From: Ectothiorhodospira shaposhnikovii | Lineage (GTDB): Bacteria; Pseudomonadota; Gammaproteobacteria; Ectothiorhodospirales; Ectothiorhodospiraceae | Direction of reading: 5' to 3' | Assembly (NCBI RefSeq): GCF_022227765.1 | Contig: NZ_JAJMLZ010000003.1 | Coordinates: forward strand, 124,001 to 188,000 | DNA length: 64,000 nt | Shown: positions 1 to 64,000 of the stretch, one piece after another | Numbering within the stretch: position 1 is the stretch's first letter | How the letters are laid out: the number at the start of each line of letters is the position of its first letter | The notes under the pieces: model-generated | Database searches by the model: none | What the model was told of the DNA's origin: nothing | What the model saw: the letters and a program-made list of their open reading frames with translations, nothing else | Made by a program: the position numbers and the translations under genes

Positions 1-482
1 CCCGCCTGGGTGTCCAGGCCGCCTGCGAGCGGCTGGGTGTCGAACGGGTCTACACCCACCGCGATGCCTTCCTGAAGGATCTCAAGGCGGCGCTGAAGGC
101 GCTGGACCTGAAACTGGGCGCTCCCGTCATGAAGGCCATTCAGGGTGCCTTGTCCGAGCGCGACCCCGAGGCGAGCATCTGCACCGACAACCAGGGCAAC
201 CCGGAGCCGGACACCAGCCTGCGGGACAATGAGAACGTGCCCCTGGGTGAATCCGTGTTCGACTATTTTGAGCGGGAGGTGAAGCCCCACGTCCCCGATG
301 CCTGGATCGACGAGAGCAAGCGCGACCTGCTGGACGGGGAGATCGGCATTGTCGGCTTCGAGATCCCCTTCAACCGTCACTTCTACAAGTTCATCCCGCC
401 GCGTCCGCTGGAGGAGATCGACGCGGATCTGAAGGCCTGCACGGACCGGATCAAGCGGATGATTGAGGAGTTGTCGGCGTGA
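1..482 (+). CDS. hsdM: HsdM, type I restriction-modification methyltransferase subunit (3' end only)
   Basis: This is the C-terminal part of the DNA adenine methyltransferase subunit of a type I restriction-modification system; the 5' part lies outside the window. The frame is open from base 3 to a TGA at 480-482. The segment NENVPLGESVFDYFEREV, followed by VPDAWID and FNRHFYKF, is the conserved C-terminal region of HsdM proteins that docks on HsdS. The catalytic SAM-binding and NPPY motifs would be upstream and cannot be checked. HsdM normally forms an M2S methylase with HsdS and an R2M2S complex with HsdR, both encoded downstream. An unrelated abi gene separates hsdM from hsdS. Confidence 0.93.
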   Translation, partial: RLGVQAACERLGVERVYTHRDAFLKDLKAALKALDLKLGAPVMKAIQGALSERDPEASICTDNQGNPEPDTSLRDNENVPLGESVFDYFEREVKPHVPDAWIDESKRDLLDGEIGIVGFEIPFNRHFYKFIPPRPLEEIDADLKACTDRIKRMIEELSA

Positions 483-529
483 GGCGGTCGCAGAGAATAG
501 TGGACGATGTTTGCCTTGCTCTTTCTGGG

Positions 530-558
530 TTGACAGCGGACGTCAATACTGGTAGCGT
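530..558 (+). promoter_or_regulatory. Candidate internal promoter for the abi gene
   Basis: A perfect -35 hexamer TTGACA (530-535) is followed after 17 bases by TAGCGT (553-558), a weak -10. It sits between hsdM and the abi gene. The leader that follows can fold: CCGCAG (588-593) pairs with CTGCGG (598-603), enclosed by CCCCCC (573-578) with GGGGGG (617-622). This would let the abi gene be transcribed separately from hsdM. The call is pattern-based only. Confidence 0.4.
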
Positions 559-645
559 CCACCTTAACAACACCCCCCAAGCCTATCCCGCAGTCCGCTG
601 CGGTGACGCTCAAACCGGGGGGTTACTTTTTTTCGGGTGGTGGTA

Positions 646-1578
646 ATGCGTTACGACAAGCCACCCACATCCATTGACGAGCAGATCGCGCTGTTGGTGG
701 ACAGAGGCATGTATGTGCCCTCTGCTGAACGTGCTGCACACTATCTTCGCCATATCGGCTACTATCGCCTCAGCGCCTACTGGCTGCCCTTCGAACATCC
801 CCCGGCCACGCAAGGCCAACGGTCTCACCGATTTCTGAATGAAGTCTCGTTCGATGACGTACTGGCCCGGTACGTCTTTGATCGGGAGTTGCGGTTGCTC
901 TGTCTGGAGGCGCTGGAGCGTATTGAGGTCTCCATCCGTGCATCTTGGGTCAATGCGCTCGCTCTGAGGCATGGTCCCCATGCCTACCTTGATTCTACCC
1001 ATTTCAAATGCGCCTATGAACACGCCGGGCAGGTGGCCAAGGCAGCCAGCGATATGGGGCGGAGTAGCGAAGTGTTCATTGAGCACTACCGGGGGAAATA
1101 TTCCGATCCAGGGCTACCACCAATATGGGTGATGGCGGAGACGCTCAGCTTCGGTGCGCTTTCCAAGTGGATTCAGAGTACTCGGGAAACCAATATCCAG
1201 AAAGAGGTGATGCATCACCTAAGGCTTCCGACGGTCGAGATCGTTCACGGTGTTTTTCATAACCTGAGCCAGCTACGCAACGTCTGCGCACACCACTCCC
1301 GCTTGTGGAATCGGCGTTTTCCCAAGAAGTACCCTCACATAAGGAAGATCCCCGATCTGCTTCATCCGGAGACCGAGGGAGAGGAGGCCCGCTATATCCG
1401 CAACCACTTGGTCATGCTTCGATACCTCATGCTGGTGATCAACCCCGGTACCTCCTGGCCACAAAGACTGTGTGACCTTCTGCAGCTGCAACCCAGTGGA
1501 ACCATCGCTGCCATGCGCCTACCCGACAACTGGCTCGAACTTCTGCAACCCACTTCACTTGGGGGGCATCGAAAATGA
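646..1578 (+). CDS. Abi family (AbiD/AbiF-like, Abi_2) HEPN-type abortive infection protein
   Basis: A 310-residue protein of the AbiD/AbiF group (Pfam Abi_2), members of which cause abortive phage infection. The N-terminal signature YYRLSAYWLPF (about residues 39-49) is typical. Near the C-terminus RNVCAH (211-216) fits the RX4-6H motif of HEPN ribonucleases, so an RNase activity is plausible but inferred. The ATG at 646 is preferred over GTG 637; a GGGTGG sequence lies just upstream. The stop codon overlaps the hsdS start by four bases (ATGA), indicating translational coupling to hsdS. Its place inside a type I system recalls the anticodon nucleases PrrC and RloC, which are also encoded within hsd loci, although the fold is different. 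Confidence 0.85.
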   Translation: MRYDKPPTSIDEQIALLVDRGMYVPSAERAAHYLRHIGYYRLSAYWLPFEHPPATQGQRSHRFLNEVSFDDVLARYVFDRELRLLCLEALERIEVSIRASWVNALALRHGPHAYLDSTHFKCAYEHAGQVAKAASDMGRSSEVFIEHYRGKYSDPGLPPIWVMAETLSFGALSKWIQSTRETNIQKEVMHHLRLPTVEIVHGVFHNLSQLRNVCAHHSRLWNRRFPKKYPHIRKIPDLLHPETEGEEARYIRNHLVMLRYLMLVINPGTSWPQRLCDLLQLQPSGTIAAMRLPDNWLELLQPTSLGGHRK

Positions 1579-2969
1579 GCTTTCCGAAATATCCCGAGTA
1601 CAAGGATTCCGGGGTGGAGTGGCTGGGGGAAGTGCCGGCGCATTGGTCAGTTAGGCGGATTCGGTACGTAGCAGATATCAATCCGTCAAAATCCGAAGCA
1701 CGATCATTAGCGGGCAATAAGAAAGTCAGTTTTATCCCCATGGAATCGGTGGGGGAAGACGGTACGCTTGACTTAAAACATGTGCGTCCACTGGAAGAAG
1801 TTATCGACGGATATACCTATGTTCGTGATGGTGACGTCACTTTCGCCAAGATCACGCCTTGCTTTGAGAACGGTAAAGCCGCTTTGATGGAAGGGCTGGA
1901 GTCGGGTATTGGCTTCGCCACCACGGAATTGACTGTTCTTCGGCCAAAACCGAAATGCTCAACCGGCGAATTCCTTTTTCGTGTTGTCCATTCAGGGCCT
2001 TTTCGACTTCTTGGCGAGGCACGCATGTATGGGGCTGGCGGACAGAAACGGGTGCCGGATGATTTTGCCAGAGATTTCACGATTGCTTGGCCACCACTGA
2101 CCGAGCAGGTCGCCATCGCCGCCTTCCTCGACCACGAAACCGCCCGCATCGACGCCTTGGTGGAGGAGCAGCAGCGCCTGATCGAACTGCTCAAGGAGAA
2201 GCGCCAGGCGGTGATCTCCCATGCCGTCACCAAGGGGCTTGATCCCGATGTGCCGATGAAGGACTCCGGGGTGGAGTGGCTGGGGGAGGTGCCGGCGCAT
2301 TGGGAGGTGGTGAGGGTCAAGCATTCGGCTAAGCTGGAGAGTGGACATACACCCAATAAGGATAAACCCGAATACTGGGATGGTGATATTCCTTGGGTAT
2401 CACTTAATGATAGTAAGCAGTTAGCTAGCTCCGACTATATCGATAAAACAAAGTTCACGATCAGTGCTCTTGGTATTGCGAACTCGTCCGCTCGGCTGCT
2501 TCCAGCCGGGGCGGTAGTATTTACCCGTGATGCCACTATCGGATTATCTGCTATTACTGGTGATGAGATGGCGGTTTCTCAACATCTTATTGCTTGGTTA
2601 TGCAAAGATGAGATTGTCATACCGGAATATCTTCTTCTCGTTTTTTATGCGATGAAAGAGGAGCTCGATCGGTACACATTTGGGGCGACAATAAAAACGA
2701 TTGGGATGCCGGATATTCGCTCCTTGGTCATGCCTTTACCGCCACTTTCGGAGCAAATTTTGGTCATTAGGAATGTTTTTTCACAACGAGAAAAACTGGA
2801 TCGCTTGATAGCTGAGGCGGAAATGGCCTCACACCTACTTTTAGAACGCCGCTCCGCCCTCATCTCCGCCGCCGTCACCGGCAAGATCGACGTGCGCGGC
2901 TGGCGGCCACCCGACAGTGCAGCTGCCGCCCCTGCCAAGGCACTGCTTGCCCAAGAGGCACAGTCGTGA
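1575..2969 (+). CDS. hsdS: HsdS, type I restriction-modification specificity subunit
   Basis: This 464-residue subunit recognises the bipartite DNA target for the methylase and restriction complexes. It has two target-recognition domains (about residues 10-175 and 230-395), each preceded by the same motif KDSGVEWLGEVPAHW and each followed by a conserved helical stretch (PPLTEQVAIAAFLD and PPLSEQILVIRNVF), the usual circularly pseudo-symmetric HsdS plan. The DNA of the recognition domains, especially about 1660-1830 and 2330-2830, is visibly richer in A+T than the flanks, as expected for horizontally exchanged domains. The start overlaps the abi stop (ATGA), and its own stop overlaps a small gene at 2966 (GTGA). 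Confidence 0.95.
   Translation: MSFPKYPEYKDSGVEWLGEVPAHWSVRRIRYVADINPSKSEARSLAGNKKVSFIPMESVGEDGTLDLKHVRPLEEVIDGYTYVRDGDVTFAKITPCFENGKAALMEGLESGIGFATTELTVLRPKPKCSTGEFLFRVVHSGPFRLLGEARMYGAGGQKRVPDDFARDFTIAWPPLTEQVAIAAFLDHETARIDALVEEQQRLIELLKEKRQAVISHAVTKGLDPDVPMKDSGVEWLGEVPAHWEVVRVKHSAKLESGHTPNKDKPEYWDGDIPWVSLNDSKQLASSDYIDKTKFTISALGIANSSARLLPAGAVVFTRDATIGLSAITGDEMAVSQHLIAWLCKDEIVIPEYLLLVFYAMKEELDRYTFGATIKTIGMPDIRSLVMPLPPLSEQILVIRNVFSQREKLDRLIAEAEMASHLLLERRSALISAAVTGKIDVRGWRPPDSAAAAPAKALLAQEAQS
1602..1646 (+). repeat. 45-bp direct repeat, copy 1, within hsdS
   Basis: This block is 43 of 45 bases identical to 2259-2303. It encodes the motif at the front of the first target-recognition domain. 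Direct repeats at the domain borders of hsdS are known sites of recombination that swap recognition domains between alleles. Confidence 0.9.
2259..2303 (+). repeat. 45-bp direct repeat, copy 2, within hsdS
   Basis: Second copy of the hsdS repeat, beginning the second recognition domain. It differs from copy 1 only at two positions, both silent in the shared protein motif. The two copies lie 657 bases apart in the same frame, so recombination between them would delete one recognition domain cleanly in frame. Confidence 0.9.
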
Positions 2970-3145
2970 CCCAACTCCCACCCGATACTCAGGAAATGCT
3001 CGACAGCCTTCGGTCTGCGGTTGCGGAGGCCCTGGAACGCAAGCGACGGCTTGGGGAGTACGCCGTGTTCTGGGAAGACGGAAAGCCTGTTTTGGTGGGC
3101 GAGGATGCCCCGCCGTATCCTGAACCCGATCACCAACGAGGATGA
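2966..3145 (+). CDS. Small protein of unknown function between hsdS and hsdR (59 residues)
   Basis: A short gene starting at GTG 2966 that overlaps the hsdS stop as GTGA, and ending at TGA 3143-3145, one base before the hsdR start codon. The protein begins MTQLPPDTQEMLDSLRSAV, continues with a basic helix (EALERKRRLGEYAV), then a short segment resembling a beta hairpin (FWEDGKPVLVGEDAPPYP). Tight packing on both sides argues that it is translated as part of the hsd operon. The tail, rich in Pro and Asp, may be disordered. I do not recognise a named family. It could be a restriction alleviation factor or a structural helper, but that is speculation from position. Confidence 0.65.
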   Translation: MTQLPPDTQEMLDSLRSAVAEALERKRRLGEYAVFWEDGKPVLVGEDAPPYPEPDHQRG

Positions 3146-3146
3146 C

Positions 3147-6456
<3,310 letters not shown>

Positions 6457-6458
<2 letters not shown>

Positions 6459-6560
6459 CCCAATGCGTCTCTGCCGTTTCTTTGGCTTGTCTAAGGGCTA
6501 TTGGCTGCGGGCGCAGGTGGCCTATGACACCGAAATTGCAGAACATGTCCTTAAGGATCA
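6457..6560 (+). pseudogene. Remnant of a HigA/VapI-type antitoxin (C-terminal half)
   Basis: In the frame that includes 6463, the peptide PMRLCRFFGLSKGYWLRAQ followed by VAYDTEIAEHVL matches the end of XRE-family HigA antitoxins, whose usual pattern is ALRLARYFGTS-xxWLNLQxxYDL. The N-terminal helix-turn-helix with the HPGE motif is missing and no start codon with a binding site is present. The frame then runs on without homology. This is a broken antitoxin gene; no toxin partner is visible. Confidence 0.6.
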
Positions 6561-6562
6561 CT

Positions 6563-6633
6563 GCCGCAAGGAACATTCTCGCGCTTGGGCACAAGCGTCT
6601 CGCAGGAGGAATCCCCCGGCTTTAGCCGTGGGG
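6563..6633 (+). mobile_element. 3' remnant of an IS200/IS605-family element (tnpB tail and right-end hairpin)
   Basis: The frame beginning at 6563 reads AARNILALGHKRLAGGIPRL and stops at TAG 6623-6625. This matches the extreme C-terminus of IS1341-type TnpB proteins, just after the last RuvC aspartate motif (D-x-N-A-A). The stop codon lies inside a hairpin (6613-6632, loop TTTA, one mismatch), as at the right ends of these elements, where the hairpin also belongs to the omega RNA. Everything upstream of 6563 is lost. The hairpin may now act as a terminator for frdD on the other strand. Confidence 0.6.
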
Positions 6634-6639
6634 AGGGCT

Positions 6640-7002
6640 TCAGAACACCACCAGCATTCCCGCCAGCAGCAGGGCCACGCCGGAGCCGGCGGCGGCGCTG
6701 CCGTAGCAGGCCAGCATCATCTTTTTCGAGGCGGGTATGCCAAGGTCATGCAGGGTGTGGTATATGCGGTGGGCGCCGTGGAACAGGAACAGGCTGATGA
6801 CCACCGCCAGGCCCAGGGCCGGCAGGGGATGGCCGAACAGGCTGCGCAGGCTGTCGTAATGCATGGCGTCGGGACCAAAACCCAGGCCCATGGGGACGAG
6901 GATGCCGATGATCAGGACCAGCATGGTGCCCAGCAGGGCGGCAAAGACGCCACCGGCGCCGAACAGGGACCAGACGATGGGTTCGTGGGAACGGGCTCTC
7001 AT
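6640..7002 (-). CDS. frdD: FrdD, fumarate reductase membrane anchor subunit D
   Basis: One of two membrane anchors of quinol:fumarate reductase (complex II family), which reduces fumarate to succinate with menaquinol during anaerobic growth. The 120-residue protein begins MRARSHEPIVWSLFGAGG, closely resembling the E. coli FrdD N-terminus, and has three hydrophobic segments plus the HDL motif (LHDLGIP). The ATG at 7002 overlaps the frdC stop by one base (TGATG); a GTG at 7005 would add one residue. It is the last gene of the frdABCD operon and ends right against the IS remnant. Confidence 0.93.
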   Translation of the reverse strand: MRARSHEPIVWSLFGAGGVFAALLGTMLVLIIGILVPMGLGFGPDAMHYDSLRSLFGHPLPALGLAVVISLFLFHGAHRIYHTLHDLGIPASKKMMLACYGSAAAGSGVALLLAGMLVVF

Positions 7003-7400
7003 CACAGAAACCTCATGGCAAGCACCAGAAGGACCAGGGAGGCGATGCCCCAGGCCCAGAGGGCGGCGCGGAAGATCATCCGGTCAGGGACCGGCCGGCC
7101 CCGGAATCGCATCGGGGGCGTGGTCAGGGGCATGACCTTGAACCAGGTCCAGGCATGGAAGGCGAAGGCCGCCAGGGCCGCCAGATGGAAGATCACCGAC
7201 ACCGGCGATTGCAAAAAGCCCCGCCACAGGTTGAAGGCGGTTTCTCCCAGCACCAGGCAGACCATGCCGGCGAGCAGGAACAGGGCATAGGCCGCCACCA
7301 TCACGCTGGTGCCTTCCCGCAGCAGGTAGCGGCGGTAGGCGGGGTGTCGCATCCACCAGCGGTTCATGGGGCGGACGTAGGTCTTGGGTGCAGGCGTCAT
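7002..7400 (-). CDS. frdC: FrdC, fumarate reductase membrane anchor subunit C
   Basis: A 132-residue membrane anchor that, with FrdD, binds quinol and holds FrdAB on the cytoplasmic face. The N-terminus MTPAPKTYVRPMNRWWMRH and the segment YLLREGTSVMVAAYAL match the FrdC family; three transmembrane helices follow. Its ATG overlaps the frdB stop as ATGA and its stop overlaps the frdD start, so the operon is translationally coupled throughout. Confidence 0.93.
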   Translation of the reverse strand: MTPAPKTYVRPMNRWWMRHPAYRRYLLREGTSVMVAAYALFLLAGMVCLVLGETAFNLWRGFLQSPVSVIFHLAALAAFAFHAWTWFKVMPLTTPPMRFRGRPVPDRMIFRAALWAWGIASLVLLVLAMRFL

Positions 7401-8152
7401 CACGAACCCCTCCCGAAGGGCGCCAGAAAGCGCAGGAAGTAATCCTGGGTGCTGTTGATCTTGTTGCGGTTGATGGCCCGGGCCGGGTCCACGTGCTTGG
7501 GGCAGACTTCCGAACACAGGCCTACCAGGGTACAGCCCCAGACGCCTTCCTCGGCATTCACCACCTCCATGCGGGTTTTTTGTCCGGCATCCCGGGAGTC
7601 GGCGTTGTAGCGGGCCAGCAGGGCCAGGGCGGCCGGTCCGGTGAACGCATTGTTGAGGCCGTACTGGGGGCAGGCGGCGTAGCAGAGCAGGCAGTTGATG
7701 CACTGGGCATACCCCAGGTAGTCCTCGATCTGCCGGGGTGTTTGCAGGTTGGGGCCGTCCTCCGGGGTGAGCGGCTGGGCCGGGACCAGGTAGGGCGTGA
7801 CGGATTCCAGCTTGCCCAGGAAGTCGCTCTGGTCGATGACCAGATCCTTGACGATGGGGAAGTGCTCCAGGGGTTCCACCCGGATGCGGGCCGGGTAGTA
7901 GTCCCGCAGGAAGCTCTGGCAGCTCAGGATGGGCTGGTGGTTGACCATGCAGCCGCAGCTGCCGCAGATGGCCATGCGACAGGACCAGCGGAAGGTGAGG
8001 CTGCCGTCCAGGTGGTCCTTGATGTATTGCAGTCCTTCCAGCACCGACATCTCGTCGGTGAAGGGGACCTCATAGGTCCGGTAATGGGGGGCCTGGTCCT
8101 GCTCGGGATCATAACGCAGGCACTCGATCATGATGGTGCGGGTCTGGCTCAC
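7400..8152 (-). CDS. frdB: FrdB, fumarate reductase iron-sulfur subunit
   Basis: A 250-residue electron-transfer subunit carrying three iron-sulfur clusters between the quinol site and the flavin of FrdA. The 2Fe-2S plant-type motif is seen as CRMAICGSCGC; the 4Fe-4S and 3Fe-4S motifs are CINCLLCYAACP and CTLVGLCSEVCPKHVDP. The length is close to that of E. coli FrdB (244). The gene starts 12 bases after frdA and overlaps frdC. Confidence 0.95.
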   Translation of the reverse strand: MSQTRTIMIECLRYDPEQDQAPHYRTYEVPFTDEMSVLEGLQYIKDHLDGSLTFRWSCRMAICGSCGCMVNHQPILSCQSFLRDYYPARIRVEPLEHFPIVKDLVIDQSDFLGKLESVTPYLVPAQPLTPEDGPNLQTPRQIEDYLGYAQCINCLLCYAACPQYGLNNAFTGPAALALLARYNADSRDAGQKTRMEVVNAEEGVWGCTLVGLCSEVCPKHVDPARAINRNKINSTQDYFLRFLAPFGRGS

Positions 8153-8164
8153 GGTATCCCCCGA

Positions 8165-9925
8165 TTATGACTGGTTCTGGGCGGCGCCGCCGTAGACCCG
8201 CGCCCTGGGCTGGGAGCGGGTGATGGTGACCGGGCTGTGGGTCACCCGGGGCGGGGCGTCGCCCTGGCTGTGGATGAGGGAATGACACAAAAACCGTTCA
8301 TCGTCCCGGGCCTCGAAACCGTCGATGCGCATGTGGGCACCGCGGGATTCCTGTCGCAGCAGGGCGGCATGGGCCATGGCCTCGGCCACCTGCAGGGTAT
8401 GGCCCAGTTCGATGGCGGTGAGCCATTCGGTGTTGAAGGCACGGCCCCGGTCATCCAGGGCCACTCCGGCCCGGAACTGTTCCCGCAGCTCCGCCAGTTG
8501 TTCGCAGGCCTGTGCCATGCGCGGCCCTTCGCGGACGATGCCGACGCCGGCTTCCATGATCTCGTGCAGGCGTTGGCGCAGCCGGGCCACCCGGGTGCCG
8601 CCTTCCCGGCGCAGCATGTCCAGATGCACGGCGGCCCGGCTTTCGGCCTGGGCCTGGAGCGCGGCGGAGGCGGCAGGGGTTTCACGGGCATGGCGGGCGG
8701 CGGACAGGCCGGCGGCGCGGCCGAAGACCAGTAGTTCGGCCAGGGAGTTGGAGCCCAGGCGATTGGCGCCATGGATGCCCACGCTGCTGCATTCGCCGGC
8801 GGCGTAGAGGCCGGGCAGCGGCGTGGCGCCATGGACATCGCAGAGTACGCCGCCCATGGTGTAGTGCACGGCGGGCCGCACCGGAATGGGGGCGGTGACC
8901 GGGTCCACGGCGGCAAAGGTGCGGGCCAGTTCGCAGATCATGGGCAGGCGTTCCATGATTTTCTTCTCCCCCAGGTGGCGCAGGTCCAGATGGACCGCCG
9001 TGCCGTGGGGGGTCTGCAGGGTTCGGCCGGCCTGGTCCTCGTGCCAGAAGGCCTGGGACAGGCGGTCCCGGGGTCCCAGTTCCATGGCGCGGGGGCGGGG
9101 CCACGGGTCCAGGGGACCCAGGCCGTAGTCCTGCAGGTAGCGGTGGCCGTCCTTGTTGAGCAGGATGCCGCCTTCGCCGCGGCAGCCTTCGGTCATGAGA
9201 ATGCCGCTGCCGGGCAGGGCGGTGGGGTGCCACTGCACGAACTCCATGTCCCGCAGGGGGACGCCCTGGGCGTAGGCCATGCCCATGCCCTCGCCGGTGA
9301 CGATGCCGGCATTGGTGTTCTGGCCGAAGACCCGGCTGGCGCCGCCGGTGGCCAGCACCGCCGCTTTGCACTGGAACAGGACCGGTTCGCCGGTGGCGAT
9401 GCACAGGGCCAGCACGCCCTGTAGGCGGCCGTCTTCCACCAACAGATCGGTGCAGAAGAACTCGTCATAACGCTGGATGGCGGGGAATTGCAGCGAGGTC
9501 TGGAACAGGGTGTGGAGGATGTGAAAGCCGGTCTTGTCGGCGGCAAACCAGGTGCGGGGGGATTTCATGCCGCCGAAGAAGCGCACGTTGATGCTGCCGT
9601 CGTCCCGGCGACTCCAGGGGCAGCCCCATTGTTCCAGCTGGATCATCTCCCGGGTGCATTGGCCGACGAAGTACTCCACCACGTCCTGTTCGCAGAGCCA
9701 GTCGCCGCCGGAGACGGTGTCGTCGAAATGCTTGTCCAGACTGTCATCCGGGTGAATCACCCCGGCGGAGCCGCCTTCGGCGGCGACGGTGTGACTGCGC
9801 ATGGGGACGACCTTGGAAACCAGGGCCACGGAAAGCCCCGGGGCTTCCTGTGCCACGGCGATGGCGGCCCGGAGTCCGGCACCTCCGCCGCCGATGATGA
9901 CCACGTCGGACTGGATGACCTGCAT
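8165..9925 (-). CDS. frdA: FrdA, fumarate reductase flavoprotein subunit
   Basis: The 586-residue catalytic subunit with covalent FAD. The Rossmann motif is GGGGAGLRAAIAV near the N-terminus. The FAD-linking histidine lies in SHTVAAEGGSAGV. The ANRLGSNSLAELLVFG segment is also conserved. The ATG at 9925 is preferred over an upstream GTG (9958) because it gives MQVIQSDVV, aligned with the E. coli start. It is the first gene of the frd operon. A possible -10 (TAGAAT on the minus strand, 9968-9973) lies upstream. Similarity to the enteric Frd type, with two anchors and no cytochrome b, favours fumarate reductase over succinate dehydrogenase. Confidence 0.95.
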   Translation of the reverse strand: MQVIQSDVVIIGGGGAGLRAAIAVAQEAPGLSVALVSKVVPMRSHTVAAEGGSAGVIHPDDSLDKHFDDTVSGGDWLCEQDVVEYFVGQCTREMIQLEQWGCPWSRRDDGSINVRFFGGMKSPRTWFAADKTGFHILHTLFQTSLQFPAIQRYDEFFCTDLLVEDGRLQGVLALCIATGEPVLFQCKAAVLATGGASRVFGQNTNAGIVTGEGMGMAYAQGVPLRDMEFVQWHPTALPGSGILMTEGCRGEGGILLNKDGHRYLQDYGLGPLDPWPRPRAMELGPRDRLSQAFWHEDQAGRTLQTPHGTAVHLDLRHLGEKKIMERLPMICELARTFAAVDPVTAPIPVRPAVHYTMGGVLCDVHGATPLPGLYAAGECSSVGIHGANRLGSNSLAELLVFGRAAGLSAARHARETPAASAALQAQAESRAAVHLDMLRREGGTRVARLRQRLHEIMEAGVGIVREGPRMAQACEQLAELREQFRAGVALDDRGRAFNTEWLTAIELGHTLQVAEAMAHAALLRQESRGAHMRIDGFEARDDERFLCHSLIHSQGDAPPRVTHSPVTITRSQPRARVYGGAAQNQS

Positions 9926-10078
9926 GGAATGATCCCGTTGTGAAGGGTTTGGAGACACTTTAGCAGGATTCTATCCGGCCACACTTCCAGCCAGATCAAA
10001 AAAGGCATAAGATCCCGCCGCCGCGTCCTGCGGTGTATGAGTCGGTCGTCTTTTTACCTCTTTTCCAGGAGAACTTGC

Positions 10079-10924
10079 GTGGCGCAGCAATGCGATGTGC
10101 CGCCGCGAGGCGATGGGCTGTGGCTGCACCTGATCACTTTCGATCCCTTCCGGACCATCGGCATGCCCGGTGTGCGCTATGTGCGCCCGGAAAACTACCT
10201 GGTGGAACGTCAGCGTCTGCAGGAAGCCGACTGGCTCTTGTTTCCGGAATACTGGCAGGTGAACAGCCTCCATTACGCCCTGGGGTGCGCGATTTTCCCT
10301 TCCGTGTCGTCCTATCACCTGGGGCATGACAAGATCGAGATGACCCGGGCCTTTCAGGCCCTTTGTCCCCGGCATGTGCCCGATACCCTGATCCTTCCGG
10401 CCACGCCCGCCGCCGTGGAGGAGGTGTTGGATGTTCTGGGGCTGCCCTGTGTGCTGAAGGTGCCCCGTTCCTCCATGGGGCAGGGGGTGGCGCTGATCCG
10501 GACAGTGGCCGAACTGCGTGACTGGGCCTCCCGTCAGCCGGTGCTTTATGCCCAGGAACTGCTGCCCATCCGCAAGGACATCCGGGTGGTATGGGTGGGG
10601 GATGGGGTGTTTACCGCCTACTGGCGCGAGGCGGCGGAAGGGGCATTTCACAATAATGTGGCCCAGGGTGGACGGATCCACTTCGATGCGGTGCCGCCAC
10701 AGGCCCTGGAACTGGTGGCCGAAGTGGCCTCCCGGTTGAAGATTGACCATGCCGGTTTCGACGTGGCCATGGTGGGGGAACATCCCTATCTGCTGGAGTT
10801 CAATACCCTGTTCGGCAACGCGGCCCTGAACCCCCATGGCCTGCGGGTGCAGGATGCCATCCTGCGCTGGCTGCTGGCCCGTCAGCCCACCCCCCGTTCT
10901 CCCAGTCCCCTGCTGGCGGCCTGA
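10079..10924 (+). CDS. ATP-grasp (RimK-like) ligase of unknown substrate
   Basis: A 281-residue protein with an ATP-grasp fold. The nucleotide-binding strand VLKVPRSSMGQGVALI, the hinge YAQELLPIRKDIRVVWV and the metal-binding end LLEFNTLFGNAAL correspond to the RimK-like group, enzymes that join an amino acid to a carboxylate. GTG 10079 is chosen because AGGAGA stands seven bases upstream; an ATG at 10037 has no binding site. It is divergent from frdA with about 150 bases between. Substrate cannot be deduced: no peptide precursor or partner gene is adjacent. Confidence 0.75.
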   Translation: MAQQCDVPPRGDGLWLHLITFDPFRTIGMPGVRYVRPENYLVERQRLQEADWLLFPEYWQVNSLHYALGCAIFPSVSSYHLGHDKIEMTRAFQALCPRHVPDTLILPATPAAVEEVLDVLGLPCVLKVPRSSMGQGVALIRTVAELRDWASRQPVLYAQELLPIRKDIRVVWVGDGVFTAYWREAAEGAFHNNVAQGGRIHFDAVPPQALELVAEVASRLKIDHAGFDVAMVGEHPYLLEFNTLFGNAALNPHGLRVQDAILRWLLARQPTPRSPSPLLAA

Positions 10925-11314
10925 TTCCGATCATTGTTCCGGGACTACGGCCTCCCGCGGCGATTGTCTGTCACTTCTGATCTGATACTTGGTCTAATAT
11001 AGGGGTCAGGTTCGTCCGGTACCCGATACCGTGCGATGCAAGGGAAATACTGAGCAAGTCCCCTGTCGTGACTCCCCGAACATGTCTCCTGTCGTCACTC
11101 CCGCGAAGGCGGGAGTCCGGGAGTGACAGCAGTCCGCGGCTGGATCCCCGCCTGCGCGGGGATGACGTTCCAGGGAAGCGCAGGAGTGTTCCTTTGTCGG
11201 CTGGATCTCCGCCCGTGCGGGGATGACGGATAGATCAGGCGGAGTAAGATGGAGAGGACAGCTGGATTCCCGCATGCGCCGGCATGACGTATTCAGAACA
11301 TCCCAAGGTGATTC
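10925..11314. other. Intergenic region filled with palindromic repeats
   Basis: This 390-base gap holds no credible gene. Its right-hand two thirds consist of four repeat units (separate entry). The first 150 bases contain no feature I can support. A GTCTCCTG-like and GTCGTGAC-like pair around 11065-11095 seem to be decayed repeat fragments. Confidence 0.6.
11094..11287. repeat. Four REP-like palindromic units in tandem
   Basis: Units at about 11094-11127, 11140-11166, 11201-11227 and 11262-11287 each consist of a TCCCCGC or TCCCGC arm, a short centre, a GCGGGA or GCGGGGA arm, and a trailing TGAC. They are variants of the TTCCCGC-TTTC-GCGGGAA palindrome that recurs at 13231, 13275, 41535, 44971 and 45020. 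Arms are imperfect in the third and fourth units. The type is common in proteobacterial intergenic DNA. Confidence 0.8.
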
Positions 11315-12598
11315 ATGGCAAGTGACGTGGACAAGCGGGGGCATACCCTGCTGGTCGTGGAAGACAGCCGCTCCGTGGCTGGCCTGCTGGCGGATCGCAT
11401 CGGTCTTATCGAGGGTGTGACGGTCGAGGTGGCCGGCACCCTGGAAGAGGCCCGCAAGATCGTGCTGGCCCGCAAGGACGCGCTGTTCCTGGCCGTGCTC
11501 GACCTCAATCTGCCCGATGCCCCGGATGGGGAAGTGGTGCCCTGGGTCATGTCCCAGGGCGTGCCGGTCCTGGTGCTGACCGCCGGTCTCAATGACAACG
11601 AGCGGGACGGCCTCATGGACATGGGCATCGTGGACTATGTGAACAAGACCAACCCATCCGAGATCGAGCATGTGGTGCGTACGGTGGAGCGCATCTACCG
11701 CAATCGCCATATCAGTGTGCTGGTAGTGGATGATTCCAATTCCGCCCGGGCTTATCTCATGGAGTTGCTGCGCCGTTATGGTTATCGCCTGCGGGAGGCC
11801 CGGGATGGTGCCTCGGCCCTGGCACAGCTGGAGCAGCACGAGGACATCCGGTTGGTCCTGTGCGACCAGAACATGCCGGGCATGGATGGTGTCGCACTCA
11901 TCGGCCGCATCCGTCAGCGTTATTCCCGCAGCCATCTCTGCATCATCGGCATGTCCAACTACGGATCGGGCATGCTCTCTGCCCGCCTGCTCAAGGCGGG
12001 TGCCAATGACTTCATCAATCGCCCCTTTCTGGAAGAGGAGTTCTTCGTTCGTGTGAATCAGAACGTGGAACTGATCGAGTTGATCCGGAGTATGGAGGAA
12101 AATGCCAACCGTGATCCGTTGACGGGTCTTTACAATCGCCGTTATCTGGCCGATGCCGGTCGGATGATGCTTGAGGCCGCGGCCCGGACCGGCCAGGGGA
12201 TGGCGGTGATCCTGATGGATCTGGATCACTTCAAGAGCGTCAATGACCGCTTTGGTCATTTCGGGGGCGACGAGGTGCTCAGGAAAGTGGCCCGTCATCT
12301 GCTCGAAATCACCCGCAGTTCCGACATCGTGGCCCGTTACGGGGGGGAGGAGTTCTGTGTGGTGGCGCAGAACGTGGACGGTCACAAGGCCCGGCTGCTG
12401 GCCGAAAAGCTCCGGGCCGAGATCGCCGCCCTGGAAGTGACGATCAAGGGAACCACCGTGTCGTTCAGCGCGAGCCTGGGGGTGGTGGTGCGTCCGGGGA
12501 GCGGTCTGGAAGACATGCTGACCCGGGCCGATCGATTGCTGTATGAAGCCAAGTCTTCGGGCAGGGATCAGGTCCGTATGGAGCAGGAGAATCCGTGA
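11315..12598 (+). CDS. Response regulator with two receiver domains and a GGDEF diguanylate cyclase
   Basis: A 427-residue signalling protein that should make cyclic di-GMP. Receiver 1 (about 10-125) has VVEDS and a phospho-acceptor Asp in AVLDLNLPD. Receiver 2 (about 132-250) has VVDDSNSAR and LCDQNMPGMDG. The GGDEF domain (about 265-425) carries an intact GGEEF signature preceded by RSSD five residues upstream, the inhibitory I-site pattern, so product feedback is likely. AAGGTG precedes the ATG. The stop overlaps the next gene (TGATG), linking it to a lipoprotein. No histidine kinase is adjacent. Confidence 0.92.
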   Translation: MASDVDKRGHTLLVVEDSRSVAGLLADRIGLIEGVTVEVAGTLEEARKIVLARKDALFLAVLDLNLPDAPDGEVVPWVMSQGVPVLVLTAGLNDNERDGLMDMGIVDYVNKTNPSEIEHVVRTVERIYRNRHISVLVVDDSNSARAYLMELLRRYGYRLREARDGASALAQLEQHEDIRLVLCDQNMPGMDGVALIGRIRQRYSRSHLCIIGMSNYGSGMLSARLLKAGANDFINRPFLEEEFFVRVNQNVELIELIRSMEENANRDPLTGLYNRRYLADAGRMMLEAAARTGQGMAVILMDLDHFKSVNDRFGHFGGDEVLRKVARHLLEITRSSDIVARYGGEEFCVVAQNVDGHKARLLAEKLRAEIAALEVTIKGTTVSFSASLGVVVRPGSGLEDMLTRADRLLYEAKSSGRDQVRMEQENP

Positions 12599-13215
12599 TG
12601 ACAAACAGAACCATCCTGGTCGTTCTTGCGTTGGTGGTATTCACCGCGGGATGTGCCACCCGCTATCCCTTGGGGATTCCCGAGGAACAATGGGTGTCGC
12701 TCAGCCTTGAGGAGCAGATCCGGGCCAGGGAAGCCCAGGCGGCCCTGGAGCAGGCGCAGGCGGAGCGGCGCGCGGCCGAGGCCAGGGCGCGTGAGGCGCA
12801 GGCTGCCCGTGAGCAGGCGGAACTGGAAATGCGGCGCCGTGAAGCTCGCTACGGAGAGCGGGTCCAGTGCGTGCTGACATCGGCCGAGGGCAGGCTGGGG
12901 GGACGTTGGCGCCCGCTGGAGCCCTTGGCCGTGGATCTGGTGCAAGGGATGGAAATGCCGTTTCAGTTGATGACCACGGCCGATGGGGGCCGGTATCGGG
13001 GGCAAGGCCATGCCTATTTCGATGGCACGACGGTCAGTTTGTGTTCGGTGCGGGGGCAGCATGACCGGGATCCCGGGGCTTGTGCCCGTCTGCTGGGCAC
13101 ATTTGAGGATTATCGTCGAGGTCTGAGGAGCGAGGTGTCGTCCGAACGCTTCATCAGGGGGCAGTTGCGTTGCCATCTTGGCCCCGAGGCAGGGGTGTCC
13201 CCTAGGAGACACTGA
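12598..13215 (+). CDS. Predicted lipoprotein with an N-terminal coiled coil
   Basis: A 205-residue protein with a lipoprotein signal peptide; the lipobox is FTAGC with the lipidated Cys near residue 20. A long Ala/Glu/Arg/Gln-rich helix (about residues 40-85) should form a coiled coil. The C-terminal domain has four further cysteines (in RVQCVL, SLCSV, GACARL and QLRCHL) that could form two disulfides in the periplasm. ATG 12598 lies within the upstream stop (TGATG) and AGGAGA precedes it. Co-expression with the diguanylate cyclase suggests an envelope role linked to c-di-GMP, but the family is not recognised. Confidence 0.7.
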   Translation: MTNRTILVVLALVVFTAGCATRYPLGIPEEQWVSLSLEEQIRAREAQAALEQAQAERRAAEARAREAQAAREQAELEMRRREARYGERVQCVLTSAEGRLGGRWRPLEPLAVDLVQGMEMPFQLMTTADGGRYRGQGHAYFDGTTVSLCSVRGQHDRDPGACARLLGTFEDYRRGLRSEVSSERFIRGQLRCHLGPEAGVSPRRH

Positions 13216-13230
13216 ACAGGCCTTGCCGTT

Positions 13231-13299
13231 GGATTCCCGCTTTCGCGGGAATCCAGGAGGCCCAATCCAGGACTGGATTCCCTCGCGCCCGGGAATTCC
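13231..13299. repeat. Two REP-like palindromes downstream of the lipoprotein gene
   Basis: GGATTCCCGC at 13231 pairs across TTTC with GCGGGAATCC ending at 13254. A second, imperfect copy runs from about 13275 to 13299 (GGATTCCC...GGGAATTCC). They may serve as a terminator or an mRNA-stabilising end for the upstream operon. Confidence 0.75.
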
Positions 13300-13332
13300 C
13301 TATTCAGAGTGCCCGTAAAGGCATGATAGAGT

Positions 13333-13361
13333 TTGACAATAATAACGATTATCAATAACAA
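13333..13361 (+). promoter_or_regulatory. Promoter with Fur-box-like operator for hemP
   Basis: TTGACA (13333-13338) is followed after 17 bases by TAACAA (13356-13361). The spacer and -10 coincide with AATAATAACGATTATCAAT (13338-13356), which matches the 19-base Fur consensus at about 12 positions. Iron-replete repression by Fur is therefore expected. Confidence 0.6.
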
Positions 13362-13495
13362 TCCTCTGCCAGCTGATCGACTATCGGTTCGGTCGCCGCG
13401 CGCGGCGGCCTGGACCCTGACGCAGAGAGATTGTTCTGATGAACCAGGTGCAGAAACACCATTTGAGCGGAGGGAAGGGGACGCAGGAGGCAGGC

Positions 13496-13639
13496 ATGGA
13501 ATCGGCATCTCCCCTGGGCGGCAGGCTGCTTTCCAGTACGGATCTGCTGGAGGGACGTCGCCAACTGCGGATCGAGCACCAGGGCGAGATCTATACCCTG
13601 CGGGTCACCAGCAAGGGGAAACTGATTCTGACCAAGTAA
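13496..13639 (+). CDS. hemP: HemP, hemin uptake protein family
   Basis: A small protein of the HemP family, usually Fur-controlled and found beside haem or siderophore receptor genes. The family end is clear: SSTDLLEGRRQLRIEHQ, then IYTLRVTSKGKLILTK. Two starts are possible. ATG 13496 (47 residues) has a perfect AGGAGG five bases upstream and is preferred; ATG 13439 (66 residues) has no good site. The gene faces the TonB receptor tail to tail, with a strong hairpin between. HemP's molecular job is not settled; in some bacteria it activates receptor expression. Confidence 0.85.
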   Translation: MESASPLGGRLLSSTDLLEGRRQLRIEHQGEIYTLRVTSKGKLILTK

Positions 13640-13646
13640 GGGATCC

Positions 13647-13671
13647 GGCCCTGGCTCACTGAGCCAGGGCC
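13647..13671. terminator. Bidirectional hairpin between hemP and the TonB receptor gene
   Basis: A perfect 12-bp stem, GGCCCTGGCTCA with its complement, around a single central base. It separates two convergent genes. There is no run of T on either side, so it may act as an mRNA 3' end barrier rather than a classical intrinsic terminator. Confidence 0.6.
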
Positions 13672-13692
13672 GGGGTGGATGTCAGGATCGGT

Positions 13693-15864
13693 CTAGAAAT
13701 CCACGTTCATGGAAACCCACAGCCTGCGAGGCTCCAGCAGCTGGTTGTAGACGTTGCTGTAAGCCGTGGTGCTCGGATCGTTGCGCAAGGGATAGGCGCG
13801 ATAATCGTTGAAGTCCTTGTCCAGCAGGTTGTAGACCACGCCGGTGACGGAGACATGGCGGTTGAACCGATAGGTGGCACCCAGGTCGACCAGGGTATAA
13901 CCCTTGAAATCCCCCAGAGCTTCGGCGGCACCCTGCGCATCGCCTCCAAGATGGGGTTCATGGAAGCTGTCCGGGCGGAATCGGCTGCTGCGGTATTCCA
14001 CACCCAGGAAGGTACTCAGGGCAGGGCTGGTCTGCCATGAGAGGCGGGTATTGATCATGTGTTCCGGGATGCTGTACAGGGGGTCGCCTTTCTGAAAGCC
14101 CCTGACGATGGAGGAGGTGACTTCGCTATCGGTATAGGTGTAGTTGGCGGCCACCTGCCAGTCGGGCGCGAACTGCCAGCGACCGTTGAGTTCCACACCC
14201 CGAATCCGTGCTTCACCGATGTTGCTGGGCTCATCGGGCATGCCCGATGCCCCGGTGGGACGCTCGATCTTGTCTTCGATATTGGTATAGAACAGGGTGG
14301 CCTGCAGGTTCAGACCGGCCCGGTTATCAAACAGGGCAGCGACTTCGTAGTTGGTGCTGATCTCGGGATCGAGATTCGGGTTTCCGAACAGCGCGGTTTC
14401 GCCGTTGTTGCCATAGCCGATGATGCCGTCGTGCAGCTGTTCCAGGTAGGGGGCGCGGTAACCGCGTCCCACGCCACCCTTGAAGGTCCAGGTGGGGGAG
14501 GCGTTCCAGACACCGTAAAGGCGAGGCGTGACCTGTCCGCCAAAGGCATCGTGATTGTCGTAGCGCAGGCCGCCGGTCAGGGCGAACTGTTCGGTCATGG
14601 CCCACTCGTCTTCAACAAAGACACCCCACTGCCGGTTTTTGAAGGTGCTCTGAGGGATGCCGTCCTCCATGCGCGCATCAATGTACTGGGCACCCAATGA
14701 GAGGGTGTGGTCACCGACGAAGGTGATGAGCTTGGTATCCAGAATGGTCGTTTCACTTTCCAGCTTGCGGTCTGCGCCCACGACCAGCCCGGGCGAAGCC
14801 GAACCCACGGCATTTTCAGGAATGGTCCTGCCCGTGGTTTCGGTGCGGTTGTAGGTGAGGGCGGATTCCAGGATACCGATCTCGTAACGTCCGGTATGGG
14901 CCAGATAGACCTGGTCTCGCTCGAATCCCAACTCCTTGTCATAACCATCCCGGAAAGCGCCGGCATTGTTCTGGCGGATGCGCCCCAGCTGGCCGCGGTC
15001 ATTGTTGTAGGTCTGACGGGTGATATCGACCCCCAGGGAGATGTCATTGTCCACGTTGGGGGTCAGGGTCAGGCGTCCACCGAAGGTTTCCACATTGGCG
15101 CCGGCGGGGTTTTGTCCCATGGTCCGGTTGTCCACCAAGCTTTCGTTCTGCCCAGGCCAGGTGATCCGCGATTCGGCGCGCTCGTACAGTCGGCCATACA
15201 CCTGCAGCGAGAGCCGGTCTTCCACCAGGGGGCCGGCGGCATAGGCTTCCAGGGTGGTGTTGCCGCCGAATTCCGCATCGCGCTGGAAAGTGCTGCTCAG
15301 GGAGGCTGAACCGCCCCAGTGCTCGCCGGGCTTGCGGGTGATGATGTTGACCACGCCGCCCAGGGCATCGGCACCATAGAGGGTGGACATGGGGCCGCGG
15401 ATGACCTCGATGCGTTCGATGGCGGCCACCGGGGGGAAGAAGACTGAGGCGGAGTCCACGAAGGCATTGGGGGCCACGGTGCCGGGGACATTCTGGCGGC
15501 GTCCGTCGATCAGAACCAGGGTGTACTCGCTGGGCAGTCCGCGCAGGCTGATGGTTCGGTTGCCCGTCTTGTTGCTGCGTGCATCCAGGCCGTTGATATC
15601 CACGCCTTCGATGCCCCGTAGGGCGTCTGCGATGTTGGTGATCTGTTTCTGTTCCAGCTCTTCACGGGTGACAACCGTGATGCTGGCCGGTGCATTGACG
15701 ATTTCCTGCTGGAAGCCACCGGCCGTCACTACCATGGCCGGCATCTCCACGGCCTGTTGGGCCAGGGCTGCGGGCGAGGCCAGGGCAAATGAAACCCCGG
15801 CGGTCAGTGCGGTCAATCTGAGTCGATTCGGCATGTCGCCGGACGTGCGGCATGTCTTGGGCAC
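13693..15864 (-). CDS. TonB-dependent outer-membrane siderophore receptor (FepA/IrgA/CirA type)
   Basis: A 723-residue outer-membrane receptor that imports a ferric siderophore using TonB energy. It has a signal peptide (LALASPAALAQQ-like end), a TonB-box-like MPAMVVTAG, a plug domain (SLRGLPSEYTLVLIDGRR; IEVIRGPMSTLYGADALGG) and a 22-strand type barrel ending in an aromatic residue (WVSMNVDF). The GTG at 15864 has AAGGGG upstream; an ATG at 15834 would start right at the signal peptide, and either is possible. A Fur-like site lies 120 bases upstream. The ligand cannot be named from sequence; a catecholate siderophore would fit the closest relatives. Confidence 0.88.
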   Translation of the reverse strand: MPKTCRTSGDMPNRLRLTALTAGVSFALASPAALAQQAVEMPAMVVTAGGFQQEIVNAPASITVVTREELEQKQITNIADALRGIEGVDINGLDARSNKTGNRTISLRGLPSEYTLVLIDGRRQNVPGTVAPNAFVDSASVFFPPVAAIERIEVIRGPMSTLYGADALGGVVNIITRKPGEHWGGSASLSSTFQRDAEFGGNTTLEAYAAGPLVEDRLSLQVYGRLYERAESRITWPGQNESLVDNRTMGQNPAGANVETFGGRLTLTPNVDNDISLGVDITRQTYNNDRGQLGRIRQNNAGAFRDGYDKELGFERDQVYLAHTGRYEIGILESALTYNRTETTGRTIPENAVGSASPGLVVGADRKLESETTILDTKLITFVGDHTLSLGAQYIDARMEDGIPQSTFKNRQWGVFVEDEWAMTEQFALTGGLRYDNHDAFGGQVTPRLYGVWNASPTWTFKGGVGRGYRAPYLEQLHDGIIGYGNNGETALFGNPNLDPEISTNYEVAALFDNRAGLNLQATLFYTNIEDKIERPTGASGMPDEPSNIGEARIRGVELNGRWQFAPDWQVAANYTYTDSEVTSSIVRGFQKGDPLYSIPEHMINTRLSWQTSPALSTFLGVEYRSSRFRPDSFHEPHLGGDAQGAAEALGDFKGYTLVDLGATYRFNRHVSVTGVVYNLLDKDFNDYRAYPLRNDPSTTAYSNVYNQLLEPRRLWVSMNVDF

Positions 15865-15986
15865 GGATGTATCCCCTTGCGTGAGGTCAAAAGTGACGCT
15901 GGCTGGCTAGGCCCTCAGGGGGATTGGCTGGCTTGCGGGCTGGGTTGTGGAACGAGAGATCAGGATTTCGATCTCCATCAAAAATT

Positions 15987-16012
15987 CACGATTATTCTCA
16001 TTCTCATTCATT
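15987..16012 (-). promoter_or_regulatory. Fur-box-like operator upstream of the TonB receptor
   Basis: On the minus strand the sequence reads GAATGAGAATGAGAATAATC, the repeated GAATGA/GAATAA hexamer pattern of gammaproteobacterial Fur sites. It lies in an A+T-rich stretch about 125-150 bases before the receptor start. It supports iron-responsive repression together with the hemP operator. Confidence 0.65.
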
Positions 16013-16080
16013 TTTTTGGGATCTGTCAAACCTGGATCCGGCCATGGCGACGGTCTGGTCTGGAACGGTGTTGGCCGGGC

Positions 16081-16111
16081 AAAAAGAAAGCCCGCCATAA
16101 GGCGGGCTTTC
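16081..16111 (-). terminator. Intrinsic terminator of lpp
   Basis: Read on the minus strand, GAAAGCCCGCC, loop TTAT, then GGCGGGCTTTC is followed by TTTTT. This is a strong Rho-independent terminator about 60 bases past the lpp stop. Confidence 0.9.
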
Positions 16112-16168
16112 GTCAGGGGCGGGCAGTCGCGGCCGCAAGGTCCGCGCTGCCAAAATCCGGGGAGGGAA

Positions 16169-16465
16169 TTACTTGCCGGGGCGCTGGTAGGTGCGCTCCA
16201 TGCGCTCGATCATCTCGCGCAGGCGGGCATTTTCCTGCAGGGCGCGGTCAGCCTTGCGGTTGGCTTCGTTGGCGGTGCGATTGGCCTGGTCGGCGCCGGC
16301 CTTGGCGTCGTTGGCGGTACGCAGGGCCTGGTCACTGGTGACCTTGGCGTTGTCGATCAACTGGCGGTTTTCTTCCAGGTTCTTGGTCGTGGCACAGCCC
16401 GTGGTCAACACCAGCGTCAGGACCGCTGCTGAAGCCATGGCCACTTTGAACATTCCTTTCTGCAT
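16169..16465 (-). CDS. lpp: Lpp/OprI-like outer-membrane lipoprotein
   Basis: A 98-residue major lipoprotein homologue. The signal peptide ends in the lipobox LTTGC. The mature chain is a heptad-rich helix (NDAKAGADQANRTANEANRK) expected to form a trimeric coiled coil with an alanine zipper. The final residue is Lys, as needed for covalent attachment to peptidoglycan in Lpp, although the last motif RPGK differs from the enteric YRK. GGAGG stands upstream of the ATG and a strong terminator follows, as expected for a highly expressed single gene. Confidence 0.85.
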   Translation of the reverse strand: MQKGMFKVAMASAAVLTLVLTTGCATTKNLEENRQLIDNAKVTSDQALRTANDAKAGADQANRTANEANRKADRALQENARLREMIERMERTYQRPGK

Positions 16466-16695
16466 TGGAACCTCCGGTTTAAGCTGGGTTGTAGGATTGG
16501 GAATTGAATTCTAACAGGTGGCTTTAAGTATCCATAGTATCCCCCCGAAAGATATTTAATCGGTCACAAAAATACCCGTTCAAAACGCATCCGGTCGTTG
16601 CACCATGTTGGGGCGGATTTTATCGTCTTGCCTGAAAAAAGTGCATTGCATTCAATGTGTTGTCATGGAACTCACCTCTGTGTCGGCATTTTTTC

Positions 16696-16711
16696 TGGCA
16701 TGCTTCATGCA
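16696..16711 (+). promoter_or_regulatory. Candidate sigma-54 promoter
   Basis: TGGCATGCTTCATGCA matches the sigma-54 consensus TGGCACGN4TTGCW at all but two defined positions, with the GG and GC doublets 12 bases apart as required. Start of transcription would be near 16722. A palindromic CATTG-N4-CAATG about 50-60 bases upstream could be an enhancer-binding site. Confidence 0.55.
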
Positions 16712-16721
16712 TTTCATTACG

Positions 16722-16803
16722 TGTCTGACATCCGGTCCTCTTGATCATGTCGGTCATCGTTTACTCCTCCTGCTTGCGGGGTGCTTCGGCACCCCGTTTT
16801 TTT
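16722..16803 (+). ncRNA. Candidate small RNA of about 80 nucleotides
   Basis: Between lpp (minus strand) and nagZ there is a plus-strand intrinsic terminator with no coding gene before it, and a near-consensus sigma-54 promoter at the right distance. The predicted transcript has a GACAT...ATGTC stem, a single-stranded pyrimidine-rich TTTACTCCTCCTGC that is complementary to ribosome-binding sites, and a terminal hairpin with seven T. These are the parts of an Hfq-type regulatory RNA. No reading frame of note lies within. It could instead be a leader for nagZ that ends early. Confidence 0.45.
16777..16803 (+). terminator. Intrinsic terminator upstream of nagZ
   Basis: CGGGGTG, loop CTTCGG, then CACCCCG followed by seven T. 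It cannot serve lpp, which is transcribed the other way, so it implies a plus-strand transcript in this intergenic region. Confidence 0.9.
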
Positions 16804-16888
16804 ATCTTCGGCTTTCTGCATTCAGTGGCGTGAAACCGGTGGGGATTTGGTTACAATTCCCGCTTTCCGAGCCGGGAGAGTGTGCGTC

Positions 16889-17935
16889 ATGCCCCTTGGG
16901 CCTGTGATGGTGGATCTGGAAGGCACGTCGATGACGGCCTGGGAACGGCAGTTATTGAAGCGTCCCGGGGTCGGGGGCGTGATCCTGTTTACCCGCAATT
17001 TCGAATCCCGTGAACAGCTCATGGCCCTGGTGGCCGAGATCCATGCCCTGCGGGACCCCCATCTGCTGGTGGCGGTGGACCACGAGGGAGGCCGGGTGCA
17101 ACGTTTCCGCGAAGGATTCACCCATTTGCCGGCCATGGCCGCCCTGGGTGCCCTGCATGATCGTGACCGGGCGGCCGCCCGTCGTGCGGCCCGGACCTTG
17201 GGTTGGCTGCTGGCGGTGGAGCTGCGCGCCGTGGGGGTGGATTTCAGCTTTGCCCCGGTGCTGGATCTGGCCCACGGCTGCAGCGGTGTGATCGGTGACC
17301 GGGCCTTTCATCGTCGCCCCGAGGTGGTGGGAGAACTGGGGCATCAGGTCGTGGCCGGCATGCGGGCAGCCGGCATGGAAGCCGTGGGCAAGCACTTTCC
17401 GGGGCATGGCGGGGTGCAGGCGGATTCTCACCTGGCCCTGCCGGTGGATCACCGGCCGTTCGATCGGATCCTGCACGATGATCTCCAGCCTTTTGACCGG
17501 CTGGTGCGTGAGGGTATCGCCGGCATCATGCCCGCCCATGTGGTGTATGACCAAGTGGATGATTTGCCCGCCGGTTTTTCCCCCCTCTGGCTGCAGCGCG
17601 TGCTGCGCGGACGTCTGGGTTTCAAGGGGGCCATCTTCAGTGATGATCTGAGCATGGCCGCCACCGAGAGTTTCGGCGATTTCCCCCGCCGTGCCCGCCT
17701 GGCCCTTGAGGCCGGTTGTGACATGGTACTGGTCTGCAATCACCCGGAAGGCGCCTCGCAGGTGCTGGATGCCCTGGAGGGGCATGCGGACCCGGTGTCC
17801 ATGGCCCGCCTGGCCCGCATGCATGGGCGCCGTGCCCCATCCTGGGCCGGCCTGGAAGCCGACCCGGAATGGGCCGCGGCGGTGCGCATCGCACGGGCGC
17901 TGGATGATGACATGAATCTGGAACTGCCGGTCTGA
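16889..17935 (+). CDS. nagZ: NagZ, beta-N-acetylhexosaminidase
   Basis: A 348-residue family 3 glycosidase of the cytoplasm that removes GlcNAc from anhydro-muropeptides in peptidoglycan recycling. Conserved pieces are DHEGGRVQRF, KHFPGHGGVQADSH (the His/Asp dyad of NagZ) and FSDDLSM with the nucleophilic Asp. ATG 16889 has GGGAGAG eight bases upstream; a longer in-frame upstream extension lacks family similarity. A TACAAT -10 lies about 35 bases before the start. In Pseudomonas, nagZ also neighbours methylthioinosine phosphorylase. Confidence 0.94.
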   Translation: MPLGPVMVDLEGTSMTAWERQLLKRPGVGGVILFTRNFESREQLMALVAEIHALRDPHLLVAVDHEGGRVQRFREGFTHLPAMAALGALHDRDRAAARRAARTLGWLLAVELRAVGVDFSFAPVLDLAHGCSGVIGDRAFHRRPEVVGELGHQVVAGMRAAGMEAVGKHFPGHGGVQADSHLALPVDHRPFDRILHDDLQPFDRLVREGIAGIMPAHVVYDQVDDLPAGFSPLWLQRVLRGRLGFKGAIFSDDLSMAATESFGDFPRRARLALEAGCDMVLVCNHPEGASQVLDALEGHADPVSMARLARMHGRRAPSWAGLEADPEWAAAVRIARALDDDMNLELPV

Positions 17936-17987
17936 GAGTCCTGTTTCCACCTCCGTGGCTGATCCCGGAATAAGCGGTTCTTATACA

Positions 17988-18017
17988 TTGTGAGGCCTGG
18001 AATCCGGTGCCTATAAT
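17988..18017 (+). promoter_or_regulatory. Sigma-70 promoter for the DsrE-family gene
   Basis: TTGTGA (17988-17993), 18 bases, then a perfect TATAAT (18012-18017). The transcript would start about 35 bases before the GAGGAGA ribosome-binding site of the next gene. Confidence 0.65.
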
Positions 18018-18061
18018 GCCTTTGCAACATAAGGTAATACCACCCGAGGAGACACAAGATA

Positions 18062-18430
18062 ATGGCCGACAAGTTACTGATCATCATGGTCAACACCGAT
18101 CCGAAAAACCCCTCCGAGTTGGGGGCGCCCTTCTTCCAGGCCACCGTGGCCGCCGCCATGGAGTACGAGGTGGAGGTGATCATGACCGGCCGCGCCGGCG
18201 AACTGGCGAAGAAGGGCGTGGCCGAAAACCTGTTCGTGCAGGAGGGGAGCACCAAGTCGGTGTATGATTTCATCAAGGATGCCCATGAGGCCGGTGCGCA
18301 CTTCAAGGTCTGCACGCCCACCCTGGATCTTTGGGGGAATGATCTGATCCCCGAGATCGAGGAAACCGTGGGCGGTGCCTATGTGATCGGCCAGGCCATG
18401 GATGACGATACCGTGACATTCACCTACTGA
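18062..18430 (+). CDS. DsrE/F-like family protein
   Basis: A 122-residue protein with a DsrE-type fold (Pfam DsrE), related to sulfur-relay proteins TusD/DsrE and to a wider group of uncertain function. The core reads LLIIMVNTDPKNPSELGAPF at the N-terminus and HFKVCTPTLDLWG in the second half, where the single Cys sits at the position of the sulfur-carrying Cys in relatives. No other tus or dsr genes are here, so a role in sulfur oxidation is not shown. It has its own good promoter and may lead a transcript with hpt. Confidence 0.8.
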   Translation: MADKLLIIMVNTDPKNPSELGAPFFQATVAAAMEYEVEVIMTGRAGELAKKGVAENLFVQEGSTKSVYDFIKDAHEAGAHFKVCTPTLDLWGNDLIPEIEETVGGAYVIGQAMDDDTVTFTY

Positions 18431-18459
18431 TCTTTCCGTCAAAACCAGAAAGGGTTGCC

Positions 18460-19017
18460 ATGTCTGTAACTCCGGAGCATGTGAAACAGGTCCTAGCCGA
18501 GGCTGACTGCCTCGTGTCGCGTGAACAGGTGGAGGCGGCCATGGACCGCATGGCCGAGGCCATCACCCGTGATCTGGCGGACAGCAACCCCTTGATACTG
18601 TGTGTCATGACCGGCGGCGTGGTGGCCGCCGGTCATCTGTTGACACGTCTGCATTTTCCCCTGCAGGTGGACTACCTCCATGCGACCCGGTATCGGGGCG
18701 CGCTCACCGGTGGCGAGGAACTGCATTGGCTGGTGAAGCCGCAGACCTCGCTCAAGGGTCGCACGGTCCTGGTGCTGGACGACATCCTGGACGAGGGGCA
18801 TACCCTGGCGGGCATCCTGGATTACTGCCGCGAGGAAGGGGCCGGCAGGGTCCTGTCTGCGGCACTGGTGCTCAAACACCATGACCGGCGTGTTCCCGGA
18901 CTGATGGTGGATTATCTGGGAGTGGAGGTGGAAGACCGCTATGTCTTCGGTTACGGGATGGACTACAAGGAATACCTGCGTAATGCCCCCGGCATCTATG
19001 CCGTGAAGGGTTGCTGA
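18460..19017 (+). CDS. hpt: Hypoxanthine-guanine phosphoribosyltransferase
   Basis: A 185-residue purine salvage enzyme that converts hypoxanthine or guanine plus PRPP to IMP or GMP. The PRPP loop is VLVLDDILDEGHTLAGI; KHHDR and the ending YVFGYGMDYKEYLRN are typical of the family. It is followed by methylthioinosine phosphorylase, which releases hypoxanthine, so the two form a logical salvage pair. Confidence 0.93.
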   Translation: MSVTPEHVKQVLAEADCLVSREQVEAAMDRMAEAITRDLADSNPLILCVMTGGVVAAGHLLTRLHFPLQVDYLHATRYRGALTGGEELHWLVKPQTSLKGRTVLVLDDILDEGHTLAGILDYCREEGAGRVLSAALVLKHHDRRVPGLMVDYLGVEVEDRYVFGYGMDYKEYLRNAPGIYAVKGC

Positions 19018-19087
19018 AATCCCCGACAATTCCCCTGGACGGCATCCTCGCGGATGCCGTCCTGTCTGTTGCATCAACGAGGACCTC

Positions 19088-19840
19088 ATGACTGATACCA
19101 CCATCGCCATCATCGGCGGCACCGGACTGACTTCCCTCAAGGGCCTGGAGATCACCCGCCGCGAGGTGATGCACACGCCCTATGGCGAGCCTTCAGGCCC
19201 CATCACCCATGGCGTGCTGGCCGGCCGTGAGGTCATGTTCCTGGCCCGTCACGGGTATGGGCATACCATCCCGCCCCATCGGATCAACTACCGCGCGAAC
19301 CTGTGGGCACTGAAGAATGCCGGCATCCGCCGGGTCGTGGCGGTGGCCGCGGTCGGGGGCATCACTCCCGAGATGGCGCCGCCCCGGCTGGTGTTTCCCG
19401 ATCAGATCATCGACTACACCTGGTCCCGCGCCCATACCCTGTTCGAGGCGGACCTGAGTCATGTCACCCATGTGGATTTCACCCATCCCTACTGCGAGGA
19501 GCTGCGTCATGCGCTGATCCAGGAGGCCCGTCGGATCGGTCTGGATTTCGTGGACCGGGGCACCTATGGCGCGACTCAGGGGCCGCGGCTGGAGACGGCG
19601 GCGGAGGTCAATCGCCTGGAGCGGGACGGCTGCGACATCGTGGGCATGACCGGCATGCCGGAGGCGGCCCTGGCCCGTGAGCTGGAGCTGTGTTATGCCA
19701 CCTGTGCCGTGGTGGCCAACTGGGCCGCGGGCCGTGGAGAGGGGCAGGGTGAAATCTCCATGGAGGAGGTGGATCGCAACGTGGCCGAGGGCATGGTGAA
19801 TGTCCGTACCCTGCTGGAGAACATCATTCCTACCCTGTGA
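19088..19840 (+). CDS. S-methyl-5'-thioinosine phosphorylase
   Basis: A 250-residue member of the PNP/MTAP family. Conserved segments include IIGGTGL, RHGYGHTIPPHRINYRAN and MTGMPEAALARELELCY. The size and the VVANWAAG segment match the Pseudomonas enzyme specific for methylthioinosine rather than eukaryotic-type MTA phosphorylase. It would split methylthioinosine into hypoxanthine and methylthioribose 1-phosphate, recycling polyamine and AHL by-products. GAGGACC precedes the ATG. MTA phosphorylase activity cannot be excluded by eye. Confidence 0.82.
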   Translation: MTDTTIAIIGGTGLTSLKGLEITRREVMHTPYGEPSGPITHGVLAGREVMFLARHGYGHTIPPHRINYRANLWALKNAGIRRVVAVAAVGGITPEMAPPRLVFPDQIIDYTWSRAHTLFEADLSHVTHVDFTHPYCEELRHALIQEARRIGLDFVDRGTYGATQGPRLETAAEVNRLERDGCDIVGMTGMPEAALARELELCYATCAVVANWAAGRGEGQGEISMEEVDRNVAEGMVNVRTLLENIIPTL

Positions 19841-19857
19841 AGGGGTTAACGTCGCTG

Positions 19858-19878
19858 TTCGCGGGCCTTGCCCGCGAA
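19858..19878. terminator. Hairpin between convergent genes
   Basis: TTCGCGGGC pairs perfectly with GCCCGCGAA around CTT. It lies between the 3' ends of the phosphorylase and moeA genes and probably ends both transcripts, though without T runs. Confidence 0.55.
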
Positions 19879-19886
19879 TGCGCATG

Positions 19887-21152
19887 TCAGATCAGCCCCT
19901 GAAAGGGCTGTACCTTGACCAGGTCCCCGGCCGCCACCGGACCCTGTTCCAGTTCCAGCACGATGAAACAGTTGGCCTCGCTCATGGAACTGAGGATCCC
20001 CGATCCTTGGGAGCTGGTGGCCCGGACCACCCATTCGCCGTCATCCGCCTGACTGAGTACGCCCCGCTGGAACTCCATCCGGCCGGGGCGTTTTTTCAGG
20101 TCCGACAGGCAGCGCACCGGGAAGCAAGGCGGCAGGGAGACCTCGATCTCGCCCATCATCCGCCGTAGCGCCGGCTGGACGATCTGGTAAAAGGTCACGG
20201 CCGCGGACACCGGGTTGCCGGGCAGGCCCATGAACACGGTCTGCCCCAGATGGCCGAAGGCCATGGGACGACCGGGCTTGATGGCCACCTTCCAGAAACT
20301 GATCCGTCCCAGTTCCCCCAGCAGGTCGCGCACGAAGTCCGCCTCGCCCACCGAGACGCCGCCGGTGGTGATGAGCACGTCGGCGCAGCGGGCCGCTTCT
20401 TCGAAAGCCTCCCGCAGGTGCCGGGGTTCGTCCCGCACCACGCCCATATCGATCAGATCCACCCCCAGGCGTGTCAGCATGCCGGACAGGGTGTGGCGAT
20501 TGCTGTCGTGGATCCCCCCGGGGGGGAGCGGCTTCCCCAGGGCGATCAGTTCATCACCGGTGGAAAACAGCGCCACCCGCAGGCGACGATGCACGGTCAC
20601 TTCCACCCGCCCCAGGGAGGCCAGCAGGCCCAGGCGGGCCGGCGTGATGAGCGTCCCCGCCGCCAGCACGGTCTGGCCGGCACGGATATCCTCTCCGGCG
20701 GACCGGATGTTCTCTCCCGATCGGTGGCCGGTACCCACATGCACCCGTTGGCCCTGGACTTCCACGTGTTCCTGCATGATCACCGTGTTGCAACCGGGCG
20801 GGATCATGGCGCCGGTCATGATGCGCACGCACTGACCTTGTCCGATGGCATCCATGAAAGGACGCCCGGCCCAGGCGGTACCGATGCTGTCCAGGACGGC
20901 CTTGCCCTGCCGGGGGAGGTCGGCCCCCATGAGAGCGTAGCCGTCCATGGCCGCATTGTCGTGGGCTGGGACAGGGGCATCGGCGATGACCGGTTCCGCC
21001 AGCACCCGGCCCAGGGCAAGGCGCAGCATCAGGCATTCCCGACCCCGGACCGGACTCACCTGAGCCAGCGCCCGGGTTCGGGCCTGTTCCAGTGTCAGGG
21101 CGTCAGGATCATGATCATCACGGCAGGAGGAAAGGGGGGAGGTATGGGCCAT
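19887..21152 (-). CDS. moeA: MoeA, molybdopterin molybdenumtransferase
   Basis: A 421-residue enzyme that inserts molybdate into adenylated molybdopterin. Family motifs seen: PAHDNAAMDGYAL near the N-terminus, GGIHDSNRHTLSGM, TTGGVSVGEADFV, KPGRPMAFG and GLPGNPVSA. The gene follows moaA after three bases and is the last of mobA-moaA-moeA. Confidence 0.95.
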   Translation of the reverse strand: MAHTSPLSSCRDDHDPDALTLEQARTRALAQVSPVRGRECLMLRLALGRVLAEPVIADAPVPAHDNAAMDGYALMGADLPRQGKAVLDSIGTAWAGRPFMDAIGQGQCVRIMTGAMIPPGCNTVIMQEHVEVQGQRVHVGTGHRSGENIRSAGEDIRAGQTVLAAGTLITPARLGLLASLGRVEVTVHRRLRVALFSTGDELIALGKPLPPGGIHDSNRHTLSGMLTRLGVDLIDMGVVRDEPRHLREAFEEAARCADVLITTGGVSVGEADFVRDLLGELGRISFWKVAIKPGRPMAFGHLGQTVFMGLPGNPVSAAVTFYQIVQPALRRMMGEIEVSLPPCFPVRCLSDLKKRPGRMEFQRGVLSQADDGEWVVRATSSQGSGILSSMSEANCFIVLELEQGPVAAGDLVKVQPFQGLI

Positions 21153-21155
21153 GGA

Positions 21156-22166
21156 TCAGCCGCCTGTGCGGTTCATGTGTCGGAAGATGACGGGTTGTGC
21201 GTTCAGCTGGAATTCGTGGCCGCGGGGCTTGATCTGCATCCCTTGTCGGATCGCCGTGGTCAGGGCCTGCAGGTCGCCGGGATGGGAGCGGATCACCCGC
21301 CTGAGGTCCACGGCGTGCTCCTGACCCAGGCACAGCAGCAGCCGGCCTTCCGCGGTGAGTCGCACCCGGTTGCAGCTGTCGCAGAAGTTATGACTGTGAG
21401 GAGAGATGAAACCCACCCGGATGGAGGTGCCGTCCAGTCGATAGTAACGTGACGGGCCACCGGTCTGTTCGGTGGTGGGAATGAGCGCGTGTCTGGCTTC
21501 TATATCGGCCCGGACCTCGTCGCTGGAATAGTACACCTCGGCCCGGTCATGATCGCCGATGAGACCCAGGGGCATTTCTTCGATGAAGCTGATGTCCAGA
21601 TCCCGGATGCGGGCGTAATTCACCAGGTCAAGGATTTCGTCCTCGTTGCGTCCCTTGAGGATCACGCTGTTGAGTTTGATGCGATCGAAGCCGGCATCCA
21701 TGGCCGCCTCGATGCCTGCCAGCACCCGCGCCAGATCACCGGTGCGGGTGATGCGGCGGAATCGGTCGGCCTTGAGGCTGTCCAGGCTGATGTTGACGCG
21801 GGTGACGCCGGCGGCCCGCAGGTCGCCCGCATGGCGGGCCAGTTGGGAACCGTTGGTGGTCAGGGTCAAATCCTGGAGGCTGTCGAGTGTGCCCAGGGTT
21901 TCGAACAGGCTCATCACGCCGCGCCTGACCAGCGGTTCCCCCCCGGTGATGCGGATCTTGTTGACGCCCAGTGAGACGAAGGCCCGAGCGATCCAGGCGG
22001 TTTCCTCCAGGGTGAGGAGTTGCTGTCGGGGCAGGAACTGCATCTCTTCGGCCATGCAGTAAACACAGCGAAAGTCGCACCGGTCGGTGACGGAAATACG
22101 CAGATAGGTGATCCGGCGGCCGAAACGGTCCATCAGCGGGGGGGGCGGCATGATCGGCGGGTTCAT
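21156..22166 (-). CDS. moaA: MoaA, GTP 3',8-cyclase
   Basis: A 336-residue radical SAM enzyme for the first step of molybdenum cofactor synthesis. The SAM cluster motif is CDFRCVYC, the second cluster is held by CDSCNRVRL and a later Cys, and the chain ends in the essential Gly-Gly. ATG 22166 is preceded by GAGGAG; longer upstream extensions are without similarity. No Moco riboswitch was recognised in the 62 bases before it. Confidence 0.95.
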
Positions 22167-22228
22167 GGTCTGCGCTCCTCGGTGATGGTTCTGGCGAAGG
22201 TTCTGACGATGGTCTTGCCGGCATGACT

Positions 22229-22852
22229 TCATGGGCGTGAAGCCCGCTTTGAGTCCAGGTGTCGAAGGGCCGCGACCTGGTCCGCGGGTGTGTTGATGTT
22301 CAGGAAGGCCTGGGGGCAATCGGAAAAATCGGCAATCGCCGCACCCTGGCGCTGGAACCACCGGCCGGCCCGATATTCGCCCTGCATCAGGCTGGTCTCC
22401 AGGTCCGCCGCCAGATGCACGGGCACCAGGGCGAACAGGGGCTGCAATCGGTCGCCGTCATGGGCCACGCTCAGGGCGGCGTCACCGGTCCGGACGGCCT
22501 GGATCAGCCTGGAGGCCAGATCCATCGGCAATAACGGGGTATCACAAGGGCAGGTGAGCACCCAGGGCTGCCGACTGGCCCGCAGGCAGGCGGCCAGTCC
22601 GGCCAGGGGGCCGGCGAAATCACCGACACCGTCAGCGACCACCGGAACCCCAAGGTCCGCGTAGACGGGTTCATTGCGGTTGGCATTGAGCAGCAGTTCG
22701 GTGACCTGGGGTCGCAGCCTGGCGATGACGGATTCCACCATGTAACCGCTGCCCAGGGGAATCAGCCCCTTGTCCCGACCACCCATGCGTGTCCCCCTGC
22801 CGCCGGCAAGGATGGCCCCGGTCACGGTGATCTGCTGGTCTGGACTATGCAT
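22229..22852 (-). CDS. mobA: MobA, molybdenum cofactor guanylyltransferase
   Basis: A 207-residue enzyme that attaches GMP to molybdopterin to form the MGD cofactor of DMSO-reductase-type enzymes. The nucleotide motif [16 protein letters not shown] is clear, with PCDTPLLP further on. It begins the moco set and lies 51 bases after the AEC transporter gene, so it could be co-transcribed with it. Confidence 0.94.
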
Positions 22853-22903
22853 AGTATGGATGATTCTATGTCATTGATCGGGGTCCGGCCAGTCCATCCG
22901 GGA

Positions 22904-23806
22904 TCAGGTGCCCAGTTGACCCATGTAGATCCAGAACGGCAGGGTGACGGCGGCGGCCAGGGTGCTGGTGGCGATGATGGCGGCGACGATCTGGCCGTCT
23001 CCGCCCATGCGCACCGCCAGGATATAGGCGGAGGAGGCGGTGGGAAGGGCCGCCAGGATCAGGGCCGAGGCCAGATACGGGCCGCTCAGGCCGAACAGGG
23101 TGGCCGTGGCCAAGGCAATGGCCGGGACCAGCAGCAGCTTGACGATGCTCAGGTAGGTCACCGCCGGCAGGCGACTACCCAGCCCCGCCAGTCGCAGGCC
23201 CGCGCCCACGGCGATCAGGCCCAGGGGCAGGGCGGCCTCGCCCAGAAAGCGCAGGGTGGTATCCGCCATCTCCGGCAGGGGCCAGCCGGACACGGACCAG
23301 GCCAGCCCGGCGAAGGTGGACAGGACCAGGGGGTTGCGGGCCAGCTCCCGCAGCAGGCCCTGATTGCCGTGGCGTGCCAGGGCCCAGACCGCCCCCAGGT
23401 TGGCCAGGGGCACCATGAACCCGGCCAGGATGGCGAACACCGCCACCCCTTCGGCGCCATACAGCCCGCCGAGGATGGCAAAGCCGATATAGGTGTTGAA
23501 GCGGAAGGCGCACTGGAATGAGGAGGCGAACTCGGTCTCCGTCAGCCTGAGCAGGTATCGGCCCAGATAGCCCAGCAGCATCCCCGCCGTCATGAAGATG
23601 ACCCCGGTATAGATCATGCCCGCCGCGCTCTGCAGTTCCAGGGGGCGGCGGGCCAGGGCGCCGAACAGCAGGGCGGGGAAAAGGACGTAGTAGATCAGCC
23701 ATTCCAGGTCCGACCAGAAACCGGCGCTGAAACCGGCATGACGACGCAGCAGATGGCCCAGCACCACCAGGGCAAAGGTGGGCAGCAGGATGTTCAGTGG
23801 ATTCAT
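22904..23806 (-). CDS. AEC family (auxin efflux carrier-like) permease
   Basis: A 300-residue integral membrane protein of the AEC family with about ten hydrophobic helices, for example VALLGHLLRR-like N-terminus and the end TLAAAVTLPFWIYMG. Bacterial members export or import organic acids such as malate or malonate; the substrate here is unknown. It starts 10 bases after the tolC-like gene, so it may belong to the efflux operon. Confidence 0.82.
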   Translation of the reverse strand: MNPLNILLPTFALVVLGHLLRRHAGFSAGFWSDLEWLIYYVLFPALLFGALARRPLELQSAAGMIYTGVIFMTAGMLLGYLGRYLLRLTETEFASSFQCAFRFNTYIGFAILGGLYGAEGVAVFAILAGFMVPLANLGAVWALARHGNQGLLRELARNPLVLSTFAGLAWSVSGWPLPEMADTTLRFLGEAALPLGLIAVGAGLRLAGLGSRLPAVTYLSIVKLLLVPAIALATATLFGLSGPYLASALILAALPTASSAYILAVRMGGDGQIVAAIIATSTLAAAVTLPFWIYMGQLGT

Positions 23807-23816
23807 GGATGAAAGG

Positions 23817-25470
23817 TTATAAAGGATCGACCCGTTCCGCGCCCGGCGCCTCGATACCCCGCCGCAGGAGCAGGGTGCCGCTTTGGCGGTAGAGTTCGGT
23901 CAGGGCCTGGCGGTGACGGATCAGGGATTCAATTTCTTCCAGCTGGCTTTCCAGCAGGTCCCGCTGGGCCTGGGAGACGGCAAGCGCGGTGCCGGTACCC
24001 ACCCGGAACCGGACCTGTTCGGTCCGCAGTACCTCCTCCTGCAGTTCCCGGGTGAGGCGGGTGGCCTGGATCTGTTCCCGGGTGCGGTTGGCCTCGAACC
24101 AGGCATTCTGCACGTCCAGGGCGGTGAGCTGTTGGAGATTGCCCAGGGCCTCCAGGGATTGCTGGCGGGTCAGGCCCGCCCGTTGGGACTCCGCCCGGGC
24201 GGCGCGGTTGCCCAGGGGGTGTTCCAGGCGCAGTCCGGCGCTGTAGTCGTAGCCGGGGCCGTCGATCTCACGCCAGGCCTCGCCGAAGGCGGCGGCATAA
24301 CCGGTCTGGCCCAGGGTGATGAACAGATCCAGCCGGGGCAGCAGCCCCTGGCGGGTACGGATCACCTCCAGCTCTCCCCGTTGCACCCGCAGCCGGGCTT
24401 CGTTCAGGTCCGGGCGATGGTCCCGGGCCAGGGCCAGGTGCAGGTCCACCGACTCCATCGGGGGAACCTGGTGGTCGGGGCGGTCCAGGGGTGTGACGGC
24501 GGTGCCCCAATGGGCCTGTTGCGGATTGATCAGTTGCAGTAGCCGGATGCGGGCTCGGGCCTGGTCGGAACGGGCGTTGATCAGCCCCTGGCGGCGCAGG
24601 GCCTCTTCGGCCCGGGCGGCGGTTTCCTCGGTTTCCGGCCGTTCTCCCACCCGGATGCGCTGGCGGGTCTCTTCCAGCTGGCGGCGTGCCACCGCCAGGG
24701 ATTCCTCAAAGATGGCGGTGCGGCGGCTGGCCAGCACATAGTCCCAGTAGGCCGCTTCCACATCGGCCACCAGGTTTTCGGCAAAGCCGCGAAATTCATA
24801 CAGGGAGCTTTGGGTATCCAGACGGGCCTGACGCAGGCGGGCCAGGTTGGAGTCGATGCGCGCCCCTTGCAGAAGGGCCTGGGTCAGGGTCAGTCCCGCC
24901 CGCGAGGTGAACTGTTCGCGGGTCTGGGTGGACTCGCTGCGCACCGTGCGCAGGGAGAGTTCCAGGTCCGTGCCCGTGGGCAGGCGCTGGCGCAGGCCGC
25001 CCTCGAAGAGGTCACGGTCGGAGCGGGTGATCTGGTCGGACAGATCCGGGCGCTGGTCGAACTGACGTACCGTCTCGTCTCGACGCAGGGACATCTCGGC
25101 GAACAGCACCGGGTCGAACACCGCCCGTTCCACCGCCTCGAAGGTCCCGGTGATCAGGGGTTGAAGCTGCTGGACGGCCAGGGACCGGTTGTGTGACAGG
25201 GCCAGGAACACCGCCTGTTCCACCGACAGGGACAGGGCATCCGGCCCCAGTGCATCCGGGGGCATGGCGGTATCCCGGGACGGGGTGACCACGGGCAGGT
25301 CATCAGGGGGAGGCAGCCCGTCGGGCAGGTGGGCGTCCAACCGCTCATCCAGCCAGCCGGGCGGGGTGTAATGGGCCGGCGTCTCCTGCCGGGCCTGGGC
25401 GCCGCCGCCGAGCATGAGCAGTGCAACGGCCGTCGCCAGGGCGATCCGTGCCGGTCGAAGAGGGGGGCGA

Positions 25471-25484
<14 letters not shown>
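23817..25484 (-). CDS. TolC-like outer-membrane efflux protein
   Basis: A 555-residue outer-membrane channel with a signal peptide (ALLMLGGGAQA) and two OEP repeats rich in long helices, for example AEEALRRQGLINARSDQARA. It completes a tripartite pump with the adaptor and RND genes just upstream. The start overlaps the pump gene by 14 bases. It has the length of an outer-membrane factor plus an N-terminal extension of about 90 residues rich in Pro and Asp before the first repeat. Confidence 0.88.
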
Positions 25485-28580
<3,096 letters not shown>

Positions 28581-28584
<4 letters not shown>

Positions 28585-29792
28585 GGCTCGGTGCTCCCGG
28601 CCTGGGCCTGATCCGGCTCATCCCGCTCCACCGGTCGCAGGCGTGTCCCGTCGCTGATCAGGTGATGACCCAGGGTGACCACCCGGCCTTCCAGGGCCGG
28701 GCTGATGATCTGGACCCGATCCCGCTCCTCGATGCCGGTGTCCACCGGGATAAACCGTGCCGTGGGTCCCGCGTCTGTGGCCTCGACCAGGAACAGGCCG
28801 GACCTGCCCTGTCGTTCCACCAGGGCATCCACGGGAACCAGGGTGACATCGGACAGGGCGCGGGTGGTGATCCGGGCCTCCACGAACATGCCGGGCCGCA
28901 GGCGTTGATCCTCATTGGGGACATGGATCTCCACCCGTGCCTGGCGGGAGGCTTCGCGAAATTCCGGCGACAGCCGTTCCACCCAGCCCGTGAAGGTCTC
29001 TCCCGGGTAGGCAATGGTGGTCAGGGTCACCGGCTGACCCGGTGCCAGGCGGGCATAGTCCCGCTCGGTGACGAACACCCGGGCTCGCAGGGGGGTCAGA
29101 TCCACCAGGGCCAGGATGGGAGTGTTGGCCTGCAGGATACTGCCCCGATCCACGAAACGGTCCGCCACCAGCCACTGGGTGTCTTCCGCCTTGGCATCGG
29201 CGTGGATGCGCGTAAAGGCCTGTCGGATTTCCGCGTTGCGCACGGCGGCCTGACGCTGGTCGATCTGGGAACGGGCCAGGGCCACCCGAGCCTGCTGGGC
29301 CTCCAGTTCGGTCTGTGCCGCTTCCAGTTCGGACTGGGAGGCGATGCGCTGTGCCCGCAATTCCTGAGTGCGGGTCAGGGCGCGTCGGGCGGCGGCCAGG
29401 GCGGCCTGGGACTCTCCCAGACTGGCCCGGGCCACGGCCAGTTCGGCCCGGGCCTGCTCCAGGTTTTGCACCACCTCGTCGTCATCCAGCTCCGCCAGCA
29501 GGGTGCCGGGCGCCACGGCATCGCCGATATCCACGTGCAGATGTTCCAGGCGCCCGGCAATCCGGGTGGCCACCTCCACCCGGTGGGCGGCCACCAGAGA
29601 GCCGGTGAAGACCACCCGTTCGGTGATGTCGCCGCGGGTGATCGGCGCCACGGCCACGGGTACGGTCGTGGAACCACGCTGGGAGGCGGGGGCCCGGGAG
29701 GCATCCTCTTCGCCGCCCAGCCGGAACAGGAGCAGGATGAGCAACACGAGGGCGGCCGCGGCGGCCGCGGTAAGCAGGCGTTTTTTGTTCAT
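28581..29792 (-). CDS. RND efflux periplasmic adaptor (membrane fusion protein)
   Basis: A 403-residue adaptor that joins the RND pump to the outer-membrane channel. It starts MNKKRLLTAAAAAALVLL, a membrane anchor. The lipoyl half-motifs (AGRLEHLHVDIGDAVAPG) flank a long hairpin (residues about 115-200) rich in Ala, Gln and Arg, then a beta barrel. The ATG at 29792 is preferred over an upstream one at 29852 because of the signal-anchor. First gene of the efflux operon and divergent from pabB. Confidence 0.9.
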
Positions 29793-29905
29793 CGGTGGCG
29801 TTGATTGTCCTGAAACGTGGGCAATGCATCCAAGGGACCGCAATCCGGTCATCGGGTTCGGTAGAATGCGGATCTCCTACTATCTTCCCATGGATTCACC
29901 TTCCA

Positions 29906-31327
29906 ATGTGCCCCGTGTCATTGGCACCCTTGCCCTATCCCGAGGATTCCGCCCGCCTGTTCGAGGCGCTGCGCGAGGAACCCTGGGCCGTCTTTCTGGA
30001 CAGCGCCCGTCATGGCCAGACCAGGGGGCGCTTCGACATTATCACCGCCGATCCCGCCCTCACCCTGATGACGGAGGGGGATCTGACACGGGTGCGGAAT
30101 CGGGAAGGCGAACTGCTGGAGACAACCGGGGCCGATCCCTTCGAGGTCCTGCGCGCGCGCCTGGGTGAGCCCATCCGCCCGGTGGCCGGACTGCCGTTTG
30201 CCGGCGGGGCGGTCGGTTACTTCGGCTATGATCTGGCACGGCGCCTGGAACGCTTGCCCAGCCTGGCCCGGGATCATGAATCCCTGCCACAGATGATGCT
30301 CGGCATCCATGACTGGGCGGTGGTGGTGGACCATGACCTGCGAACCTGCGTGCTGGTGGGGCAGGGCCGGGATCCGCGCACTGCCGAGCGCTGGGAGTCC
30401 CTGGTGCGGCGGTTCAGCCATCCGGCGCCGTCGGCTCCCCCGGGCGGTTTTGTCCTGGGCGGGCCGCTGCGCGCCAACCTTTCCCCCGATGCGTACCATC
30501 AACGCTTTGACCGGGTGCAGGCGTTCATCCGTGAAGGTGACTGCTATCAGGTCAATCTGGCCCAGCGGTTCGAGGCCCCGGCCCAGGGAGATGCCTGGGG
30601 GGCTTACCGGCGCTTGCGCGAACTCAGCCCGGCCCCTTACGGGGCCTTTCTCCGGTTTCCCGAAGTGGCCGTCCTGAGCAATTCTCCGGAGCGTTTCCTG
30701 CACCTTCGGGACGGCACGGCCACCACCTGTCCCATCAAGGGCACCCGGCCCCGGGGAAGGACGCCGGAAGAGGATGCCCGATTGCGGGAAGCCCTGGCGA
30801 ACAGCGACAAGGACCGGGCGGAGAACGTGATGATCGTGGATCTGTTGCGCAACGATCTGGGCAAGACCTGCGCCGTCGGCAGCGTGGCGGTGCCGGAACT
30901 GTTCGCGTTGGAAAGCTATGCCACGGTGCATCACCTGGTCAGTACCGTGACCGGTCGGCCGGCGCCGGGACGGGATGCCGTCGATCTGCTGCGGGGCTGT
31001 TTCCCGGGCGGTTCCATCACCGGAGCGCCCAAGTTGCGGGCGATGGAGATCATCGAGCTGCTGGAGCCGCACCGCCGGGGCATTTACTGCGGCGCTATCG
31101 GCTATCTGGGCTTTGACGGCGCCATGGATACCAACATCGCCATCCGCACCCTGGTACACAGCCATGGCAGGCTCAGGTTCTGGGCCGGGGGAGGGATCAC
31201 CACCGGTTCGCGGATGGCGCACGAATATCAGGAAACCCTGGACAAGGCGGCGGCCATGATGCAGCTTCTCGATGTGAGCGGCTTCGGTCGCAACGGAATT
31301 CAAGAAAATCTCCTCGCCGGCCGATAA
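29906..31327 (+). CDS. pabB: PabB, aminodeoxychorismate synthase component I
   Basis: A 473-residue chorismate-utilising enzyme that makes 4-amino-4-deoxychorismate for folate. The diagnostic PIKGTRPRG has the Lys nucleophile of PabB where anthranilate synthase has Ala. NSPERFL, DLLRNDLGK, GSITGAPK and the end FWAGGGITTGS are family motifs. ATG 29906 is chosen because similarity begins soon after (LPYPEDSARLFEAL); no clear ribosome-binding site is seen, so the exact start is uncertain. A TAGAAT -10 lies at about 29862. A glutaminase partner (pabA) is not in the window. Confidence 0.92.
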   Translation: MCPVSLAPLPYPEDSARLFEALREEPWAVFLDSARHGQTRGRFDIITADPALTLMTEGDLTRVRNREGELLETTGADPFEVLRARLGEPIRPVAGLPFAGGAVGYFGYDLARRLERLPSLARDHESLPQMMLGIHDWAVVVDHDLRTCVLVGQGRDPRTAERWESLVRRFSHPAPSAPPGGFVLGGPLRANLSPDAYHQRFDRVQAFIREGDCYQVNLAQRFEAPAQGDAWGAYRRLRELSPAPYGAFLRFPEVAVLSNSPERFLHLRDGTATTCPIKGTRPRGRTPEEDARLREALANSDKDRAENVMIVDLLRNDLGKTCAVGSVAVPELFALESYATVHHLVSTVTGRPAPGRDAVDLLRGCFPGGSITGAPKLRAMEIIELLEPHRRGIYCGAIGYLGFDGAMDTNIAIRTLVHSHGRLRFWAGGGITTGSRMAHEYQETLDKAAAMMQLLDVSGFGRNGIQENLLAGR

Positions 31328-31441
31328 CACTAACAGAGCCATCAGGTGCCGCGTCCGGTCGTGTTTTCGTGCCGCCAGTGATCCTGCCCGTCCGTCTCCC
31401 GACTTGGGCCGCCTGACTCCAATGACATCCGAGGACATCCG

Positions 31442-33097
31442 ATGCTGGATAACATCACCATCCGCGCAAGACTGATCCTGCTGGCCATCGTCGGCCTGAC
31501 CGCCGTGGGCTGCCTGCTGGCCGCGGTGTCCTATCAGTCCGCAGCCGGCACCGCCCGCAGCCTGGTGGAGCACAGCCTGCTCGTCAAGGCGGATGGCGAT
31601 CTCAAGGCCGCTCGGGTCTACCTGCAGCAGTATTACGGCGAATTGAGGTTGCAGGACGGCCGACTGGTGGATGCCCAGGGAGTACCGCTGGATGGGCGCC
31701 ATGACATGGCCGATGCCGTCAGCCGTGATCTGGGGCTGGTATTCACCTTTTTCGCCGCCGATCGCAATGAATTCGTCCGGGTGTCCACCAGCCTGATCGG
31801 TACCGACGGGCGCCGGGCCGTGGGAACGCCCCTGGGACGGGATACCCCGGCCCATCAGACGGTGGCCAGGGGGCAGCGTTACGTGGGGGAATCCGTCATT
31901 CTCGGCAACCCCTACCTGACCGCCTATGAACCCATCTTCAACCAGCGTAACGAAGTCATCGGGATCATGGGGCTGGGCATTCCCCGCGCCCAGGCCGACA
32001 GCATCGTGGCTTCCGGCATGTCCAGCCTGATGGTGCGGATGGTCATGACCCTGGTGATCGTGATTGCCCTGGGCATGGTGGGTGCGGTGGTGTTTGCCCG
32101 TTCGATTGTCAATCCGATCCGGGAGGTCGGCGCCACCCTCAGGGACATTGCCGATGGCGAAGGGGATCTGACCCGGCGGCTCAAGGTGACCGGCAGGAAC
32201 GAGCTGGCCGACCTGGCATTGGCCTTCAATGCCTTTGCCGAACGCATTCACGAGCTGGTGCGTCAGGTGTCCGTGGCTACCTCCCAGCTGGCATCCGCCT
32301 CGGAACAACTTTCCACCACGTCGGAAGAAACCCGCGAGCAGGTTCGTCACCAGCATTCGGAGACGGATCAGGTGGCCACCGCCATGAATGAGATGACCGC
32401 CACGGTGCAGGAGGTGGCCAGGAATGCCAGCGAGGCGGCTCAGGCGGCTCAGGAGACCCAGCATGAGACGCATGCCGGCAGCCAGGTGGTGAAGCAGACC
32501 ATTACTTCCATCGAGGCCCTGGCGGGCGAGGTGGAAAATGCCGCCGAGGTGATCGGGCGCCTGTCCACCGACAGCGAGGAAATCGGCAAGGTGCTGGACG
32601 TGATCCGGGGGATTGCGGAGCAGACCAATCTGCTGGCGCTGAACGCGGCCATTGAGGCGGCCCGGGCCGGTGAACAGGGACGGGGATTTGCCGTGGTGGC
32701 CGACGAGGTACGCACCCTGGCCAGCCGTACCCAGTCATCCACCAAGGAGATCCAGGCCATGATCGAGCGGCTCCAGAGCGGCACCAGCGGTGCGGTCAAG
32801 GTGATGGAGCAGGGCCGCGGCAAGGCCCGGGAGAGCGTGAGCCAGGCTGCCAGGGCAGGCCAGTCCCTGGAAACGATCAATCAGGCCATTGCCGGCATCA
32901 ACGACATGAATGCTCAGATTGCCAGTGCCGCGGAGGAGCAGTCGGCGGTGGCCGAGGAGATCAATCGCAACGTCTCCAACATCAGCCATTCGGTGGATCA
33001 GACATCCCGGGGCGCCGCCCAGATTGCCTCGGCCAGCGAGGAGTTGGCCCGTCTCGCCGCCGATCTTCAGGTCAGGGTCGGCGGTTATCGCATTTGA
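31442..33097 (+). CDS. Methyl-accepting chemotaxis protein with a periplasmic Cache domain
   Basis: A 551-residue chemoreceptor. Helix 1 (about residues 8-30) and helix 2 (about 198-220) bracket a periplasmic domain of Cache3/Cache2 fusion type (for example [16 protein letters not shown]-like). HAMP follows ([20 protein letters not shown]), then the signalling hairpin with [19 protein letters not shown] at the tip. There is no C-terminal NWETF-like tether for CheR. The ligand is unknown. It stands alone, without che genes. Confidence 0.93.
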
Positions 33098-33213
33098 CTG
33101 GACCCGATTGTGCCCCACCCCTCTGCCGCCCCTTCGGGCAGGGGGGAGGCTGCGTTCCCCGGCACCCGCGGGAGGAGCGGCCCGCGGCCGCGAACCAGGG
33201 GCGCCGGCCCGGG

Positions 33214-34599
33214 TCAGGGGGTGGCGGCATCTCCGGACAGGACCCGGGTGAGGACATCCAGGGTCTGAGCACGGGTGCGGGATTCGGTGCCGGGCGCATG
33301 GTCGTTCAGTCTTGACCATTCCGGGTGCAGCCGCGCCTTCTGCACCGGTTTGGGCAATGAACCCTTGCGCCAGGTCTCGTCCGCCGGGGTATCCAGCTTC
33401 AGCGCCTGGTCGGCGCCGTGTCCCCGGTGGATCAGAGCCTCCACCAACTGACTCTGGCGCAGGGCCAGCAGTCTCAGGGTGTTGTTGTTCACCCGCAGTT
33501 CCCGGTGGCCACGCATCCGGTGCATGAGCCGGCGCCCAAGATCCAGGGTATTGCCCAGCAGGGCCCCGGCCGCCGCGCCGGCCGCCGTCCCGGCGCCCAG
33601 GGTGGTGCCCAGGGCCATGACATCCACCGCCATCCCCATGGCACCGCCGACGGCGGCACCTTCACCGGTACGCAGTCCGTAGTGACGCAATGCCTCGGGG
33701 GTGAACAGGTCCAGCCCCCATTGCCCATCTTCCAGGGGCAGACGTTCACCCAGGTAATCGCTGGGGCGAAACCGGAACAGGTTCAGCAGGGCATCCACGC
33801 AGGCCTGCTCCCGCTCCCGGACCCGACCCTGCAGGGCCTCCATGGCCTTTTCGGTATCTTGCCGGCCCCCGCCCTCCACCACCATCACGCAGGCGGCCAC
33901 GTCGATGAGCATGTCGGCCACGGTTTCCGCCGCCGCCTGCCGGAGCCAGCGGGCCTCCCGTTCCCGGGCCTGCATCAGCCGTTCCAGGGGAATCCGCCAG
34001 GGGTCCAGCAGGCTGCGCAGCTTTTCGTACAGACGCAGTTCACCCTGCAGGTCGTAGACCACGGAGTCGAAGGTGATCACGGCATGCAGGCCCAGCCGTG
34101 CCAGCGCATCCCGCCATTCCTCGGCCCGGTTGTGGGGGCCGGCGACGAAATTCAGCACCGGCAGCAGAGGCCGGGCGCACAGGCCCAGCACGGTCAGTTC
34201 GTCCCGGTATTTCCCCAGCACCGGCTCCCTGGCATCGATGACGTAGAGGCCCACCTGGGAGGCCCGCAACTGGCGCAGCACCTTGGTTTCCTGGTCGAAC
34301 CGACCGGCGGCATCCGGTGACGCCAGAAAGCGTTCCAGGTCATCCGCACCCGTCTGACGGCCGCCGCCGGCCTCATCCAGCCAGTCCAGAATGCCGGAGG
34401 CATCTTCCAGGCCCGGGGTGTCGTACAGGGCCACGAGGGGCTCTCCGTCCACCAGCAGCTGGGTGCCTTCCACGTGTCGGGTGGTGGCGGGGGCATCGCA
34501 GACTTCGCCGAATTCCGTATCCCGCGACAGGGTGCGAAGCAGCGAGGTCTTGCCGGTATTGGTATGGCCGACCACGGCCACCTGCAGGATCGAGGTCAT
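33214..34599 (-). CDS. DUF3482-type GTPase
   Basis: A 461-residue protein with a TRAFAC-class GTPase domain: P-loop GHTNTGKTSL near residue 11 and G3 DTPGLED. It is followed by a long helical part with a Gly/Ala-rich hydrophobic stretch (about residues 315-360: AAVGGAMGMAVDVMALG). It matches the DUF3482 family, of unknown function and nearly always paired with DUF2868, as here. The ATG overlaps the upstream stop (ATGA), so it is co-translated. The Gly-rich segment suggests membrane association, as in dynamin-like or YcjX/YcjF-like systems, but this is inference. Confidence 0.82.
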   Translation of the reverse strand: MTSILQVAVVGHTNTGKTSLLRTLSRDTEFGEVCDAPATTRHVEGTQLLVDGEPLVALYDTPGLEDASGILDWLDEAGGGRQTGADDLERFLASPDAAGRFDQETKVLRQLRASQVGLYVIDAREPVLGKYRDELTVLGLCARPLLPVLNFVAGPHNRAEEWRDALARLGLHAVITFDSVVYDLQGELRLYEKLRSLLDPWRIPLERLMQAREREARWLRQAAAETVADMLIDVAACVMVVEGGGRQDTEKAMEALQGRVREREQACVDALLNLFRFRPSDYLGERLPLEDGQWGLDLFTPEALRHYGLRTGEGAAVGGAMGMAVDVMALGTTLGAGTAAGAAAGALLGNTLDLGRRLMHRMRGHRELRVNNNTLRLLALRQSQLVEALIHRGHGADQALKLDTPADETWRKGSLPKPVQKARLHPEWSRLNDHAPGTESRTRAQTLDVLTRVLSGDAATP

Positions 34600-36113
34600 G
34601 GTTTGGCATCCTCTGATGCGGCAAAGGCTGCTTCCAGAATCTCCGCCGCCGGCCGGTCGGCATCCGCCGGTCGCTCCGGCAGGAGTTGGTCCACGCCGGC
34701 CCGCTCCGCCAGTTGTTCCCAGGCCGTGCGACGGGCCCGCGGGTCGATGCCGCGGGTTTGCGCCATGTCCTGCTGGTCCAGCAGGAGCCAGACGGGGGCA
34801 CGGGTCCGGGCGCGCAGTTCGGTGAGAAAAGCCTCGGTACTGCGATCCGGGGTCCGGGCCAGGGAGCAGACGGCCACCACCACGGCGGGGGGCGGTTGCA
34901 GGCTCTGCGCCGCGGCCAGGACATCCCGCCTTGTATGCCGGTCGTCCACCTGGCCAAGGGGGATCCATGCCGGCCGCTTGTGATGTTGGATCCAGTGGTC
35001 GTCGGCCTGTTCCAGCTCATATCCCAGCAGGGCCAGGGTAGCGCCCCCGTGGCGTTCGCGGTGACGGGGCGGCTCGGGGGGATGGATCAGGGTCAGCGGT
35101 GGCGGGTCCACGACCCCCAGACGCTGGGAGTTGGGCAGCAGTCGGGGGGCCAGGCGGGCATAACCGGGACCGGTCAGATCCAGCCGCAGCCGCCGCCTGG
35201 CCCGTCGCGCCATCAGGGCGCACCACAGACCCAGTCCCAGTCTGGGTAGCAAGCCGTAGAACAGCAGGCTGCCCAGTAGCCAGCTTGACCACTGCACCCG
35301 CCCCAGGGTGTCTTCGGTCACGCCCAGTCGGCTGGCCCGGATCAGGGCTTCATCGGGCATGGGCAGTCCCAGCCAGCCGGGTAACAGGCCCAGGGCGGTG
35401 ATCAGGCCGACGAAATGATCCTCCGCCAGCAGGGTGGTCCCCCAGACGAAATCATACTGGCGCACACTCAGTGCCCACAGGCACATGAGCAGGGCCCCGG
35501 CGGTGAAGGCCGCCCAGATCAGGTGGGTGAGGGTGCCGGCGGACCAGCGTCCGAGGCCATTGCGGCTCATGAGTTGCAGCAGGGCGCGGATGGCCAGTAC
35601 CGGGGCCTGGCCCCGGACCAGACGCCGCGCCAGTCCCCCACCCAAACCCAGTACGCCCTGGCCCAGCAGCCCCCCGCCACCACGGGGGCGAACGAGCATG
35701 AACAGCGCCCACAGCAGCAGCATCAGCAGCTGTACGCCCAGCAGACTGCCCAGGGCCCACAGGATGTTGATCTGGGAGCTGCCCGCCACCAGGGGGGCCG
35801 CCAGCGCCGCGCCGGCGGCCGCCATGCCGCTCAGCCCGGTGAGCAGCAGGATCAGGATCAGGATCCAGCCCGCCAGGGTGCGGGCGCCGCCAAGGGCATC
35901 CCTCACCTGGGCACCCAGGCGAGTGGCTCGCGCGCGAACCAGCACCCGATGCTCCAGATCACCGCCGGCATCACGCCCGGCCTGCCAGGCATGGGGCTCG
36001 TCGATCACGCGACCGGCCTGATCCTCGTGCAGGCGCACGGCTTCGGCCACGAGACGGTCGGTGAAGCGGTCATGGGGGGCTGGGCTCGCCCTGTCGGAAA
36101 TATGGGTATTCAT
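34596..36113 (-). CDS. DUF2868 membrane protein
   Basis: A 505-residue protein with about four transmembrane helices in the first half (for example LAGWILILILLLTGLSGM and LLGVQLLMLLLWALFML) and a soluble C-terminal domain. It fits the DUF2868 family. ATG 36113 is taken as the start; an in-frame GTG at 36122 adds three residues. A TATAGT -10-like sequence directly precedes, so the transcript may be nearly leaderless. It is first in a two-gene operon with the DUF3482 GTPase. Function is unknown. Confidence 0.8.
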   Translation of the reverse strand: MNTHISDRASPAPHDRFTDRLVAEAVRLHEDQAGRVIDEPHAWQAGRDAGGDLEHRVLVRARATRLGAQVRDALGGARTLAGWILILILLLTGLSGMAAAGAALAAPLVAGSSQINILWALGSLLGVQLLMLLLWALFMLVRPRGGGGLLGQGVLGLGGGLARRLVRGQAPVLAIRALLQLMSRNGLGRWSAGTLTHLIWAAFTAGALLMCLWALSVRQYDFVWGTTLLAEDHFVGLITALGLLPGWLGLPMPDEALIRASRLGVTEDTLGRVQWSSWLLGSLLFYGLLPRLGLGLWCALMARRARRRLRLDLTGPGYARLAPRLLPNSQRLGVVDPPPLTLIHPPEPPRHRERHGGATLALLGYELEQADDHWIQHHKRPAWIPLGQVDDRHTRRDVLAAAQSLQPPPAVVVAVCSLARTPDRSTEAFLTELRARTRAPVWLLLDQQDMAQTRGIDPRARRTAWEQLAERAGVDQLLPERPADADRPAAEILEAAFAASEDAKP

Positions 36114-36257
36114 TGCGGGCACACTATAAGGCCATGTCCCCGGGACGCCAACCTGGGCGCGAGGAAATCAGTGGTATGGACATGTGCTTGGGAATGACGG
36201 ATTTGGAATATCCCGCATACAATCGTCGGAACATCCCTTGATGAACTGGAAGCCGGC

Positions 36258-37265
36258 ATGTTGCGATGGTTGTTGATCCTGTTGGGCGGTCTGTTGTCCC
36301 TGGCACTCGTGGCGGGGCTTTTGGGGCCGTTTCTGATTTCCCCCCGGCCACTGCCCGATCTGTCTTCGGCGACGGACGTGGCCCTGCCGGAGAGTCGTTT
36401 CCTGACCATCCCCCATGACGGCACGGACGGCCTGATGATTCACTACCTGGAGCGGGAACAGGAGGCCGCCGAGGGCCCCGTTCTGGTGCTGCTGCACGGC
36501 TTCACCTTCAACGCCTTCACCTGGAACGGGATGATGGACGACCTGGACGGGGCAGGCAGGGTGCTGGCCTACGATCAGGTGCCCTACGGCCTGAGCGCCA
36601 AGCCGGTGCGGGGGGAATGGTCCGGCAGCAACCCCTTTACCAAGGCCGCGGCCCTGGAACACCTGTTCGCCTTTCTGGACGCCAAGGGGGTGGAGCAGGC
36701 AGTACTGGTGGGGAATTCCTCCGGCGCCACCCTGGCGATGGAGGCGGCCCTGAGCCGGCCCGAGCGGGTGAGCGGACTGGTGCTGGTCAATCCCTGGGTC
36801 TATGTAAATCGGCCCAGCTTCCCCGAGTCGGTGGCGGAATGGCCTCAGTTGCGGCGTCTGAACCTGTGGCTGGCCCGCCGACTGGGCAGCAGCGGCGCTC
36901 TGCTGGATCTGTCCTACCATGACCCGGAGCGCATCACCGATGAGCGCCGGGCACTGACCACCCTGCATACCCAGGTGCGGCACTGGGATCTGGCCTGGGG
37001 TGAACTGTTCGTGCGGGCCATGTCCAGTCCGGTGGATGTCAGTGCCCATCTGGCCGACATCCGTCAGCCGGCGTTGGTGATCATCGGTGAGCAGGATCGG
37101 GTGGTGTCGCCGGAGGATTCCATCCGCGCCGCCCTGGCATTGCCGGCGGCGGACCGGATCCTGCTGCCCGAGTGCGGCCACGTACCCCAGGAGGAATGTC
37201 CGGCGGCGGTAGCGGCGGCGGTGCGTGACTGGCTGGCACGGGCAGCCCCCGAGACCTCACCATGA
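36258..37265 (+). CDS. Membrane-anchored alpha/beta hydrolase
   Basis: A 335-residue hydrolase anchored by one N-terminal helix (residues 3-27). The nucleophile elbow is GNSSG with Ser153; LLHGF provides the oxyanion region. [11 protein letters not shown] and ECGHVPQEE supply the Asp and His of the triad. It could be an esterase or lipase facing the periplasm; the substrate is unknown. Its 3' end overlaps lexA by nine bases on the opposite strand. A TACAAT -10 lies about 40 bases before the start. Confidence 0.85.
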
Positions 37266-37856
37266 ACCGCCGCGGATGACCCCGACGCCGATGCCCTCGA
37301 TGTCCAGGGACTGGCTGCGAAGGTCCACTTCGATGGGCCGGTAGTCGGGGTTTTCCGGCTTCAGCCGAACCCGGTGGCCCTGCCGTTCAAAGCGTTTCAC
37401 GGTGACTTCGTCCTCCAGACGGGCCACCACGATCTGGCCGTTGCGGATCTCGTGGGTGCGATGGACCGCCAGCAGGTCTCCGTCCAGGATGCCGGCCAGG
37501 CGCATGCTGTCACCCTGGACCCGTAGCAGGTAGTCCGGTCGGGGCCTGAACAGGCGTGGGTCCAGCTGGTAATGATCCTCGATATGGGCCTGGGCCAGGA
37601 TGGGCGCCCCGGCGGCCACCCGGCCCACCAGGGGCAGTCCCGTCCCCCCCAGCAGGCGGATGCCCCGGGAGGTGCCGGCCAGGATCTCGATGGCCCCCTT
37701 GCGGGCCAGGGTGCGCAGGTGGCACTCGGCGGCGTTGGGGGAGCGAAAGCCGAAGGCCCGCATGATCTCCTCCCGGGTGGGAGGCAGGCCGTTGGATTGC
37801 AGACAGTCGCGGATGAAATCGAGGATTTCCGTCTGGCGGGGGGTGAGCTTTTCCAT
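37257..37856 (-). CDS. lexA: LexA, SOS repressor
   Basis: A 199-residue repressor and self-cleaving protease of the SOS response. The N-terminal winged helix reads [17 protein letters not shown] and [15 protein letters not shown]. The scissile Ala82-Gly83 is in GRVAAGAP, the catalytic Ser117 in QGDSMR and Lys154 in VTVKRF. Upstream, CTGTGCAAAGATATAC is at best half of a CTGT-N8-ACAG box, so autoregulation is not obvious from sequence. Confidence 0.95.
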
Positions 37857-37930
37857 GACAGGCTCTCGATCAATGGGCGAAGGTATATCTTTGCACAGTA
37901 GGGCAAGCCCCGGTCATTGGCAAGTCGGTA

Positions 37931-38710
37931 TCAGCGCATCAGCCGTCGCCGCAGCAACGCCGTGGCCACGGTCAGCCCCACCAGACCATAGACCAGAATC
38001 ACCGACAGGTGCAGCGGCACCTGGGATGGCCAGGCCCCGGTCATCAGGGGACGGACGATCTCGACCACATGCACCAGGGGCAGGGCCCAGGCCATGGCCA
38101 CCACGGCGGGCGGGAGCTGTTCCAGGGGGAAGAATACTCCGGAAAGCAGCAGCATGGGGGTGACCGCCAGGGTGAAGTAGTAGAGGAAGAAGTCATAGCT
38201 GCGGGAGACCGCGGTGACGACCATGGCGCAGGCACCGAAGCAAAAGCCCGCCAGCAGGATGACCGGCAGGGCCAGCAGGGCGCGCAGATCGCTGATCAGG
38301 CCCAGCACGGCGGCCACCAGCAGGATGGCGCCGGCACTGAACAGTGCCTTGGTGGCGGCCCAGATGATCTCGCCCAGCACGATGTCGTCCAGGTTGAGGG
38401 GGGCGCCCAGCATGCCGTCCCAGGTCTTCTGTTCCGACATCCGGGTATAGGCGGAGTACATGCCCTCGAAGCTGGCGGTGTACATGGCGCTGGAGCAGAC
38501 GATGCCCGAGGCCAGGAACACCATGTAGGGTAACTCCCCCAGATCTCCCACCAGGCGGCCGAAGCCATACCCGAAGGCCAGTAGGTAAAGTACCGGCTCG
38601 CCGAAGTTACCCATGACGGAAGGCACCATGATCTTGCGCCAGACCCGCAGGTTGCGGCGCCACACCGGAATGAATCGCAGGCTGAGCTTGGGTAGGGGGA
38701 AAGCGGACAT
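37931..38710 (-). CDS. ABC-2 type permease, NodJ-like
   Basis: A 259-residue membrane component with six helices, similar to NodJ-type exporters of lipids or polysaccharides. The motif AFGYGFGRLVGDL and the region VCSSAMYTASFEGMYSAYTR are characteristic. It starts one base after the ATPase gene. Substrate is unknown; nod genes are absent, so the resemblance only indicates family. Confidence 0.88.
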   Translation of the reverse strand: MSAFPLPKLSLRFIPVWRRNLRVWRKIMVPSVMGNFGEPVLYLLAFGYGFGRLVGDLGELPYMVFLASGIVCSSAMYTASFEGMYSAYTRMSEQKTWDGMLGAPLNLDDIVLGEIIWAATKALFSAGAILLVAAVLGLISDLRALLALPVILLAGFCFGACAMVVTAVSRSYDFFLYYFTLAVTPMLLLSGVFFPLEQLPPAVVAMAWALPLVHVVEIVRPLMTGAWPSQVPLHLSVILVYGLVGLTVATALLRRRLMR

Positions 38711-38711
38711 T

Positions 38712-39659
38712 TCAGTCCCTCAGTTCGTGACCGGTGAGCTTCATGAAGACATCCTCCAGATTGGCGGGACGATGCAGGTATCGGATACCGGCCTGTTCCA
38801 GGCGCGCGATCAGGGGGCCGGCCTGATCGGTGTAGATCAGGGCCAGGTCGCCGATTTGCCGGACCCGGGCCTGAAGTTCTCCCGCCTGATGCGTCAGCCA
38901 GTCCATGGCGGCCGGTCCGTTGAGTTCCAGGACATGGCGTTCGATATGGGTATGGATCAGGGACTGGGGTGAGCCCCGGGCCACCACGCGGCCCCGATCG
39001 ATGATGGCCAGGCGATCGCACAGCCGCTCCGCCTCTTCCATGTAGTGGGTGGTGAGGATCAGGGCGGTGCCGGTCTTGAGCAGGCCGCGCAGGCATTGCC
39101 AGATATGATGCCGGGCCTGGGGGTCCAGGCCGGTGGTGGGTTCGTCCAGCACCACCAGTTCGGGCTGGTTGATGAGGGCGCGGGCCAGGGTCAGGCGACG
39201 TTTCATGCCGCCGGACAGGGCACTGATGGGGGCATCCCGACGGGATTCCAGGCTGGCGAAGCGGAGCAGATCCTCCACCCGCTCACGGCGTGCCCGTCCC
39301 TTGAGGCCGAAATAGTCGGCGTAGGTGTGGAGGTTTTCCCGTACGGTGAAGTCCGGGTCCAGGGTGTCGAACTGGGGCACGATCCCCAGTCGCCGGCGGG
39401 CCTCCCGGGCCCGCTCCGGGATGGGTTCACCCAGCACGGACAGGGTACCTTCGTCGGGCGGGGTCAATCCCAGCAGCATGCGTAGGGTGGTGGTCTTGCC
39501 GGCCCCGTTGGGGCCCAGCAGGCCGAAGCACTCACCCGGCTGGACCGTAAGGTCGATATGATCGACCACGAGACGGCCATCATAGCGCTTGACCAGTCCT
39601 TGGGCCTGGGCAATGGGGGCGGGGATCGAGGGGAGATCGAGCGGGTCCATGTGGGGCAA
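38712..39659 (-). CDS. ABC transporter ATP-binding protein, NodI-like
   Basis: A 315-residue ATPase: Walker [12 protein letters not shown]-loop PQFDTLD, signature LSGGMKRRL, Walker [13 protein letters not shown], switch [10 protein letters not shown]. The C-terminal extension resembles NodI/DrrA exporters. Start is uncertain: a TTG at 39659 has GGAAGG six bases upstream, while the ATG at 39650 would be 15 bases from it. The TTG is adopted because of spacing. It pairs with the permease just downstream. Confidence 0.9.
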
Positions 39660-39826
39660 GGCAATCCTTCCGGGTCTTGGGGCGGTGGACAGGCTAACCT
39701 ATCGGCAGGCATTTTTGTCGGTCCCGTTCCGGTGAAGGGGGGGATGTCGTCAGACAGCAAACCCCGAGGGAATATTCAGGGATGTTCTGAAACGGTTTTT
39801 TCAATAACGCGGAGGGAGTTTTTTCA

Positions 39827-40756
39827 ATGACGCTGAAAATCGGCTGTATCGGTCTTGGCATCATGGGGCGCCCCATGGCGGGACACTGGCTGGCGGCGGG
39901 GCATGACGTCACCGTCTGGGCCCGTCGCCCGGAGACCGTGACCACCCTGCTGGGGCAGGGCGCCCATTGGGCCGACAGTCCCGCGGATCTGGCCCGGCAG
40001 GTGGATGTGGTCTTCACCAATGTGTCCGATACACCCGATGTGGAGCAGGTTCTGCTGGGGCCTGACGGCGTGGCCGAGGGCGCCAGGCCGGGGATGATCG
40101 TGGTGGACCACAGCACCATCTCGCCCACCGTCACCCGGCGGCTGGCGGACACCTTGGCGGAGCGGGGGATCCATCTGCTGGATGCCCCGGTGTCCGGCGG
40201 CGAGCGCGGCGCCGTTGACGGTACCCTGACCATCATGGTGGGCGGCGAGACCGCCATCCTGGAGCGGGTGCGGCCGCTGCTGGAGGTGGTGGGCCGGACC
40301 ATCACCCATGTGGGGGGCTCCGGGGCCGGTCAGTTCACCAAGGCCTGTAATCAGCTCATCGTCGCCCAGACCATGGTGGCGGTGTCGGAGGCCATCAGTC
40401 TGGCGGAGGCGGCCGGGGTGGACCCGGCGGCCATGCGCGAGGCCCTCATGGGCGGTTTGGCCTATTCCCGGGTGCTGGAGGTGCACGGGGAACGCATGAT
40501 CCGGCGGGAGTATCCCCCGGGCTTCAAGGCTCGTTTGCATAACAAGGACATGGCCATCGTCCTGCGGGCGGCGGCGGATCTGGGCCTGCCCCTGCCGGGC
40601 ACCGCCCTGTCCGCCCAGTGGATCAGCGCCGCCGTGGGACTGGGGCATGGAGAGGAGGATTCCGCCGTGGTGGCCGAGGTGTTGCGCCGGCTGGCGCCTC
40701 CGGGACCGATGAACGGCGGGAACCGATCGCCTCTTGCAACGGCCGAACAGGAATAG
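39827..40756 (+). CDS. NAD(P)-dependent beta-hydroxyacid dehydrogenase (3-hydroxyisobutyrate/tartronate semialdehyde family)
   Basis: A 309-residue oxidoreductase with N-terminal GLGIMGRPMAGH, substrate loop DAPVSGGERGA, catalytic Lys in GAGQFTKACNQ and HNKDMAI. Members include tartronate semialdehyde reductase and 3-hydroxyisobutyrate dehydrogenase; sequence alone does not fix the substrate. GGAGGGAG precedes the ATG. An 11-base repeat GTTTTTTCAAT occurs at 39795 and 39818, the second covering the start codon. The 3' end overlaps a possible longer ubiG start. Confidence 0.86.
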   Translation: MTLKIGCIGLGIMGRPMAGHWLAAGHDVTVWARRPETVTTLLGQGAHWADSPADLARQVDVVFTNVSDTPDVEQVLLGPDGVAEGARPGMIVVDHSTISPTVTRRLADTLAERGIHLLDAPVSGGERGAVDGTLTIMVGGETAILERVRPLLEVVGRTITHVGGSGAGQFTKACNQLIVAQTMVAVSEAISLAEAAGVDPAAMREALMGGLAYSRVLEVHGERMIRREYPPGFKARLHNKDMAIVLRAAADLGLPLPGTALSAQWISAAVGLGHGEEDSAVVAEVLRRLAPPGPMNGGNRSPLATAEQE

Positions 40757-40763
40757 AATCACC

Positions 40764-41591
40764 ATGGATCCACAGACCGGAGCGAACGTGAACCTGTCCG
40801 AAGCCCCCAAGCCGTCTTCCATCGACCCGGAGGAGGTGGCCCGTTATACCGCCCTGGCGGATCGCTGGTGGGATGAAAGCGGCCCCTTCTGGCCCCTGCA
40901 CACCCTCAATCGGTTGCGCACCGACTACATTTGCCAGCGGCTTTGCGCCCATCTCGGCCGCGATCCGTCTGCGCCTCGTCCCCTGACGGGTCTGCGCCTG
41001 CTGGACATCGGCTGCGGCGGCGGCATCCTCAGCGAGTCCATGGCCCGTCTGGGTGCCCGAGTCGAGGGGGTGGACGTGACCGAAAGGAACATTGCGGTGG
41101 CCCGCTTGCATGCCGCGCGTTCCGGGCTGGACATCCAGTACGAGGCGGTGCCGGTGGAGACCCTGGCCGCCCGCGGAGAACAGTACGATGTGGTGCTGAA
41201 CATGGAAGTGGTGGAGCATGTGGCGGATCTGCCGGGCTTCATGGCCGCCTGCAACCAACTGGTCAGCCCGGGAGGGTACAGCTTTATCGCCACCATCAAT
41301 CGCAACCCGGTGTCGTTCATCGTGGCCATCCTGGGGGCGGAATATATCCTGCGCTGGTTGCCCCGGGGGACCCATCAGTGGCGACGCTTCCCAAAACCCG
41401 CGGAACTGGAGGCGTTGCTGGTGCCGGACGGCTTGCGGGTGCTGGAGCGCACCGGCGTCAGGGTCAATCCCTTCAACCGCGGCATGTACCTCACCGGCTA
41501 TCTGGGGGTGAACTATATGCTGATGACAACCCGGACTCCCGCTTTCGCGGGAGTGACGGAATTGAGGAGTCGCACATGTGGTGGTTCGTGA
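40764..41591 (+). CDS. ubiG: UbiG, bifunctional O-methyltransferase of ubiquinone synthesis
   Basis: A 275-residue SAM-dependent methyltransferase that performs both O-methylations of ubiquinone. Motif I is LLDIGCGGGILSE; ARYTALADRWWDESGPF and NPFNRGMYLTGYLGVNYM are typical of UbiG. ATG 40764 has AGGAA upstream. After NYMLM the last 20 or so residues (TRTPAFAGVTELRSR) are encoded by a REP-like palindrome, so the native stop was lost and the frame runs into the next gene. The tail lies after the conserved end and is probably tolerated. Confidence 0.92.
   Translation: MDPQTGANVNLSEAPKPSSIDPEEVARYTALADRWWDESGPFWPLHTLNRLRTDYICQRLCAHLGRDPSAPRPLTGLRLLDIGCGGGILSESMARLGARVEGVDVTERNIAVARLHAARSGLDIQYEAVPVETLAARGEQYDVVLNMEVVEHVADLPGFMAACNQLVSPGGYSFIATINRNPVSFIVAILGAEYILRWLPRGTHQWRRFPKPAELEALLVPDGLRVLERTGVRVNPFNRGMYLTGYLGVNYMLMTTRTPAFAGVTELRSRTCGGS
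41535..41554. repeat. REP-like palindrome inside the ubiG 3' end
   Basis: ACTCCCGC (41535-41542), loop TTTC, GCGGGAGT (41547-41554). This is the same element type as at 11094, 13231, 44971 and 45020. Here it is read through as protein (TPAFAGVT), a peptide often seen where such repeats fall in coding frames. Confidence 0.85.
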
Positions 41592-41713
41592 TCGGATATG
41601 CCCTGGGCCATGTGGGTTTCCTGCTGGGATCCATGCCTGTCATTGTGGCGGGCGGTGTGCTGTTTCTCTACGGGGCCTACGTGGTGGTCTACGGTCGGGA
41701 CGGCCGGGAGTGA
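41576..41713 (+). CDS. 45-residue predicted membrane protein
   Basis: A short gene with GAGGAG six bases before its ATG, a near-perfect binding site. The peptide MWWFVIGYALGHVGFLLGSM is followed by PVIVAGGVLFLYGAYVVVYG and a short charged tail GRDGRE: two hydrophobic helices in a hairpin. It overlaps the lengthened ubiG end by 16 bases in another frame. The family is not recognised; expression is likely because of the strong binding site. Confidence 0.55.
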   Translation: MWWFVIGYALGHVGFLLGSMPVIVAGGVLFLYGAYVVVYGRDGRE

Positions 41714-41744
41714 ACGTCACCCGGCGATGAGCGTCGGCAGCGGC

Positions 41745-41774
41745 TTGTTCCACGGTTTGCCCTTGGCCTATAGT
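41745..41774 (+). promoter_or_regulatory. Promoter of the arsR-like gene; leaderless transcript likely
   Basis: TTGTTC (41745-41750), 18 bases, TATAGT (41769-41774). The expected start point, about seven bases on, coincides with the A of the ATG at 41781. No ribosome-binding site precedes that ATG. Confidence 0.5.
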
Positions 41775-41780
41775 CACCCC

Positions 41781-42134
41781 ATGATGATCTCGCCGGAATC
41801 CGTGTTCAAGGCCCTGTCCGATACCACCCGCCTGCGGTGCCTGGTCCTCCTCGTCGAGGAGGATGCCCTGTGCGTGTGCGAGCTCACCCATGCCATCGGT
41901 GTGCCGCAGCCGAAGATGTCGCGGCACCTGGCCTTGCTGCGGGAGAGCGGGTTGGTGGCCGACCAGCGCCGGGGGCAGTGGATCTTCTATCGCATCAATC
42001 CCGCGCTGCCGGCCTGGGTGCGGGAAGTGTTGCGGCAGACGACACGGGCCTGTGGCGGTACGCCCCCCTACCGCGACGACCGTGCGCGTCTTGACGCCAT
42101 GGACGGCCGCCCCGGGAGGGGATGCGCCGCCTGA
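41781..42134 (+). CDS. arsR: ArsR-type metalloregulator
   Basis: A 117-residue winged-helix repressor. ALCVCELTHAIGVPQPKMSR contains the Cys-Val-Cys of the arsenite site of ArsR, followed by the recognition helix and RHLALLRESGLVADQRRG. It should release DNA on binding As(III) or Sb(III). No arsB, arsC or acr3 genes are nearby, so the target is elsewhere or only itself. ATG 41781 is favoured since family similarity starts here; an upstream ATG at 41727 is possible. Confidence 0.85.
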   Translation: MMISPESVFKALSDTTRLRCLVLLVEEDALCVCELTHAIGVPQPKMSRHLALLRESGLVADQRRGQWIFYRINPALPAWVREVLRQTTRACGGTPPYRDDRARLDAMDGRPGRGCAA

Positions 42135-42135
42135 G

Positions 42136-42324
42136 CTAGAAATCCCGTCTTGCCCACAGGTCCTGTCGGCTCTTGCGCCGATCCTTGCCGGACCTTCGGG
42201 GTTCCTTTTCGAGTTCGAAACGGATCATTTCCCTGCGATCGGGCAGCTTGCGCCGCTCTCCCTTGCGTCGTTCGGGACCGGTATAGGGCTTCGGATTGTC
42301 CGTGGACATCGGTTCTTCGCTCAC
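42136..42324 (-). CDS. Small Arg-rich protein with repeated RR/DRR motifs
   Basis: A 62-residue, very basic protein. It holds two related boxes: PERRKGERRKLPDRR and RRSGKDRRKS, with the conserved-looking MIRFE between them. Short proteins of this pattern occur widely in gammaproteobacteria without known function. It is convergent with arsR (one base apart) and follows the sodium channel gene on the minus strand by about 55 bases. Confidence 0.6.
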   Translation of the reverse strand: MSEEPMSTDNPKPYTGPERRKGERRKLPDRREMIRFELEKEPRRSGKDRRKSRQDLWARRDF

Positions 42325-42381
42325 TGGTCGCCTCCTGCCGGGCCCGTCCCGTGGGACGGGCCGGATTGCCGATGGCGCGGC

Positions 42382-43209
42382 CTAGTCCTTGCCGCGCAGT
42401 TGCGAGATTTCCTGGCGCAGGGCCGAGATTTCCTGGCGCAGCGCCTTGAGGTCCTCGTGGAGCTGGGCGTTTTCCGCATGCACCACCTCTTCGATGGTGT
42501 CATGCTCGAATTTCTGCTGCTCCTCCTGCATGGACTGCATGGTGTTCACGATGATGGCGATGAACAGGTTGAGTATGGTGAATGTGGCGATCAGGATGAA
42601 GGGCACGAAGAACACCCAGGCCCAGGCATGGGTTTCCATCACCGGGCGGGAGATGCCCATGGACCAGCTCTCCAGGGTCATCACCTGGAACAGGGTGTAC
42701 ATGGATCGGCCCAGGTGGCCGAACCACTCCGGATGGGAGTAACCGAACAGGCCGGTGGCGATGACCGCGAACACATAGAAAAGCAGGATCAGCAGCCCGA
42801 AGATCGACAGGATGCCGGGAATGGCCTTGAGCAGCGCCTCGACGATGAATCGCAGCTTGGGCACCATGGATACCAGGCGCAGCACACGCAGCACACGCAG
42901 TACGGCCAGCGGGCCGGTGGTGGGGATCAGGGCAATGGTCACCACCAGGAAGTCGAAGACGTTCCAGGGACGGCGGAAGAAGCTCAGGCCCTGGGCGTAG
43001 AGCTTGAGCAGGATTTCCACCACGAACACCCCCAGGATGACGCGGTCGGCATTCATCAGCCAGGGACCGGCCTTTTCCATGAGCGTGGGCGAGGTGGCCA
43101 GACCGAGAATCGCGGCATTGATCAGGATCAGTGTGATGATCAGGCGCTGAATCGGCGCCGATTCGATGAAGGCGCCCACTCGGGCGCGAAGGCCGGCCTC
43201 GGCTTGCAT
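42382..43209 (-). CDS. Voltage-gated sodium channel, NaChBac/NavAb family
   Basis: A 275-residue six-helix channel subunit, expected to form a homotetramer. The S4 voltage sensor has Arg at every third position (AVLRVLRVLRLVSM, R105, R108, R111). The pore has TLESWSM (178-184), the selectivity filter of NavAb and NavMs. S6 ends in NLFIAIIVNTM and is followed by an acidic neck and a heptad coiled coil (DLKALRQEISALRQEISQL). ATG 43209 has GGGAG upstream; the length equals NaChBac. In bacteria these channels serve motility or pH/sodium homeostasis. Confidence 0.93.
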   Translation of the reverse strand: MQAEAGLRARVGAFIESAPIQRLIITLILINAAILGLATSPTLMEKAGPWLMNADRVILGVFVVEILLKLYAQGLSFFRRPWNVFDFLVVTIALIPTTGPLAVLRVLRVLRLVSMVPKLRFIVEALLKAIPGILSIFGLLILLFYVFAVIATGLFGYSHPEWFGHLGRSMYTLFQVMTLESWSMGISRPVMETHAWAWVFFVPFILIATFTILNLFIAIIVNTMQSMQEEQQKFEHDTIEEVVHAENAQLHEDLKALRQEISALRQEISQLRGKD

Positions 43210-43321
43210 GTCGGAAACTCCCGGGTGTTCTGTTGCGGCTGGAAAACGGGCGGACAGGGCGCCCAAGCGTGGGGCAGATTAATGAAATCCGCCCTCCGGC
43301 ACAATCATCAGGGGCATGGAA

Positions 43322-44231
43322 TCAATTCAGTTGCATGCCTTGCAGGCTGTGCTTGAGCACGTCGGCGGAGTCGTGCATGCCCTTGAGTTCTTCTTCATTG
43401 ATCAACGATGCAGGGGATGCTCAGACAGACATCCGCCAGGCCATAGGTCCCGGCCGGGTTGACGCTTACCGGCAGGACGCTTTTCTGATCTTCCAGGATC
43501 ACACTGATCAGGTGGCTGATCACTAGGCCGATGGCGGTGTTGGTGTAGCCCTTGCGTGCAATGATGTCGTAGGCGGCATTTTTTACCCCCTGGAACAGGC
43601 GCTGCATGGCCTGGGCATCGAAATCCCTACCGTTGATGGTCTGCTGATGGATGCTCAGTCCTCCTACCCTGGCGGTGCTCCAGACCGGGACTTCCGAATC
43701 ACCATGTTCTCCCATGATATAGGCGTGGACGGAGCGGGGGTTTACCCCGTAGTAATCTCCCAGGGCAGCCCGGAAGCGGGAGGTGTCCAGCATGGTGCCG
43801 GTGCCGATGACCCGTTCCGGAGGGCGCCGACTTAGGTGCTGCATCACGTAGGTCAGGATATCCACTGGATTGGTGGCAATGACCAGGACCGCGTCGGGGG
43901 CGTGGTGATCCAGGTGGGCGGCGATTTCCCTGAACACGGCGGTATTGCGGTTGAGCAGTTCCAGGCGGGACTCTCCCGGTTTCTGGCTGACCCCGGCTGT
44001 GATGACGATCACGCCGCACTCGGATAGATCCGGAAAGTCTCCCGCCAGGACCGAAACCCGGCCCACCAAGGATTGCCCGTGCATCAGATCCATGGCCTCG
44101 CCTTCGGCCCGCCGCCGGTCCCGGTCCACCAGGATGATGCGGCCGGTGGTCTGTTGCTGGAACAGGGAGTAGGCGGCGGCGACACCCACGTTACCCGTAC
44201 CGATGATACCCACGCTGCTGAGTCTGCTCAT
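43322..44231 (-). pseudogene. ldh: L-lactate dehydrogenase with a frameshifted C-terminus
   Basis: An NAD-dependent lactate/malate dehydrogenase fold: GIIGTGNVG, the specificity loop with Gln (AGVSQKPGESRLELLNRN) that indicates lactate, ATNPVDILTY and GEHGDSEVPVWS. The main frame stops at 43395-43397 just after SIPCIVD. The normal last helix is still present in another frame: EEELKGMHDSADVLKHSLQ ends at a TGA at 43322-43324. A small deletion of roughly a dozen codons plus a shift at about 43402 explains this. The start ATG 44231 has GGAGG. The 278-residue product may be inactive or partly active; a sequencing error is possible. Confidence 0.75.
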
Positions 44232-44450
44232 CTGCGATGCCTCCAAAGATGCTTTACACTCCTGGAATGTCAATAATTTGCCTTTTATCGACATGGTGTG
44301 GATCTTCCACGACCCACGGCCGGGAAGATGCGTCCCGGCGTGGCTCTTGACAGTTAGTCTGGATGAATTCAGCAGGCCATCACAGAACCTTTTGCAACGT
44401 CGATGTAGAATCCTTACAAAAATATTTTGCAGAACATGGGTGGTTCGCAG

Positions 44451-44876
44451 ATGAAGTCAGTTTCCGGCATTCCAGATGATGAACATGAAGAAGGCTCTCC
44501 AACTCAGCGCATCAGTGCGGAGGCGGTGCGCGCTCTGTACAACCTCGACGCGGTCATGGCCTTCTCGGTGCATGGGGAGAAGCATGAGTTCAAGGCTGGG
44601 GCGCGGGTCTTTGTGGTCGGCCGCAGTGCCGACTGTGACCTGGTGGTGAATGTGCCCGTTGCCTCCCGTCACCATGCGCGGGTGATTTACCGCAAAGGCA
44701 AGTTCGTGTTGGTGGATCAAAGCACCAATGGCACCTATGTCCGCATCCACGGCATGGACGAGATCTGTCTGCTCAATGGTGAGGAGCTACCGCTGGTGGG
44801 GGAGGGGGTCGTCAGTCTCGGGCGCCCCGTGACGGAGGGTGACGCGGATCTGGTGACATTTTCCGTGCCCCATTAG
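44451..44876 (+). CDS. FHA-domain protein
   Basis: A 141-residue protein with one forkhead-associated domain, which binds phosphothreonine peptides. Conserved residues are seen in VVGRSADCDLVV, ASRHHARV and DQSTNGTYV. The 40 N-terminal residues are acidic and likely flexible. Two starts are possible (ATG 44436 or 44451). The arrangement resembles the C-terminal half of FHA-linked adenylate cyclases, but no cyclase is present. No kinase or phosphatase gene is adjacent. Confidence 0.82.
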   Translation: MKSVSGIPDDEHEEGSPTQRISAEAVRALYNLDAVMAFSVHGEKHEFKAGARVFVVGRSADCDLVVNVPVASRHHARVIYRKGKFVLVDQSTNGTYVRIHGMDEICLLNGEELPLVGEGVVSLGRPVTEGDADLVTFSVPH

Positions 44877-44970
44877 TAGTAGTGGCGTCTGTACCCTCCT
44901 ATCTGTGCTCCATCTTATCTGTGCTCCATGACTTGCCAGCGGCGAATATCATTTTGAGGTTCTTCCCGTC

Positions 44971-45090
44971 GCTCCCGCGAAAGCGGGAGCCCAGGATTTC
45001 CGTGCTCTGTGCTGACTGGATTCCCGCTTTCGCGGGAATGACTGACCGGAATTAGGACTGACTGACCGGAATTGGGAATGACTGACCGGA
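44971..45090. repeat. Two REP-like palindromes and a 20-bp tandem repeat
   Basis: GCTCCCGCGA-AAGCGGGAGC is a palindrome at 44971-44990. ATTCCCGC-TTTC-GCGGGAAT follows at 45020-45039. Directly after, ACTGACCGGAATT recurs at 45041, 45061 and (shortened) 45081, a period of exactly 20 bases. The region from 44877 to 45117 has no gene. Confidence 0.8.
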
Positions 45091-45117
45091 GAGGGGGCGA
45101 TCCTGGCGGTTCCCAGG

Positions 45118-45726
45118 TCACTCTGCCGCCGGGCGGCTCAAGACCGGGATCCCGGTTCGGGTCAGCATCCGGCACAGACGGATCAGGGGTAGCCCGATCA
45201 GGGCGGTGGGATCGTCACCCTCCAGGCGCTCGAACAGGGCAATCCCCAGACCTTCCGACTTGAAGCTGCCGGCACAGCCGTAGGGCTGTTCCCGACGCAC
45301 GTAATCCTCGATCTCTTCCCGGCCCAGGGTGCGAAAGTGTACCCGGAAGGGCTCCACTGCCTCCTGTCTCTCACCGCTTTCGGCATCCAGCAGGCACAAT
45401 CCGGTATGAAAGGCCACGCTGCGCTCCGAGGCCGCGCTCAACTGGGCGACGGCCCGTTCATGATTGCCGGGTTTGCCCAGTATCTTTCCATCGAGTTCCG
45501 CGCACTGGTCCGAGCCGATGATGAGGGCCCCGGGAAAGCGGTCCCGGACCGCTTCCGCCTTGGCCCGGGCCAGGCGGGCCACCATGGCCGCGGGAGACTC
45601 CCCCGGCCGGGGGGTCTCATCCACGTCCGGGGCGCAAGTCGAAAACGGCAACCCCAGCCGTTCCAGCAGCTCGCGCCGGAACGGTGAGGTAGAAGCCAGA
45701 ACCAGGGTGCGTGCCGCCCGCGTCAT
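45118..45726 (-). CDS. yceF: Maf-family nucleotide pyrophosphatase, YceF type
   Basis: A 202-residue Maf/YceF protein that hydrolyses modified nucleoside triphosphates such as 7-methyl-GTP. LASTSPFRRELLERL, DVDETPRPGE, IIGSDQ, GKPGNHE and CAGSFKSEGLGIALFERLEG match YceF closely. In E. coli yceF neighbours yceD-rpmF; here the pyruvate carboxylase genes lie between them. The ATG overlaps the upstream stop (TGATG). Confidence 0.92.
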   Translation of the reverse strand: MTRAARTLVLASTSPFRRELLERLGLPFSTCAPDVDETPRPGESPAAMVARLARAKAEAVRDRFPGALIIGSDQCAELDGKILGKPGNHERAVAQLSAASERSVAFHTGLCLLDAESGERQEAVEPFRVHFRTLGREEIEDYVRREQPYGCAGSFKSEGLGIALFERLEGDDPTALIGLPLIRLCRMLTRTGIPVLSRPAAE

Positions 45727-47549
45727 CAGGCTTCCTCGATTTCCACCAGGGCATCATCCGGGTTGACGCTGTCGCCCTTGGACACGTGAATGGCCTTGAC
45801 CACGCCACCCACCGGGGCCTGGACCTCGGTTTCCATCTTCATGGCCTCCAGGATCAGCACGCCGTCACCGGGCTTGACCGTATCCCCTTCCTTGACCAGT
45901 ACGTCGATGATGGTGCCCGGCATGGACGTGGTGACATGGCCGGGCTTGGTGGCCCGGGGGCGGCCGCTGCCCTGGGGACCGCCGCGCCGCGCGCCGTTGT
46001 CCCCGTCCACCAGGATCTCGTCCAGGGTCTCGATGACGATCTCTTCCGGCATGCCGTCCACGGTCACGTAGAAGGGACGCATGTGATCCCGCTTGTGGCC
46101 GGTGCCGGTGAGCTTGATATGGTAGGTCTCCCCATGCAGGGTGGCCTTGAATTCCACCGGAGCCACCTTGTCCTCGCCCTGGCCGCCCAGGGGTTCCAGG
46201 GGTTCGGGGACCAGCTTGCCGTCGCGGCGCTGTTCCAGGAACTCCCGGCCGATCTCGGGGAACATGGCATAGATGAGGACGTCTTCCTCGGAATGGGCCA
46301 GTTCGCCGATCTGGCCGCGCAGGGCGTCCATTTCGTCCTCCAGCAGATCCGCCGGCCGGCATTCGATGACGTCGGCGTGGCCGATGGCCTTTTGCCGGAC
46401 CACGCTGTTGACGTGGCCGGGGGTACGGCCGTAGCGGCCCTGCAGATAGAGCTTCACCTCGTTGGTGATGGTCTTGTAGCGGGACTCGGTGAGGACGTTC
46501 ATCACGGCCTGGGTGCCCACGATCTGGGAGGTGGGGGTGACCAGGGGCGGATAGCCCAGATCCTCCCGTACCCGCGGGATCTCGGTCATCACCGCGTTCA
46601 CCTTATCCAGGGCGCCCTGGGCCTTGAGCTGGCTGATGAGGTTGGAGATCATGCCGCCGGGGATCTGGGTGGTCTGCACCCGGGTATCCACACCGGTGTA
46701 TTCGCTCTCGAACTGGTGGTACTTCTTGCGAATCTCCCGGAAATAGAAGCCGATCTCCTGCAGCAGGTTCAGGTCCAGGCCGGTGTCGTACTCGGTATCC
46801 CGCAGTGCCGCCACCATGCTCTCGGTGGGGGCATGGCTGGTGCCGCCGGCAAAGGCGGACATGGCGGTATTGATGTTGCTGCAGCCGTTTTCGATGGCCT
46901 TGAGGTGGCACATCTCGGAAAGGCCCGCGGTGGCGTGGGTATGCAGGTGCACGGGCACCTTCACTGCGTCCACCAGGGCGGCGGTGAGTTCGCCGGCGGC
47001 CCGGGGGGTGAGCAGACCGGCCATGTCCTTGATGGCGATGCTGTCGCAGCCCATCTCCACCATCTCCCGGGCCATGGTCACGAACTGGTCCAGGGTATGC
47101 ACCGGGCTGGTGGTGTAGCTGATGGCGCCCTGGGCGTGCTTGCCCGCCTTTTTCACCGCCTCGATGGAGACGCGCACGTTGCGGGTGTCGTTCATGGCAT
47201 CGAAGATGCGGAAGACGTCCATGCCGTTGTCGGCGCAGCGGGCGACGAAATCCCGTACCACGTCATCGGCATAATGGCGATAGCCCAGCAGGTTCTGGCC
47301 CCGCAGCAGCATCTGCAAGGGGGTGTTGGGCAGGGCCTCGCGCAGCTTGCGCAGGCGCTCCCACGGGTCTTCCTTCAGAAACCGCAGGCAGGTATCGAAG
47401 GTGGCGCCGCCCCAGACTTCCAGGGACCAGAACCCCACCGCGTCCAGCTTCTCGCAGATGGGGAGCATGTCTTCCGTGCGCATGCGGGTGGCGATCAGGC
47501 TCTGGTGGCCGTCACGCAGGGTCAGGTCAGTAATCGTTACCTTGGACAT
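45726..47549 (-). CDS. oadA: Pyruvate carboxylase subunit B / oxaloacetate decarboxylase alpha-like, biotinylated
   Basis: A 607-residue carboxyltransferase: DLTLRDGHQSLIATRMRTED at the start with metal-binding Asp and His residues (HLHTHATAGL), a conserved PYC_OADA middle domain, and a C-terminal biotinyl domain with EAMKMETEV. Because it is followed by a biotin carboxylase gene and no oadB or oadG is present, it is most likely the B subunit of a two-subunit anaplerotic pyruvate carboxylase (pyruvate to oxaloacetate). Confidence 0.9.
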   Translation of the reverse strand: MSKVTITDLTLRDGHQSLIATRMRTEDMLPICEKLDAVGFWSLEVWGGATFDTCLRFLKEDPWERLRKLREALPNTPLQMLLRGQNLLGYRHYADDVVRDFVARCADNGMDVFRIFDAMNDTRNVRVSIEAVKKAGKHAQGAISYTTSPVHTLDQFVTMAREMVEMGCDSIAIKDMAGLLTPRAAGELTAALVDAVKVPVHLHTHATAGLSEMCHLKAIENGCSNINTAMSAFAGGTSHAPTESMVAALRDTEYDTGLDLNLLQEIGFYFREIRKKYHQFESEYTGVDTRVQTTQIPGGMISNLISQLKAQGALDKVNAVMTEIPRVREDLGYPPLVTPTSQIVGTQAVMNVLTESRYKTITNEVKLYLQGRYGRTPGHVNSVVRQKAIGHADVIECRPADLLEDEMDALRGQIGELAHSEEDVLIYAMFPEIGREFLEQRRDGKLVPEPLEPLGGQGEDKVAPVEFKATLHGETYHIKLTGTGHKRDHMRPFYVTVDGMPEEIVIETLDEILVDGDNGARRGGPQGSGRPRATKPGHVTTSMPGTIIDVLVKEGDTVKPGDGVLILEAMKMETEVQAPVGGVVKAIHVSKGDSVNPDDALVEIEEA

Positions 47550-47567
47550 CTATCAATACCTTTTGTC

Positions 47568-48986
47568 TTAAAGACCCTTGTGAGCCGTGATGGCGGCGGC
47601 GATGACGGCAGCCAGTTCGCGGGTCGGACGGCGTACGGAGTAATCGGTCAGTTCCGGATGGGCATCCACATAACCGGTGTCGAAACTGCCCTGGCGGAAG
47701 GCTTCGCTGTTGAGGATTTCCAGGTGGTAGGGGATGGTGGTTTTCACCCCGTAGACCCCCATGTCGCCCAAGGCGCGGCGGGCGCGGCGGATCAGGCTGT
47801 CCCAGTCCATGGCCCAGACGACGAGCTTGGCGCACATGGAGTCATAGTGAGGGGGGATGTGGTAGCCGGTATAGATGGCGCCATCGGTGCGCACGCCCGG
47901 CCCGCCGGGGGCGAAGTAGCGGGTGATGCGGCCGAAACTGGGCAGAAAGTCGTTCTTGGGATCCTCGGCGTTGATGCGGAATTCCACCGCGAATCCGCGC
48001 CGGGTGATCTGATCCTGAGGGTAGGTGAGGGGCAGTCCCGAGGCCACGCGGATCTGTTCCTGCACGATATCCACGCCGGTGATCATTTCAGTGACCGGGT
48101 GTTCCACCTGCAGCCGGGTGTTCATCTCCATGAAGTAGAAGCGACCGTCGGCGTCCATGAGGAACTCCACCGTGCCGGCGTTTTCATAGTTCACCGCCCG
48201 GGCCGCCCGTACCGCCAGCTCGCCCACCTCCCGGCGCTGGGCCTCGGAGAGCTGGGGAGAGGGGGCGATCTCCACCAGCTTCTGGTGGCGGCGCTGGATG
48301 GAGCAGTCGCGCTCGAACAGGTGAATCACGTTGCCGTGGCGGTCGGCCAGGATCTGCACCTCGATGTGGCGCGGATTGATGATGGCCTTCTCCATGAAGA
48401 TCTCGGTGCTGCCGAAGGCCTTGGTGGCCTCGGAACGTACCCGCTCATAGTTGCGGCGCAGGGCGGTCTCGTCGTCGCAGCGACGGATGCCGCGGCCACC
48501 GCCACCGTTGGTGGCCTTGAGCATGACCGGATAACCGATCTTCTCGGCCAGGGCGGCGGCTTCCTCCACGTCCTGGAGGTTGCCGTCACTGCCGGGAACC
48601 ACGGGGACGCCGGCGGCGACCATGGCCTCGCGGGCGGCCACCTTGTCGCCCATGCGGCGGATGATCTCCGCGTCCGGTCCGACGAACTGGATGCCGCGCC
48701 GGGCGCAGTTCTGGGCGAACTGGGGATTCTCCGACAAGAAGCCGTAGCCGGGATGAATGGCGTCACAGCCGGCGCCGCGGGCCACGTTCACCAGGCGATG
48801 AATGTTCAGGTAGCCGGCCAGGGAGTCGGGGCCGAGGGAGTAGGATTCATCGGCCTTCTTGACATGGAGGCCGTGACGGTCGGCGTCGGTGTAGACCGCC
48901 ACCGAGGTAATCCCCATTTCCGCGCAGGCACGGATGATGCGGACGGCGATCTCGCCGCGGTTGGCAATCAGTAACTTATTTATCAC
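47568..48986 (-). CDS. pycA: Biotin carboxylase subunit of pyruvate carboxylase (PycA/AccC-like)
   Basis: A 472-residue ATP-grasp biotin carboxylase. It begins NKLLIANRGEIAVRIIRAC; glycine loop NGGGGRGIR; MEMNTRLQVEHPVTEMITG is strongly conserved. GTG 48986 is preferred, since the upstream residues in frame are not family-like. It precedes the carboxyltransferase gene by 18 bases. A second role in acetyl-CoA carboxylase is possible but unlikely in this context. Confidence 0.9.
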   Translation of the reverse strand: MINKLLIANRGEIAVRIIRACAEMGITSVAVYTDADRHGLHVKKADESYSLGPDSLAGYLNIHRLVNVARGAGCDAIHPGYGFLSENPQFAQNCARRGIQFVGPDAEIIRRMGDKVAAREAMVAAGVPVVPGSDGNLQDVEEAAALAEKIGYPVMLKATNGGGGRGIRRCDDETALRRNYERVRSEATKAFGSTEIFMEKAIINPRHIEVQILADRHGNVIHLFERDCSIQRRHQKLVEIAPSPQLSEAQRREVGELAVRAARAVNYENAGTVEFLMDADGRFYFMEMNTRLQVEHPVTEMITGVDIVQEQIRVASGLPLTYPQDQITRRGFAVEFRINAEDPKNDFLPSFGRITRYFAPGGPGVRTDGAIYTGYHIPPHYDSMCAKLVVWAMDWDSLIRRARRALGDMGVYGVKTTIPYHLEILNSEAFRQGSFDTGYVDAHPELTDYSVRRPTRELAAVIAAAITAHKGL

Positions 48987-49070
48987 GCAAGCATCCCGCA
49001 CGTTATAAGCAAAGACCTCAGTATCCTTGAACCGGGCGGGGCTTTTCAAGCAGAAGGGGGCAGATTGCTT

Positions 49071-49100
49071 TTGACACTGGTGCGAGAACGCCTTTAGAAT
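49071..49100 (+). promoter_or_regulatory. Sigma-70 promoter for yceD-rpmF-plsX-fabH
   Basis: Perfect TTGACA (49071-49076), 18 bases, then TAGAAT (49095-49100). Transcription should start only a few bases before the yceD ATG at 49110, so the leader is very short. Confidence 0.7.
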
Positions 49101-49109
49101 TGCGCGCTT

Positions 49110-49652
49110 ATGTCCGACAGCCTGCTACCCGAACTGGTCGATCCCTTCCGCCTGGCGGACAAGTCCCGCGTCCTGGAGGGCGTGCTGGATATGGCCGCCA
49201 TGCCTCGTCTGGCGGAGGCGATGGGCGAGCCGGCCCGGGGCCTGTGCCGGGTGGAACTGACTTTCGACCGCGGCCCCTCCGGCAGGCCCCGGCTGACCGG
49301 CCATGTGGTGGCCGAGCTGGCTCCCCTGTGCCAGCGCTGCCTGGAGCCCATGCGTTTGCCGGTGGACAGCCGTTTCGAGATGCGACTGGTACAGGAAGAT
49401 CGCCAGGCCGCCGGCGCCCTGGACGAGGAAGACGTGCTGGTGGTCGGCGACGAGCGCCTGGATTTGGCGGCGCTGGTGGAAGACGAACTGATGCTGTGCC
49501 TGCCGGTGGTGCCCCTGCACCCGGAGCAGGCATGCGTGGCCCGGCTTCAGCCCGAGTTCAACGGCCGGGATGTGAAGGCCGCGCAAAAAGAAGAGAACAA
49601 CCCGTTTGCCGTGCTGGGCCGCCTCAAGGGCGGGCAGGGCGCAGACAGTTGA
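49110..49652 (+). CDS. yceD: YceD family (DUF177) protein, 23S rRNA accumulation protein
   Basis: A 180-residue YceD protein. CQRCLEPMRLPV and the later VVPLHPEQAC give the conserved Cys residues; ENNPFAVLGRLK is the C-terminal signature. It normally precedes rpmF, as here, and is involved in 23S rRNA maturation or accumulation. It is the first gene after a strong promoter. Confidence 0.9.
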   Translation: MSDSLLPELVDPFRLADKSRVLEGVLDMAAMPRLAEAMGEPARGLCRVELTFDRGPSGRPRLTGHVVAELAPLCQRCLEPMRLPVDSRFEMRLVQEDRQAAGALDEEDVLVVGDERLDLAALVEDELMLCLPVVPLHPEQACVARLQPEFNGRDVKAAQKEENNPFAVLGRLKGGQGADS

Positions 49653-49660
49653 AACACCCC

Positions 49661-49696
49661 ATGCCCCCCGGGTTCCGGTCGGGACCCGTGGGGCAT
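49661..49696 (+). promoter_or_regulatory. Hairpin between yceD and rpmF
   Basis: ATGCCCC-C-CGGGT pairs with ACCCG-T-GGGGCAT around a ten-base loop, with one mismatch. A T-rich GATGTTTTTC follows. It could attenuate or be a processing site that sets the ratio of rpmF mRNA to yceD mRNA; a complete terminator is unlikely inside an operon. Confidence 0.5.
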
Positions 49697-49729
49697 TGAT
49701 GTTTTTCAGTATAGATTGGAGATGACACC

Positions 49730-49921
49730 ATGGCTGTTGCACAAGGTCGCACCACCCCTTCCCGTCGGGGCATGCGTCGTTCCCACGACGCCCTCAAGGG
49801 TCCCACCCTGTCCACCGAACCCACCACCGGTGAGATCCACCGCCGTCACCACATCAGTGCCGACGGTTTCTACCGTGGCCGTCAGGTGATCAAGGCCAAG
49901 GAACAGCAGGACGAAGAGTAA
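49730..49921 (+). CDS. rpmF: Ribosomal protein bL32
   Basis: A 63-residue 50S subunit protein. [20 protein letters not shown] is the classic bL32 start, followed by [20 protein letters not shown]. There are no zinc-binding Cys, so it is the C-minus type. The gene sits between yceD and plsX as in other gammaproteobacteria. Confidence 0.97.
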
Positions 49922-50116
49922 GACCTGCGCCGACCGGATCCGGCAGGGTCCGGCGGCCGTCCGCCCCAACAGGGGCCGCGGCTCGCATCGGGCCGGCGTG
50001 TGTGTCATCCTGCCCACGTCGTGCCGCCTACCGGATGGAGCCGCAGGCAGTATTCCATGGGCTTCGTGGACACTGTCCGCGAAGCTTTTTCGCGCTGATT
50101 CAAAGCAGGTTTTCCC

Positions 50117-51145
50117 ATGAGTGGAATCTTTACCATCGCACTGGATGCCATGGGCGGTGATCATGGTGCCCACGTGGTTGTCCCTGCGGCAGTCAAGGCC
50201 CTGGAAGCGTTTTCCGACATCCACCTGATCCTGGTGGGCGACAAGGAGCGGGTCGGGCAGGAACTGGCTGCCTGCGGCAAGGCGCCGTCCGATCGGCTGC
50301 GCCTGCATCATGCCAGCCAGGTGGTGGGCATGGATGAGCCCCCTTCCCAGGCCCTGCGCAACAAGAAGGATTCGTCCATGCGGGTGGCCATCAACCTGGT
50401 CAAGCACCAGCAGGCCGATGCCTGCGTCAGCGCGGGCAATACCGGTGCCCTCATGGCCACGGCGCGCTACGTGCTCAAGACCCTGCCGGGCATCGACCGA
50501 CCGGCCATCATCACCGCCATCCCGTCCATCAAGGGCCACACCCACATGCTGGATCTGGGGGCCAATGTGGACTGCACCGCCACCCATCTTTATCAGTTTG
50601 CGGTGATGGGTTCCGAGCTGGCCAGTGCGGTGGACAATATCGCTTCGCCCCGGGTCGGCCTGCTGAACATCGGCGAGGAAGAGATCAAGGGCAACGATCA
50701 GGTCAAGGAGGCGGCGCGAATGCTTGAGGCCAGCCACCTGAACTACATCGGTTTCGTCGAAGGCAACGACATCTACTGCGGTGACGTGGACGTGGTGGTC
50801 TGCGATGGCTTTGTGGGTAATGTCGCCCTCAAGACCAGTGAAGGGGTGGCCCGCATGGTCTCCCACTACATGCGCAATGAGTTTGCCGGCAGCCTGTACA
50901 GCAAGCTGGCCGCGTTGGTCGCCATGCCGGTGCTCAAGGCCTTCCGCAAGCGCATCGATCCTCGCGCCTATAACGGTGCCAGCCTGCTGGGGCTGCAGGG
51001 GGTGGTGATCAAGAGCCACGGAGGGGCCGATGCCGTGGCCTTCGAGAATGCCATCCGCATCGCTCGCCTGGAGGCTCAGAAACGGGTGCCGCAACGCATC
51101 GACAAGCGGCTGGAAGAACTGCTCAAAGAGGCGAACCAACAGTGA
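50117..51145 (+). CDS. plsX: PlsX, phosphate acyltransferase
   Basis: A 342-residue enzyme that converts acyl-ACP to acyl-phosphate for phospholipid synthesis. [10 protein letters not shown] at the start, [10 protein letters not shown] and GFVEGNDI are conserved. About 195 bases without a gene separate it from rpmF. Its stop overlaps the fabH start as GTGA. Confidence 0.95.
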
Positions 51146-52113
51146 TCTACTCCCGGATTACGGGCACCGGGAGTTATCTTCCGGAAAAGGTGCTCACCAA
51201 TCGCGATCTGGAAAAGATCGTGGAAACCTCCGATGAATGGATTCGTGAACGCACCGGGATCGGGCAGCGCCACATCGTCGGCCCCGATGAAACCACCTGC
51301 GACCTGGCGGAGCAGGCGGCACGGGCCGCCCTGGCCATGGCGGGGCGACGCCCGGAAGACATCGACCTGATCATCGTCGGCACCACGACCCCGGATCAGG
51401 TGTTTCCCAGTACCGCCTGCCTGTTGCAGCAGCGGTTGGGGATTCACAACGGCTGTGCCGCCTTTGATATTCAGGCGGTGTGCACCGGCTTCGTCTATGC
51501 CCTGGGCGTGGCCAATCAGTTCATCCGTGCCGGCAGCGCTCGCTGCGCCCTGGTGGTCGGCGCCGAAACCATCTCCCGCATTCTGGACTGGACCGATCGC
51601 GGGACCTGTGTCCTGTTCGGCGACGGCGCGGGCGCGGTCGTTCTGGAGGCTTCCGAGGAACCCGGCATCCTGTCCACCCACCTGCATGCCGATGGCCGCT
51701 ACGAGAGCCTGCTCAGTGTGCCCCGGGGTGTCGGCAAGGGTTATGCCGACATGGTGGCCGGCGAGGCCTACCTGCAGATGAAGGGCAATGAGGTCTTCAA
51801 GTGGGCGGTCAATACCCTGGGTCGCATCGTCGAGGAAACCCTGGAAGCCGGCGGCATCGACCAGTCCCGGGTGGACTGGCTGATCCCCCATCAGGCCAAT
51901 ATCCGGATCATCCAGGCCACCGCCCGCAAGTTGAAGATGCCCATGGAGAAGGTGATCGTGACCGTGGAACAGCACGGCAACACTTCCGCCGCCTCCGTTC
52001 CCCTGGCGCTGGATGCCGCGGTGCGTGACGGCAGGATCAAGCGAGGCGATCTGGTGCTGATGGAGGCCTTCGGTGGTGGTTTCACCTGGGGATCGGCCCT
52101 GCTCCATTTCTGA
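51142..52113 (+). CDS. fabH: FabH, beta-ketoacyl-ACP synthase III
   Basis: A 323-residue condensing enzyme that starts fatty acid chains from acetyl-CoA and malonyl-ACP. Catalytic residues are seen: Cys114 in QAVCTGF, His in IPHQANIRI and Asn in [13 protein letters not shown] start coupled to plsX. Unusually fabD, fabG and acpP do not follow; the cluster ends here. Confidence 0.95.
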
Positions 52114-52203
52114 TTGCTGCATCGCGGCATCCGATGCCCGAAAGCCTTTCGAATCGTGGTAGCATGGCGGGCGTATCCACCGCAGGGGTGTCCACGGACC
52201 GCC

Positions 52204-52671
52204 ATGGGACAGGAAATCGAAAAAAAATTCCTTGTAGTTTCCGACGCCTGGAAAGACCAGGCCACCAAGCGTGTTCGGTATCGTCAGGGCTACCTTTGCG
52301 GTAACGAGAGAAGCTCGGTCCGGATCCGGGTTTCCGACGACACGGCGTATCTCAACATCAAGAGTGCGACCCTGGGCGTCCAGCGTCAGGAGTTCGAGTA
52401 TGCCATCCCGGCCCGGGATGCCCGGGAGTTGCTCGATACCCTCTGCATCCAGCCGCTGATCGAGAAGACCCGTCACTACGTGCCCCACGGCGACCATGTC
52501 TGGGAGGTGGACGTGTTTGAGGGCGACAACGCGGGGCTGGTGGTGGCCGAGGTGGAACTGAGGCACGTGGATGAGATTCCCGCCCTGCCGTCCTGGGTGG
52601 GAGAAGAGGTCTCCCACGATGTCCGCTATTACAACACGAGCCTGGTCCGGCATCCCTACAAGGACTGGTGA
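52204..52671 (+). CDS. CYTH domain protein (tripolyphosphatase-like)
   Basis: A 155-residue CYTH protein with the signature EIEKKFLV (ExExK) at the N-terminus and acidic/basic strands (VRIRVSDD, YLNIKS, WEVDVFEGDNAGLVVAEVEL) lining a tunnel for triphosphate substrates. Bacterial stand-alone members cleave tripolyphosphate or thiamine triphosphate. ATG 52204 lets the protein begin MGQEIEKKF, as expected. It comes just before uvrY. Confidence 0.88.
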   Translation: MGQEIEKKFLVVSDAWKDQATKRVRYRQGYLCGNERSSVRIRVSDDTAYLNIKSATLGVQRQEFEYAIPARDARELLDTLCIQPLIEKTRHYVPHGDHVWEVDVFEGDNAGLVVAEVELRHVDEIPALPSWVGEEVSHDVRYYNTSLVRHPYKDW

Positions 52672-52713
52672 GTCATGTCTTCCTCAACCGGGATTCGTGC
52701 CGCAGGGGAGATC

Positions 52714-53394
52714 ATGGACAATACCGGACGGACTGCCCTGATGGTGGATGTGCTGCTGGTGGACGATCACCTGCTGGTGCGTCGCGCCATCCGTGGACTG
52801 CTGAACGCCCAAACCGAGCGCACCGGCATCAAGGTGGTCGGCGAGGCCGCCTCCGGTGAGGAGGCCCTGGAGCAGCTGTCACGTCTGCGTCCCGACGTGG
52901 TTCTGATGGACCTCAATATGCCTGGCATGGGGGGGCTGGAGGCAACCCGCAAGGCGTTGGCCCTGCGGCCCGGGCTGAAGGTGATTGCCCTGACGGTGGA
53001 GGAGGATGGCCCCCATGTGGGCTGGATGCTCGACAGCGGCGTCGCCGGTTACCTCAGCAAGGGCGCGGGGGAGGAGGAACTGGTTCATGCCATCCGGTTG
53101 GCCATGCAGGGCGACCGGCATGTCACCCCCAGTGTGGCCCGGAAACTGGCGCAAACCGATTCCGGGGAGCCGGATCCGATGACCCGGCTCTCCCATCGGG
53201 AACGCCAGATCCTGATGCTGCTGGTGGCGGGCAAGAAGCCGGGAGAGATCGCCGCCGCGCTGGATTTGAACGTGAAGACGGTCAGTACCTACAAGGCGCG
53301 TTTGCGCGAGAAGCTTGGCTGCGCGTCGGACATGGAGCTTTTCCGCATGGCCATCGATCGCGGTATCATGACCCCTTGCCCATCCTCCGAGTAA
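52714..53394 (+). CDS. uvrY: UvrY/GacA-like response regulator
   Basis: A 226-residue NarL-family regulator. The receiver has LLVDDHLLVRRAI and phospho-Asp in VVLMDLNMPGMGG, then KGAGEEELVHAIRLA; the LuxR-type helix-turn-helix is LSHRERQILMLLVAGKKPGE. Position before uvrC and pgsA and the similarity identify UvrY/GacA, partner of BarA/GacS. Three starts are possible (52675, 52714, 52741); AGGGGAG precedes 52714, though closely. Confidence 0.9.
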   Translation: MDNTGRTALMVDVLLVDDHLLVRRAIRGLLNAQTERTGIKVVGEAASGEEALEQLSRLRPDVVLMDLNMPGMGGLEATRKALALRPGLKVIALTVEEDGPHVGWMLDSGVAGYLSKGAGEEELVHAIRLAMQGDRHVTPSVARKLAQTDSGEPDPMTRLSHRERQILMLLVAGKKPGEIAAALDLNVKTVSTYKARLREKLGCASDMELFRMAIDRGIMTPCPSSE

Positions 53395-53425
53395 GTGCCG
53401 GCCCGGCCGGCGAGCGTCAGATCCG

Positions 53426-54085
53426 ATGAATCCAGTGTGTCCCGTCCCTCCGGACTGTTTTGATCCGGCCTGTACCCGTTGTCCGCGGCTGGTGGATTTT
53501 CTGACCCGGGTGCGTGCCCGTCACCCCGGCTATCATGCCGCCCCGGTGCCTCCCTTTGGGGATCCCGAGGCCCGGCTGCTGATCGTGGGCCTGGCCCCGG
53601 GGATGCATGGTGCCAATGCCTCCGGCCGTCCGTTCACGGGGGATTTCGCCGGTATCCTGCTCTACCAGACCCTGTTTGAGATGGGTTTCGCCAGTGCACC
53701 GGAGTCAAGCAGCCGTGATGACGGGCTGAAGCTGAGAGATTGTCGAATCACCAATGCCGTCAAGTGCCTGCCTCCCGAGAACAAGCCGCTCACCCCTGAA
53801 GTCCGGGCCTGCAACGACTACCTGGCCCGGGAACTGGCCTTGCTGGCTCCGGGCAGCGTGGTGCTGGCCCTGGGTACCGTGGCCCACAATGCGGTACTGC
53901 GCGCCCTGGGGTTGCGGCAGTCGGCTCACCGGTTCGGCCATGGTCATGAGCATGCCCTGGGCAACGGGCTCATGCTGGTGGACTCCTATCACTGCAGTCG
54001 TTACAACACCCAGACAGGTCGCCTGACCAGCGAGATGTTCAAGGTGGTTTTTGCACAGGTGAAGCGGCATCTGGACGGTTCATGA
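53426..54085 (+). CDS. Family 5 uracil-DNA glycosylase (UDGb)
   Basis: A 219-residue base-excision enzyme. GLAPGMHGANASGRPFTGD is the family 5 motif 1, which lacks the usual Asp/Asn. DSYHCSRYN resembles motif 2. Four Cys for a 4Fe-4S cluster are in CTRC near the N-terminus and in VKC and RAC around residues 113-130. It would remove uracil, hypoxanthine or related damage. It is placed between uvrY and uvrC, overlapping uvrC by ATGA, so the two repair genes are co-translated. Confidence 0.88.
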   Translation: MNPVCPVPPDCFDPACTRCPRLVDFLTRVRARHPGYHAAPVPPFGDPEARLLIVGLAPGMHGANASGRPFTGDFAGILLYQTLFEMGFASAPESSSRDDGLKLRDCRITNAVKCLPPENKPLTPEVRACNDYLARELALLAPGSVVLALGTVAHNAVLRALGLRQSAHRFGHGHEHALGNGLMLVDSYHCSRYNTQTGRLTSEMFKVVFAQVKRHLDGS

Positions 54086-55917
54086 TCATCACCGAAGGTC
54101 TGCAGTCCGACGCATTTGATCCGCGTCGCTTTCTGGCCGACCTCACCACCCAGCCCGGGGTCTACCGGATGGTGGGGGAGGAGGGCGCCGTGCTCTATGT
54201 GGGCAAGGCCAAGAACCTGAAGAAGCGGGTATCCAGCTACTTTCGTCCCACGGTGGCCAATGCCCGGATCGCTGCCATGGTGGCCCAGATCCGGGATGTC
54301 CAGGTGATCGTCACCCGCAGCGAGGCCGAGGCCCTGCTGCTGGAAAACAATCTGATCAAGGAGCACCGGCCCCGTTACAACATCCTGTTCCGGGATGACA
54401 AATCCTACCCCTATATCTTCATCTCTCATCATCCCTATCCCCGCCTGGCCTTTCATCGTGGTGCCCGCAAGGCATCCGGCCGCTATTTCGGTCCCTATCC
54501 CTCGGGCGGCGCGGTCCGTGACACCATCCAGCTGTTGCAGAAGCTGTTCCTGATCCGTCCCTGCGAGGACAGCTTCTTTCAGAACCGTTCCCGTGCCTGT
54601 CTGCAGTATCAGATCCAGCGCTGCAGCGGACCCTGCGTTGGCTTGATCGATGCCGATGCCTATGGGGTGGATGTGCGCCATGCCGTGGATTTTCTCGAAG
54701 GACGCAGTGAGCGTATCATCGCGGATCTGGTGCAGGGAATGGAGCAGGCCGCCGCCGCCCTGGAGTATGAGCAGGCCGCCCGTATCCGGGATCAGATTGC
54801 GCGGCTACGGCAACTCTCAGAGCGTCAGTACGTCAGCGCGGAAGACGGCGACGTGGACATCATTGCCGTCGCCCGGGAAGCGGGGGAGGTCTGCGTGCAG
54901 GTCTTCTCCATTCGCGGGGGGCTGAACCTGGGCAACCGATCCCTGTTTCCCCGGGTGCCGGATGACGTCGCCGACGGGTCGCTGATGACGGCGTTCCTAG
55001 GCCAGTATTACCTGAATCGTGAAGTCCCCTCCCGGCTCATTCTCAGTCACCCCCCCGAGGATCGGGCCGTGCTGGAAGACATGCTCACCCTGCGTCGCGG
55101 GCAGAAGGTGACGCTGGCCTGGCAGGTGCGGGGAGATCGCGCCCGCTGGCTCGAGATGGCGATACGCAATGCCCGGATGACCCTGGCGACCCGCCTGGCC
55201 GGGCGCGCCGGCATGCGGGAGCGCCTGGAGGCCCTGCAGGATGCCCTGGACCTGGATGATCCGCCACGGCGGATGGAGTGTTTCGATATCAGCCACACCC
55301 AGGGCGAGGCGACCGTGGCCTCCTGCGTGGTCTTTGACGAAGAGGGGCCGCTCAAGTCCGATTACCGCCGCTTCAACATCAAGGACATCACGCCGGGGGA
55401 TGACTATGCCGCCATGCGCCAGGCCCTGATGCGACGTTATACCCGTCTCAAGGCCGGTGAGGGCAAGTTGCCGGACATCCTGTTCATCGACGGCGGCAAG
55501 GGGCAGGTGCGCCAGGCCCTGGACGTGTTGGAGACGCTGCAGGTCAGTGGCGTCATGGTGGTCGGTGTGGCCAAGGGCGAGGACCGTCGTCCGGGGATGG
55601 AGACCCTGATCTTGAGCGATGCGGCCCAGCCGTCTATACTGCCGCCGGGCTCCAGGGCGCTGCATCTCATCCAGCAGATTCGGGACGAGGCCCACCGCTT
55701 TGCCATCACCGGGCACCGGCAGCGCCGTGCCAGAGCCCGCGGTACCTCACCGCTGGAGCAGATACCCGGCATGGGTCCCAAGCGACGCCAGCAGTTACTG
55801 AAACACTTCGGCGGGCTTCAAGGTGTGTGCCGTGCCGACGTGGAAGCGCTCGCCAAGGTGCCCGGCATCAGTCGCAAGCTGGCGCAGCAGATTTTCGATT
55901 CGCTACATGACGACTGA
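54082..55917 (+). CDS. uvrC: UvrC, excinuclease ABC subunit C
   Basis: A 611-residue nucleotide excision repair nuclease. The N-terminal GIY-YIG domain is recognised from PGVYRM and LYVGKAKNLKKRVSSYF. A UVR motif, the C-terminal RNase H-like domain (MECFDISHTQGE) and tandem helix-hairpin-helix motifs (IPGMGPKRRQQLLKHFGG) follow. Coupled to the glycosylase upstream and to pgsA downstream. Confidence 0.97.
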   Translation: MIITEGLQSDAFDPRRFLADLTTQPGVYRMVGEEGAVLYVGKAKNLKKRVSSYFRPTVANARIAAMVAQIRDVQVIVTRSEAEALLLENNLIKEHRPRYNILFRDDKSYPYIFISHHPYPRLAFHRGARKASGRYFGPYPSGGAVRDTIQLLQKLFLIRPCEDSFFQNRSRACLQYQIQRCSGPCVGLIDADAYGVDVRHAVDFLEGRSERIIADLVQGMEQAAAALEYEQAARIRDQIARLRQLSERQYVSAEDGDVDIIAVAREAGEVCVQVFSIRGGLNLGNRSLFPRVPDDVADGSLMTAFLGQYYLNREVPSRLILSHPPEDRAVLEDMLTLRRGQKVTLAWQVRGDRARWLEMAIRNARMTLATRLAGRAGMRERLEALQDALDLDDPPRRMECFDISHTQGEATVASCVVFDEEGPLKSDYRRFNIKDITPGDDYAAMRQALMRRYTRLKAGEGKLPDILFIDGGKGQVRQALDVLETLQVSGVMVVGVAKGEDRRPGMETLILSDAAQPSILPPGSRALHLIQQIRDEAHRFAITGHRQRRARARGTSPLEQIPGMGPKRRQQLLKHFGGLQGVCRADVEALAKVPGISRKLAQQIFDSLHDD

Positions 55918-55920
55918 TCC

Positions 55921-56475
55921 ATGACATTTTCGATTCCCAATCTTCTCACCTGGATGCGCATCGCCCTGATCCCCCTGATCGTGGTGGTCTATTACTATCC
56001 GCATCCCCTGTCCGGGCCGGTGAGCGCCATGATCTTTGCCCTGGCCGCCATCACCGACTGGCTGGACGGTTATCTGGCGCGGCGTCTGGGGCAGACCTCC
56101 AGTTTCGGCGCCTTTCTGGATCCGGTGGCGGACAAGCTGATGGTGGCCACGGCCCTGGTGCTGTTGGTGGACAATCCGGGCGGTATGCTGTTGGCGGTGG
56201 CCGCCGCCATCATTATCGGTCGGGAAATTGCCATTTCCGCCCTGCGTGAATGGATGGCCGAGTTGGGGCAGCGGGGCAAGGTGGCCGTATCCTGGATCGG
56301 CAAGCTAAAGACCACCGCGCAGATGGTGGCCATCTTCCTGCTGCTCCATGCCCAGCCCATCCTGGGGCTGCCCACCTTCACCCTGGGTCTGGTGCTGCTC
56401 TACGTGGCCGCGGTCCTGACCCTGTGGTCCATGTTCCATTATCTGCGCGCGGCCCTGAGCGTCGCGGACAGCTGA
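55921..56475 (+). CDS. pgsA: PgsA, phosphatidylglycerophosphate synthase
   Basis: A 184-residue membrane enzyme making phosphatidylglycerophosphate from CDP-diacylglycerol. The CDP-alcohol phosphotransferase motif is DWLDGYLARRL then FGAFLDPVADK. Several helices follow. It lies three bases after uvrC, as in E. coli. Confidence 0.95.
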   Translation: MTFSIPNLLTWMRIALIPLIVVVYYYPHPLSGPVSAMIFALAAITDWLDGYLARRLGQTSSFGAFLDPVADKLMVATALVLLVDNPGGMLLAVAAAIIIGREIAISALREWMAELGQRGKVAVSWIGKLKTTAQMVAIFLLLHAQPILGLPTFTLGLVLLYVAAVLTLWSMFHYLRAALSVADS

Positions 56476-56480
56476 TTGCG

Positions 56481-58235
56481 CTAGAGGGAACTGGCAGCCT
56501 GCGCCTCCGGGCGCAGGCTGGTGTCGAACCGTACGCTCTGGGGGTAGGGAAATACGTCGCCGTGGATTCCCTTCTTTACGTCCTCCTGCCTGCGTTGCCA
56601 GTAGCGGTAGTCGAACAGGTCCCGATGCAGCTGCATCAGCATGCGCCGTATCCGCGGGTCGGTGCTCAGGAAGGTGGGGAATTCCTCCGGAAAGATCTCG
56701 TTGGGTCCGGCTGAATACCAGGCATCCGAGCTGAGTTCATCTTCCGGAAACGGCGAGGGGGGGATCTTGCGGAAGTGGCACTCCGTCAGGTAGCAGATCT
56801 CGTCGTAATCGTAAAAGACCACCTTGCCGCTGTCGGTCACGCCGAAGTTTTTGAACAGCAGGTCCCCGGGAAAAATGTTCACGCCGATGAGCTGCTTGAT
56901 GGCCAGACCCCATTCTTCCAGGGCGGCGCGGGTATGGGCTTCGTCGGCCTGTTCCAGATAGACGTCCAGCGGCAGCATCCGCTTCTCGATGTAAAGGTGC
57001 TTGATGACCAGGTTGCCGCCGTCGATCTCCATCTGGGACGTCACTTCCTTTTTCAGGACCTCCAGCAGTTCGGGTGAAAAACGCGCCAAGGGGAAGGCCA
57101 CTTCGGAGAACTCCAGGGTATCCGCCATCCGGCCTACCCGGTCATGCATCTTCACCTGCAGGTAGCGACGTTCGATCAGTTCATGGGTGACATCCTTCTG
57201 GGGGGGGAAACGATCCTTGATCACCTTGAATACGTAAGGATAAGAGGGCAGGGTGAATACCACCATCACCAGACCCGGGGTACCCTGGGCAATGGAAAAA
57301 TGATCGGTACTGTTGGCCAAGTGGTGCAGGAAGTCCCGGTAGAACTCGTTCTTGGCCTGCTTGTGAAAGCCGATGCTCATGTACAGTTCGGCCACCGGCT
57401 TGTCCGGCATCAGATCCTGCAGAAAAACCACGGTGGCGGCCGGTACCGGCGTTTTCACGACAAAGTAGGCCCGGGCAAAGCTGAACACCGCCTCGGCCTC
57501 TTCTTCGGTGGTGAGCAGGGCGTCCGCCACCAGGCCCATGCCCTCGATATTGTTCAGGGGGATGATGAAGGGATGGCTGCTGCCCTCATGCACCACCCGT
57601 CCGATGAGATAGGCCGCCTTGTTGCGAAAGAAGGGAAATTCCAGCACATCAATGCGCAGATCCCCCATGGCCTCCGGGCCGAATTCGGAGCGGGCCTCCA
57701 AGGCGCGGGCGATATTGTGCACGTCCTTGGACAGGTCGGCGTGGGGCAGGTTGAAGTAGAAGGCCGAGAGGATTTCCCAGATGCAGGTATCCACGCCGCC
57801 GTCGCGGGTATGAAAGGAGAGGTAGCCCCGGTATCGTTCGGCCAGTTCCTGTCGATTGGCCACTGATTCCAGGAAGATCATGTCATTGTTGTAATACTTG
57901 CGCTCGAATAGCCGGCAGAATACGGAGTTGTAGAAGGTCTCGGCCAGCTCCGGTCTGGAGTGGTGTTGCAGCAGGTCCATATAGGCGATCTTGACCAGTT
58001 GCCACAGGCGCTCTTCCAGCCCGTCGATGCCGAAGGTGGCGCGCACCTTGCCGAGGGTTTCCTGCACCCGCTGGTCATAGGAGCTGATGCGCTTGACCGA
58101 GGCGGCCCGGACGGCGTCCCAGTCGGCATGTTCGAAGCGCTCCCGGGCGCTGCTGGTGATTTCCTGGAAAAACGAGAAATGACGCTCAAAACCGGTCAGG
58201 ATGGAGCGGGCGATCTGCCGCGCGCGTTCATTCAT
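56481..58235 (-). CDS. aceK: AceK, isocitrate dehydrogenase kinase/phosphatase
   Basis: A 584-residue regulator that inactivates isocitrate dehydrogenase by phosphorylation, sending carbon into the glyoxylate shunt. Recognisable segments are ERKYYNNDMIFLES, GSSHPFIIPL, YVFKVIKDRFPPQKD and VFYDYDEICYLTECHFR. It is divergent from aceA, not downstream as in the enteric aceBAK operon. The two genes share a 360-base regulatory region. Confidence 0.95.
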   Translation of the reverse strand: MNERARQIARSILTGFERHFSFFQEITSSARERFEHADWDAVRAASVKRISSYDQRVQETLGKVRATFGIDGLEERLWQLVKIAYMDLLQHHSRPELAETFYNSVFCRLFERKYYNNDMIFLESVANRQELAERYRGYLSFHTRDGGVDTCIWEILSAFYFNLPHADLSKDVHNIARALEARSEFGPEAMGDLRIDVLEFPFFRNKAAYLIGRVVHEGSSHPFIIPLNNIEGMGLVADALLTTEEEAEAVFSFARAYFVVKTPVPAATVVFLQDLMPDKPVAELYMSIGFHKQAKNEFYRDFLHHLANSTDHFSIAQGTPGLVMVVFTLPSYPYVFKVIKDRFPPQKDVTHELIERRYLQVKMHDRVGRMADTLEFSEVAFPLARFSPELLEVLKKEVTSQMEIDGGNLVIKHLYIEKRMLPLDVYLEQADEAHTRAALEEWGLAIKQLIGVNIFPGDLLFKNFGVTDSGKVVFYDYDEICYLTECHFRKIPPSPFPEDELSSDAWYSAGPNEIFPEEFPTFLSTDPRIRRMLMQLHRDLFDYRYWQRRQEDVKKGIHGDVFPYPQSVRFDTSLRPEAQAASSL

Positions 58236-58597
58236 CAGTCGGGTTACCTGTGGTCGCTGGGCGGTTGACGGTCGGCAATGAGGGAAATCTACTACATTCC
58301 GGCCCTGTCATGGCACTGCAATTTTGCAGTGCGGAAGGCGGATCGTGACCTGCGACAGGTATCATTATTAAGCCGATTTGCCTCAAAATTGCACAAGCAT
58401 TTAATAGATTAATAATGAATATTGAAATTTATTTTCCGCATACGGGCGTTTCTGGACTACGCTTGCTGCCCTTGCGCTGAATGGTTAACTGTAATGCTGG
58501 GACTTGAGCCCGACCTTCGGCACAATCCATGTTCCGAGCAGTACCGCCCGGTCGATACGGGCAAAACGACTCAGAGATCACAGAGGACCAAGGCAAC
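58236..58597. promoter_or_regulatory. Shared aceK-aceA regulatory region with operator-like palindromes
   Basis: This 362-base gap contains no gene. GCACTGCA (58313-58320), ATTT, TGCAGTGC (58325-58332) is a perfect palindrome with core TGCAATTTTGCA. The sequence CAAAATTGCA recurs at 58384-58393, identical to part of that core on the other strand. An A+T-rich stretch (58395-58440) suits a promoter. Binding by a glyoxylate-shunt regulator is plausible; its identity is unknown. Confidence 0.5.
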
Positions 58598-59908
58598 ATG
58601 AACAGAGAAGAACAGATCAAGGCGCTTGAGGCGGACTGGGCCAACAATCCCCGCTGGAAGGACGTGAAGCGTGGTTATACCGCCGCTGATGTGGTGCGTC
58701 TGCGCGGCTCCGTTCAGCCTGAGTACACCCTGGCCCGCATGGGCGCCGAGAAGCTGTGGAAGCGCGTCAACGGCGAGGCCAAGAAAGGCTATGTGAATGC
58801 CTTCGGTGCCATCACCGCCGGTCAGGCGATGCAGCAGGCCAAGGCCGGTCTGGAAGCCGTGTACCTGTCCGGCTGGCAGGTGGCCGCCGACGGCAACACC
58901 TCCGAAACCATGTACCCGGACCAGTCCCTGTACGCCTATGACTCCGTGCCCACCATGGTGCGTCGCATCAACAACACCTTCAAGCGTGCCGATGAGATCC
59001 AGTGGTCCCGCGGCATCAACCCCGGTGATGAAGGTTATGTGGATTACTTCCTGCCCATCGTGGCCGACGCCGAAGCCGGCTTCGGCGGCGTGCTCAACGC
59101 CTTCGAACTGATGAAGAACATGATCGCCGCCGGCGCCGCCGGTGTGCATTTCGAAGACCAGCTGGCCGCCGTGAAGAAGTGCGGTCACATGGGCGGCAAG
59201 GTGCTGGTGCCCACCCGCGAGGCCATCGAGAAGCTGATCTCCGCCCGCTTCGCCGCCGACGTCATGGGCGTGCCCACCATCGTGCTGGCCCGTACCGACG
59301 CCGAGGCCGCCAACCTGATCACCTCCGACCACGATGAGAACGACAAGCCGTTCCTCACCGGCGAGCGGACCCAGGAAGGCTTCTACCGGGTCAAGAACGG
59401 CCTGGAGCAGGCCATCAGCCGCGGCGTGGCCTACGCCCCCTATGCCGATCTGGTGTGGTGCGAAACCGGCACCCCCGACCTGGGCTTTGCCCGTGAGTTC
59501 GCCCAGGCCGTGCACGCCGAATGCCCCGGCAAGCTGCTGTCCTACAACTGCTCCCCGTCCTTCAACTGGAAGAAGAACCTGGACGACAAGACCATTGCCA
59601 AGTTCCAGGATGAGCTGTCCGCGCTGGGCTACAAGTACCAGTTCATCACCCTGGCGGGTATCCACGTCAACTGGTTCAACACCTTCAACTTCGCCTACAA
59701 CTATGCCCGCGGCGAAGGCATGAAGCACTACGTGGAAATGGTGCAGGAGCCGGAGTTCAAGGCCCGCGAGCGTGGCTATACCTTCGTGTCCCACCAGCAG
59801 GAAGTGGGTGCCGGTTACTTCGACGAAGTGACCACCGTCATCCAGGGCGGTTCCTCCAGCGTCAAGGCGCTGGCCGGTTCCACCGAAGAAGAGCAGTTCC
59901 ACGGTTGA
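58598..59908 (+). CDS. aceA: AceA, isocitrate lyase
   Basis: A 436-residue glyoxylate-cycle enzyme that cleaves isocitrate to glyoxylate and succinate. The catalytic loop KKCGHMGGK (Cys195), [12 protein letters not shown] and SPSFNWKKN are conserved; length equals the E. coli enzyme. ATG 58598 follows AAGG. A strong terminator follows. Malate synthase is not in the window. Confidence 0.97.
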
Positions 59909-59964
59909 TTCAGTCCGTCCCGGATGCCCCTGGCGGGTGTCCGGGACACACCGTGAACCGGTCG

Positions 59965-60001
59965 GGCCGTACTCGCTGCATGGCGGTACGGCCTTTTTTT
60001 T
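59965..60001 (+). terminator. Intrinsic terminator of aceA
   Basis: GGCCGTAC pairs with GTACGGCC across a 13-base loop and is followed by eight T. Confidence 0.85.
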
Positions 60002-60026
60002 ACACGTTTGCAAAAGGGGACGAGCA

Positions 60027-60521
60027 ATGGCTTCCGAAGCACTGGATTTTCAGGGGACGGCGGACCTGTGTGATGAATACGAGGATCATCCGGGGCTGCA
60101 GGTGGCAGAGCCCCTGTTCAGGGATTTTGGCGGCGAGCGGGCCTTTTCCGGCGAGATCGTGACCCTCAAGTGTTTCGAGGACAACACCAAGGTCCGGGAG
60201 ATGCTGGGTGAGGATGGGCGCGGCAAGGTGTTGGTGGTGGATGCCGGCGGTTCCCTGCGCTGCGCCATGCTGGGGGATCAGCTGGCGATGCTGGCGGTCA
60301 AGAACGGCTGGGCCGGGGTGGTGATGTATGGTTGCATCCGGGATTCCCGTGCCTGCGCCGGCATGCCCCTGGGGGTCAAGGCTCTGGCCACCCATCCCCT
60401 CAAGAGCCGCAAGCAGGGCGTGGGGCAGGAGAACGTGCCGGTGAAGTTTGCCGGGGTCAGCTTCCGGCCCGGTGACCGCCTGTTTGCCGACGAGGACGGT
60501 ATTGTTGTGTTGCCGGCCTGA
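60027..60521 (+). CDS. rraA: RraA, regulator of RNase E activity
   Basis: A 164-residue RraA-family protein, in E. coli an inhibitor of RNase [18 protein letters not shown] and [14 protein letters not shown], then [20 protein letters not shown], are family landmarks. Some relatives are HMG/CHA aldolases; the Gly-x4-Gly-x2-Arg-Asp core is shared, so catalysis cannot be excluded. GGGGA precedes ATG 60027. Confidence 0.92.
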
Positions 60522-60639
60522 TTCGGGCCGTCATCGCCGCACCACCTGAGGTCCCGGCTGCGCTATCATGGCCCCTCGTGCCCGCGGCCCTTGAGCCGGT
60601 GCGGGCGTATGACCCTTTCCGGCAACTTCAGCGAGATTC

Positions 60640-62490
60640 ATGAGCTATCAGGTCCTGGCCCGCAAGTGGCGCCCCCGCAGTTTCGAGGAACTGGTTGGAC
60701 AACCCCACGTGGTGCGCGCCCTGTCCAATGCCCTGCGCGAGGACCGGTTGCACCATGCCTATCTCTTCACCGGCACCCGGGGCGTGGGCAAGACCACCAT
60801 TGCCCGGGTCCTGGCCAAGTGCCTCAACTGTGAAACGGGGGTGACCGCCACCCCCTGTGGCCGGTGCGGTGCCTGTCGCGAGATCGACGCCGGACGCTTC
60901 ATCGATCTGATCGAGGTGGATGCCGCCTCCCGCACCCGGGTGGAGGACACCCGGGAATTGCTGGAGAACGTGCCCTACGCCCCCACCCGGGGACGCTTCA
61001 AGGTCTATCTGATCGACGAAGTGCACATGCTCTCCACCCACAGCTTCAACGCCCTGCTCAAGACCCTGGAAGAGCCGCCGCCCCATGTGAAGTTCCTGCT
61101 GGCCACCACGGACCCCCAGAAGCTTCCGGTCACCATCCTGTCCCGCTGCCTGCAGTTCAATCTCAAGGCCATGCCGGCGTCGATGATCGCCGATCATCTG
61201 AGCCAGGTGCTGCAGAGGGAGGCCATCGAGGCCGAGCCTGCCGCCGTCCTGCAGATTGCCCGCGCCGCCTCGGGCAGCATGCGCGATGCCCTGAGCCTGC
61301 TGGATCAGGCCATCGGTTTTGGTGACGGCGTGCTGCGCGCGGAGGAGGTGCGGGAGATGCTCGGCGCCATGTCCCGGGACCACCTGCTGCGGCTGCTCCA
61401 GGCCCTGGCCGCCGGAGATGCCCGGGCGGTGCTGGCGGTGGTGGAAGAGCTGTCGGCCCAGTCTCCAGACTATGGGGCGGTGCTGGCCGAACTGATCACC
61501 CTTTTGCATCATCTGGCCCTGGCCCAGCAGGTGCCCGAGGTCCTGGACAACCTGCCGGATGAACGGGAAGCCCTGGCGGAAATGGCCCGGGGGATGGCAC
61601 CCGAGGACATCCAGCTCTTTTATCAGATCGCCCTGATCGGGCGCCGGGATCTGCCCCTGGTCCCCGAGCCCCGTAGCGGCCTGGAGATGGTCTTGCTGCG
61701 CATGCTGGCCTTTCGTCCGGTGGCCGATGCCGCTCCACGGGTACCGGCACCACCCGCGCCGCCCCGGGTCGAATCGACGCCGGCGGTGCCTAAGCCGGCG
61801 GCGCCGGGGCCGGTGCCCCGAGGGCCGCGGGATATCCTCGCCCAGCTGGAAGGCGGGCCTGCCCGGGCCGCGCCGGTTGGACGTGCCGATCTCCCGTCCG
61901 TGCCATCCGTAGCGGCACCGGACCCGGTACCCCCTCCACGGGCCGTGGCCCCGGAGCCGATTGAGCCTGACCTGCCCGAGCCGCCACCCTGGCTGGACGA
62001 GGAAGGCGCATCCCCCGCGGCCACGGTGCCCCCCGCCCCGGCACGGGAGGCCCCGGCGCCGACAGCCCCCCTGCCGCCGCACCCTGTGCAGGCCGATGCC
62101 GCAGCGCATCTGGACTGGGGAGCGCTGGTGCCCACCCTGGGCCTGGGGGCGGTGGCCGGGCAGCTGGTGAATCATTGCGCCCTGGAAGGTTACGACGGCC
62201 ACGAGCTGGTGCTGAGTCTGGAGCCTAAGTACGACCACTTAAAGACGGATATGTCCCTGCAGCGGCTGGAATCCGCCGTGCAGTCACGGTTGGGTCGGCC
62301 TGTCAGGGTGCGCATTCGGTCGGGACAGCCCGCTTCGGATACCCCGGCGGCGGCGGCGGCCAGGGCCCGTGCCCGGCGACAGCAGGCGGCCGAGCAGGAC
62401 ATGGAGGAAGACCCCGTGGCCGGTGCCCTGAAAGCCCGTTTCGATGCGGCGCTGGTGGCCGGTTCCGTGCGCCCCGTGGAAGGAGATTGA
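60640..62490 (+). CDS. dnaX: DnaX, DNA polymerase III tau (and gamma) subunit
   Basis: A 616-residue clamp-loader ATPase. [14 protein letters not shown], Walker [10 protein letters not shown], zinc module with CGRCGAC, DEVHM and the sensor region [10 protein letters not shown] are seen. The middle (about 365-490) is rich in Pro and Ala, followed by the tau C-terminal domain. I saw no A6G-type slippery heptamer as in E. coli, so a gamma form by frameshift is not evident. It starts the dnaX-ybaB-recR set. Confidence 0.96.
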
Positions 62491-62570
62491 GCGCGGGCGC
62501 GTGTTTCACGCATCGGGAGGCATTACACTACGCCTCCCTGAATTCACTGAACCTTAGAAAGGTGATTGAT

Positions 62571-62897
62571 ATGCTCAAAGGCGGACTTGGGAACCTGATG
62601 AAGCAGGCCCAGAAGATGCAGGAAGAGATGGCCCGTGCCCAGGCCGAGCTGGCGGAGATGGAAGTGACCGGTCAGGCCGGTGGCGGCATGGTCAGCGTGG
62701 TCATGACCGGCAAGCACTCCGTGAGCCGTGTGACCATCGACCCCAGTGTGCTGGAAGAAGATCGTGACATGCTCGAAGACCTGCTGACGGCCGCCATGAA
62801 CGACGCGGTACAGAAGGTGGAAGACATGACCCGGGAACACCTGGGTGCCGTCACCCAGGGCATGGGCCTGCCGGGCGGATTCAAGCTGCCGTTCTGA
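62571..62897 (+). CDS. ybaB: YbaB/EbfC nucleoid-associated protein
   Basis: A 108-residue DNA-binding protein of the YbaB/EbfC family. [20 protein letters not shown] and [20 protein letters not shown] are typical. ATG 62571 has AAAGGTG upstream. It lies between dnaX and recR as in most bacteria. Confidence 0.96.
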
Positions 62898-62900
62898 TCC

Positions 62901-63497
62901 ATGGACGGAGCGCCCCTTCTTGATCGTCTGGTGGAGGCACTGCGCTGCCTCCCCGGCGTGGGTCCCAAATCGGCCCAGCGGATGGCTCTGCACGTGCTGG
63001 AACGGGACCGGGAAGGGGCGCTGCGGCTCGCCGAGGTGCTGAAGGAGGCGGTCGAGCGCATCGGTCATTGCCGGTGCTGTCGCACCCTCACCGAGCACGC
63101 GCTGTGTCGGGTCTGCGCCGACACCCACCGGGACAGGCACTTGCTGTGCGTGGTGGAGACGCCGGCGGACCAGATGGCGATCGAGCAGGCCACCGGCTTT
63201 CGCGGCCAATACCATGTGCTGCTGGGTCAGCTTTCCCCCCTGGACGGCGTTGGCCCCGAGGAACTGGGTCTGGATCGGCTGGAGGCCCGTCTGGCCGAAG
63301 GCGAGATCCGGGAACTGATCCTGGCCACCGGGACCACGGTGGAAGGGGAGGTCACCGCTCACTACATCGCGGACATGGCCCGGGCGCTGGGGGTGCGGAC
63401 CACCCGCATTGCCCACGGCATCCCGCTGGGCGGCGAACTGGAATATGTGGACCGCGGCACCCTCTCCCATGCCTTTTCAGGCCGGCGTGATCTCTAG
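62901..63497 (+). CDS. recR: RecR, recombination mediator
   Basis: A 198-residue protein acting with RecF and RecO in gap repair. It has a helix-hairpin-helix ([17 protein letters not shown]), a zinc finger ([16 protein letters not shown]) and a Toprim domain ([16 protein letters not shown]). It follows ybaB by three bases. Confidence 0.97.
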
Positions 63498-63524
63498 ACC
63501 GGCCATCCATCGAGTGGAAAGAGA

Positions 63525-63869
63525 ATGACAGACTGTATCTTCTGCAAGATTGCCGAGGGCAGGATCCCGGCGGATATCGTTTATCAGGACGACCGGGTGG
63601 TGGCGTTTCGCGACCTCAATCCCCAGGCCCCCCTGCACGTACTGGTGATCCCCAGGCAGCATTTCGACACTGTTGCCGACATGACGCAGGCCGACATGGA
63701 CCTTCTGGGTCACATGCATTGGGTGGGGCTTGAAGTGGCCCGAGGGGCGGGCGTGGTGGAAGACGGTTTCCGCACCGTCATCAACTGCAACGCCGACGGC
63801 GGTCAGTCGGTCTATCACCTGCACATGCATGTCCTGGGTGGCCGGCAGATGGAGTGGCCGCCGGGCTGA
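63525..63869 (+). CDS. Histidine triad (HIT) nucleotide-binding protein, HinT-like
   Basis: A 114-residue purine nucleotide phosphoramidase. CIFCKIAEGRIPADIVY at the start and HLHMHVLGGRQM with the His triad define the HINT branch. RBS GGAAAGAG precedes the ATG. Confidence 0.95.
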   Translation: MTDCIFCKIAEGRIPADIVYQDDRVVAFRDLNPQAPLHVLVIPRQHFDTVADMTQADMDLLGHMHWVGLEVARGAGVVEDGFRTVINCNADGGQSVYHLHMHVLGGRQMEWPPG

Positions 63870-63896
63870 TCGTGCCGATGGGGCCTGGCGCGTGGG

Positions 63897-64000
63897 TTAT
63901 GCCTCGGCCGCTTCCAGCAGCGTGCGGTAGCTCGCGTAGCGCCGCGGATCGATCCGTCCCTGCTCAAGGGCGGCCTTGACCGCGCAACCCGGTTCCACCG
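63897..64000 (-). CDS. rsgA: RsgA, ribosome biogenesis GTPase (C-terminal fragment)
   Basis: The minus strand from the window edge reads VEPGCAVKAALEQGRIDPRR then YASYRTLLEAAEA and a TAA at 63897-63899. This matches the extreme C-terminus of RsgA (YjeQ), a 30S-maturation GTPase, including one of the zinc-ligand Cys in EPGCAV. The rest of the gene is outside the window. Confidence 0.8.
   Translation of the reverse strand, partial: VEPGCAVKAALEQGRIDPRRYASYRTLLEAAEA

Follow-up and report, generated by a model that had tools for sequence, protein, structure and literature searches.

Few small RNAs (sRNAs) driven by sigma-54 and NtrC are known. In Sinorhizobium meliloti, MmgR (alpha-r8) is an Hfq-dependent RNA of ~77 nt with an anti-Shine-Dalgarno (anti-SD) motif. 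It is induced by NtrC under nitrogen limitation and is listed with both RpoD and RpoN promoters (PMC7143759). The same species has NfeR1 (alpha-r14), a nitrogen-responsive RNA with anti-SD motifs (PMC10746234, PMC7143759), which is transcribed from a sigma-70 promoter, repressed by NtrC, bears its motifs in three loops and targets ntrB (PMC10746234). In Pseudomonas aeruginosa, NrsZ depends on NtrB/C and RpoN for its transcription when nitrogen is limiting; this 226-nt RNA is processed, lies downstream of ntrC and activates rhlA (PMC8395346). GlnZ of Enterobacteriaceae is an sRNA of the NtrC/RpoN regulon (PMC9731577). Here we analysed a 64-kb stretch of the Ectothiorhodospira shaposhnikovii genome (the window), in which the gap between an lpp-like gene and nagZ likely holds a free-standing gene for an NtrC/sigma-54-induced, trans-acting anti-SD sRNA. 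The predicted RNA resembles MmgR in size, anti-SD motif and NtrC link, although MmgR is alphaproteobacterial and the window RNA gammaproteobacterial. It would share NtrC/RpoN control with NrsZ, but differs from it in size, locus and sequence: it is ~82 nt long, and its locus between lpp and nagZ is on contig C22, with ntrC on contig C12. GlnZ is released from the glnA 3'UTR, whereas the window RNA has its own putative promoter.

The gap is flanked by a divergent lpp-like lipoprotein gene (16169–16465, minus strand, from the list of open reading frames), which neighbours the sRNA in most family members, and by nagZ (16889–17935, plus strand), a 348-aa open reading frame in frame. The predicted sRNA occupies 16722–16803 on the plus strand, its start being set from the promoter, ~12 nt past the sigma-54 element. 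It opens with a 5' hairpin of seven pairs (16722–16756, plus strand) and closes with an intrinsic terminator (16776–16803, plus strand) composed of a nine-pair stem (16776–16797), a UUCG loop and a run of seven T. Between the two hairpins, the minimum-energy fold leaves single-stranded an 11-nt, pyrimidine-rich stretch, ACTCCTCCTGC (16763–16773, plus strand; ACUCCUCCUGC in RNA form), which is the probable seed. The fold of the RNA with a few flanking bases has a z-score of −5.4, and none of 200 shuffles was equally stable. In addition, the U7 tail would suit Hfq binding. The preliminary description held that the terminator serves no neighbouring gene, and the stem with its T7 run bears this out: since lpp and nagZ are divergent, neither can use it.

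The sigma-54 −24/−12 promoter, TGGCATGCTTCATGCA at 16696–16711 (plus strand), agrees on direct reading with 10 of the 12 specified positions of the consensus TGGCACG-N4-TTGCW and has the correct GG-N10-GC spacing, as had been proposed for this site. Taken alone, the pattern occurs in the window at chance level (3 matches against 2.53 expected), which is what would be seen if a sigma-54-like string merely happened to lie beside an ordinary terminator. The promoter rises above chance because the whole arrangement, and not the string alone, is conserved. All eleven family copies first examined carry a −24/−12 element 67–75 nt before the ACTCCTCCTGC stretch, and relatives have promoter variants, such as TGGCACGCCGGTTGCT, that come closer to the consensus than the window copy. 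The covariance model R1 was built from the RNA alone, leaving the promoter out, so that the promoter provides an independent check on its matches. R1 found the RNA in 13 of 47 family genomes with E-values of 1e-8 to 1e-16 (the window copy, which is part of the model, scores 95.7 bits), and 12 of these 13 copies have the element at an equal distance, ~26 nt upstream. Matches elsewhere in the class are weaker; 15 of the 19 outside the family, in other gammaproteobacterial families, have the element against a background of 1% per site, most of them at the same distance. The spacing between promoter and model start is nearly always 18–29 nt. Binomial figures for this co-occurrence ignore shared ancestry and are rough. 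With rpoN present in the genome, the sRNA gene is probably a sigma-54-dependent transcription unit with a conserved element at a fixed distance, and its expression is predicted to depend on rpoN.

A DNA search of relatives found that the block 16748–16803 recurs in other family members, with Thioalkalivibrio and Acidihalobacter among the named matches. The comparison of promoter and terminator among relatives, suggested as a check in the preliminary description, showed the pair to be kept across Ectothiorhodospira, Thioalkalivibrio, Acidihalobacter and further gammaproteobacterial families. A second, broader covariance model, R2, was trained on 30 matches; at E-values up to 0.001 it had matches in 37 of the 369 class genomes. 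Outside its training set, 9 of 31 R2 matches have a sigma-54 element (background 1.6%): for the class set the figure is 8 of 14, for the phylum set 1 of 17. Chance probably explains most matches at phylum level, and betaproteobacterial pattern matches (L051, L057, L061, L063 and L064) were set aside as they look like coincidences within coding sequence. In about ten more gammaproteobacterial families there are similar-looking RNAs that have a sigma-54 promoter of their own. The co-occurrence found with R1 and R2 indicates that RNA and promoter travel together in Gammaproteobacteria. The joint conservation, across genera and families, of upstream enhancer, promoter, covarying hairpin, seed and terminator refutes a chance arrangement, to which we assign a negligible probability.

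The predicted structure is supported by covariation. In the 11-sequence alignment A1, a plain MAFFT alignment, 98.7% of cells in the 5' helix are paired and double changes occur at three of the seven pairs. In A2 (30 sequences), which leans towards the structure because it was fitted to the model, the corresponding figures are 95.6% and seven of seven. Counting all 16 pairs of the structure, 13 change on both sides in the 30-sequence alignment, the terminator stem included, and none of 500 shuffles reached as high a value. Shifting the pairing partners by one base destroys this signal. The ACTCCTCCTGC stretch, on the other hand, is unchanged in all 11 aligned family members. This invariance, with its unpaired state in the fold, upholds the suggestion that the stretch is exposed and able to face ribosome-binding sites. 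Alternatively, a small minus-strand protein gene might begin in the conserved block, with GCAGGAGGAGT as ribosome-binding site and an ATG a few bases on; in most copies an ATG does follow GCAGGAGGAG at a good spacing. However, the resulting reading frames run to ~10–61 codons, are dissimilar after the third residue and have no common stop, and the start codon is lost in L007/L023 (ACG). Moreover, the conserved pairs covary as RNA, and the T-run and the sigma-54 element both indicate the plus strand. We therefore reject the minus-strand protein, whose short reading frames are unrelated to one another, as highly improbable.

Upstream of the promoter lies an element that the preliminary description missed and that we add to it: a putative NtrC-type enhancer (UAS), TGCACCATGTTGGGGCG at 16599–16615 (plus strand), centred ~115 bp before the predicted start. 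TGCACC-N5-GGNGC occurs just once in the 64-kb window, as TGCACCATGTTGGGGC at 16599, but since 0.6 occurrences are expected there, it is weak evidence by itself. The window copy matches 10 of the 12 positions of the NtrC palindrome (TGCACC-N5-GGTGCA type). A UAS matching 10–11 of 12 positions stands ~95–128 bp before the model start in 10 of the 13 family copies, and for none of these did more than 2 of 300 shuffles do equally well. Palindromes with no more than one mismatch are several-fold commoner in these genomes than a reversed control. Because perfect or near-perfect copies also precede ntrB, gltB and nifL there (gene names assigned by reading translations), the palindrome can be identified as an NtrC site. 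The genome encodes NtrC (752 bits), and with an enhancer inside the expected range of roughly 100–150 bp upstream of the start, the sRNA gene has the layout of an NtrC regulon member.

The activator could instead be another NtrC-like enhancer-binding protein acting on the same sigma-54-dependent sRNA, in response to a signal other than nitrogen. TIGR01818 matches ~27 NtrC-like proteins per genome, and the window copy has an imperfect UAS. Several outside families have a weak NtrC motif upstream of their homologues, or none, and therefore another activator may act there. Against this alternative, the family UAS fits the palindrome found before ntrB, gltB and nifL in the same genomes and sits at the typical NtrC distance. 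We consider it unlikely for the window gene, for which a sigma-54/NtrC switch is well supported by the predicted sites. Nitrogen limitation would be the likely signal because the enhancer is of the NtrC type. The distribution of the RNA speaks against the main reading of an NtrC/sigma-54-induced sRNA: just 13 of 47 family genomes carry it, though all 47 encode NtrC-like proteins (in 42 of the genomes above the NtrC cut-off). One clear family copy, L026 (G013), is remote from nagZ and no longer has either the sigma-54 element or the UAS; its control may therefore have switched. Separately, two loci (L098 and L103) have perfect or near-perfect NtrC-type sites ahead of a nifL-like gene, which suggests NtrC control of nifLA in this family.

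Since nagZ starts 85 bp past the sRNA on the same strand, the RNA might be a leader or attenuator of nagZ and not an independent transcript. nagZ closely follows the sRNA in Ectothiorhodospira, Thioalkalivibrio, an Acidihalobacter-family genome and two further families, and this gene order is common to four gammaproteobacterial families. However, the RNA is ~1 kb to many kb from nagZ in G005, G006, G012 and G013, and an Acidihalobacter-family copy (L030) and many others occupy unrelated loci. In addition, nagZ persists where the module has been deleted. In four genomes of sister species (G001, G003, G008 and G009), the promoter and the RNA are gone while lpp and nagZ are retained; the upstream part is gone as well in G001, G003 and G008, and a remnant of it is left in G009. 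The nagZ leader is contradicted by the unlinked copies and appears most improbable. The loss of promoter and RNA as a block instead fits a self-contained module, as expected of a free-standing sRNA gene. Comparison of genomes thus supports the putative promoter, the two-hairpin structure, the invariant seed, the enhancer motif and inheritance and loss as a unit. Given the distant or unlinked copies and the other loci in other families, adjacency to nagZ is old but loose. A functional tie to wall recycling, hinted at in the preliminary description, is unsupported, as nagZ is 1–3 kb away or unlinked in some species and offers no conserved pairing target.

How would such an sRNA act? We infer from these sequences that, under nitrogen limitation, phosphorylated NtrC would bind the enhancer at 16599–16615 and activate sigma-54 RNA polymerase at 16696–16711. 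Transcription would produce an RNA of ~82 nt ending at its own terminator. The 5' hairpin and the terminator hairpin would keep ACUCCUCCUGC single-stranded, so that it could pair with the purine-rich Shine-Dalgarno sequences in target mRNAs, thereby blocking translation. Hfq probably takes part, at the U-rich tail. The invariant, unpaired seed is what suggests the anti-SD action, with repression as its presumed outcome. Pairing-target prediction, another proposed check, was run on candidate mRNAs: complementarity is strong in some species, but acs, phasin, nagZ, ntrB and nifL have no conserved pairing. For acs, pairing is strong in E. haloalkaliphila and its relatives, but equally strong where the sRNA is absent and at background in the window species. 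For nagZ, it is strong only in the window species, two close relatives and the Acidihalobacter-family locus L029. For phasin, ntrB and nifL, pairing is at or near background with no conserved pattern. The RNA thus differs from MmgR in that phasin is no conserved predicted target, and from NfeR1 in that its pairing with ntrB is at background level.

A search of the window and 17 homologous loci against Rfam 15 gave no family at gathering score. The best sub-threshold match by bits was full length, to RF00519 (suhB; MmgR/alpha-r8); it scored 23.2 bits, far short of the gathering score of 41, and for homologues of the RNA the match to RF00519 did not rise above chance. The RNA was rejected as a member of RF00519, SorX or SorY, all being below threshold. 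It may work like MmgR without being one, as the homologues do not convincingly repeat the RF00519 match. No description of this RNA was found in the open-access literature. This RNA, absent from Rfam, is found in purple sulphur bacteria, soda-lake sulphur bacteria and the acidophilic Acidihalobacter. As a parallel to MmgR, it would offer a concrete, testable arm of the nitrogen response in organisms whose post-transcriptional control is little studied. More speculatively, the RNAs might form one ancient gammaproteobacterial family of sigma-54-driven anti-SD sRNAs, often beside nagZ, that is the counterpart of rhizobial MmgR and serves the nitrogen response as a non-coding arm, lowering translation across the many mRNAs whose purine-rich ribosome-binding sites are strong, the lineage seeds ACUCCUCCUGC, ACCCUCCCUC and CACCUCCCC retuning its targets. 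This wider proposal is tentative, and on balance we lean against it.

Several further RNAs were seen in the searches. In another gammaproteobacterial family, related RNAs have a seed of the CCCTCCCTC type and sigma-54 promoters of their own (L032, L036, and L045 and L047 of genome G224); in G224 two RNA copies stand in tandem, ~175 bp apart. Sigma-54-linked RNAs at L147, L148 and, in family f22, at L145, L146 and L151 expose a C-rich stretch both in a hairpin loop and in the spacer, and are somewhat like the multi-motif alpha-r14 RNAs. Elsewhere in the window, GATTATTCTCATTCTCATT at 15985–16015 resembles a Fur box and lies upstream of a TonB-dependent receptor gene (13693–15864, minus strand).
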